DNA from: an uncultured Pelagibacteraceae bacterium | GTDB lineage: Bacteria > Pseudomonadota > Alphaproteobacteria > Pelagibacterales > Pelagibacteraceae | DNA length: 42,838 bases | Assembly (NCBI GenBank): GCA_902620265.1 | Contig: CACNHI010000004.1 | Coordinates: 1 to 42,838, forward strand | Reading direction: 5' to 3' | In this document: one piece after another, positions 1 through 42,838 of the stretch | Numbering within the stretch: position 1 is the stretch's first letter | How the letters are laid out: every line of letters starts with the position of its first letter | Translations under genes and position numbers: made by a program | The notes under the pieces: generated by a model | The model's database searches: none | Seen by the model: only the letters and a program-made list of their open reading frames with translations | What the model was told of the DNA's origin: nothing

Positions 1-66
1 TTTTTGATCATACTCTTTAACAGTACCGATAATATCCAGTGTTATATGTTCACCAACTTTTGTCAT
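1..66 (-). CDS. N-terminus of a CDS running off the window (MTKVGEHITLDIIGTVKEYDQK...); possibly an S-adenosylmethionine decarboxylase-like protein given the adjacent MTA salvage genes
   Basis: Reverse-complement ORF from ATG at 66 to the window edge; identity guessed mainly from context. Confidence 0.3.
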   Translation of the reverse strand, partial: MTKVGEHITLDIIGTVKEYDQK

Positions 67-75
67 AAAAAATTG

Positions 76-735
76 TTAATTTTTTTTATAGTTTTTAATT
101 TTCTCCAAGATTTTTTTCATTTCATCATCTGAAAGAATCTTGGGCTTTCCTAACTTTATTGCATTTATGTATTGATGACAAATATTTTCAATCTCTTGAG
201 CAAGTTCAAATGCTTCGTTAAGAGATTTGCCAAATGCAACCTGGCCATGATTAGACATAAGGCAAGCTTTTCTTTCTTCAAGTGCACTAAGAATATTTTG
301 AGAGAGTTCTTTTGTACCAAAGGTTGCATATTCTGCACATTTAATATTATTTCCACCTGCTAATGCGACCATATAATGAAATGCTGGGATATTTTTTCCG
401 TGTGCTGAAACAGCTGTAGCATTTGCTGAATGGGCATGAACTATAGCTTTGGCATCTATTTTTTTAATATAAATATCTTGATGAAAGCGCCATTCTGAGG
501 ATGGATTTATTGTTTTGTCTGAAATTTTTTTTAAATTGTTTGTTTCGTTTAATTCAAGAAAAACTATACTTTCAGCTACTAAATCTTCATATTTAATACC
601 CGAAGGTGTGATGAAGAAACCTTCAACTCCATCATTAATTCCTCTCATTGAAATATTACCAGACCTCAAAGGTGAAAGGTTTTCAGTATTAAGTTTTTTT
701 GCATACTTAATTACTTCTTTCTTTATTTCTAACAT
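76..735 (-). CDS. Class II aldolase/adducin family protein (MtnB-like dehydratase or methylthioribulose-1-phosphate aldolase)
   Basis: GNISMR, ITPSGIKYEDL, PSSEWRFHQDIY, VHAHSANATAVSA, SNHGQVAFG motifs of class II aldolases; next to mtnA/mtnP. Confidence 0.85.
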   Translation of the reverse strand: MLEIKKEVIKYAKKLNTENLSPLRSGNISMRGINDGVEGFFITPSGIKYEDLVAESIVFLELNETNNLKKISDKTINPSSEWRFHQDIYIKKIDAKAIVHAHSANATAVSAHGKNIPAFHYMVALAGGNNIKCAEYATFGTKELSQNILSALEERKACLMSNHGQVAFGKSLNEAFELAQEIENICHQYINAIKLGKPKILSDDEMKKILEKIKNYKKN

Positions 736-953
736 TATTTTTTAAGTTTTTTATTAATTTCTCTTTCACAAAAAGATTTGATATCATCAATATTTTTACT
801 CTTATCTAATTTTTTTTGGGCAATAATGCATGCTTTCATTGATTTATCTAAACTGTGAGATCCATATTCAATTCTTGAAATATAAAGCATAAAGAAAGCT
901 ATGATTAAAAATAATAATAAATATCTATTTTTTTTAATTTGATTAAAAATCAT
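735..953 (-). CDS. Small single-TM hypothetical protein
   Basis: 72-aa ORF, one N-terminal hydrophobic helix, start/stop overlaps with neighbours. Confidence 0.6.
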   Translation of the reverse strand: MIFNQIKKNRYLLLFLIIAFFMLYISRIEYGSHSLDKSMKACIIAQKKLDKSKNIDDIKSFCEREINKKLKK

Positions 954-1755
954 TTATAATATTTGCTATATTTTTTTTTGGTTTCCATTTTAATTTTTTT
1001 ATTTTACTTATATCTGCAAATAAACAAGTTCTTTTTTTATTTTTTTTTAATAAAATTTTTTTATTTTTTTTTCTAGCAATAAGCTTTATTAAGTCTGAAA
1101 TTAAAATCTTTTTTCCCGAACCTATGTTATAAATACCCTTAGCTTTATGATTAAATAGTATTCTTATAGCTAAACAAATATCTTTGGTACTAATAAAGTC
1201 TCGATAATGATTAACGTTTTTAAATGTATAATTTTTTTTATCAATTTTTTTTATTATTGATGGTACAACATAATCCTCGCTTTGATTCTTGTGCGTAAAA
1301 CTAAATATTCTAGTAATACAATATGGTATATTATTTTTATTGAATATTTTTATAATATAGTTTTCTGCTCTTAATTTTGTAAGACCATATTTAGAAATTG
1401 GTTTTGTTTTTTTTGTCTCTTTTATTTTTTTATTTGAAAATCCATAAACATGTGAGGTGGAAGCAAAAAAAAACCATTTGATATTCTTTGATTTTAAACA
1501 CTCGTCTACAAGAATTTTTGTTCCAATAAAATTTACTTTATTTGCATAACTATAATTACTTGATACAATTTTTGTTGGAACTACTGCTGCAAAATGGAAT
1601 AGGAAATTAATATTTTTTTTGCTTATCCACTCCCTGACATCTTTTTTTTTAGTTATGTTGCCTTTAAATTTTATAAATTTTTTTGAAGAGTTATATTTTA
1701 TAAATTCCGAGCCCAGTACACCTGTATGTCCAGTTATACCAAAATTATATTTCAT
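943..1755 (-). CDS. NAD-dependent epimerase/dehydratase (SDR) family protein
   Basis: GITGHTGVLGSEF Rossmann motif, YGLTK catalytic motif; start trimmed from 1824 to the Met at 1755 (MKYNFGITGHTG). Confidence 0.8.
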   Translation of the reverse strand: MKYNFGITGHTGVLGSEFIKYNSSKKFIKFKGNITKKKDVREWISKKNINFLFHFAAVVPTKIVSSNYSYANKVNFIGTKILVDECLKSKNIKWFFFASTSHVYGFSNKKIKETKKTKPISKYGLTKLRAENYIIKIFNKNNIPYCITRIFSFTHKNQSEDYVVPSIIKKIDKKNYTFKNVNHYRDFISTKDICLAIRILFNHKAKGIYNIGSGKKILISDLIKLIARKKNKKILLKKNKKRTCLFADISKIKKLKWKPKKNIANIINDF

Positions 1756-2977
1756 CAATTTTAAGTAGTTTTTTTTCAAGAATATTAAGAGTTTCGTCGC
1801 TGATAGGGTTAACATGAATACCAATAAAGAAACCTCTATCCTCTACCTCCTGTGAATTAGGAAATTTATCTTTGCTTCCTTTTAACTTGTAAAGTTTTAC
1901 TGAAGGTTGGTTTAGAAAATTTCCACTTATAATTGGCCTTGTCTCAATAAAATTATCATTAAGATATTTTAAAAATTTTTCCTTTTTTTTTAAAAAAGGT
2001 CTATTTATAAGAATTGGCAGTCCAAACCAACTCGGATCTAAATTTTTAATTGATTCAATAAAAGTGAATTGTCCTGCCCACTTTTTTGAATTTTTTAATT
2101 TACTTATTATCTTATTTCTATTTTTTTTTCTAATTTTTTTAAATCTATTAAGTCTTTTTAATTGAGAGTAACCGATTGCAGCTGATATTTCAGTCGGTCT
2201 TAAATTAAAACCAGAATTTATAAAATTAAATTTTTTATTAGAATTTTTTTTTAAACCTCTGTCCCATCCATGAGCTCTTAAAGAATGAATAATTTGAAAA
2301 TTTTTTTTATCATTACATACAATCATCCCACCTTCGCCAGATGTTATCTGATGTGAGTAATAGAAGGAATAAGTACCAAAATCTCCAAAAGTACCCAAGT
2401 ATTTTTTTTTATACTTTGATCCTAAAGATTCGCATGTATCCTCTATTAGATAAATTTTTCTTTTTTTTGTAATTTTTTTCAGTTCATCCATTTTAGTAGA
2501 GTTTCCTAACACGTGCACAGCCATTATTGCTTTAGTTTTTTTTGTTATATTTTTTTTAATTTGATCTATAGAGGCATTTAATGTTTTGGTATCAATATCT
2601 ATAAACTTTGGTTTTAAGCCTGACTGGACTATTGGCCACAAAGATGTTGACCAGCAAAGAGATGGAATCAAACATTCGTCTCTATAATTAAGATGTTTTT
2701 TTTTTAAAGGGTTTATTAGTGCAAAAAAAGCTAATAAATTTGCAGAAGATCCTGAGTTAACCATTAATGCATATTTAGCACCAACAAATTTTGCAAATTC
2801 TTTTTCAAACTTTTTTGTTAAAACTGACATTGTAATTTGTTTTTTTAGGAGCGTCTGAGCTCCTGCTATTATATCGTCACTCGAAAATGAATCAGGTGTG
2901 AGCAAATATTTTTTTTTTTCGTTCTTAGAATATTTACTAATTAATTTCTTTAAAAATATTTTATCTTTTGAATTCAT
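1745..2977 (-). CDS. DegT/DnrJ/EryC1/StrS aminotransferase family protein (RfbH-like)
   Basis: NSGSSANLLAFFAL, EDTCESLGS, TFGDFGTYSFYYSHQITSGEGGMI, RAHGWDR, NLRPTEISAAIGYSQL. Confidence 0.88.
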   Translation of the reverse strand: MNSKDKIFLKKLISKYSKNEKKKYLLTPDSFSSDDIIAGAQTLLKKQITMSVLTKKFEKEFAKFVGAKYALMVNSGSSANLLAFFALINPLKKKHLNYRDECLIPSLCWSTSLWPIVQSGLKPKFIDIDTKTLNASIDQIKKNITKKTKAIMAVHVLGNSTKMDELKKITKKRKIYLIEDTCESLGSKYKKKYLGTFGDFGTYSFYYSHQITSGEGGMIVCNDKKNFQIIHSLRAHGWDRGLKKNSNKKFNFINSGFNLRPTEISAAIGYSQLKRLNRFKKIRKKNRNKIISKLKNSKKWAGQFTFIESIKNLDPSWFGLPILINRPFLKKKEKFLKYLNDNFIETRPIISGNFLNQPSVKLYKLKGSKDKFPNSQEVEDRGFFIGIHVNPISDETLNILEKKLLKIDEI

Positions 2978-2981
2978 GCCT

Positions 2982-4052
2982 CTAATTAAATAATTTTTTT
3001 AAACCTTTTGTAGATGCTTCGCATATTCCTTTTTCAGTAATAAGACCAGAAATATATTTTGCTGGTGTTATATCAAATGCAAGATTCAATGATTTACTTT
3101 TTTTTGGATATATAAGAATTTTTTTGACATTATTATTTTCATCCAACCCCACTAAATGTGATAATTCTGATGAATCTCTTTCCTCAATTGGTATATCATT
3201 GTAATCTTTGATATCCCAATCAATTGTAGAGCTTGGAAGGGCAACATAAAATGGAACTTTGTTATCTTTAGCAGCTAATGCTTTAAGGTAGGTACCAATT
3301 TTATTACAAACATCCCCATTTCCTAAAGTTCTGTCAGATCCAACTATACACATATCTACTTTACCTCTTTGCATTAATAATCCACCAGTATTGTCTGCAA
3401 TAAGTGTGTTTGGAACTTGCTCTTCGTTAAGCTCAAATGATGTCAGATTAGCACCTTGATTTCTTGGTCTAGTCTCATCTACCCATACATGAATAGGAAT
3501 ACCTTTCTTGTGAGCATGGTAAATTGGAGATGTTGCTGTACCCCAATTAATTGTTGCAAGCCAACCAGCATTACAATGAGTTAAAATATTCACAGTATCT
3601 TTTTTTTTATTATAAATTTCCTCAATTAATTTAAGACCATTTAGTCCAATTTTTTCACAAAATTTTTCATCCTCTTTGCAAATTTCTTTAGCTTCATTTA
3701 AAGCAATTTCAAAAATTTTGTCACTGTTAACTCCTGATAATTTGTTCATCATTCGATCAACTGCCCATTTTAAATTAATTGCAGTAGGCCTTGAATTAAT
3801 AAGTCTCTTTGCTGAATTTTTTAAAAAGGATTGATCATTATTTTCCAAAATTGACAATACCAGTCCATAAGCAGCTGTCGCACCTATTAATGGTGCTCCT
3901 CTTACTTCCATTATTTTGATTGCATTTATTGCATCATTAGCTGTTTTAAGTTCCTTAATTTCAAATATATGAGGTAGTTTTGTTTGATCAATGATTTTAA
4001 CAATATTATTTTCAAACCAAATAGTACAGTATTCTTTTGAATTAATTTTCAT
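2982..4052 (-). CDS. mtnA: S-methyl-5-thioribose-1-phosphate isomerase
   Basis: MEVRGAPLIGATAAYG, ILTHCNAGWLAT, HVWVDETRPRNQGANLTSFEL, DRTLGNGDVCNKIGTY. Confidence 0.94.
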   Translation of the reverse strand: MKINSKEYCTIWFENNIVKIIDQTKLPHIFEIKELKTANDAINAIKIMEVRGAPLIGATAAYGLVLSILENNDQSFLKNSAKRLINSRPTAINLKWAVDRMMNKLSGVNSDKIFEIALNEAKEICKEDEKFCEKIGLNGLKLIEEIYNKKKDTVNILTHCNAGWLATINWGTATSPIYHAHKKGIPIHVWVDETRPRNQGANLTSFELNEEQVPNTLIADNTGGLLMQRGKVDMCIVGSDRTLGNGDVCNKIGTYLKALAAKDNKVPFYVALPSSTIDWDIKDYNDIPIEERDSSELSHLVGLDENNNVKKILIYPKKSKSLNLAFDITPAKYISGLITEKGICEASTKGLKKLFN

Positions 4053-4503
4053 TTTTAATTCTATCTAAACTTTTTTTAGGCCAAATTTTATCTCTATCAT
4101 AAAATTTTTCGTAGCAAATTTTTTTATCCTTTACCTCAATCCATGGATCCTTGTCTTTCAAAAAAATATGAGCTTGTGGTGTAATGGAATTTTCCAAAGT
4201 TTGGGTTCTGATTGCAATTCTGCCTTGCGAGATGTTATATTTACAATAAACGTAAACACCACAAATAATACAAAAATAAGCATTCACACCTTTTCCACTA
4301 CCTGTTGGAAGTTCTATAGATGCAACATCACCCTTGACCTCCAAGTCTTTTTCTAAAACCATAGTGTGAATTACAAAAGATGATCCAGTAGAAATTTTAC
4401 AATCCTTACAATGACAAGCCTGTGTAAATAGTGGCTCATCTTTAATTGTATATTTTACATTTCCACAACCACATCTACCTTTAAGTTCTTTTTTTTTTAT
4501 CAC
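4042..4503 (-). CDS. GFA (glutathione-dependent formaldehyde-activating enzyme-like) family zinc protein
   Basis: GRCGCGNVKYTI, CHCKDCKISTGSSF, CIICGVYVYCK Cys pattern. Confidence 0.85.
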   Translation of the reverse strand: MIKKKELKGRCGCGNVKYTIKDEPLFTQACHCKDCKISTGSSFVIHTMVLEKDLEVKGDVASIELPTGSGKGVNAYFCIICGVYVYCKYNISQGRIAIRTQTLENSITPQAHIFLKDKDPWIEVKDKKICYEKFYDRDKIWPKKSLDRIKNEN

Positions 4504-5369
4504 TTTGACAAAACTCTTCCTGCAATATGTTTTAGTTTTTTTAGAGTTTCTTTTGTTCTTTTTTCTGGAGAAGTAATTATTGCCACATCTAAACAGTTAT
4601 TAGTTGGGTCATTCGGATCAATATGCTTTTCATAATTGTCTATTAAATTTTTAATCATTTCTTTTGCCTTGGCTGCATTATCTAAAAGTACTTTTATAAC
4701 TTTTTGAACATCTACATTTTCATGATCTGGATGCCAACAGTCATAGTCTGTTACCATTGATACTGACGCATATCTTATTTCTGCCTCTCTAGCTAATTTT
4801 GCTTCGGGCATATTTGTCATTCCAATTACATCTGCATTCCAACTTCTATATAAATTGGATTCTGCTAATGTTGAAAACTGCGGTCCCTCCATTACTATAT
4901 ATGTACCTCCTCTTTGATAATCAATATTAGATTTCTTGATTGACTCTTCGCAAGCGTTCATTAAACCATTAGATGTGGGATGGGCCATTGAAACATGCGC
5001 AACTATCTCATCATCAAAAAAAGATTTATTCCTTGCAAAAGTACGATCAATGAATTGGTCTACGATAACAAACTTTCCTGGTGGTAAATTTTCCTTTAAA
5101 GATCCAACAGCAGAAATCGATACTATATCTGATACTCCTAGTTGTTTTAGAGCATCAATATTTGCTCTAAAATTTATTTTAGAGGGCGAAATAAAATGTC
5201 CTTTACCATGCCTTGGTAAAAAATAAACTTCTTTTTGATTATATTTGGTTTTTAATATTTTATCAGATGGTTTTCCCCATGATGTTTTTATTTCTAGAAA
5301 CTCGCGATCTTTGAACTCCTCAATATCATACAAGCCACTTCCACCTATTATAGCTAATTTGTTTGTCAT
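4500..5369 (-). CDS. mtnP: S-methyl-5'-thioadenosine phosphorylase
   Basis: IGGSGLYDIEEF, LPRHGKGHFISPSKINFRANI, MEGPQFSTLAESNLYRSWNADVIGMTNMPEAKLAREAEI, VTDYDCWH. Confidence 0.93.
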   Translation of the reverse strand: MTNKLAIIGGSGLYDIEEFKDREFLEIKTSWGKPSDKILKTKYNQKEVYFLPRHGKGHFISPSKINFRANIDALKQLGVSDIVSISAVGSLKENLPPGKFVIVDQFIDRTFARNKSFFDDEIVAHVSMAHPTSNGLMNACEESIKKSNIDYQRGGTYIVMEGPQFSTLAESNLYRSWNADVIGMTNMPEAKLAREAEIRYASVSMVTDYDCWHPDHENVDVQKVIKVLLDNAAKAKEMIKNLIDNYEKHIDPNDPTNNCLDVAIITSPEKRTKETLKKLKHIAGRVLSK

Positions 5370-5409
5370 ATTATTTAAAATGATTTAGTTATTTATAACG
5401 CATATATTT

Positions 5410-5937
5410 ATGGATTTAAAAGATTATATTAGATCAATACCTGACTATCCTAAAAAGGGAATTTTATTTAGAGACATTACAACTTTAATAAAAGATGAAA
5501 ATGCATTTTCACACTGTATAGACTTAATAGTTGAAAAATCTAAAAATTTTAATTTTAATAAAATTGCTGCAATAGAGTCTAGGGGGTTTGTCTTTGCATC
5601 AGCGGTATCATATTTAATTAAAAAACCTCTTATAATGTTGAGAAAAAAAAATAAGCTTCCTGCTGAAACTTATTCTATTGATTTTGAACTTGAGTATGGA
5701 AAAGCTACTATCGAAGTACATAAAGACTCTATAGGTAAAAACGATAATATATTAATAATTGACGACTTGATTGCGACAGGTGGGACAGCAGAGGCAGCTG
5801 CAAAATTAGTAAAAATTTCTAATGGAAACACATCGGGATTTATTTTTGTAATTAATTTATTTGATCTTGGAGGAAACGATAATTTAAAGAAACAAAATTA
5901 TAGAGTTGAAAGCTTAATTGAATTTCCTGGTCACTAA
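5410..5937 (+). CDS. apt: Adenine phosphoribosyltransferase
   Basis: IPDYPKKGILFRDITTL, AIESRGFVFA, IIDDLIATGGTAEAAAKL PRPP motif. Confidence 0.93.
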   Translation: MDLKDYIRSIPDYPKKGILFRDITTLIKDENAFSHCIDLIVEKSKNFNFNKIAAIESRGFVFASAVSYLIKKPLIMLRKKNKLPAETYSIDFELEYGKATIEVHKDSIGKNDNILIIDDLIATGGTAEAAAKLVKISNGNTSGFIFVINLFDLGGNDNLKKQNYRVESLIEFPGH

Positions 5938-5942
5938 TCAAA

Positions 5943-6836
5943 ATGATAAAAAAACTATACTATAAAATTTTTAAAAGGGATAAAAAAAATATTTATAAAA
6001 TCGAGAATAAAATTAAATATTTTAATGAAAAATATGAAATAGAATTAGTCAAAATAAATAACGCCATAGATGATAAAAAAGAATTAAATCTTTTTCATTC
6101 TGGGCCTCTTGGAGACTTAATTTATTCTTTTCCATTAATAAAAAAACTCTCTGAAAGGCATAAATGTAATCTTTATGTTAATTTAAATAAAAAGTTTACA
6201 TATGAATACTATAAACATACAGGCAAAGGATTTTATATTGATGATAGAACTTATAACTTTTTAATTCCTCTTTTAGAAAAACAAACTTTTATCAGTAAGT
6301 TTAAAAAATATGAAAATGAAAAGATAGATGTTAACTTAGATTTATTTAGAGAAATACCAATATCATTTACATTTAATTCACCTAGATGGTTTTTTGCGAT
6401 TACAGGAGAACACTTTGATCTAAATAATCCAAGTTTATTTGTTGATGAACACGCAAAAATTAAAAATAAAATTATAATACTAAGATCATTTAGATTTAGA
6501 AATATTTATATTAATTATGATTTTTTAAAAAATTATGAGAATTTATTATATGTCGGTGTTGAGGAAGAATATCAGGATTTAAAGAAGAGTATTCCAAACT
6601 TAGAAATGTATAATTGCAAAGATTTGCTAGAAATGGCCCAAATCATTAAATCTTCAAAATTTTTTTTAGGAAATATGTCTGTTGGATATGCATTATCTGA
6701 AACCTTGAAAGTTCCGAGATTACTAGAAGGATGTCCTGAAACCCCATATGTGCAACCTGTTGGAAATAATGGTTTTGATTTTTTTTTTCAACCGCATTTT
6801 GAAAAATTATTTAAGTATTTAAATGACAAATGTTAA
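5943..6836 (+). CDS. Glycosyltransferase-like hypothetical protein (possible heptosyltransferase/GT-B type)
   Basis: HSGPLGDLIYSFPLIKKLSE near the N-terminus and a late MAQIIKSSKFFLGNMSVGYALSE motif resemble ADP-heptose-type folds. Confidence 0.5.
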   Translation: MIKKLYYKIFKRDKKNIYKIENKIKYFNEKYEIELVKINNAIDDKKELNLFHSGPLGDLIYSFPLIKKLSERHKCNLYVNLNKKFTYEYYKHTGKGFYIDDRTYNFLIPLLEKQTFISKFKKYENEKIDVNLDLFREIPISFTFNSPRWFFAITGEHFDLNNPSLFVDEHAKIKNKIIILRSFRFRNIYINYDFLKNYENLLYVGVEEEYQDLKKSIPNLEMYNCKDLLEMAQIIKSSKFFLGNMSVGYALSETLKVPRLLEGCPETPYVQPVGNNGFDFFFQPHFEKLFKYLNDKC

Positions 6837-7779
6837 AAAGAAAAAAGTTGCTTTAATTGTAGGTGGAAGTGGACAATTTGGATTATCACTAAGTAACTTT
6901 CTTCTTAAGAAAAATTATAAAGTTAATATTACAACAAGAAATAAAGCGAAGCATAAAAAAAAGATTAAAAAAAGTATCTTAGTACATAATTTAAATATTT
7001 ATAATTTAAAGAGTATTGATAAAATTATTAAGAAAACAAAACCAAATTATATTTTTTATTTTGCAGGTCAAAGTTCTCCTGCAAAATCATTTTATAAAAA
7101 GAAAGAAACCTATTTAAGCAATGTTGTTGGTTGTAGGAATTTTTTATCAATATTAAAAAAAAACAAACATGATTGTAAATTTATAAATGCTGCCTCATGC
7201 GAAATGTACGGGAATATAAAAGGAAAAATTAAAATTAATTCTCCAAAAAAACCTGTGAGTCCATATGGATATTCGAAAGTTAAATCGTTTAATATTACAA
7301 AGAAATACAGAGTAAAATATAAATTAAAAAGTTATAATGCTGTAATTTTTAATTCCGAGTCCTTTTTAAGGCCAAATGATTATTTAATACCAAAAATATG
7401 TATTGCAGCATTAAATGCTAAAAAATTTCGAATTAAAACAAAATTTGGAGATTTAAATATATCAAGAGAATGGAATTGGTGTGATGAACAATCTAAATAT
7501 TTAATTAAATTTGTAAAAAATAAACCACAAGATTTTATTTTATCAAATGGTAAATCTTTTAAAGCTATACAGATGATAAAATATGCATTTGACTATTTAA
7601 AACTTGATTATAAGAAATTTGTATTATCCGATAGTACTTTTTTTAGAAAAAAAGAAGTTAAAACAAAAACCTCTGATTACAAAACTTGTTTGCTAAGAAA
7701 TAACATCACTAGATATGATAAAATTTATGGTAAATTTCTAATTAAAAATATTATTAAATATTATAAAAAAAAAATATAA
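6823..7779 (+). CDS. NAD-dependent epimerase/dehydratase, GDP-mannose 4,6-dehydratase-like
   Basis: LIVGGSGQFGLSL, FAGQSSPAKSF, AASCEMYG, PVSPYGYSK, FNSESFLRP. Confidence 0.75.
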   Translation: MTNVKKKKVALIVGGSGQFGLSLSNFLLKKNYKVNITTRNKAKHKKKIKKSILVHNLNIYNLKSIDKIIKKTKPNYIFYFAGQSSPAKSFYKKKETYLSNVVGCRNFLSILKKNKHDCKFINAASCEMYGNIKGKIKINSPKKPVSPYGYSKVKSFNITKKYRVKYKLKSYNAVIFNSESFLRPNDYLIPKICIAALNAKKFRIKTKFGDLNISREWNWCDEQSKYLIKFVKNKPQDFILSNGKSFKAIQMIKYAFDYLKLDYKKFVLSDSTFFRKKEVKTKTSDYKTCLLRNNITRYDKIYGKFLIKNIIKYYKKKI

Positions 7780-7885
7780 AATTTTTAGTTTAAATTCTGA
7801 ACCAAGATTTTTTTCCAATAATAGAATTATAAATACCTTTTATTCTCATTTCATATATTTTTCGTTTTTTTTTTTTCATTAATAT

Positions 7886-8635
7886 TTAATATATTAAATA
7901 TTTTATTAAAGCGCTTATAAAATTCAAAGATATGTTTTTAACAGCTATTAAATATCCATAATGCTTTTTATTAAAGTAAAACTTTGACCACATCCAATGC
8001 CAATTTCTTAGTTGCTGAATTGGTTCATTTTCACCAATACCTCCAGAATGTTCAATTAAAGATTTTGTAATAACAAAAATTTTTTCACCTTTTTTTTTCG
8101 TTCTTATACATAGATCATCATTTTCAAGGTATAAAAAAAAATTTTCATCAAAAAAATTATTATCCTGATATTTAGATTTATTTATTAACATTGAAAAGCC
8201 ATCAATAGTATCGACCGATATAATATCGTTATTTTTGAAGTCCTGTTTTTTTTGTCTAGTCTTAAAATTAGGATAGTCTTTATTAATATTTAATGGAGTA
8301 ACAATTGCAAAGTCTTCTATTTTTTTTAAGTAATTAAGTAATATTTCAAGTGTATCTTTTTTAAATCTAACATCTGGATTTAATATATATGCATATTTTG
8401 TATTACTTTTTTTAATACCTATATTATTTGATCCTCCCATTCCAAGGTTTTCTGACATTACAATCTCAATATTGTCATAATTACTCTCTAACATTTTTTT
8501 TAATTTTAAATTTTGTGAATTTTCGACAATTATTTTTTTTGAATTTTTAGGAAGCGAGCTTAAACAGTTATTGATAATTTTCTCGCTTTGATGTGTAACT
8601 ATAATAAAAGTAATTTCATCAATGTGGATATTCAT
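7886..8635 (-). CDS. Glycosyltransferase family 2 protein (rhamnosyltransferase-like)
   Basis: FIIVTHQSEKIINNCLSSL, NLGMGGSNNIGIKKS, ILNPDVRF, FFLYLENDDLC. Confidence 0.82.
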   Translation of the reverse strand: MNIHIDEITFIIVTHQSEKIINNCLSSLPKNSKKIIVENSQNLKLKKMLESNYDNIEIVMSENLGMGGSNNIGIKKSNTKYAYILNPDVRFKKDTLEILLNYLKKIEDFAIVTPLNINKDYPNFKTRQKKQDFKNNDIISVDTIDGFSMLINKSKYQDNNFFDENFFLYLENDDLCIRTKKKGEKIFVITKSLIEHSGGIGENEPIQQLRNWHWMWSKFYFNKKHYGYLIAVKNISLNFISALIKYLIY

Positions 8636-8682
8636 GAATAATTAAAACTATACTTAAATAACCAATTATTGTAAAAAAAAAT

Positions 8683-9708
8683 ATGAAGAAAGTTGTAGTC
8701 ACTGGTGGTTTGGGCTTTATAGGTAGTAATTTGATCAAAATTCTTCTGAAAAAAAAATATTTTGTCATTAATGTAGATAAGGTCACATATTCCTCAAATT
8801 TTTATAATGTAAGAGATTTTTCGAAACACAAAAATTATAAATTTTTTAGATCAGATATTAATAACAAGAAAAACATTTTTAAAATTCTAAATAAATACAA
8901 ACCTAAAGCTGTATTCAATCTTGCTGCAGAGACGCATGTTGACAGATCAATAGATGGTCCTGAAAGTTTTATTAAAAGTAATATTCTTGGTGTTTTTAAT
9001 TTATTGCAAGTTTTTAGAAAATATCATTATAGTTATAAAAATACTTTGTTAATTCATATTTCAACAGACGAAGTTTATGGAGATGTATTGTCTGGCAGAT
9101 CAAAGGAAGATGACGCTTATAAACCTAGTTCACCTTATGCAGCATCAAAAGCATCTTCTGATCATTTGGTATATTCATACATAAGAACATTTAAAATCCC
9201 GGCAATAATAACTAATTGCTCAAATAATTATGGACCTAGGCAACATCCAGAAAAACTTATTCCTAAATTAATTTATAATATTTTAAATAATAAAACTTTA
9301 CCAATCTATGGCAAAGGCACAAATTCAAGGGAGTGGATATTTGTTGATGATCATTGTGAGGCTTTGATTAAAATACTGGAGAAAGGAAAAGCTGGTAATT
9401 TTTATAATATTGGATCAAATTTAAACCTAAACAATATTAAAATTTGTGAAAAACTTTTAAAAATTGCAAAGAATAAAATTAGAACAGGAAAAAATGTAAA
9501 AATTAAATTTGTAAAAGATAGACCAGGTCACGATGAAAGATACGCTCTTAATAGTAATAAATTAATAAATAATATAAAGTGGAAACCAAAAATAAATATT
9601 TTAAATGGATTAAAAAAAACGTTTGATTGGTATTTAAAAAATCCTGGATATTTTTCAAATATAAAAAAAAGAGATATAACTGAGAGATTGGGAAGTAAAT
9701 TTGAATGA
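8683..9708 (+). CDS. rfbB: dTDP-glucose 4,6-dehydratase
   Basis: TGGLGFIGSNLI, NLAAETHVDRSIDGPESFI, ISTDEVYGD, YAASKASSDHLV, NCSNNYGPRQHPEKLIP. Confidence 0.92.
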   Translation: MKKVVVTGGLGFIGSNLIKILLKKKYFVINVDKVTYSSNFYNVRDFSKHKNYKFFRSDINNKKNIFKILNKYKPKAVFNLAAETHVDRSIDGPESFIKSNILGVFNLLQVFRKYHYSYKNTLLIHISTDEVYGDVLSGRSKEDDAYKPSSPYAASKASSDHLVYSYIRTFKIPAIITNCSNNYGPRQHPEKLIPKLIYNILNNKTLPIYGKGTNSREWIFVDDHCEALIKILEKGKAGNFYNIGSNLNLNNIKICEKLLKIAKNKIRTGKNVKIKFVKDRPGHDERYALNSNKLINNIKWKPKINILNGLKKTFDWYLKNPGYFSNIKKRDITERLGSKFE

Positions 9709-10568
9709 TAAAAAAAGGTATTATATTATCTGGTGGAATGGGCACAAGAATGAGTCCACTTACAAAAGCAGTAAATAAACAATTGCTTCCTATTTATGAT
9801 AAACCACTAATTTTTTATCCTCTTTCAATTTTAATGTTAGCAAAAATCAAAGATATATTAATTATTGTAAATAAAGGTCAGCTAAGCCAATATAAAAAAA
9901 TTATTCCTAATGGTAGTAATTTTGGAATTAATATCACTTATCAAGAACAATCATCGCCTCGAGGTTTGCCAGATGCATTTATTTTAGGTGAAAAATTTAT
10001 TGGTAAAGATAATGTTGCATTAATTCTTGGTGATAATTTTTTCTATGGTCAGAATCTGACAAAACAATTACTAAATTCAGTAAAACTTAAAAAGGGTGCA
10101 AAAATAATTTTACATAAAGTAAGTAAACCTGAACTTTACGGTGTTGCTAAGGTTAATAAATATAAAAAAGTAATTAACATTAAAGAAAAGCCGAAAAAAT
10201 TTCTATCAGATCTTGCAATAACTGGTTTATATTTTTTTGACAACAATGTTATTAAATATGCCAAACAGTTAAAGCCTTCAAAAAGAAAGGAATTAGAAAT
10301 TGTTGATTTAATCAATAAATACAAAAAAGATAAAAAATTAAATGCTGATTTAATTGGAAGAGGTGGAGCCTGGTTAGACTCAGGGTCAATTGAAGACTTT
10401 TATAAAACTAGTTCTTTCGTGTCGGCAATTGAAAATAGACAGGGCTTTAAAATTGCGTGCTTAGAGGAAATTGCATTAAATAATGGTTGGATTAAAAAAT
10501 CTAAATTAAATGATGCAATAAAGTTTTATGGTGATTGTGAATATTCAAATTATTTAAAAAAACTATAA
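9705..10568 (+). CDS. rfbA: Glucose-1-phosphate thymidylyltransferase
   Basis: GIILSGGMGTRMSPLTKAVNKQLLPIYDKPLIFYPLS, LILGDNFFYG, GGAWLDSGS; ATGA overlap with rfbB. Confidence 0.93.
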   Translation: MIKKGIILSGGMGTRMSPLTKAVNKQLLPIYDKPLIFYPLSILMLAKIKDILIIVNKGQLSQYKKIIPNGSNFGINITYQEQSSPRGLPDAFILGEKFIGKDNVALILGDNFFYGQNLTKQLLNSVKLKKGAKIILHKVSKPELYGVAKVNKYKKVINIKEKPKKFLSDLAITGLYFFDNNVIKYAKQLKPSKRKELEIVDLINKYKKDKKLNADLIGRGGAWLDSGSIEDFYKTSSFVSAIENRQGFKIACLEEIALNNGWIKKSKLNDAIKFYGDCEYSNYLKKL

Positions 10569-10587
10569 AAATCTTAACATAAACTTT

Positions 10588-10664
10588 TGGTAGCGGGAAG
10601 TGGGATCGAACCACTGACCTCGGGCTTATGAGTCCCGCGCTCTAACCAACTGAGCTACCCCGCC
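10588..10664 (-). tRNA. tRNA with CAU anticodon (tRNA-Met, or tRNA-Ile2 if lysidine-modified)
   Basis: Reverse complement GGCGGGGTAGCTCAGTTGGTTAGAGCGCGGGACTCATAAGCCCGAGGTCAGTGGTTCGATCCCACTTCCCGCTACCA; D-arm, CTCATAA loop, TTCGATCC T-arm, encoded CCA. Confidence 0.93.
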
Positions 10665-10717
10665 ATTAATTGATTTTGATTTATACTACTTATTTTTTTT
10701 CATTCAAAGAATAAATA

Positions 10718-11125
10718 TTAAAGATTAATATTAAATTTTGATGGTTTCCAATCTTTTGGTGCTAATTCTAAATCTTCGAACTCAAATGCTGGAGCAACAG
10801 TGCATCCAATTAAACTAAATAAACCTGAAGTTTTCATTGCAAACCAAGTATTTTTTTCAATGTTAAATATAAAATTATTTTTTGAACCAATTTCATTAAT
10901 TCGAAATTCATCTCCATCCTTGGAAGTATAAATAATCAAGGGACTGCCTAAATAAAAATGCAATGTTTCATTTTTGGTTATTCTATGCCAATGAGAATGT
11001 TGATGTCCCTCTAACATAAAATAAATATGACTTACATATTTTGTTTTAAATACCTCAGCATAGTATCCACCCTCTGGATGAGGCACCATTTTATGGAGAT
11101 CAATAATGGATTTTACAATACTCAT
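10718..11125 (-). CDS. Cupin_5 (DUF985-like) family protein
   Basis: MVPHPEGGYYAEVFKT, HSHWHRITKNETLHFYLGSPL, FSLIGCTVAPAFEFEDLEL. Confidence 0.85.
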   Translation of the reverse strand: MSIVKSIIDLHKMVPHPEGGYYAEVFKTKYVSHIYFMLEGHQHSHWHRITKNETLHFYLGSPLIIYTSKDGDEFRINEIGSKNNFIFNIEKNTWFAMKTSGLFSLIGCTVAPAFEFEDLELAPKDWKPSKFNINL

Positions 11126-11129
11126 TAAT

Positions 11130-12050
11130 TCAAATTCTACTTAAATATTTTTTATCTTCATCAGATAACATAATATTAAGAGAATTCATTGAAAATCTTA
11201 ATTCTGATTTATTTTTAGGTCCAATAATTGCATAAGATGGAAATTTTTGGTCCAATACCCAAGACAAAGCTATGTCATTTGATGAGCAATTATATTTATA
11301 AGAAAGTTCTTCAGCTTTTTTTCTTTTTTTTATATTTTCTGAATTATTAAAACAATCTTTAAGATATCTATGAAACTTTCTTTTTAAAAGTTTTTGTATA
11401 AAATTTTCTTTGATGAAAAATCCTCTTGCCTGACTAGACCATGCAAAATGAGTAATTTTGTTATTTTCTAAATATTTAATATAATCATAGTCAGAAATAC
11501 TTAAGCAATCTGGCCAAAGCGGTTTTTCCATTTTAGCTAATGAAAATTGATTGTTTATTATAGAAAAAGGAATTTTATTATTCTTCTTTGACCACTTTAA
11601 TGATTCATCAAACCTTTCTTTAGAAATATTTGAAATTCCAAATAATTTGATTTTTCCTAAAGATTTAATATCATTTAGTGCATCAACATATTCACCAATT
11701 GGTACCTGCTTGTTATGATGATGCAAAATTAATATATCAGCAATGTTTGACTGTAATCTTTCTAAAGATATTTGTAATAGACTTAATATTTCTGATGGTT
11801 TAGACCTTTCTTCTCCAACTTTTGAAATTAAAACAATATTTTCTTCTAAGCCTCTAGATTTTATCCATTTTCCTAAAAATTTTTCACTTTCACCACTTCT
11901 GTAATAAATTGAATTATCAAAAGTATTTCCGCCATTTTCGTAATAAAAATCCCAAAGTTTTGAAGCAGAAGAATATTTTTTTTGTTTGTCGTTACCGAGA
12001 ATTATTTTTGAAATTTTTTTTTCTAATCCAGTGATTTCACCAAATAACAT
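11130..12050 (-). CDS. Aldo/keto reductase family protein
   Basis: GGNTFDNSIYYRSGESEKFLGKW, ADILILHHHNK, GKIKLFGISNIS, YAIIGPKNKSEL. Confidence 0.85.
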   Translation of the reverse strand: MLFGEITGLEKKISKIILGNDKQKKYSSASKLWDFYYENGGNTFDNSIYYRSGESEKFLGKWIKSRGLEENIVLISKVGEERSKPSEILSLLQISLERLQSNIADILILHHHNKQVPIGEYVDALNDIKSLGKIKLFGISNISKERFDESLKWSKKNNKIPFSIINNQFSLAKMEKPLWPDCLSISDYDYIKYLENNKITHFAWSSQARGFFIKENFIQKLLKRKFHRYLKDCFNNSENIKKRKKAEELSYKYNCSSNDIALSWVLDQKFPSYAIIGPKNKSELRFSMNSLNIMLSDEDKKYLSRI

Positions 12051-12059
12051 TTATCAAAA

Positions 12060-12902
12060 CTATTTTTTAAGTTGCATATTTCCAAGATAAAATAAAAGAA
12101 AACAGTATTGCAAGAGTGCATAAATAGTTATTGGAACTAAATATTGAATTTCCGAAAAAATTAATGCACCAACTACAAATCCCATTGCACCATTTTGTAA
12201 TAAAGCTTCAATTCTAATTGCTCTCTTTGATGGCAAATCATGAATAAATACTTGCGTAATTACAAATGATGATGCGAATACCAAAAATAAAATTAAACTC
12301 ATAATTACTCCAACATCATCAAAATAGGTTACTAAATTATCTTTTTCGGTATAAATAGCTATAAAAACTATAATTAAAAAAATAATAAATGCTATTCTAT
12401 CAAGTGCAAATGTATATTTTTTTATAAAATTATTAAATTTTTCTCTAAAAAAAATTCCTATAAAAACTGGTAGTGTAATAAATAGAAATGTCTTTATGGA
12501 AAATACAAATAATTGTAAATCAAAACTTTCATTATATAAAAAATTAGAAAAAAAATTTAAATATAGTGGCACAGTTATAAAAGAAAATAACGCACATACT
12601 GAAGTTAAACAAATTGAGAGTGGAACATTGCCATTTGCAATTCTCGTTGCGTAATTAGACATTGCAGCAGATGGCATAATTAATAAAAGAAACACCCCAA
12701 TTTGAAATTCTTTATCCATTGGAAAATAACTTATAACCATCAAACCAATCATAGGAAGAATTAATAATTGGCATAATATTCCTACAATAAAATTTTTTGG
12801 TTTTTTAAACACATCAAGAAATCTTTTAATGCTTAAATTAAGACCTAATGCAAACATAATAAAAAATACACCAAAAGGTCCTACTATTTTCACAAATTCC
12901 AT
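12060..12902 (-). CDS. Bile acid:sodium symporter (BASS) family transporter
   Basis: Polytopic hydrophobic protein; FALGLNLSIKRFLDVFKKPKNFIVGILCQLLILPMIG, IMPSAAMSNYATRIANGNVPLSICLTS, LLQNGAMGFVVGALIF. Confidence 0.8.
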   Translation of the reverse strand: MEFVKIVGPFGVFFIMFALGLNLSIKRFLDVFKKPKNFIVGILCQLLILPMIGLMVISYFPMDKEFQIGVFLLLIMPSAAMSNYATRIANGNVPLSICLTSVCALFSFITVPLYLNFFSNFLYNESFDLQLFVFSIKTFLFITLPVFIGIFFREKFNNFIKKYTFALDRIAFIIFLIIVFIAIYTEKDNLVTYFDDVGVIMSLILFLVFASSFVITQVFIHDLPSKRAIRIEALLQNGAMGFVVGALIFSEIQYLVPITIYALLQYCFLLFYLGNMQLKK

Positions 12903-12959
12903 AAAATTAATTTACATATTTTATTTTTATTACTAAGTTAAATATTTGTAAAAATTAAA

Positions 12960-13949
12960 ATGTCAAAGGAAATTAGATTAAAATTTTCTACAGAAGTAGA
13001 TGTTACTGATGTTTATAATACATTAACTAAAAACTATATTGAGATAATTACTGATTATTTTGAATTACAAAGAATATGGTTAAACAATGCATATATAACA
13101 TTTAAAGATTTAGATAAATATTTTATTTTAATGAGCTTGGTAAGTAAGACGTTTGATAGTTACGCTGAGTATTTTATAAAATATGATTTTGAAAAATTTT
13201 ATACGGTCGATCAGTATGAATTGAAAAAGTTTAATATTGTAAATATAGCTAACCAACTTTCAATATCCAAAGAGACTGCTAGAAGAAAAATTTTAGAATT
13301 AGAAAAAATTGGTATTATAAAAAAAAATAAAAAGGCAGTAATTATTAATAGAAGAGCATATAATCTACAAAAACCTTCTACATCTATACACTTAATATCT
13401 AAATTCTTATCAAATCTTTCAAAGCTATTACAAAAGTCAAACATCATTAATCAGCAAATTTCTTCTTTAGATTTGGAATTGTTAATTAAAAATAATTATA
13501 CTCATTGTTGGAATTATTTTTTGAGATTTCAAATTGAAATGTTAACCAGGTTCAAAAAAATGTTTTTTAGAGATTACGAAACAGTACAAATTTGGGCAAT
13601 GATTGTTTACAATCAAAATTTAGCTTTAACAAAAAAAATTAAAAGTTCTTCTAAATATCCTGATAAAGTAAAAGATACTTATCTAACTGAACTGTTATCG
13701 TTAACTGAAACGCTTGGCTTGAATGCAATGACAATATCGGACCTAACAGGTATACCTAGACCAACTGTAATAAGGAAATTAAATTTTTTAGTAAAAAATA
13801 AATATATTGATAAAAATAAAAATGGTTTATACGTTGTATCCAATTCAAATAACGTAAAAGAAGTTGATAAACATAGATTAGAAAATGTAAATAAAATTTC
13901 TGAAATGTGTTGTAAAATATTTAATGCTGCAAGAATTTATAAAGCTTAA
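12960..13949 (+). CDS. Transcriptional regulator with two winged-helix/HTH segments
   Basis: VNIANQLSISKETARRKILELEKIGIIKK and MTISDLTGIPRPTVIRKLNFLVKNKYIDK read as two wHTH units. Confidence 0.7.
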   Translation: MSKEIRLKFSTEVDVTDVYNTLTKNYIEIITDYFELQRIWLNNAYITFKDLDKYFILMSLVSKTFDSYAEYFIKYDFEKFYTVDQYELKKFNIVNIANQLSISKETARRKILELEKIGIIKKNKKAVIINRRAYNLQKPSTSIHLISKFLSNLSKLLQKSNIINQQISSLDLELLIKNNYTHCWNYFLRFQIEMLTRFKKMFFRDYETVQIWAMIVYNQNLALTKKIKSSSKYPDKVKDTYLTELLSLTETLGLNAMTISDLTGIPRPTVIRKLNFLVKNKYIDKNKNGLYVVSNSNNVKEVDKHRLENVNKISEMCCKIFNAARIYKA

Positions 13950-13958
13950 TATTAATTG

Positions 13959-14201
13959 CTAAAATGATGCTATTGCACCAGTAATTAATATTACTGAAGC
14001 TATCAAGCTTACGAAAATAATATTTTCTTTTTTCTCTTTTCGTTTTTCTTCTCTAACTTTATCCATAAGTAAATTTATATCTACTTTAGTATTTTTTTTC
14101 TCCTTAGAATTTTTTTCTATTTCAAAATCTTCGTTATCGATTATAAACGTTTGAGTTGATTTGTTTGTAACATTTTCTGACGACATTCCTAAATAAAGCA
14201 T
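13959..14201 (-). CDS. Small hypothetical protein with C-terminal TM helix
   Basis: 80-aa ORF, charged Lys/Glu region then hydrophobic IIFVSLIASVILITGAIASF. Confidence 0.6.
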   Translation of the reverse strand: MLYLGMSSENVTNKSTQTFIIDNEDFEIEKNSKEKKNTKVDINLLMDKVREEKRKEKKENIIFVSLIASVILITGAIASF

Positions 14202-14282
14202 GTGAAATTAAATTTTACAATCTACAGGTTGTTCAATTTGAGGTTTCAAATAAATATTGAAGATCAAATTGGGCATACAATT

Positions 14283-16727
14283 TTAAATTGATTTGTAGTC
14301 TTTTTGGTTTAGGCTCTTCGTTTGTAATTCTGCTGCATGTTTTTGTTTAGCTACCTCAACAAATAATTGCTGATTATAGAGTTTTTCCTTAGGAATATCT
14401 CCGTCAATATATCCAAAAGTTAAGTTTTTTTTAAAACAAAAGGAGTAATTTCCTGATGTGGTTCTACCTATAATTTTATCATTTAAATAAATTGGTTCCT
14501 CATGGAGTAAAAGTGGTTCGCCAGGTTTGTTTTCCTTTAGTGTAAGCATTACGAACTGTTTTGAAACAGATTTTTCTTTAATCTTTAGTAATGCTTTTCT
14601 TCCTACAAAATCTATATTTTTTTTATAACTTATTGCAAAACTTAAACCTGCTTGATATTGATTTTCCTCAGGGGAAATATCATGACCCCAGTGCAAATAA
14701 CCACTTTCCATCCGCATAATATCCATTGAATGCATCCCACAATGTGACATTTGAAAATTTTTTCCTTCCAAAATAATTATATTGTAAAGATTTTTTGCAT
14801 CATTATTTTTGACGTAGAGTTCAAAGCCTAATTCACCCACATAAGATAATCTTTGAGCCCATACCTCTATTTCTCCAACTTTAATAAATTTTGCAGTACC
14901 AAATTTAAAACCTTCATTGGAGAGGTCATCTTGACTTAAATTTACCATCATATCTCGACTCTTGGGACCGAATAATCCAAAGCAACAAATATCATCTGTT
15001 ACGTCATTTAGCTGTACTTTATTAGTTAAATATTTCAGAATATGTAATTTGTCATGCTCTCTTGTTGCAGCAGAGCTTACAACTTTAAAATGATTTTTAT
15101 CAACACAAACAACAGTTAAATCAGTTTCTATACCACCATCATCATTTAGCATTTGAGTATAGGTTGCTTTACCTGGAATACATTTAATATTTGCAGTGCA
15201 TATTTTTTGTAATTCATTATGAACTGTTTCACCTTTGAGTTCGAATTTTGAAAAGGAGGATAAATCAAAAAGACCAACATTTTTTCTTGCATTGATTGTC
15301 TCATATTTAGCTGATGGATACCAATTTTGATAATTATAACTATATTCATATTTTGGATCTTTCCCATTTAAAGAATACCACATAGGTCTTTCATAGCCAG
15401 CTGTTGCACCAAAACAAGCTCCAGCATCTTTTAACTCATTATGATAAGGAAGAAGTTTTTGATTTCGAGATGTGGAATGCTGTTTGTAAGGCCAGTGCAT
15501 ACCATATAAATCACCCAAAGTTTCTGTTATTCTATTTTTTATAAATTTAATTTCTGAGTGGAATTTTTGAAATCGTTTTATATCATAATTAAAAATATCC
15601 TCATTTATATGTCCATTCATCATCCATTCAGCTGTAATTTTTCCTACACCACCCGCACTGGCTATCCCTATACTATTCAGTCCGCAGCATACAAAAAAAT
15701 TTTTAACTTCTGGCACTTCTCCTAAAAGTGAATTTGTATCAGGCGTAAAAGATTCTGGGCCTGCAAAGAATTTTCTTATTCCCGTTTTTTCAAGAATTGG
15801 AAATCTTTTCATACATGCATTTAGATAAGGCTCAAAATGTTCTAAATTTTCAGGAAACTCTCCAAAAGAAAAATCTTCCGGAACCTTGTTTGTTGCATCA
15901 AAGGCTGGTATTGATTTACCTTCGAAAATACCCAATAATAATTTTCCAGCATCCTCTTTAAAATAAGTTCTACTATCAAAGTCTCTTATTACAGGTAAAG
16001 TATTTGGAATTTCTTTTATAGGTTCAGTAATAACATAAAAATGCTCTGCAGGATAAAGTGGAATACTTACACCAACTTTTTCTCCAATTTGTCTTGACCA
16101 CATTCCAGTTGCCAAAACAATATATTCGCAGTCTATTTTTTGACCATTTACAACAACTCCATCTATTCTTTTATTTTTAATTAAAATGTCATCAACAGGT
16201 GAGTCTTCAAATATTTTTGCTCCCTCTGCTCTTGCTGCTTTTGCAAGAAGTTGTGTTATCCCAGATGGATCTCCTGCTCCATCTCCTGGTATAAATATTC
16301 CACCTAATAAATCATCATTTTTTATTAAAGGAACTTTATCTTTAATTTGGTCTTTGTTTAAAATTTCGACTTTTACATCATAGAGTTGGGCAGTAGTTGC
16401 TTGTCTCTTTAGTTCTTCCCACCTGCCCTCCTCTTGAGCAATCGACATAGCGCCATTTAATCGAAGACCAGCTGAATGATCTATTTTTTTTTCTAGTTGT
16501 TTATATAAATCTAAAGAATATTTTCTTATTTTTGTTATCGTTGCAGATGGTCCTAATTGACTCACTAATCCAGCAGCATGCCAAGTGGTTCCTGAGGTAA
16601 GTTTATCTCTTTCTAAGAGAATGACGTCTTTCCAACCAAATTTTGCTAAATGATAAGCACAAGAGCAACCAACGACACCACCTCCAATTACAACCACTTT
16701 TGTGCTTTTTGGAAGTTCTTTTTTCAT
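14283..16727 (-). CDS. FAD-dependent dimethylglycine/sarcosine dehydrogenase-like oxidoreductase with GcvT domain
   Basis: VVVIGGGVVGCSCAYHLAKFGWKDVILLERDKLTSGTTWHAAGLV; C-terminal aminomethyltransferase-like region with MRMESGYLHWGHDISPEENQYQAGL. Confidence 0.9.
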   Translation of the reverse strand: MKKELPKSTKVVVIGGGVVGCSCAYHLAKFGWKDVILLERDKLTSGTTWHAAGLVSQLGPSATITKIRKYSLDLYKQLEKKIDHSAGLRLNGAMSIAQEEGRWEELKRQATTAQLYDVKVEILNKDQIKDKVPLIKNDDLLGGIFIPGDGAGDPSGITQLLAKAARAEGAKIFEDSPVDDILIKNKRIDGVVVNGQKIDCEYIVLATGMWSRQIGEKVGVSIPLYPAEHFYVITEPIKEIPNTLPVIRDFDSRTYFKEDAGKLLLGIFEGKSIPAFDATNKVPEDFSFGEFPENLEHFEPYLNACMKRFPILEKTGIRKFFAGPESFTPDTNSLLGEVPEVKNFFVCCGLNSIGIASAGGVGKITAEWMMNGHINEDIFNYDIKRFQKFHSEIKFIKNRITETLGDLYGMHWPYKQHSTSRNQKLLPYHNELKDAGACFGATAGYERPMWYSLNGKDPKYEYSYNYQNWYPSAKYETINARKNVGLFDLSSFSKFELKGETVHNELQKICTANIKCIPGKATYTQMLNDDGGIETDLTVVCVDKNHFKVVSSAATREHDKLHILKYLTNKVQLNDVTDDICCFGLFGPKSRDMMVNLSQDDLSNEGFKFGTAKFIKVGEIEVWAQRLSYVGELGFELYVKNNDAKNLYNIIILEGKNFQMSHCGMHSMDIMRMESGYLHWGHDISPEENQYQAGLSFAISYKKNIDFVGRKALLKIKEKSVSKQFVMLTLKENKPGEPLLLHEEPIYLNDKIIGRTTSGNYSFCFKKNLTFGYIDGDIPKEKLYNQQLFVEVAKQKHAAELQTKSLNQKDYKSI

Positions 16728-16740
16728 TTATTGGGAAAAA

Positions 16741-17181
16741 TTAAATCATTTGTAATCCAACACCAGTTTTTGGATATGTATAAAGATTATAATTCGCTGT
16801 TAATTCACTTCCAGCTTTAATATCTTTTGCAGCAACCATAAAAAAATATTTTGCATCAGGTTTTTCTTGTAAATTAAAAAATACATTTTCGCCATCGTTA
16901 TCATTTCCTGGAAATTTTTTTGTGGTAGCGTCTACATCTAAAACATCTCCAAACTTTAGTTTTGGTAAAGAGTCTGTTACCATTCTAACAACAGTTGGAT
17001 CATCAGAATGATTGTAAAATCCTCCTAAAGGAGTTCTGATATATTTATTTTCAAATTGTTCATCTCTTATATGAGTGACACCTATAAATGTATTTTTTTT
17101 TATATTAACATTGGTAAATAAACCTAATCCCTCAATAGGTGAGTTTTTTATTGTTAATCCGTCTGGCAATGGCCTATACAT
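16741..17181 (-). CDS. SET-domain-containing protein
   Basis: SPIEGLGLFTNVNIKKNTFIGVTH, GGFYNHSDDP, KDIKAGSELTANYNLYTY. Confidence 0.8.
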   Translation of the reverse strand: MYRPLPDGLTIKNSPIEGLGLFTNVNIKKNTFIGVTHIRDEQFENKYIRTPLGGFYNHSDDPTVVRMVTDSLPKLKFGDVLDVDATTKKFPGNDNDGENVFFNLQEKPDAKYFFMVAAKDIKAGSELTANYNLYTYPKTGVGLQMI

Positions 17182-17196
17182 TAATTACCCTTTTTG

Positions 17197-18312
17197 TCAG
17201 TTAATTGCTTTGTAGGGTGAAACATAGCTGTGTCCAAAAACATCTGCTACTGCTTTATATGTCACATCGCCCTTACAAACATTTAGCCCTGCAAGAAAAT
17301 TTTTATCTTCACTAAGAGCTTTTTTATATCCATGTTTAGCTAACTTATTTAAAAAAGGGAGAGTTGCTTTGTTAAGTGCGAAGGTTGAAGTTCTTGGAAC
17401 TCCTCCAGGCATATTCGCAACACAATAGTGTACAATATCATCCACTATATATGTAGGATTTGCATGTGTTGTTGGTTTACTTGTTTCAACACATCCGCCT
17501 TGATCGATTGCAACATCAACAATAACTGAACCACGTTTCATATTTTTTAACATTTTTTTTGTTATCAATTTTGGTGCCTCTGCCCCAGGTATCAAAACTC
17601 CACCAACCAACAAATCACACTCAGCAATTAATTTATTTAAGTCGCACTTATCACTAAGTTCAGGTATAATTTTATCACCAAACATATCAACTAATTGATC
17701 AAGTCTTTCTTGAGACTTATCAACTACATGAACTTTTGCTCTCATTCCGGTGGCAATTATAGCAGCATTCTCTCCAACAACACCACCACCAAGTATTACA
17801 ACGTCTGCAGGGTCTCCTCCCGGAGCACCACCCAATAATACACCACGCCCCTTTTGATTTTTTTCTAAACAATGTGCGCCAGCCTGAACAGACATTCTTC
17901 CTGCAACTGCACTCATTGGTGCTAATAATGGTAGTCTTCCATTATTGTCTGTGACTGTTTCATAAGCAATACAAACCCCTTTAGATTTAATTAAACCATC
18001 TGTTAGCTCTTTTGCAGCAGCAAGATGCAAATAAGTAAATATAATTTGACCTTCTTTGATCATTTTAACTTCATTTGCTAATGGTTCTTTTACTTTTACA
18101 ATTATTTCAGAGTCGTTAAATATATCTTCAGCTTTTTTAACAATTTTTGCTCCAGCATCTTGATATTGTTTATTTTCAAAACCTGCTTCGTAACCACCAT
18201 TGTATTGCACTAAAACTTCATGACCGTTTTTAATGAGATCTCTAACACTATCGGGTGTTAAACCTATTCTATTTTCTTGTGGTTTGATTTCTTTAGGAAC
18301 ACCAATTTTCAT
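17197..18312 (-). CDS. ald: Alanine dehydrogenase
   Basis: MKIGVPKEIKPQENRIGLTP, VILGGGVVGENAA, YCVANMPGGVPRTSTFALNKATLPF. Confidence 0.94.
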   Translation of the reverse strand: MKIGVPKEIKPQENRIGLTPDSVRDLIKNGHEVLVQYNGGYEAGFENKQYQDAGAKIVKKAEDIFNDSEIIVKVKEPLANEVKMIKEGQIIFTYLHLAAAKELTDGLIKSKGVCIAYETVTDNNGRLPLLAPMSAVAGRMSVQAGAHCLEKNQKGRGVLLGGAPGGDPADVVILGGGVVGENAAIIATGMRAKVHVVDKSQERLDQLVDMFGDKIIPELSDKCDLNKLIAECDLLVGGVLIPGAEAPKLITKKMLKNMKRGSVIVDVAIDQGGCVETSKPTTHANPTYIVDDIVHYCVANMPGGVPRTSTFALNKATLPFLNKLAKHGYKKALSEDKNFLAGLNVCKGDVTYKAVADVFGHSYVSPYKAIN

Positions 18313-18329
18313 ATTCCTCCAAATGAAAA

Positions 18330-19676
18330 TTAATTTTTTTTGCTTTTTGAATAGTTTGTTATCCCTGTTCTTAATTTTTCTATAATTTCATCAATGTGTT
18401 TTTTCTCAGATATAAACATTGGAGCTATTATTAGACAATCTCCAGTAGCTTTAAAGTTTACACCTGCCTCATAACAGTGTTTGAATGTTGTTAGACCTGC
18501 TACGCCTGGCTTTTTATCCATTTTAATATCAATTCCTCCCATCATTCCGTATCCTCTTATATTGTCTACAACATCAATGTCTTTTAATGAGAATAAACCT
18601 TCTTGGAAATAAGGAGACATTTCTTTTGCTCTTTTAAAAATATCATCTTTCTCAATAATGTCTTGTACTGCAAGAGCTGCTGCAACTGAGATTGGAATTC
18701 CAGAATAAGTATAACCATGAAATAACTCTATTGTACCCTTTGGTGCATTGTCTACTATGCCATCATAGATTTCATCTTTGCAAGCAACTACACCCATTGG
18801 ACTTATTCCATTTGTTGTTGCTTTTGCCATGGTCATAATATCTGGTGTAACACCAAACTCTTGTGAACCAAACGCAGAACCCATTCTCCCCCAGCCAGTA
18901 ATTACTTCATCAAAAATTAAAAGTATTCCATGCTTGTCACATATTTCTCTTAATCTTTGCAAATATCCTTTTGGTGGAACAAGTGTTCCAGTAGAACCTG
19001 CAACTGGTTCTACAATACATGCAGCAATATTTTCTGAACCAAAGTTTATGCAAATTCTCTCTAAATCATCTGCCATTTCAGCTCCTGTATCTGGTTGGCC
19101 GCTTACAAACTTATGCTCTGGTAAATGAGTATGCCTCATATGTAAAACACCAGGCATTAATACACTTGCAAATGTTTTTACGTTATTAATCATTCCACCA
19201 ACAGAGGTAGCGCCAATATTCATGCCATGGTAAGCTCTCTCTCTACCAACAAATCTATATCTGTGGCCCTCACCTCTTGCTTTATGATAAGCAATAGCAA
19301 TTTTGATTGCCGTTTCAACTGCTGTAGATCCACATATTGTATAAAATATTTTATTTAAATTTCCTGGTGTATGTTTTGAAATTTTTGTTGCTAAGTCGAA
19401 TGATCCACCAAAACCTTGTTGGAAAGGTTGACAATAATCTAATACATTTAATTGATTTGTAATTGCATCAATAATTTCTTTTCTACCATGGCCTAAAGGA
19501 TTGCAGAACAATCCTGAACTTGCGTCTATCATGGTTTGGCCTTCGTGATTTTTTAGATAACAACCTTTAGCTTCTGTAATTAGTCTAGGTCTTTCTTTAA
19601 AATCTTTATTAGATGTAAACGGCATCCAATGTTCGTTAAGAGAATTGGGAATTTTTGTTTTATTATCTGTACTCAT
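18330..19676 (-). CDS. Class III aminotransferase, omega-amino acid/taurine--pyruvate type
   Basis: HWMPFTSNKDFKERPRLI, CGSTAVETAIKIA, LIFDEVITGWGRMGSAF, MAKATTNGISPMG; adjacent to ald and tauABC. Confidence 0.85.
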   Translation of the reverse strand: MSTDNKTKIPNSLNEHWMPFTSNKDFKERPRLITEAKGCYLKNHEGQTMIDASSGLFCNPLGHGRKEIIDAITNQLNVLDYCQPFQQGFGGSFDLATKISKHTPGNLNKIFYTICGSTAVETAIKIAIAYHKARGEGHRYRFVGRERAYHGMNIGATSVGGMINNVKTFASVLMPGVLHMRHTHLPEHKFVSGQPDTGAEMADDLERICINFGSENIAACIVEPVAGSTGTLVPPKGYLQRLREICDKHGILLIFDEVITGWGRMGSAFGSQEFGVTPDIMTMAKATTNGISPMGVVACKDEIYDGIVDNAPKGTIELFHGYTYSGIPISVAAALAVQDIIEKDDIFKRAKEMSPYFQEGLFSLKDIDVVDNIRGYGMMGGIDIKMDKKPGVAGLTTFKHCYEAGVNFKATGDCLIIAPMFISEKKHIDEIIEKLRTGITNYSKSKKN

Positions 19677-19798
19677 AATTTTTGTAGATATTTAGTTTCT
19701 AGACTAATTATTAATTTTTAACTAGAAAATTTTCTTAGTTTAACACTTAGATAAAATTATACAACCTTAGATTGTTTAATCAAATTCTGAAGCTTAAA

Positions 19799-19829
19799 TT
19801 AAACTAAATGATCATTTACATCAGTTTAA
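19799..19829. promoter_or_regulatory. Nested inverted repeat in divergent intergenic region (candidate operator)
   Basis: TTAAACT-AAATGATCATTT-ACATC-AGTTTAA: outer 7-bp arms at 19799-19805 and 19823-19829, inner perfect 12-bp palindrome at 19806-19817. Confidence 0.45.
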
Positions 19830-19875
19830 TTTTGAATTTAAATATACATATAAATAATAATGAAAAAGGGGAAAA

Positions 19876-20817
19876 ATGAAAAAAATAATTAGTTTTCTTC
19901 TAGGTTGTTTTGTTGCTTTAAACTTAACTATTTCTACTGCAAATTCTGCAGCAAATGAAGTTAGAGTGGCTTACTTTCTAGAATGGCCAAGTCCAAATTT
20001 AGAGGACATGATGAAAAAAAACTTTGCAAAAGCACTTGGTGTGCCAGTTAAATGGACTAACTTCACAAATGGTGGAGCTATGACAGATGCAATGCTAGCA
20101 GGTGACATTGATATTTCTTATTCTCAAGGATTAGTACCTTTTATAAACGCTGTTAAATCTAAAGCACCAATCAAGCTTGTAGATATAGCAATGGAATATG
20201 GAATGGGTGGAACAACTTGTGTAACATCTAATGCATCCGGTATTACAAAAGCTAATGCTACTGAATTAGAAGGTAAAAAAGTTGCTGTTCCGTTAGGAAC
20301 AATGGCTGAGTATGTTTTCGATGAAAGTATGAAAGTAGTCGGTGCTGATAGAAAAAAAATGGATATCATTCAAATGGATCCTGAAGAAGGGGCTGCTGCT
20401 TTAGTAAGCGGTGATGTTGTGATGGCATGTTTATTTGGTGGTAACTCTATTAAAGCTGCAACTGCAGTTGGATCTAGATTACTTACTGTTCAAGAAGCAA
20501 GAGATGCTGGAATACTTGGAATAGATATTACTTCAGTAACTACAAAGTTTATGAAGGAAAATCCTGGTATGCTTAGAACTTTTATTGAAGTAACTCATGA
20601 AGCAAATGCAAGATATAGAGCTGGAAAAAGTGATATGAATGCAATGTCAAAAGCTTCAGAAATGAAAGTTGCTGATATGAAAGAAACTTTAAGTGGATTC
20701 AAATTTCTAACACCTGAGGAAACTAAACAGTCTATGGAAAGTGGAAATCTTGATGCATTCCTTAAAGGAATGGGAACACCAAGAGGAAACGTAGATACTA
20801 GTTTCTTACCTCTATAA
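19876..20817 (+). CDS. tauA: ABC transporter substrate-binding protein, taurine-like
   Basis: Signal peptide MKKIISFLLGCFVALNLTISTANSA; NitT/TauT-type SBP; followed by ATPase and permease. Confidence 0.8.
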   Translation: MKKIISFLLGCFVALNLTISTANSAANEVRVAYFLEWPSPNLEDMMKKNFAKALGVPVKWTNFTNGGAMTDAMLAGDIDISYSQGLVPFINAVKSKAPIKLVDIAMEYGMGGTTCVTSNASGITKANATELEGKKVAVPLGTMAEYVFDESMKVVGADRKKMDIIQMDPEEGAAALVSGDVVMACLFGGNSIKAATAVGSRLLTVQEARDAGILGIDITSVTTKFMKENPGMLRTFIEVTHEANARYRAGKSDMNAMSKASEMKVADMKETLSGFKFLTPEETKQSMESGNLDAFLKGMGTPRGNVDTSFLPL

Positions 20818-20839
20818 TTTGAAGGTAAATTAAAATTTA

Positions 20840-20878
20840 ATAGGCGCCAATTTTTTAAATTGGTGCCTATTTTTTTTA
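20840..20878 (+). terminator. Intrinsic terminator/attenuator between tauA and tauB
   Basis: 14-bp stem (one G-T pair) ATAGGCGCCAATTT-TTT-AAATTGGTGCCTAT followed by T8. Confidence 0.85.
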
Positions 20879-20902
20879 TTTAAATTTTTATATAAAGCAT
20901 TT

Positions 20903-21700
20903 ATGAGCGATCTTGTTTCTCAAAATTTAAATATGATTTTCAAATCTCCAAAAGGAGAAACCGTTCATGCATTAAAAGATTTAAATTTCACAATAAAAAA
21001 GGGAGAGCTTTTAACTGTTTTAGGTCCTTCTGGTTGTGGAAAAACTACACTCTTAAATATTGCAGCAGGCTTCATAAGACCGACATCTGGAACTATTACA
21101 TTGGGTAGAAATGAAATTAATGGACCGGGAGTTGACAGAGGCATGGTATTTCAACAAGGCGCATTATTCGAATGGTTAACAGTTGCTGAAAACGTAAACT
21201 TTGGACTTAGAATGAAAAAAGAAGATCCTGTTTCAACTGCTAAAAAAGTTGAAGAGTGGTTAGAAATAGTTGGTCTTAAAGGTTTTGGTAATACTCCTAC
21301 TTATCAATTATCAGGCGGGATGCAACAAAGAGTAGCTCTTGCGAGATGTTTAATTAATGATCCAGATTTAATTTTGATGGATGAGCCTTTGGGGGCACTT
21401 GATGCTTTAACAAGAGAAAAAATGCAGTCTCTAGTTTTAAAAATTTGGAAAGAAACTGGAAAAACAATTATTTTAATTACTCACTCAGTTGAAGAAGCAT
21501 TGTTACTTGGTGAAAGATTATATGTGATGGCTCCAAGACCAGGAAGAATTCATAAAGAATACAATCTTCCTTTTGCAGAAATGGGTTTGAAAGAAGATTT
21601 AAGAGAAATAAAAAAAAATAAAGAATTTTCACAAAAAAGAGAAGAAATCCTTGAAATGATCTGGAACATGGAAGAGGAAATTATGGGGAAAGATAATTAA
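20903..21700 (+). CDS. tauB: ABC transporter ATP-binding protein, nitrate/sulfonate/taurine type
   Basis: GPSGCGKTTLLNIAAG Walker A, QLSGGMQQRVALARCL signature, LILMDEPLGALDALTREKMQ Walker B. Confidence 0.92.
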   Translation: MSDLVSQNLNMIFKSPKGETVHALKDLNFTIKKGELLTVLGPSGCGKTTLLNIAAGFIRPTSGTITLGRNEINGPGVDRGMVFQQGALFEWLTVAENVNFGLRMKKEDPVSTAKKVEEWLEIVGLKGFGNTPTYQLSGGMQQRVALARCLINDPDLILMDEPLGALDALTREKMQSLVLKIWKETGKTIILITHSVEEALLLGERLYVMAPRPGRIHKEYNLPFAEMGLKEDLREIKKNKEFSQKREEILEMIWNMEEEIMGKDN

Positions 21701-23626
21701 ATGTTAACTCAAATATTAACTTTTCTAATATTCTTCGCTGTAGTTGGTTGTATTCTATATGGACGAAGATTAATAAGGACTGAAAAAGTAGATGCAGTAT
21801 TTGGAAATCCCGAAAGAGCTTTAGGTGGTACTCACTGGGTAATTGTTGGAAGTAGCTTTTTACTTTTAATTTGGCTCTATTATTCTTGGGATATTGCTAA
21901 AGGATTTTATCCAAAATCTGCAAATGAACTGTGCCAAGTTGCAAAAGTGAATGACTCTCTTCTCGGATTGAAATATCAATTCCCAATTGAGCAAAGAGAG
22001 TTTAAAAGCACTTCACAAATCAAAAAAGAGAATAAAAATTTAAAATTAATTCAAAATGAAATTCAAAATTCTGAGGAACTAAATAGCCAACAAAAAACAA
22101 TACTAATTAGTTACATAAGTAAAACTAATCAACTCATCCCATTACTTACAAATGAAGATTTATTAGAAATTGAGACCAAACTAAAAATAGATGATATCAC
22201 TGGAAAAATTAATCTATTAACTGAAAATTTCCAAAAACCTGATTACCCGTTTGAAACTGAGCAAGAGTTCAATGAAAGACTGAAAGCTGTAGATGATGAA
22301 GGTGGTTGGGGTATTACTAAAGTAGATGCTGGGTCAGGATCTATTGAAAATACGTTAGAGGTACCTTTGGTGCCTGCAACAAATAGGGGTTTAAAATTTC
22401 ATGCCGCCGCCCAAGAATTAAATTTAATAAGTGATGAATTTTTTAAGTTAAGAAATCATAACCCTCAATTTAAAAGCAAGATTAAAGAGCTAAAAGAGGA
22501 AATTAAATCTTATAGAAAAGGCTTAAGTGATAGTGAGGAAGTTGCTTCAACATACGCAAAGAATATTGTTAAGATTGCTAGAAGAATTGAATTTGCAAGT
22601 ATCTATCCTCCGAATTCATTAGATAAGATGCAGGCAGCAATTGTCAAATTTGATAATGCTCAAAAAAAGGAACAAGGTGGATTGAGATTAATCGATATTT
22701 TATTATTTCCTGCAGGAACTATCGTTGCTAGTGGTCCTAGTTGTTCAGAACAAGGATCAGGTAGATGGCTACCTAAACCATCCGATACTTTCAATAAATT
22801 CATATTAATGTCAAAACCAAGTGTGGGATACAAAGATATTCCTCTATTGTGGATACAAATGGTTGATGTGAGTAAAATGATTGGCTTCATTTTGCCAGAC
22901 TGGATTGCAGACGTTTTACCGGGTGAATATCCTGTTCATACTAAAGATGGAATAGTAAAACAGAACTTCAAAGGTGGAGTTCTAAAAATTGTAACTGGTG
23001 ATTTTAATTTGTTTAAAATACCTGTGCCTTATGGACATATTTGGGATTCTTTTTTAAGAGTTTTTCTTGGATTAGTTTTTGGAATATTAATTGGTGTACC
23101 TCTTGGTCTATTTATGGGATTAAATAGATTTGCAAAAGGATTTTTTGATCCTTTAATTGAACTTTACAGACCTGTTCCTCCACTCGCATGGGCCCCACTT
23201 ATTATTTCGGTTTTAGGAATTGATAATACAGGAAAAGTTTTTTTACTATTTATGGTATCATTATCAATAATGATAATTTCAGCAAGAGCGGGGGCATCGG
23301 GGACACAATTATCTAAGATACATGCTGCTCACTCATTAGGTGCTTCAAAAAAACAAATATTAAGACATGTAATATTTCCAAATTCCTTACCCGAAATACT
23401 CACGGGTATAAGAGTAGCAGTTGGTATGTGCTGGGGAACGTTGGTAGCTGCTGAATTTTTAGCAGGAACAACAGGAATAGGGTTCGTTGAAAATGTTGCA
23501 AAAAAATATTTTCAATATGAAGTTATATGGATAACTATTTTTATTATGGGAATGTTAGGTCTTTTGTTTGATGTAACACTACGTAAAATAATCGATAAAA
23601 CTATACCATGGCGTGGAAAAGGCTAG
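21701..23626 (+). CDS. tauC: ABC transporter permease with long N-terminal extension
   Basis: C-terminal SSuC/TauC-like permease (SFLRVFLGLVFGILIGVPLGLFMGL... HSLGASKKQILRHVIFPNSLPEILTGIRVAVG); N-terminal TM segments plus Lys/Glu-rich soluble region. Confidence 0.88.
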   Translation: MLTQILTFLIFFAVVGCILYGRRLIRTEKVDAVFGNPERALGGTHWVIVGSSFLLLIWLYYSWDIAKGFYPKSANELCQVAKVNDSLLGLKYQFPIEQREFKSTSQIKKENKNLKLIQNEIQNSEELNSQQKTILISYISKTNQLIPLLTNEDLLEIETKLKIDDITGKINLLTENFQKPDYPFETEQEFNERLKAVDDEGGWGITKVDAGSGSIENTLEVPLVPATNRGLKFHAAAQELNLISDEFFKLRNHNPQFKSKIKELKEEIKSYRKGLSDSEEVASTYAKNIVKIARRIEFASIYPPNSLDKMQAAIVKFDNAQKKEQGGLRLIDILLFPAGTIVASGPSCSEQGSGRWLPKPSDTFNKFILMSKPSVGYKDIPLLWIQMVDVSKMIGFILPDWIADVLPGEYPVHTKDGIVKQNFKGGVLKIVTGDFNLFKIPVPYGHIWDSFLRVFLGLVFGILIGVPLGLFMGLNRFAKGFFDPLIELYRPVPPLAWAPLIISVLGIDNTGKVFLLFMVSLSIMIISARAGASGTQLSKIHAAHSLGASKKQILRHVIFPNSLPEILTGIRVAVGMCWGTLVAAEFLAGTTGIGFVENVAKKYFQYEVIWITIFIMGMLGLLFDVTLRKIIDKTIPWRGKG

Positions 23627-23632
23627 GAATCC

Positions 23633-24517
23633 ATGCGATTTTTTGATTGTACAACTTATTTTGATGAAGAGCTAATGATGGATGTACGATTTAATTTATT
23701 AGATAAATTTGTAGAAAAATTTATTGTTGTTGAATCAATTTATTCACATAGCGGGATTAAAAAAAAATTAAACTTCAAAATAAATAATTATAGTAAATTT
23801 AAAGATAAAATAGTTTATCTCGTAATTGAAAACGAACCAGAAGGTATTCTAGAACTCAAAAATGATAAAAACGACTCGGCTATTAAAAGAATTAATAGTT
23901 TAAAAAGAATAGAACAGTCATATAATTTCATGTTCAAGGGTATCCAAGACGCAAATGATGAAGATATTATTTTGTTAAGCGATAATGATGAGATACCAAA
24001 TTTAAAAAAATTAAGCAGTAATTTTCTAAAACAAAAGATTTTAATTTTTGAACAACTTCTTTTTTATTACAAGTTTAATTTGTACTATGACTATATTCCT
24101 TGGTATGGAACAAAAGGTTGCAAAAAGAAAAAACTAAAATCTTTTTCGTGGTTAAGAAATTTAAAAAATAAATCATACCCTTTTTGGAGAATTGACACCT
24201 ATTTTTCAGAATTAAAATCTACAAACGTAGAAATAATTAAAAATGGTGGTTGGCATTTTACTAATATTAAAACCCCGGAGCAAATATATGAAAAATTAAA
24301 CAATTACGGACATCATAATGAATTTGAGAGTTCAGGAGTAACATTAGACAATATAAAGGATCATATTAAAAAAAAAGTTGTTACATATAATCATAAGGCA
24401 GATCAATCCAAACAGGATAAATATAATTTTGAGTATAAATTAAAAAAAGTTGATGAAGCTTTACTACCAGATTATTTGATAGAAAATAGAGATAAGCTCA
24501 ATAAATGGTTTGATTAA
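23633..24517 (+). CDS. Glycosyltransferase family 17-like protein
   Basis: MRFFDCTTYFDEELMMDVRFNLLDKFVEKFIVVES, ILLSDNDEIPNL, NGGWHFTNIKTPEQI. Confidence 0.75.
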   Translation: MRFFDCTTYFDEELMMDVRFNLLDKFVEKFIVVESIYSHSGIKKKLNFKINNYSKFKDKIVYLVIENEPEGILELKNDKNDSAIKRINSLKRIEQSYNFMFKGIQDANDEDIILLSDNDEIPNLKKLSSNFLKQKILIFEQLLFYYKFNLYYDYIPWYGTKGCKKKKLKSFSWLRNLKNKSYPFWRIDTYFSELKSTNVEIIKNGGWHFTNIKTPEQIYEKLNNYGHHNEFESSGVTLDNIKDHIKKKVVTYNHKADQSKQDKYNFEYKLKKVDEALLPDYLIENRDKLNKWFD

Positions 24518-24557
24518 GGTATTGATATAAATCTCTTAACAAAATATATCTAATTAT

Positions 24558-25910
24558 ATGTCAATATTATTTGCCAATCCTCCATGGTGGGAAGGAAAAG
24601 AAAGTAGAGGATTATTTAGAAAAAAAAGGTGGAGAAGAGGTGTTAGAGCTGGATCAAGATGGCCATTTACATTTTTAGGAAGATGCACTCCTGATAATTC
24701 TAGAGCTAAAGATTACATGCCCTATCCGTTTTTCTTAGGTTATGCGACTACTTATGCAACTAAAGAAATTGGGAAAGATAGAGTTTTTTTTAGAGACAGT
24801 ATTGCTTTATCAGAGTCGTATAAATCTTTTTATAAATATCTAGACGAAATAAAAAATAAAATTGAATACTTGCTTATTGAAAGCGCTACTCCATCATGGG
24901 ATCATGATTATAAACTAATAAAAACAATTAAAGAAAAATATCCACACTTAAAAATTATAGTAGCTGGTCCAATTTCAACATCTGGTGAAAAATGGGACAG
25001 TAATATTGTACATGCAGTTGTAAAAGGTGAATACGAAAAAAATGTAATGAAAGTATTAGCTGGTGAAAATGGTATTTTAAACCATGATCTTCTTACAAAA
25101 GATGAGATGAATTCTGCACCGTTTCCATATTACGACAAAATGATTTACGATAAGTACTTTGATGGTAATCCAATACCTATGCACAAGCTTCATCCGCAAG
25201 CACATATATGGAGTAGTAGAGGTTGTCCCTTCAAATGTATTTTTTGTGTATGGCCAGCAGCAATGACGGGAAATGACCCTCACGGTGATGGTAAGAGATC
25301 AGTAAGACAATACACTCCGGACTATATTGAAAACTTAATAAAAGATTTAACAGGTCGATATAAATTTAATGCAATATACTTTGATGACGATACTTTTAAT
25401 ATTGGAAATAAGCATACAGAAAATATGTCAGAAGTTATGTCAAAATTTGACATTCCTTGGTTTGCAATGTGTAGAGCAGACACATCAAAGAAAGAAACAT
25501 GGAAAAAAATGTCAGATAATGGGTGCCAAGGAGTCAAGCTTGGTGTTGAGTCTGGAAGCCAAGTTGTTGTAGATAAAATTGTTAATAAACACCTTGATTT
25601 AAAATATGTGCAAGAGATAGTTTCTCATATTAGATCTTTAAATATGTCTGTTCACGGAACTTTTACATATGGCCTTCCTGGTGAGACAAAAGAGGATATG
25701 ATAAGAACAAAAAAATTTATCCAAGAAACAAAATTCAGTACTGTTCAAGAGTCAGGTACCGCTGAAATAGAGGGTACACCACTTCATGCATTGATTAATG
25801 AAGAAAAACTTATGACCTATCCTGGAGCAATTGCTGACGAAAATTACGATCGACAAAAAGATGGTGGAAAAAAATGGCAAAGTCTAGTTAAAGAACTACA
25901 AAATAATTAA
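24558..25910 (+). CDS. B12-binding-domain radical SAM protein
   Basis: SSRGCPFKCIFCVWP CxxxCxxC cluster, IYFDDDTFNIG, GVKLGVESGSQVVVDKI, THGLPGETKEDM-like motif (FTYGLPGETKEDM). Confidence 0.88.
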   Translation: MSILFANPPWWEGKESRGLFRKKRWRRGVRAGSRWPFTFLGRCTPDNSRAKDYMPYPFFLGYATTYATKEIGKDRVFFRDSIALSESYKSFYKYLDEIKNKIEYLLIESATPSWDHDYKLIKTIKEKYPHLKIIVAGPISTSGEKWDSNIVHAVVKGEYEKNVMKVLAGENGILNHDLLTKDEMNSAPFPYYDKMIYDKYFDGNPIPMHKLHPQAHIWSSRGCPFKCIFCVWPAAMTGNDPHGDGKRSVRQYTPDYIENLIKDLTGRYKFNAIYFDDDTFNIGNKHTENMSEVMSKFDIPWFAMCRADTSKKETWKKMSDNGCQGVKLGVESGSQVVVDKIVNKHLDLKYVQEIVSHIRSLNMSVHGTFTYGLPGETKEDMIRTKKFIQETKFSTVQESGTAEIEGTPLHALINEEKLMTYPGAIADENYDRQKDGGKKWQSLVKELQNN

Positions 25911-25917
25911 TCTTAGT

Positions 25918-26769
25918 GTGTCTATTGAAGTTTCATTTTATATTCCTGTTTTCAATGGTGAAAAAACAATTCAAAATTGTTTAGACTCAATATTGAGTCA
26001 AAGTGTTAAGGTAAATGAAATAATTGTTATAAATGATGCGTCCAAAGATAATACCAAAAATATTTTGGAAAAATATTCTAGCGTTAAAATTATCGAGAAT
26101 GAAAATAATAAAGGGCTTGGATATTGTAGAAATATTGGAATCAAAAACTCTAAAAATAATATTGTAGCAAGTATTGATGCCGATGTAGTTTTAGATAAAT
26201 TCTGGTTGGAAATTTTGCTAAATGAAATAACAAAAAATGACATAAAAATGTGTGGAGGTAATATGATCGAAAAATTAATTAACAACGAATGTAATCTTTG
26301 GAGAGCAAAACATTATAGCCAAAATTGGGGAAACAAAGATCTTTTAAATCCACCATTTTTATATGGCTGCAATACAATACAAACAAAGGAATTATGGGAT
26401 AGAATTGGTGGTTATAACGAAAATTGTACTACGAATGGAGAAGACATGGAGTACTCAGCAAAAGTAAGACAACAAAGCAATGCAAATTTGTATTACTCGT
26501 CGAAAGCAAAATGTTATCATTTGCAGAATGATGATCTTCAAACTTTGAGTGAAAGAGTATGGAGGTATCATTCTCTCGGCTATAAAATAAAAAAACCCTC
26601 AACAATTAGGTTTTTAAAACTATCTGTTAAACAATTAAAATTTTTATTAATTAGAATATCTAAAGATATAAGAAAGTTAGACTTTAAAGATTTTCGTCTA
26701 AATATGATGGTATTCTTTAATTTTGTGAAATTAGAATTTTTAAATACTTTTAATACAAAAATAAAATAA
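25918..26769 (+). CDS. Glycosyltransferase family 2 protein
   Basis: SFYIPVFNGEKTIQNCLDSILSQSVKVNEIIVINDASKDNT, IDADVVL, GEDMEYSAKVRQ; GTG start. Confidence 0.85.
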   Translation: MSIEVSFYIPVFNGEKTIQNCLDSILSQSVKVNEIIVINDASKDNTKNILEKYSSVKIIENENNKGLGYCRNIGIKNSKNNIVASIDADVVLDKFWLEILLNEITKNDIKMCGGNMIEKLINNECNLWRAKHYSQNWGNKDLLNPPFLYGCNTIQTKELWDRIGGYNENCTTNGEDMEYSAKVRQQSNANLYYSSKAKCYHLQNDDLQTLSERVWRYHSLGYKIKKPSTIRFLKLSVKQLKFLLIRISKDIRKLDFKDFRLNMMVFFNFVKLEFLNTFNTKIK

Positions 26770-28575
26770 TTATTTATTATAAAATATTGTTCTTTTTTCT
26801 ATTATGATCTTATCTTTAAATTTATCTTCTAAGAACTTGTTTAATAAAGGATATTTAATACTTAATGGCAAAGACCAATTATCAGTAGTTCCTCCAGTAA
26901 TTATAAAGTTTGAGGAATTTAATTCACTAACTAAGTTTTTTTGATTCCTCTCTGATCCCACTGACCAAAAAAAATAATATTTTGAACAACTGGGTTTTTT
27001 TAACAAATAAAGTAGAGCTGAGTCATTTGAAAATAACTGAATACAATTTTGTTTTTTTAATATTTTTGATGCTTGTTTAATAAAAAGTTGATCCCCATTA
27101 TTTAAAAATTTACTATCCTCAAATTTAACATAATTTAAAAATCGATCATTATATGTAATTATATTTTTAAAATTTGATTTAGTACCAATTAAAAAAATTA
27201 TAAATATAAAAGGCATCAAGTAGAAAAATTTAAAATTTTCAAATAATTTAAGATTTAATTTTGATAAAAAAAACAGACTATAATTTGTAATTACAATAAT
27301 TAAAAAAATTGCTGGAAAACCATAAGATTGTTTTAAATGTGGCCCATCTGATCTCCCCAAAGAGTAAATGTAACTTAAAAAACAAATAATGCTTAAAAAT
27401 AATAAAATAAAATTAAATTTATTATAATTACCTTCATTAGTCTTATTAAACATAAAATTTATAGAAAAAATCAAACAGAAGATAATAGTAAGAATATTTT
27501 TAGTTGCTCTCCATGAATTTTCTTCATCTGAAAAAGGCGTTGGATGTATAATACCATGGACATAATTTAGTTCCTTCAAAACTAGATATGTATTTTTTAT
27601 AAAATAATTAAATTCGTTGTTTGTAAAATAAAATATAGACCAAAATAAAATTACAGAAAAAACAATATACAAAATATCTTTAAATCTTTTATTTAAAATA
27701 AGAAATAGAAAAAAAAATATTAAAAATAAACAAAAAACTATTCCTCTGTCTATGCTCCATAAAAAAACTAAAACACTCAATAAACCTAAAATTAAATTTG
27801 AAATCAGAGAACTTTTATTTAAAGATCTTATTATGACAATTAATGATAATAAAATAGGTATTTCTCTAAAATGTATATTGTCAGTACTATATAAATTATA
27901 ATTGATTAAACTTAAACCTACCAAGCTAGTAACTAAAAAAAAAATTAATCTATAATTTAAATTAAATTTAATATTTCTAGTTACTTCGAAGAAAAACACT
28001 ACTAATAAAATTTTTGTTATTAAAATATAAACGATATCCAAAAATCTCATTAAACCAATTGACTCGTTATTAAACATTTGCCAAATGAACTTGGTACCAA
28101 TTGTTTCATATATAATTCCAATGGTGACGTATGAACCACTCCACAAACTATCATCTAACAAACTTTTAAAAGCTGAACTCAATCTTTGGCCTTCATGATA
28201 AATATCAATAGGATGTGTTGAAAATGTTAATGATAAAAATTCAGTAGCCAAATAAATCATCAAAAAAAATAGTAAAAAATAGATCTTTTTTTCAGAATTA
28301 TAACTTTCATCTTTAATTTTTAATCCAGTCAAAATATTTGAGAAAGGTATTTTGAAAATAATTTTTTTACTAATTAAAAAAACTGCTAAAGGTATAAAAA
28401 TGAATATTAAATATTTAATTACATCATTAAAAGGACTATAATTATTTAAAGAATATTCTCCAATGATGTCATACCTATTTATTGGAAATTTAATAAATGA
28501 CCAAAGCTGAGAACAAATGAAAATTGATAAAATACAAAGAGTAATAACAAAAATATATTTTTTTTGAAATTTCAT
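26770..28575 (-). CDS. Polytopic membrane protein, possible lipid-linked glycosyltransferase
   Basis: Roughly 600 aa, many TM helices and a soluble C-terminal part; start trimmed from 28611 to the Met at 28575 to clear the divergent gene. Confidence 0.6.
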   Translation of the reverse strand: MKFQKKYIFVITLCILSIFICSQLWSFIKFPINRYDIIGEYSLNNYSPFNDVIKYLIFIFIPLAVFLISKKIIFKIPFSNILTGLKIKDESYNSEKKIYFLLFFLMIYLATEFLSLTFSTHPIDIYHEGQRLSSAFKSLLDDSLWSGSYVTIGIIYETIGTKFIWQMFNNESIGLMRFLDIVYILITKILLVVFFFEVTRNIKFNLNYRLIFFLVTSLVGLSLINYNLYSTDNIHFREIPILLSLIVIIRSLNKSSLISNLILGLLSVLVFLWSIDRGIVFCLFLIFFFLFLILNKRFKDILYIVFSVILFWSIFYFTNNEFNYFIKNTYLVLKELNYVHGIIHPTPFSDEENSWRATKNILTIIFCLIFSINFMFNKTNEGNYNKFNFILLFLSIICFLSYIYSLGRSDGPHLKQSYGFPAIFLIIVITNYSLFFLSKLNLKLFENFKFFYLMPFIFIIFLIGTKSNFKNIITYNDRFLNYVKFEDSKFLNNGDQLFIKQASKILKKQNCIQLFSNDSALLYLLKKPSCSKYYFFWSVGSERNQKNLVSELNSSNFIITGGTTDNWSLPLSIKYPLLNKFLEDKFKDKIIIEKRTIFYNK

Positions 28576-28598
28576 AAATATTTGTTTAAAACCGATAT

Positions 28599-29315
28599 AT
28601 GTCTTTATCAATAGTAATTCCAGTCTATAATGAAGATAAGCAATTACATAATACTGTTAAAAAAATTAACAAAATTAGTAAAAGAATTAAAGATTACGAG
28701 ATTGTTTTTATTGATGATTTTAGTACGGATAATACTAAGCAAATTATAAAAAAATCAATCAGATCTAACAAAAAAATTAAGTACTATAAAAATATTAAAA
28801 AAGGTCTAGGCTCTGCTATAGGGTTGGGAATAAATAAATCAACAAAAAAATTTGTTTGTATATTCATGTGTGATAACTCAGATGATTTAAGTGATTTAAT
28901 GGAGTATTATAAGATAATTAATAAAAATAATTTAGATGCAGTTCTAGGCTCTAGATTTCTAAAAAAATCTAGAATAACAAATTATCCTATTTTAAAAATG
29001 GTATTAAATAGAATTTTTAACTACATTGTTAAAATAATATTTCTATCAAATTATAATGATTTTACTAATGCATTTAAAATTTATAAAAAAAAAACCCTTA
29101 AGGAATTAATGCCTATAGTTTCAGATCACTTTAATGTTTTTCTAGAACTTCCATTAAAAATTATTATAAGAAAATATAAATATAAAATTATTCCTATTAG
29201 CTGGAAAGGTCGTAAAATTGGAGTTTCTAAGTTTAAAATTAGTGAACTAGGTTCAATGTATATATTTACTCTTTTATATTGCTTCATAGAAAAAATATTA
29301 TTAAAAAAAAGATAA
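28599..29315 (+). CDS. Glycosyltransferase family 2, polyprenyl/dolichyl-phosphate sugar synthase-like
   Basis: MSLSIVIPVYNEDKQLHNTVKKIN, FIDDFSTDNT, GLGSAIGLGI, LGSRFLKKS. Confidence 0.82.
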   Translation: MSLSIVIPVYNEDKQLHNTVKKINKISKRIKDYEIVFIDDFSTDNTKQIIKKSIRSNKKIKYYKNIKKGLGSAIGLGINKSTKKFVCIFMCDNSDDLSDLMEYYKIINKNNLDAVLGSRFLKKSRITNYPILKMVLNRIFNYIVKIIFLSNYNDFTNAFKIYKKKTLKELMPIVSDHFNVFLELPLKIIIRKYKYKIIPISWKGRKIGVSKFKISELGSMYIFTLLYCFIEKILLKKR

Positions 29316-29319
29316 TAAC

Positions 29320-30342
29320 ATGAAAGTTTTAATTACTGGTGGATGTGGTTTTGTTGGATCTAACGTTGCAATTTTTTTAAAAAAAAGAAATTTTTCAGTA
29401 AGTTCATTAGATAATCTATCGAGAAAAGGATCTTTATTTAATTTAAAATTATTAAGACAAAGTAAAATAAAAAATTATAAAATAGATATTGGCAATTATA
29501 AGAAAATAAAAAAAATCCCTAAATTTGACTTGATTATTGATTGTTGTGCTGAGGCTGCGGTTGAGGTATCAAGAGATGAATTAGATAGGGTGTTTGATAC
29601 CAACCTGGTCGGTACACTTAATATTTTAAAAAAAGCAAAAAAGGATAAATCAAAAGTTATATTTTTATCTTCTAGTCGTGTTTACCCAATAGAGTTATTA
29701 AATAAATCTTATAAGTTTAAAAATTTTAAAAAAAGTATAAATACAAAAAAAAAAATAAATGAAGATAGTTCTATCCAGGGAGCTAAAACAATCTATGGGT
29801 TTACTAAATTAGCATCAGAAATGTTAATTGAAGAATTCGGTTATGCATATAATATTAAATATATCATTAATAGGTGTGGTGTAATATCTGGTCCTTTGCA
29901 ATTTGGCAAACAGGATCAAGGGTTTGTCAGTCATTGGATTTGGAAACATATAAATAAATCAAAATTATCCTATATTGGTTATGGTGGGCACGGAAACCAA
30001 ACCAGAGATGTTCTTCATGTTGAAGATTTATGTAATTTATTAATACTTCAAATTAAAAATATTTCAAAAATTTATAATAAACTTTTTGTAGTTGGTGGAT
30101 CAACAACCAGCTATACATCGTTGAAAAAATTGACATTTATTTGCCAAAAAATTACAAAAAATAAAATATCATTAACAAAAAAACCCAAAACGTCTATTTA
30201 TGATATCCCTTATTATATAAGTGATAATAGTAAAGTTTCAAAAGTATATAAATGGAGACCGAAAAAAAACATTTATAGCATAGTTAAAGATACGTATATA
30301 TGGTTATCTAAAAACAAAAAAAATATAAAAAAGTACTTTTAG
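29320..30342 (+). CDS. NAD-dependent epimerase/dehydratase family protein
   Basis: LITGGCGFVGSNVAIFL, LSSSRVYP, YGFTKLASEMLIEEFG. Confidence 0.83.
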   Translation: MKVLITGGCGFVGSNVAIFLKKRNFSVSSLDNLSRKGSLFNLKLLRQSKIKNYKIDIGNYKKIKKIPKFDLIIDCCAEAAVEVSRDELDRVFDTNLVGTLNILKKAKKDKSKVIFLSSSRVYPIELLNKSYKFKNFKKSINTKKKINEDSSIQGAKTIYGFTKLASEMLIEEFGYAYNIKYIINRCGVISGPLQFGKQDQGFVSHWIWKHINKSKLSYIGYGGHGNQTRDVLHVEDLCNLLILQIKNISKIYNKLFVVGGSTTSYTSLKKLTFICQKITKNKISLTKKPKTSIYDIPYYISDNSKVSKVYKWRPKKNIYSIVKDTYIWLSKNKKNIKKYF

Positions 30343-31392
30343 ATGTCTATTGTCATAATCACAGGCTCCTCTGGGCTGGTTGGATCTGAAGCGGTAAATT
30401 TTTTCTGTGACAAAGGTTTTGAAGTTATAGGAATTGATAATAATCTTAGAAAATTTTTTTTTGGACGAGATGGATCTACACTTTGGATAAAAAATAATCT
30501 TATTAAAAGAAATAAAAAATTTAAGAATTTTAATATTGATATAAGAAATTTTAATGGACTTGAGAAAATTTTTAAAAAATACCGTAAAAATATATCTTTA
30601 ATTATACATTGTGCCGCGCAACCATCTCATGATTATGGAAAAAAATTTCCAGTTTTAGACTTTAACGTTAATGCTACTGGAACTTTAAATCTATTAGAAT
30701 TAACAAAATTATATTGCCCTAATTCCCCATTTATATTCACATCTACAAATAAAGTATACGGAGATAATCCAAATAAACTATCAATAATTGAAACAAAAAA
30801 TCGATGGGAATTAAAAAAAAATAATAAATATTATAATGGTATTGATGAAAAATTTTCAATTGATCACTGTACACATAGTTTTTTTGGTGTTTCAAAAACC
30901 TACGCTGATTTAATAGTACAAGAATATGGGAAAAATATTGGACTAAAAACAGTTTGTTTTAGAGCCGGTTGTATAACTGGACCAAATCATAGTGGTGCGA
31001 AGCTTCACGGATTTTTATCATATTTAGTTAAGATAACATTAGCTACAAGAAAATATTCACTTATTGGATACAAAGGAAAGCAAGTAAGAGATAATTTACA
31101 TAGTTATGATTTGGTAAATTGCTTTTGGGAATTTTTTAAAAAACCAAAGAGAGGAGAGGTTTATAATATTGGTGGTGGCAGATATTCTAACTGCTCCATT
31201 TTGGAAGCTTTAGATTTAGTAGAAAAAATATCTAATATTTCAATTAGTAGAAATGTGGTTCGTATTCCTCGAATAGGTGATCATATCTGGTATATTTCAA
31301 ATTTAAAAAAATTCAGAAACCACTATCCTAAATGGAAGCAGAAATATAATACAAAAAAGATTCTAGGAGAACTAATTGAAAGTTTCAGCTAA
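30343..31392 (+). CDS. NAD-dependent epimerase, CDP-paratose 2-epimerase-like
   Basis: ITGSSGLVGSEAV, NNLRKFFFGRDGSTLW, IIHCAAQPSHDYG, TSTNKVYGDNPN, FRAGCITGPNHSG. Confidence 0.82.
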   Translation: MSIVIITGSSGLVGSEAVNFFCDKGFEVIGIDNNLRKFFFGRDGSTLWIKNNLIKRNKKFKNFNIDIRNFNGLEKIFKKYRKNISLIIHCAAQPSHDYGKKFPVLDFNVNATGTLNLLELTKLYCPNSPFIFTSTNKVYGDNPNKLSIIETKNRWELKKNNKYYNGIDEKFSIDHCTHSFFGVSKTYADLIVQEYGKNIGLKTVCFRAGCITGPNHSGAKLHGFLSYLVKITLATRKYSLIGYKGKQVRDNLHSYDLVNCFWEFFKKPKRGEVYNIGGGRYSNCSILEALDLVEKISNISISRNVVRIPRIGDHIWYISNLKKFRNHYPKWKQKYNTKKILGELIESFS

Positions 31393-32380
31393 AGTTTTAA
31401 AAAAAAAATTAATATACATTTTTAAAAAGTATTCACTTAGCAGTACGCATGCAAAAATATCTGCTGAAGCAATAATAAAAGCAGAATTAGTTGGAGCACA
31501 ATCACATGGATTATCAAGATTAAAAATGTATTGTGATAGAATAAAAAAAAATTTAATTAATAGTAAACCAAAAATTAAAATAAAAAAAATTTCAAAATCG
31601 GCTTCGTTGATTGATGCGGATAATTCAATAGGATTTGTAAGCGGCGACATAGGTATAAAACAAGCAATTAAAAATGCAAAATCCTCTGGTATTGGAATTG
31701 TAGCTGTTAAAAATAGTGGTCACTATGGATTATCAAGCTTTTATGTGGAGCAAGCAGTAAAAAAAAATTTATTAGTTCTATGTTTTACAAACGCTCCACC
31801 AGCACTAGCACCCCATGGTGCTAAAAAAAGTTTATTTGGTACTAATCCAATATGCTTTGGTAGTCCTACAGGCGATAATGTCCCTTTCATATTAGATACA
31901 TCAATGTCAAAAGTTAACAGAGGTAAGATAAGACTTGCTGCAAAGATGGGGACAAAAATCCCAGAGGGTTCTGCTTTGGACAAAAATGGAAATTCAACTA
32001 CAGATGCTTTAAAGGCTCTTGCTGGAGTGCAGTTACCTATTGCAGGATTTAGAGGATCTGGTTTGGCGTGGATGGTTGATATTTTGTCAGGTGTTTTAAC
32101 TGGGGCTAGTCATGGTGGAAAAGCAAAAGATCCTTTTGATGATTTTTCTGGCCCTCAAAATATTGGTCATTTATTTATAACATTTAAATCAAATCTTTTT
32201 TTGAATGATTATATTCCAAGAATTAAACAAAATTTAAAAAGAGTAAAAAAACTACCGAAAATAAAAGGTATAAAAGAGATTATGTACCCTGGTCAAAATA
32301 AATATAAAAGATATAAAAAAAATATGAATAAAAAAATTAATATCCCGCATGAAATATTAAAAGATATTAATAGTCTATGA
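31376..32380 (+). CDS. Malate/L-lactate (sulfolactate) dehydrogenase family (Ldh2/ComC-like) oxidoreductase
   Basis: ELVGAQSHGLSRLKMYCDRI, AVKNSGHYGLSSFYVEQA, FGTNPICFGSPT, GFRGSGLAWMVDILSGVLTGA; TTG start. Confidence 0.87.
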   Translation: MKVSAKVLKKKLIYIFKKYSLSSTHAKISAEAIIKAELVGAQSHGLSRLKMYCDRIKKNLINSKPKIKIKKISKSASLIDADNSIGFVSGDIGIKQAIKNAKSSGIGIVAVKNSGHYGLSSFYVEQAVKKNLLVLCFTNAPPALAPHGAKKSLFGTNPICFGSPTGDNVPFILDTSMSKVNRGKIRLAAKMGTKIPEGSALDKNGNSTTDALKALAGVQLPIAGFRGSGLAWMVDILSGVLTGASHGGKAKDPFDDFSGPQNIGHLFITFKSNLFLNDYIPRIKQNLKRVKKLPKIKGIKEIMYPGQNKYKRYKKNMNKKINIPHEILKDINSL

Positions 32381-33438
32381 AAATTTTAATAAATTTTCTA
32401 ATTATTTTTTTTATATCAATAAATTTAAACGCTTCAGATTTTACTCTTAAAAAAATAACTAGTTTAAACGAACCATGGGGATCTACGTTTTTGAATAATA
32501 ATGAATTACTAATTACAGAAAAATCTGGAAAAATTTTAATTGTTAACTTAAAGGATAAAAAAAGTAAAATTATAAGTCATAATCTTAAAGTTTTAGAATA
32601 CGGTCAAGGAGGATTGCTAGATATTATTGTTAGAGACAATATAGTATGGGTTTCATATTCCGAAGATAGAGGTAAATACAAAACTAGTACTTCTATTGCT
32701 AGAGGTGATTTTAATAGAGACAACATAATATTTGAAAATATATTTCAAGCTTATCCACCAATTGACTCTCCTTATCATTTTGGATCAAGGCTAGCCATAA
32801 AAGGTGATTATTTATTTGCCTCAGTTGGTGAGAGAGGTCAAGGAATGATTGCTCAAGATGCTTCAAAACACCCAGGGAGTATAATTAGAATTCATCTTGA
32901 TGGTAAAATTCCTAAAGATAATCCAAAATTTTTAGACAAAAAAGATTGGCTACCAGAAATATTTCAAATTGGAGTAAGAAACCCTCAGGGACTTACCTTA
33001 TCGCCATTTGATCAGAAAATTTATATTAGTAACCATGGAGCGAAAGGTGGAGATTGGTTTGGAGAGGTAAAAAAAGGTGAAAACTATGGTTGGAAAATTT
33101 TAGGATGGGGAGGAACAAATTATTCAGGAACTAAAATTGGTCCTAAATGGAAACCAGGTTTCACAAAAGCGATACAGTATTGGGTTCCATCAATAGCAAC
33201 TAGCGCGATAACTATTTATAAGGGAGAAGAATTTAAAGAATGGAATGGAAATGCTTTAATTACTTCTTTAAAAGATATGTCTCTAAGAAAATTAGATTTT
33301 ACTAATTTAGAAAGTGTTAAAGAAGATATCATTTTTCAAAGAAAAATTGGAAGAATAAGAGATATTCAAGTTCATCCTAAAAATGGTAAGATCTATTTTT
33401 TAAGTAAAGAAAGTTTATGGGTAATGGAAAAAATATAA
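32377..33438 (+). CDS. PQQ-dependent sugar dehydrogenase family protein (YliI-like)
   Basis: Signal peptide; LNEPWGSTFLNNNELLITEKSGKI, GQGGLLDIIV, HPGSIIRIHLDGKIPKDNP, GVRNPQGLTLSP, GENYGWKILGWG. Confidence 0.88.
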   Translation: MKILINFLIIFFISINLNASDFTLKKITSLNEPWGSTFLNNNELLITEKSGKILIVNLKDKKSKIISHNLKVLEYGQGGLLDIIVRDNIVWVSYSEDRGKYKTSTSIARGDFNRDNIIFENIFQAYPPIDSPYHFGSRLAIKGDYLFASVGERGQGMIAQDASKHPGSIIRIHLDGKIPKDNPKFLDKKDWLPEIFQIGVRNPQGLTLSPFDQKIYISNHGAKGGDWFGEVKKGENYGWKILGWGGTNYSGTKIGPKWKPGFTKAIQYWVPSIATSAITIYKGEEFKEWNGNALITSLKDMSLRKLDFTNLESVKEDIIFQRKIGRIRDIQVHPKNGKIYFLSKESLWVMEKI

Positions 33439-33442
33439 GTTT

Positions 33443-35023
33443 ATGAATTATGATTATTTGATAGTTGGTGCTGGATCTGCAGGATGTGTACTTGCTAATA
33501 GGTTGTCAGAAGATAGTAAAAATAAAGTTGCAATTTTTGAAGCTGGGGGGTCAAGCGATATTTGGAAAGTAAAAATGCCCCTTGCCCTCCTTTATACTAT
33601 GCATGATCCAAAGTATAATTGGAAATATTATTCAGAACCAGAACCTTACCTTAATAATAGAAGAGTTTTTTGTCCAAGAGGTAAAATGATTGGTGGTTGT
33701 TCCTCTCATAATGGAATGGTTTTTGTAAGAGGAAATAAAGACGATTACTCAAGGTGGGAAAGTTTTGGTTTAAAAAATTGGTCATATGAAAAAGTTTTAC
33801 CTTATTTTAAAAAAATTGAGACATGGTCTGAGGGCGAAAATCAATATAGAGGTTCTCTTGGTCCTCTACCAATAAATTTATCTAAAAATTCAAATCCACT
33901 ATTCAAAGCTTTTATTGATGCCGCAGGTCAGGCTGGCCATAAAACAAATATTGATATGAATGGTGAAGAGCAAGAAGGTTTTGGTATGTTTGATACAACC
34001 ATGCATAAAGGAGAAAGAGCCGGCGTAGGTAAATATTATTTAAACCCAGTTAAAAATAGAAAAAATTTAAATATTTTAAAAAATTCATATGTAGAAAAAA
34101 TATTATTTGAGGGAAAAAAAGCGAAAGGATTACAAGTAAAAATAAAAAATGAAGTCAAAAAAATTTATGCAAATAAAGAAGTTATACTTAGTGGTGGTTC
34201 AATAAATTCGCCTCAATTATTAATGGTATCTGGAATTGGTGATGCAGATCATTTAAAAGAAAAAGGTATTGAAGTAATAAACGATCTAAAAGGGGTTGGT
34301 AAAAACTTACAAGATCATTTGGAAACTTACATTCAACAAGAGTGTAAGACGCCTAATACATTGTATACCTATACAAAACTAATACCAAAAGTATTAGCAG
34401 GAATTCAGTGGTTTATGTTCAAGTCTGGACCATGTTCAAAATCATTTTTAGAAGCAGGTGGATTTGCAAAATCAAATCCTCAGAGAAAGGTTGCAAATAT
34501 TCAATTTCATTTCTTTCCATCATTTGTAATAAATCATGGTCTGGTTGACCCTGATACTCATGGTTATCAATTACATGCAAGTCCAAATCATCCAAAAAGT
34601 AGAGGTCAAATTACATTAAATTCTTCTGATCCATATGAATATCCAAAAATATTATTTAATTATTTGAAAGAGGATGAAGATTTAAAACAAACTAGAGAGT
34701 GTATTCATGTTGCAAGAAAAATATTATCTCAACCTGCTCTTTCAGAACATGCTGGAAGAGAAATTGGTCCTGGCACAGATGCAAAATCCGATGATGAATT
34801 AGATGATTATATAAAATCTAATGCAGATACTGCTTATCATCCATGTGGTACATGTAAGATGGGAGTTGATGATATGGCTGTAGTTGATGAAAACTTAAAA
34901 GTAAAAGGTATTGAAAATTTAAGAGTAATTGATGCATCAGTAATTCCAGAAATACCAAGTGCAAATTTAAACGCACCAGTCCTTATGATTGCTGAAAAAG
35001 GTTCAGAATTAGTTCTTAATTGA
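33443..35023 (+). CDS. GMC family oxidoreductase (choline/alcohol dehydrogenase-like)
   Basis: DYLIVGAGSAGCVLANRLSED, PRGKMIGGCSSHNGMVFVRG, GVGKNLQDHLE, YHPCGTCKMG, VIDASVIPEIPSANLNAPVLMIAEKGSE. Confidence 0.93.
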   Translation: MNYDYLIVGAGSAGCVLANRLSEDSKNKVAIFEAGGSSDIWKVKMPLALLYTMHDPKYNWKYYSEPEPYLNNRRVFCPRGKMIGGCSSHNGMVFVRGNKDDYSRWESFGLKNWSYEKVLPYFKKIETWSEGENQYRGSLGPLPINLSKNSNPLFKAFIDAAGQAGHKTNIDMNGEEQEGFGMFDTTMHKGERAGVGKYYLNPVKNRKNLNILKNSYVEKILFEGKKAKGLQVKIKNEVKKIYANKEVILSGGSINSPQLLMVSGIGDADHLKEKGIEVINDLKGVGKNLQDHLETYIQQECKTPNTLYTYTKLIPKVLAGIQWFMFKSGPCSKSFLEAGGFAKSNPQRKVANIQFHFFPSFVINHGLVDPDTHGYQLHASPNHPKSRGQITLNSSDPYEYPKILFNYLKEDEDLKQTRECIHVARKILSQPALSEHAGREIGPGTDAKSDDELDDYIKSNADTAYHPCGTCKMGVDDMAVVDENLKVKGIENLRVIDASVIPEIPSANLNAPVLMIAEKGSELVLN

Positions 35024-35029
35024 TTTAAC

Positions 35030-35209
35030 TTAAGCTTGATTAGTACAGATATCTTTAATTACTGGGGTATTAGCACAATCACCACACTTAGTAACTTTTA
35101 CGATACATCCATCATCAAGTTTTTTAACATCAACAACTCTATGACATTTTGAACATGTTGCTGATATTGTTAAACCACATTTTCTACAATTGTGTGTTTC
35201 TAGTTCCAT
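35030..35209 (-). CDS. 59-aa 8-Cys putative zinc-ribbon protein (not in ORF track)
   Basis: Manual translation MELETHNCRKCGLTISATCSKCHRVVDVKKLDDGCIVKVTKCGDCANTPVIKDICTNQA*; paired CxxC motifs. Confidence 0.75.
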   Translation of the reverse strand: MELETHNCRKCGLTISATCSKCHRVVDVKKLDDGCIVKVTKCGDCANTPVIKDICTNQA

Positions 35210-35275
35210 ATAAATAAAATAAGAAAAAAAAATTATTTTTCAACTTTTTTTAAATTTTTGATAATAAATCTCAAA

Positions 35276-35294
35276 ACTAATGATAATCATTATC
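35276..35294. promoter_or_regulatory. Fur-box-like palindrome 1
   Basis: ACTAATGATAATCATTATC, 17/19 match to the classical GATAATGATAATCATTATC by eye. Confidence 0.75.
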
Positions 35295-35334
35295 ATAAAA
35301 AAATTGCATAAAATTGATAAAAAAAAATTTAGTT

Positions 35335-35353
35335 GGTAATGATTATCATTAAC
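35335..35353. promoter_or_regulatory. Fur-box-like palindrome 2
   Basis: GGTAATGATTATCATTAAC, 16/19 match to the classical Fur box; 10 bp before the ATG at 35364. Confidence 0.75.
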
Positions 35354-35363
35354 AAAAAATAAA

Positions 35364-35807
35364 ATGAAAAAAAAAGATACTTCAAAACCATTAATGCTCT
35401 ATTTAGCTGAAGCTATTTATTTTCAATTAATTGAAATAAAGAAGTCAGAACAACAAATATCAAACGTTGAACTTGTAGAAAGATTTTTAGCAACTAAAGA
35501 ATTTGACGAAATTAAAAAAGGTAATTTTCATGATAATCTTTTTGCTAAAATAAAAGAGAATAATTTCATTAATTTTGAAACTGGAGATAAAATTCCAAAA
35601 GAAACTATTGATTTGCTTAACTTACAAAAGAATACAGTTATTAAACAATTTAAAGAAAATAATGAAGCTTATTTTGCGAAAAGTTCATTTCCATTATCAA
35701 ATTCACAAAACGCCTTTGGTTTGATTTGGAGAATGTGTGAAACATATGAGCTTTGGTGTAAAGAAATAAAAAAAGAAAAATTAATTAAGCTTAATTTTAT
35801 AGATTAA
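35364..35807 (+). CDS. Hypothetical protein, candidate metal-regulated
   Basis: 147-aa ORF directly downstream of tandem Fur-like boxes; no family recognised. Confidence 0.8.
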   Translation: MKKKDTSKPLMLYLAEAIYFQLIEIKKSEQQISNVELVERFLATKEFDEIKKGNFHDNLFAKIKENNFINFETGDKIPKETIDLLNLQKNTVIKQFKENNEAYFAKSSFPLSNSQNAFGLIWRMCETYELWCKEIKKEKLIKLNFID

Positions 35808-36262
35808 TTAGATGGAATAAAGATTAAACAAAGACCGTTATTACAAAATCTTTTTCCTGTTTCTGAGGGTCCGTCATCAAATACATGACCATGGTGTGCT
35901 CCACAATTAGCACAATGGTATTCAATACGTTTCATTCCAAATGAATAATCAACTTTTGTTTTAAATGCACCCGGAAGAGCTTCAGAAAATGATGGCCACC
36001 CTGTCCCACTATCAAACTTTGCATTAGAGGAAAATAGTTTAGCATTACAATTTGCGCAGTGATAAAAACCTTCTCTAGTCTCATAATTCAAACTGCTTGT
36101 AAATGGTCTTTCTGTACCTTCTTTAAACATTATTTTCTTTTGTTCTTCGGTAAGTGAATTGTTAATTATTTTTTTTTCCACTTTTGCTAGTAGAGATTTT
36201 GGTAATAAAAAAAGTAAAGCTAAAGTTGAGAATATTGACTTAATAAATTTTCTTTTATTCAT
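35804..36262 (-). CDS. msrB: Peptide-methionine (R)-S-oxide reductase with N-terminal signal/anchor
   Basis: GTERPFTSSLNYETREGFYHCANCNAKLFSSNAKFDSGTGWPSF, MKRIEYHCANCGAHHGHVFDDGPSETGKRFCNNG. Confidence 0.95.
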   Translation of the reverse strand: MNKRKFIKSIFSTLALLFLLPKSLLAKVEKKIINNSLTEEQKKIMFKEGTERPFTSSLNYETREGFYHCANCNAKLFSSNAKFDSGTGWPSFSEALPGAFKTKVDYSFGMKRIEYHCANCGAHHGHVFDDGPSETGKRFCNNGLCLIFIPSN

Positions 36263-36364
36263 TTAAATTATACTTATTCCATTCATGTAAAATACTATTG
36301 CTAATGCAAAAACTAGAATTAAATAAATTATAAAATAAATTATATATTTAAATTTTTTTTTCAT
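36263..36364 (-). CDS. 33-aa hydrophobic membrane peptide (not in ORF track)
   Basis: Manual translation MKKKFKYIIYFIIYLILVFALAIVFYMNGISII*; ATGA overlap with the upstream SRAP gene stop, and stop abuts the msrB start. Confidence 0.65.
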   Translation of the reverse strand: MKKKFKYIIYFIIYLILVFALAIVFYMNGISII

Positions 36365-36990
36365 ATTAAATTTACTTTTTCTATCAGATTTGAGTTATTA
36401 TTTTGTGGTTTATTTACGTCTTTTGAAATTTCATAAAATTCAAAATTAGGTTTATTTCTTTTAATTAAAAATGGTGTTATATCTTCGTTGCTCTCCAAAT
36501 ATTTTTCTATATCTTGTTCATGTAATGAAACTGGTTGCCTATGGTGAATTTGTTTTATATTATCTTGTGCTTCTTCAGTAATTAGGCAAAACTCGTGATT
36601 ACTAAATATTCCAGCAACGTACATTGTAGCTTTATCATCTCTAATGAAATAATGAGGTGTTTTAATTGTACCCTCACGCTTCCATTCATAAAATCCATCC
36701 ATCACAGATACACATCTGGTTTTTTTTATCAAATTTTTAAAAGAGACTTTTTCATTAATGGTTTCTAATCTCGCGTTGATTAAAGCTTTGAAATCTTTTT
36801 TTTTTGCCCAAGATGGAATAATACCCCATTTTGCTTTTTCAAGTGTAAAACCACTAGAGTATTTTTTTATTATTGGAAGTTCTTGAGAGGGATGTGCATT
36901 ATAATTCACATCATTTTCAACTTTAATAGATGTTTTAACAATTTTTTTTGTTTTATTAACTGGATTTGTAACAACGTATCTTCCGCACAT
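36361..36990 (-). CDS. SRAP family protein (YedK/HMCES-like abasic-site processing)
   Basis: MCGRYVVTN catalytic Cys2, YNAHPSQELPII, AKWGIIPSWAKK, INARLETI, RCVSVMDGFYEWKREG, HHRQPV. Confidence 0.93.
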   Translation of the reverse strand: MCGRYVVTNPVNKTKKIVKTSIKVENDVNYNAHPSQELPIIKKYSSGFTLEKAKWGIIPSWAKKKDFKALINARLETINEKVSFKNLIKKTRCVSVMDGFYEWKREGTIKTPHYFIRDDKATMYVAGIFSNHEFCLITEEAQDNIKQIHHRQPVSLHEQDIEKYLESNEDITPFLIKRNKPNFEFYEISKDVNKPQNNNSNLIEKVNLI

Positions 36991-36994
36991 AAAT

Positions 36995-37687
36995 TTAACG
37001 AGCTAACTTAATAAAAATATCTCCCATTCCTGACTGTAAACTTTCTACAGGTTTATTATTTCTTATATCACAATATTCGCCTGTCACTTCGTTTTTAGCA
37101 ATGTAATTTATATTTTGTTCATTACAAGGTTTTGCTTTATGTAAAAGACCAATTACTAATTTACCATCTATTTCAAATACTTGATTTGTATCTAATTTAT
37201 CATTTTTACAAAAATAATCTTTGTTTACTCTTTTTGGAAAGTCTACTTTTCCACAAGGATTATCTATAGTAAGAACATAAATATCTTTTTTTACATCTTT
37301 AAATTGATAATTTATTTTTTTAACTTTCGAATATTTCATAACATCACAAGAACACGGGATACAACATCTGTAGTAATACCCACAAATCTTTGTATTTGAT
37401 TTATCTTGATTTACATAGAGAAATTCAGGCATACTTCCTGGACTTATTAATGATCCACTAACTGCACAATAAAGCTTATTATATTCAACAAATTCTTTAT
37501 AATTCATATCTTGATCAATAATAAACTTAAAAAACTTTGGTCCAGCAGCATTTCTATTTTGATCAGGAAAAATTTTTGACCAATTCGAAACTAAATTTTC
37601 ATAATATTCCTTTCCAGACGCTACTACAGGTGATTGAAAAGCGATTAATAAAATCATGATTGTGATAGACTTTAAAAATCTTGACAT
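36995..37687 (-). CDS. Secreted Cys-rich hypothetical protein
   Basis: Signal peptide MSRFLKSITIMILLIAFQSPVVASG; CGYYYRCCIPCSCDVMKY. Confidence 0.75.
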   Translation of the reverse strand: MSRFLKSITIMILLIAFQSPVVASGKEYYENLVSNWSKIFPDQNRNAAGPKFFKFIIDQDMNYKEFVEYNKLYCAVSGSLISPGSMPEFLYVNQDKSNTKICGYYYRCCIPCSCDVMKYSKVKKINYQFKDVKKDIYVLTIDNPCGKVDFPKRVNKDYFCKNDKLDTNQVFEIDGKLVIGLLHKAKPCNEQNINYIAKNEVTGEYCDIRNNKPVESLQSGMGDIFIKLAR

Positions 37688-37718
37688 ATCGAATTTTAAG
37701 ATTGTATTATTTTTTGAC

Positions 37719-37862
37719 TTAAAAACCCATTCTTGACCAGTTTACTTTATCCTGGGATTTATCCTTAAATTTTTTAATTTCTTTATCTGACGGTTTTCTA
37801 AATACAAAAGCAATTAATCCGACAAATGCAACAACGATAAGAGAAAATAAACATGAAGTCAT
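37719..37862 (-). CDS. 47-aa single-TM peptide (not in ORF track)
   Basis: Manual translation MTSCLFSLIVVAFVGLIAFVFRKPSDKEIKKFKDKSQDKVNWSRMGF*; classic TM then charged tail. Confidence 0.65.
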   Translation of the reverse strand: MTSCLFSLIVVAFVGLIAFVFRKPSDKEIKKFKDKSQDKVNWSRMGF

Positions 37863-37929
37863 AATAACTTAATACCAAAAAGTTAAAAATTAGTACTGGT
37901 CACAATTGTCCTAGCTAAATATTTGCTAT

Positions 37930-39360
37930 TTATTGTTTTACTTTAATTGTTTTATTTATTTTTGATATCTTAAGACTTTTTTTCTGTCCATTAGTCCATT
38001 GGATAATAACACTTCGAATCTTCTCACCTTTTCGTAAACCAAAATGGGCTACGGGTTCCATTTGACACAAGTATCCAGATCCAGCATCAATAGTTTTGGA
38101 ATGTTTTCTTAAATTCGAAATTAAAGTAACTGTAGCACCTCTTGCTGGTGCACCAAATTTATTTAATGGTTGAATTCTAATATAATTGAACTTTTCTTTT
38201 ATATCTGCCTTGTAAAGACTTAGTGGTTGCATGCCGCTTTCACCATGAGCAACTAACAATTCTAGTATCCCATCATTATCAATATCAGCAACTGCTGCTC
38301 CTGTACCTAAGCCAAAATATTCTAAACCCACTTGTATATCTATTTTTTTTAACACTCCATTATCTAAAATCTTAAATAATTTATTTGGTTGGCCAATATT
38401 ATTCATAAATATTTCATCAAAACCATCATTATCAAAATCTGCAGATATAACTGTTCTTATACGAGTTGGTTCGTTAAAATCAGGTTGAGCAATATCTGTA
38501 AATTCATTTCCGTCTAAAGCAAATATTCTATGATTTCCATTCCAGTTTGAACTTACAATATCTAATTGTCCTCTATAAAAAACATCAGAAAGAGTTGTGC
38601 CTCTCCCATTTTCATATTTGTCTTGAACCTCATACTCATTTGCTAATTCTGTAAAAGAACCGTTATTATTTTTGTATAAAAAATTTGATCCTCTCTCGTT
38701 TGCAGCAAAAATATCAGTATTATCTGAAATTATATGTCCAGCAACAACTGCTCTTCCACCAGTAACTCTATCAATTTTTAATTTTGGTGCTTTATCGATT
38801 AGTAAATTGTTATTTAGTTCATAAAATCTGGTAGGGCCACCATAATTTGCAACATAAAATCCATATACACCGTTACCGTTACGATCAACGCACACAACAG
38901 ATCTTCCAGCGGTAAGATTTAATGATGTTTTATTTTCCTCTATTTCAAATAAATCAAAGAATTTTTTTTGTTTTTTATCAAGAAGCCTGTCTGAATATTT
39001 TTTATCTCCACTATAAGTATCTGTATTCAAAAAATAAATTTCCTCGAAACCATCTTTATCAATATCGCAAGCTGCAACACCAATAGTTTTTTTTTCTGCA
39101 TCATTGAATATTTCATTATCTATTGTATTTACCAAATTATTATTCTCAAAACCTAAGGCTAAGTTTTTATATCCAAACCCAGTAACTACAAATTCAAATT
39201 TATTATCATTATTTACATCCGAAACTGCCACTCCGTAACTAAGTCTTGGTTCATTGTTCTCAATAATACCTGATATATCTTTAAAAAATTCTGCGGCAGC
39301 AAAAGAAAAGTAAAAAGGAAAGAAAAATATATAAATTATAAATCTTTTAGCTGCTGTCAT
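37930..39360 (-). CDS. FG-GAP/VCBS repeat protein with ASPIC/UnbV C-terminal domain
   Basis: Repeated DVNNDNKFEF/DIDKDGFEEIYF/DFDNDGFDEIFM/DIDNDGILELLVAH; APARGATVTLISN ... SVIIQWTNGQ. Confidence 0.87.
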   Translation of the reverse strand: MTAAKRFIIYIFFFPFYFSFAAAEFFKDISGIIENNEPRLSYGVAVSDVNNDNKFEFVVTGFGYKNLALGFENNNLVNTIDNEIFNDAEKKTIGVAACDIDKDGFEEIYFLNTDTYSGDKKYSDRLLDKKQKKFFDLFEIEENKTSLNLTAGRSVVCVDRNGNGVYGFYVANYGGPTRFYELNNNLLIDKAPKLKIDRVTGGRAVVAGHIISDNTDIFAANERGSNFLYKNNNGSFTELANEYEVQDKYENGRGTTLSDVFYRGQLDIVSSNWNGNHRIFALDGNEFTDIAQPDFNEPTRIRTVISADFDNDGFDEIFMNNIGQPNKLFKILDNGVLKKIDIQVGLEYFGLGTGAAVADIDNDGILELLVAHGESGMQPLSLYKADIKEKFNYIRIQPLNKFGAPARGATVTLISNLRKHSKTIDAGSGYLCQMEPVAHFGLRKGEKIRSVIIQWTNGQKKSLKISKINKTIKVKQ

Positions 39361-39365
39361 GATTT

Positions 39366-39926
39366 TTAATAATTGCTAATCCTTCCTTTTAAAATTAGAT
39401 TTTTGTCCACAACAACAATCTCACCTGAGGCTGATCCCACGCCTAAAATAGAATTAATAACAACGTAATGAGTAACTAGAACTAAGTTTTTATCGCCTCT
39501 CCATTTTTTTATGAATTTTTTTAAATTTTTAATTTGTTTATCCTCATTAGCAGCAAACTTTTCATCATAAAAAGAATTAAGAGCATCAAAGGTTTTAAAA
39601 TCACTAAAAGCATAAAATGCAGTATCCTTACACCTGCACCATTCACTACTTAGAACTAAATCTATAGGAATTTGATTTTTTTCAAAAAAGTTTCCAATTT
39701 TTTTCGATTGGATTATTCCTTTTTTATTTAAATTTCTTTGAGTTGAACAATCACTTAATATAAATCCTGAAGGGTCACCATTGCCTGGTGCTAGTGAGTG
39801 TCTGATAAAAATAATATTTTTACCTTTTTTAAGTGTATTTATTAAATTTTCTTCAGTTTTGGATTGGTTTGGAATGATGAAAAGAACTAAAAAAAAAATA
39901 AATATTTTTTTTTTAAAGTAAAACAT
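39366..39926 (-). CDS. Histidine phosphatase (phosphoglycerate mutase-like) family protein, secreted
   Basis: IIFIRHSLAPGNGDP, LVLSSEWCRCKDTA, LVLVTHYVVINSILG; N-terminal signal. Confidence 0.85.
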   Translation of the reverse strand: MFYFKKKIFIFFLVLFIIPNQSKTEENLINTLKKGKNIIFIRHSLAPGNGDPSGFILSDCSTQRNLNKKGIIQSKKIGNFFEKNQIPIDLVLSSEWCRCKDTAFYAFSDFKTFDALNSFYDEKFAANEDKQIKNLKKFIKKWRGDKNLVLVTHYVVINSILGVGSASGEIVVVDKNLILKGRISNY

Positions 39927-40296
39927 AAATAAGAATAAAAATTTGTAAAAAGTTTATAATCACAGAAGCTGCATGCAAATATTTAAATTTACTCTCTTTC
40001 TTTTGATCTCTCGCATTATTAATCATCGGCATTAATACAAATAATGAGATAGCAAAAAGAATTGCTATGGAAAGGAGAAGATAAAAATCAAAATTTATAA
40101 AGTCTTTATAAAATAAAAAAATACAAACTAGAGAGACTAATATTAAATTTATGCAGTAATAATAAGGAAAAATCGTTCTCACAAACCTTCTTGCATCTTT
40201 TTCTTTAAGGACTTTAAAAATTATAGGCGCAACCGCAAAAGAAAAAAACAACATTATGCCTAAAACGATTGACGGTAAAATAATTTCAATTTGCAT
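39913..40296 (-). CDS. DUF4149/TMEM205-like integral membrane protein
   Basis: Four hydrophobic helices; SFAVAPIIFKVLKEKDARRFVRTIFPYYY. Confidence 0.7.
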   Translation of the reverse strand: MQIEIILPSIVLGIMLFFSFAVAPIIFKVLKEKDARRFVRTIFPYYYCINLILVSLVCIFLFYKDFINFDFYLLLSIAILFAISLFVLMPMINNARDQKKESKFKYLHAASVIINFLQIFILIYVLL

Positions 40297-40314
40297 ATTG
40301 GTGTATATACCAAT
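40297..40314. promoter_or_regulatory. Palindrome abutting the start codon of the 39913-40296 gene
   Basis: ATTGGTGTATATACCAAT directly before the minus-strand ATG (40294-40296). Confidence 0.4.
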
Positions 40315-40350
40315 TTTTTTTCAATCAAATAGATGCAAAATGTCCTGAAT

Positions 40351-41199
40351 TTAATTTTTGTTTCTAATAAAAAGAACAAAAAATATAGATGTGATGAACA
40401 TTATAAGTGCATATGATGCTGTTGGAACTAGGTAAATCACATCATTAAAAATTTGAGATGCAACAAATACAGCCAATGTTCCATTTTGTAATCCACATTC
40501 AAGTGAAATACATCTTCTTTGTTCAATACCCGATGCAAACAACTTTGCTATAAAATATCCAATAGTCATCATAACTATATTAAGTACTAATGTAATAATC
40601 CCTGCCTGTTTAAGATAGGTTGTAATATTTTCCCACTCTTCAACCCAAATTGCCAAAAAAACAATAACAAATAATAAAAGTGAAATCCTTTGAATTAATT
40701 TTTCATTTGATGAAATAAATATTGTAGCAAATTTTCTAATTACCATACCAATAATTACAGGTAAGGTTACAACCAAAAACATTTTAATTGAAATTCCAAT
40801 CATTGAAATTTCTTTAGTTAAATAATTTACTTGTAAGAGATCTGCTGATTTAAAAACTATAAACGGAACTGAAATAATACTTACTAAACTAATAATTGCT
40901 GTTAATGAAACTGATAACGCAACATCACCATTGGCAAATTTAGTTAGTACATTTGAGGTTACCCCACCCGGAGCAGCTGCTATAATCATCACACCTAACG
41001 CTAGTTCTAAAGGTGTTTTAAATATTTTGATTAACATAAAAGCAACAATTGGAAGAATAATTAATTGACAAATTACACCTAAAAGAAAATCCTTTGGTTG
41101 ACTAATAACTCTTATAAAATCTTTGATTGTTAGTCCTAATCCTAGAGTTAACATTATCAAAGCTAATGCAATTGGTGCAATTTTAGTTACAATTTCCAT
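40351..41199 (-). CDS. Bile acid:sodium symporter (BASS) family transporter
   Basis: LGLGLTIKDFIRVISQPKDFLLGVICQLIILPIVAF, AAAPGGVTSNVLTKFANGDVALSVSLTA, ECGLQNGTLAVFVA; start trimmed from 41361 to 41199 (MEIVTKIAP). Confidence 0.85.
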   Translation of the reverse strand: MEIVTKIAPIALALIMLTLGLGLTIKDFIRVISQPKDFLLGVICQLIILPIVAFMLIKIFKTPLELALGVMIIAAAPGGVTSNVLTKFANGDVALSVSLTAIISLVSIISVPFIVFKSADLLQVNYLTKEISMIGISIKMFLVVTLPVIIGMVIRKFATIFISSNEKLIQRISLLLFVIVFLAIWVEEWENITTYLKQAGIITLVLNIVMMTIGYFIAKLFASGIEQRRCISLECGLQNGTLAVFVASQIFNDVIYLVPTASYALIMFITSIFFVLFIRNKN

Positions 41200-41254
41200 T
41201 TTATGCCATATTAACTTATTATATAGACATCGTAAATATATGTAAAAAAAACTT

Positions 41255-42166
41255 ATGCTTTCAAATAAAGAAATAATTTGTCCAATTAACCTTCTAGATG
41301 TTGCACATAAAAAAAAAGATATTCCTGCAGGAATTGTAAATGCTGGAAAAATGCTTCCCATGCTATCAGTAATAGATGCGGTTAAAGAAAATTTGATAAA
41401 TCCTATTTTAATTGGTGATAAAGATGAAATTCAAAAATGTGCCGAAGAATTACAATTTGATATTTCAAAATATGAAATTATCCATGAACCTAAAGAAAAC
41501 TCAACAGCTAAAATAGCTGCAAAACTAGCTTCTCAAGGAAAAATAAAAATTATAGTTAAAGGTCATATTCATACAGATGTTTTAATGAAAGAGGTAATTA
41601 AGAAAGAATATAATTTGTTAGGAAAGACTAGACTAAGCCATATTTGGCACATGACATTGGAAAAAAATGATCAGCCAATAATAATAACTGATGGCGCTTT
41701 AAATGTTTCTCCAAATGTAAAAACAAAAATGCATATTCTTAAAAATGTAATAAATTTTTGTCATAGAATTGGTATTGAAAAACCAAAAGTTTCTGTTCTT
41801 TCAGCAACTGAAGAAGTTTTAGACAGTGTTCAAAGTTCTATTGATGCAAAAGAAATAACTGAGCTTGCTAAAAAAGAAAATCTTAAAGCAGATGTCTTTG
41901 GACCATTAGCTTTTGACAATAGTGTGTCTAAAAAATCATCTGGAATTAAAGGTATTAAAAATTCAGTCGCCGGCCAAGCCGATGTTTTGTTGGTTCCTAA
42001 TGTGGAAGCAGGTAATGCATTAGTAAAAATGATGATATATTTTATGGGTGCATGTGCAGCTGGAGTTGTGGTTGGTGGAAAAGTTCCAGTAGTAATAACA
42101 AGCAGATCTGATGAGGCAACTGCTAGGATGGCATCTATAGCAGCTGCAGTAGTTGCATTAGATTAA
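41255..42166 (+). CDS. Phosphate acetyl/butyryltransferase family protein (Pta/Ptb-like)
   Basis: LIGDKDEIQKCAEE, VKGHIHTDVLMKEVI, HIWHMTLEKNDQPIIITDGALNVSP, DVLLVPNVEAGNALVKMMIYF, PVVITSRSDEATARMASIA. Confidence 0.88.
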   Translation: MLSNKEIICPINLLDVAHKKKDIPAGIVNAGKMLPMLSVIDAVKENLINPILIGDKDEIQKCAEELQFDISKYEIIHEPKENSTAKIAAKLASQGKIKIIVKGHIHTDVLMKEVIKKEYNLLGKTRLSHIWHMTLEKNDQPIIITDGALNVSPNVKTKMHILKNVINFCHRIGIEKPKVSVLSATEEVLDSVQSSIDAKEITELAKKENLKADVFGPLAFDNSVSKKSSGIKGIKNSVAGQADVLLVPNVEAGNALVKMMIYFMGACAAGVVVGGKVPVVITSRSDEATARMASIAAAVVALD

Positions 42167-42191
42167 TAATCAAAATATAAATACTGCCAAA

Positions 42192-42838
42192 ATGGGAATT
42201 CAATACTTAAAAAAAGCCGTCAAAACTGCTTCAACAGATGATACAAAAACTCGAGATATAGTTCAAAATTTATTATCTGAATTAGAAAAATCTAAAGAAG
42301 ATGGTTGTAAAGAACTTACAAAAAAATTTGATAAATTTGATGGAGAGATAGTTGTTTCTAAAGATAAAATTAATGAAATAAATAAGTCGCTAGATCAAAA
42401 AACTAAGGATGATATTCAATTTTCATATGAAAGAGTAAGAAAATTTGCAGAAGCACAACTGAAAAATTATGGACAAGATTTTGAGGTAGAGCTTTCAAAA
42501 GGACTTTATGCTGGTCAAAAATTAGTTCCCGTTAATACTGCAGGATGCTACATACCTGGTGGAAGGTATGCCCATATAGCGTCAGCTGTTATGAGTGTAA
42601 CAACTGCAAAAGTTGCTGGTGTAAAAAATATAATTGCTTGCAGTCCTCCAAAAGAAAAAATGGGTGCGCATCCAGCTATTATATATACTGCAAATCTTTG
42701 TGGAGCTGATGTGATTTTAAATCTTGGTGGCGTTCCAGCTATTGCAGCAATGACTTATGGATTGTTCGGAAATGAACCTGCAGATATATTAGTTGGACCT
42801 GGTAATCAATTTGTTGCAGAAGCAAAAAGAATTTTATT
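42192..42838 (+). CDS. Histidinol dehydrogenase superfamily protein, partial (HisD or sulfopropanediol dehydrogenase HpsN-like)
   Basis: Manual translation MGIQYLKKAVKTAS...LVPVNTAGCYIPGGRYAHIASAVMSVTTAKVAGVKNIIACSPPKEK...NLGGVPAIAAMTYGLFGNEPADILVGPGNQFVAEAKRIL; runs off the window. Confidence 0.85.
   Translation, partial: MGIQYLKKAVKTASTDDTKTRDIVQNLLSELEKSKEDGCKELTKKFDKFDGEIVVSKDKINEINKSLDQKTKDDIQFSYERVRKFAEAQLKNYGQDFEVELSKGLYAGQKLVPVNTAGCYIPGGRYAHIASAVMSVTTAKVAGVKNIIACSPPKEKMGAHPAIIYTANLCGADVILNLGGVPAIAAMTYGLFGNEPADILVGPGNQFVAEAKRIL

Follow-up and report, generated by a model that had tools for sequence, protein, structure and literature searches.

A candidate Fur operator conserved upstream of an eight-cysteine microprotein gene in Pelagibacterales

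A minus-strand gene for a 59-aa, eight-cysteine microprotein, labeled ZR here, is a probable new and strongly conserved member of the iron regulon of the Pelagibacterales (the SAR11 order). Comparison of promoters across the order indicates that the predicted double Fur-type operator beside this gene belongs to ZR and not to the divergent gene on its other side. SAR11 bacteria are dominant in surface ocean waters, which can be iron-limited, and their iron regulation is known from few genes. Reported SAR11 Fur boxes lie before components of Fe3+ ABC transporters and before FTR1 (PMC4771312), and no classic Fur box was reported for strain HTCC1062 (PMC3090418). ZR, a tiny protein that is easy for annotation to miss, has the best-conserved Fur operator seen in this analysis; it would point to an unstudied part of the SAR11 iron response, and could serve as a metatranscriptome marker for SAR11 iron stress. 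None of the papers in the literature searched describes ZR or its operator.

Genomes and Comparisons

The window is the whole stretch of DNA analyzed, 42,838 nucleotides of contig 4 of a 773,710-base, 66%-complete assembly (G000) from a genus of Pelagibacterales. Order-wide searches covered 397 Pelagibacterales genomes, and the relatives compared include Pelagibacteraceae single-cell genomes and MAGs. Promoters were compared at 80 named ZR-orthologue loci over 170 bp upstream of each gene, with 2602 windows taken from those same loci as the control. Genome-wide site tallies are pattern searches.

Operator Architecture

A first-pass annotation of this DNA had described a minus-strand 59-aa open reading frame with eight cysteines and a plus-strand 147-aa open reading frame, flanking two Fur-type boxes with centers 59 bp apart, the second of them 10 bp before the plus-strand ATG. 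Both reading frames and both boxes are confirmed at the coordinates in Table 1. The gap between the two genes is 154 bp. Both are real genes, given their low pN/pS against close relatives (0–0.05 for ZR and 0.10–0.20 for the 147-aa gene), which indicates purifying selection. Boxes A and B each contain an exact TAATGATNATCATTA core. The box B 19-mer stops 10 bp short of the 147-aa start codon, and its core lies 12 bp from it.

Table 1. Coordinates of the predicted operator and its flanking genes in the window.
Feature	Position	Strand	Sequence	Description
ZR	35030..35209	-		59 aa; C8, C11, C19, C22, C35, C42, C45, C55; main predicted operator target
Possible ZR promoter	35216..35243	-	TTGAAA, 16 nt, TATTTT	Consensus match only
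Fur-type box A	35276..35294		ACTAATGATAATCATTATC	Core 35278-35292, exact 7-1-7; ZR-proximal, -83 to -69 from ZR ATG
Fur-type box B	35335..35353		GGTAATGATTATCATTAAC	Core 35337-35351, exact 7-1-7; ZR-distal
147-aa protein gene	35364..35807	+		All-helical prediction; operator shared only in the window's clade

Within the window, two cores were seen at no more than one mismatch where 0.12 were expected. The genome is AT-rich, and 2 of 100 dinucleotide shuffles also gave two cores, so by itself this count is suggestive and not overwhelming. The 19-mer, allowing up to three mismatches, was matched four times (two sites, both strands) against 0.11 expected, and none of 100 shuffles gave four. The doubt left by statistics from the window alone, namely that AT-rich inverted repeats such as these might arise by chance, is removed by the comparison across ZR orthologues described below.

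Conservation of the Predicted Operator with ZR

A palindrome with at most two mismatches lies within 170 bp upstream of ZR at all 80 loci, which are mutually related and hence not 80 independent observations, but which span divergent clades; the same search found it in 18 of 2602 control windows (0.7%). At no more than one mismatch the counts are 57 of 80 and 0 of 2602, and two separate palindromes occur at 79 of 80 loci compared with 5 of the control windows. Among dinucleotide shuffles, 1.7% reach a palindrome with up to two mismatches. A stringent two-box pattern was found in 12 of the 397 genomes, each time directly upstream of ZR, and its reversed control gave none. The earlier identification of the boxes as Fur-type holds, and they are conserved; a chance origin, refuted by the orthologues in several genera and by the control windows, is left with a negligible probability.

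Box A is conserved upstream of ZR orthologues. The two operators are 59 bp apart in the window, and at most other loci the spacing is 30 to 60 bp. The boxes, a TTGAA element and the start codon follow in the same order across ZR loci. This TTGAA element, seen again in other ZR promoters, corresponds to the predicted -35 element of the window, and both boxes lie upstream of it and not over it.

On the other hand, the neighbors of ZR vary over the 80 loci, and include the 147-aa gene, DUF2061 (a frequent neighbor), a Redoxin-family protein, a peptidase-like gene, a predicted transporter and others. The boxes are kept in at least five genera and in many neighborhoods, also where the 147-aa neighbor is missing; at least one box is retained by orthologues in the further genera represented by G316, G306, G180, G257, G283, and G301. 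A paralogous family, ZR-B, has no Fur box at the loci inspected. Since the boxes stay with ZR while its neighbors change, and ZR-B is without them, the predicted operator travels with ZR. Beyond the order, a class-wide search recovered a single homologue of the eight-cysteine type, in G653, and no box precedes it.

Iron as the Predicted Signal

The first-pass annotation proposed a unit responsive to iron or zinc, and of these two metals the comparison retains iron. Across the 397 genomes, the exact core was counted at 52 places, as opposed to 18 for the reversed control. Twenty-eight of these places are before ZR, five are before sfuC, which encodes an Fe3+-binding protein (in G198, G346, G173, G106, and G320), and one is before a 67-aa gene plus DUF2061. 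The other 18 are within, or by their matched letters apparently within, conserved coding sequences; the G142 and G105 sites among them were not read one by one. In G105, which is among the closest relatives of the window, a box with one mismatch precedes an sfuC-sfuB-sfuA operon, whose SfuC is strongly related to Fe3+-binding proteins of solved structure. The proximal sfuC core sits near -55 to -64 from the ATG, a geometry that resembles that of ZR. In Ca. Pelagibacter ubique, the sfuC transcript rises 16-fold in iron limitation, the largest increase listed (PMC2864753). Because the same kind of site fronts iron-uptake genes, ZR is very probably part of the iron-starvation response.

In its sequence, its position less than 150 bp from the start and its tandem sites, this arrangement is like the proteobacterial Fur box (a 19-bp or 7-1-7 repeat), and the sharing of sites with Fe3+ ABC transporter genes is likewise a feature of proteobacterial Fur regulons. 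It differs in its predicted target, a microprotein that belongs to no known family.

The relatives encode three FUR-family regulators: a Fur beside miaB, an Irr beside fabAB and katG, and a Zur beside znuBC. The fur gene is present in the close relatives G142, G105, G315, and G378; G000 itself, an assembly that is only 66% complete, yielded no FUR-family gene. In G165, fur (G165:C5:56622-56997; L082, L083) is in two overlapping pieces with internal stops, either a broken gene or an assembly error.

With a Zur encoded by the relatives and a protein that resembles a zinc ribbon (albeit below the family cut-off, as detailed below), ZR could be imagined as a zinc-responsive gene under a Zur operator. 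However, the znuA promoters of close relatives carry a different, Zur-type palindrome, GTTATAATATAAC, in six of the seven genomes read, and no Fur-type (TGATAAT-type) core, while the ZR box is common to the iron importer instead. With GTTATAATATAAC at znuA, the zinc operators of this lineage stand clearly apart from its iron operators. Regulation of ZR by Zur was therefore rejected as very unlikely, and the signal predicted at the ZR operator is iron, not zinc. In six of these znuA promoters (L281–L285 and L287) GTTATAATATAAC is perfect, with a similar second copy slightly upstream.

The identity of the regulator within the family is a finer question. Alphaproteobacterial Fur and Mur are hard to separate by sequence, and the best PDB matches of the SAR11 Fur include proteins from Rhizobium and Magnetospirillum, so that another FUR-family protein or a manganese sensor (a Mur-like Fur) might be considered in its place. 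Two points argue against this and make such a regulator quite improbable: Fe3+ ABC transporter genes have the same box, and sfuC has been reported to respond to iron (PMC2864753).

Proposed Regulation

Fur is the presumed binder at the predicted boxes, where it would act as a repressor. When iron is sufficient, Fe2+-Fur dimers would occupy both palindromes and the ZR promoter would be shut; upon iron starvation, Fur would be released and ZR made along with the SfuABC Fe3+ importer. Membership of ZR in the Fur/iron regulon is the firmest part of this model. Repression by iron is somewhat less firm but still likely, and the same holds for membership and repression taken jointly. The boxless G653 homologue and the lack of a FUR-family gene in the incomplete G000 assembly count against the model.

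Activation also fits the layout, as both boxes are upstream of the predicted promoter and its conserved TTGAA element, and direct activation by Fur is known in other bacteria (PMC3751524); Fur or a relative would then switch ZR on when iron is plentiful. The promoter call is weak, however, and the box geometry is like that of sfuC, which is induced by iron limitation (PMC2864753). Activation is accordingly regarded as unlikely next to repression.

The Divergent 147-aa Gene

Relatives of the 147-aa protein are present in 207 of the 397 genomes. It had been described as unrecognized, and this description stands: there is no Pfam match above chance, no NCBIfam family and no PDB sequence match, and the AF2 model, a confident all-helical fold (pLDDT 86), found no counterpart by Foldseek in either PDB or BFVD at E ≤ 0.001. 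A viral origin of this gene or of ZR was also rejected, as neither has relatives in IMG/VR.

The divergent layout with both boxes, and the position of box B near the 147-aa ATG, would suggest that the two genes form an old unit responsive to iron, which the operator serves on both sides to the same degree. The divergent pair with its boxes is found at 10 of the 80 named loci (L169–L177 and L182), which constitute the clade of the window. Within this clade box B is retained, with its left half partly decayed in L173 and one change in L182. Outside it, the orthologues read, at 61% identity or less, are located behind acetyltransferase/racemase genes near purEK and sarcosine-oxidase-like genes, and no box was found in those loci, whereas ZR keeps its boxes without the 147-aa neighbor. 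The expectation that both boxes would be conserved with orthologues of both genes therefore held for ZR (80 of 80) and failed for the 147-aa gene beyond the window's clade. A related 138-aa gene does adjoin ZR at two other loci, though in a different arrangement. An old unit with two equal targets is improbable on this evidence, and the boxless orthologues in other neighborhoods led to the rejection of the 147-aa gene as the primary partner of the boxes.

These data suggest that the 147-aa gene acquired or shares the operator of ZR only in the small clade of the window, given that 147-aa orthologues elsewhere are without boxes, and that the putative two-gene divergent unit exists only there. 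The earlier proposal of one unit is upheld for this clade; elsewhere, the boxes follow ZR only. Within the clade, the 147-aa gene is probably iron-controlled, because its start lies so close to the outer core.

Two further observations concern the surroundings of these genes. The 138-aa relative of the 147-aa protein is convergent to ZR in L206 and L208 (AG-439-G19 and AG-410-P11), and the ZR and 147-aa families thus adjoin in two different arrangements. A gene with a SelR (MsrB) domain at 35804-36262 of the window adjoins the 147-aa gene, and a similar gene is directly upstream of ZR-B in G066 and G155 (L250, L251), possibly by coincidence.

The ZR Protein

ZR relatives, including the more distant paralogue type, were detected in 172 of the 397 genomes at E ≤ 0.001. 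Not every genome of the genus has a ZR match: it is absent from several that are complete or nearly so (for example G005, G011, G020, and G026). All eight cysteines are invariant in 21 orthologues. ZR had been called a zinc-ribbon protein, and of this the eight cysteines are established, while the ribbon is a prediction: the match to Pfam DZR scores 17.5 bits (E = 0.005), below the gathering cut-off of 27.3, orthologues reach E-values down to 0.001 and still fall below the cut-off, and AF2 gave a poor model (pLDDT 49). The fold of ZR may be built on one or two metal sites of the Cys4 type, two being the natural guess.

In size and in its repeated CxxC pairs, ZR is like DZR and the haloarchaeal C(P)XCG microproteins (HVO_2753, PDB 6YDH). 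The profile similarity is weak, with an E-value of 0.18 for 6ydh_A, and the last four cysteines of ZR (C35, C42, C45, and C55) are spaced otherwise. HVO_2753 binds zinc at one of its two predicted sites only, and similar haloarchaeal microproteins are often without the expected zinc (PMC11241148). A further comparison is ZR-B, a paralogous family of 61–64-aa proteins in SAR11 and other Alphaproteobacteria that end in ...KIKSPxCCGxDM... Its N-terminal half is homologous to that of ZR (E about 1e-4 to 1e-10); it differs in the C-terminal half, as well as in the lack of a Fur box at inspected loci.

The FbpA/B/C proteins of Bacillus are small, basic, Fur-controlled proteins of an iron-sparing response. 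They are cited in earlier work on SAR11 iron limitation (PMC2864753), and share with ZR a tiny size and predicted Fur control; ZR differs in its eight invariant cysteines. No homology is claimed, and a similarity of role is a guess. Tentatively, ZR may act as a small metal-binding adaptor when iron is low. A bolder and more speculative reading would make it a core low-iron effector, derepressed from Fur, with iron or zinc as its bound metal and the redirection or sparing of iron as its task. ZR would then be a protein adaptor doing the job that small RNAs (RyhB) or FbpABC have in other bacteria, and, equally speculatively, its double operator would move with the gene as a cassette.

Other Candidate Sites

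A few further sites were noted in the course of the searches. In G004, an outgroup from the other family of the order, a Fur core lies beside a perfect TTTAGAATTATTCTAAA, which we take to be an Irr-type (ICE) motif, before the 67-aa and DUF2061 genes (L094:1480-1515). In Caulobacter, mutation of fur raises DUF2061 (PMC3751524), and in Shewanella DUF2061 has a Fur motif (PMC12442407); both observations speak for placing ZR, its frequent neighbor, in the Fur regulon. In genomes of genus g5 (L150–L154), a 56-aa protein with a GCSPC motif is encoded downstream of the box-controlled sfuC, a small cysteine protein in an iron operon. Finally, a TGATAATCATTCTCA palindrome overlaps the start of a gene that by eye resembles hemB in G142 and G105 (L160 around 1571-1585 and L163 around 1585-1599). 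It may mark another target of Fur or be a coincidence of the coding sequence.
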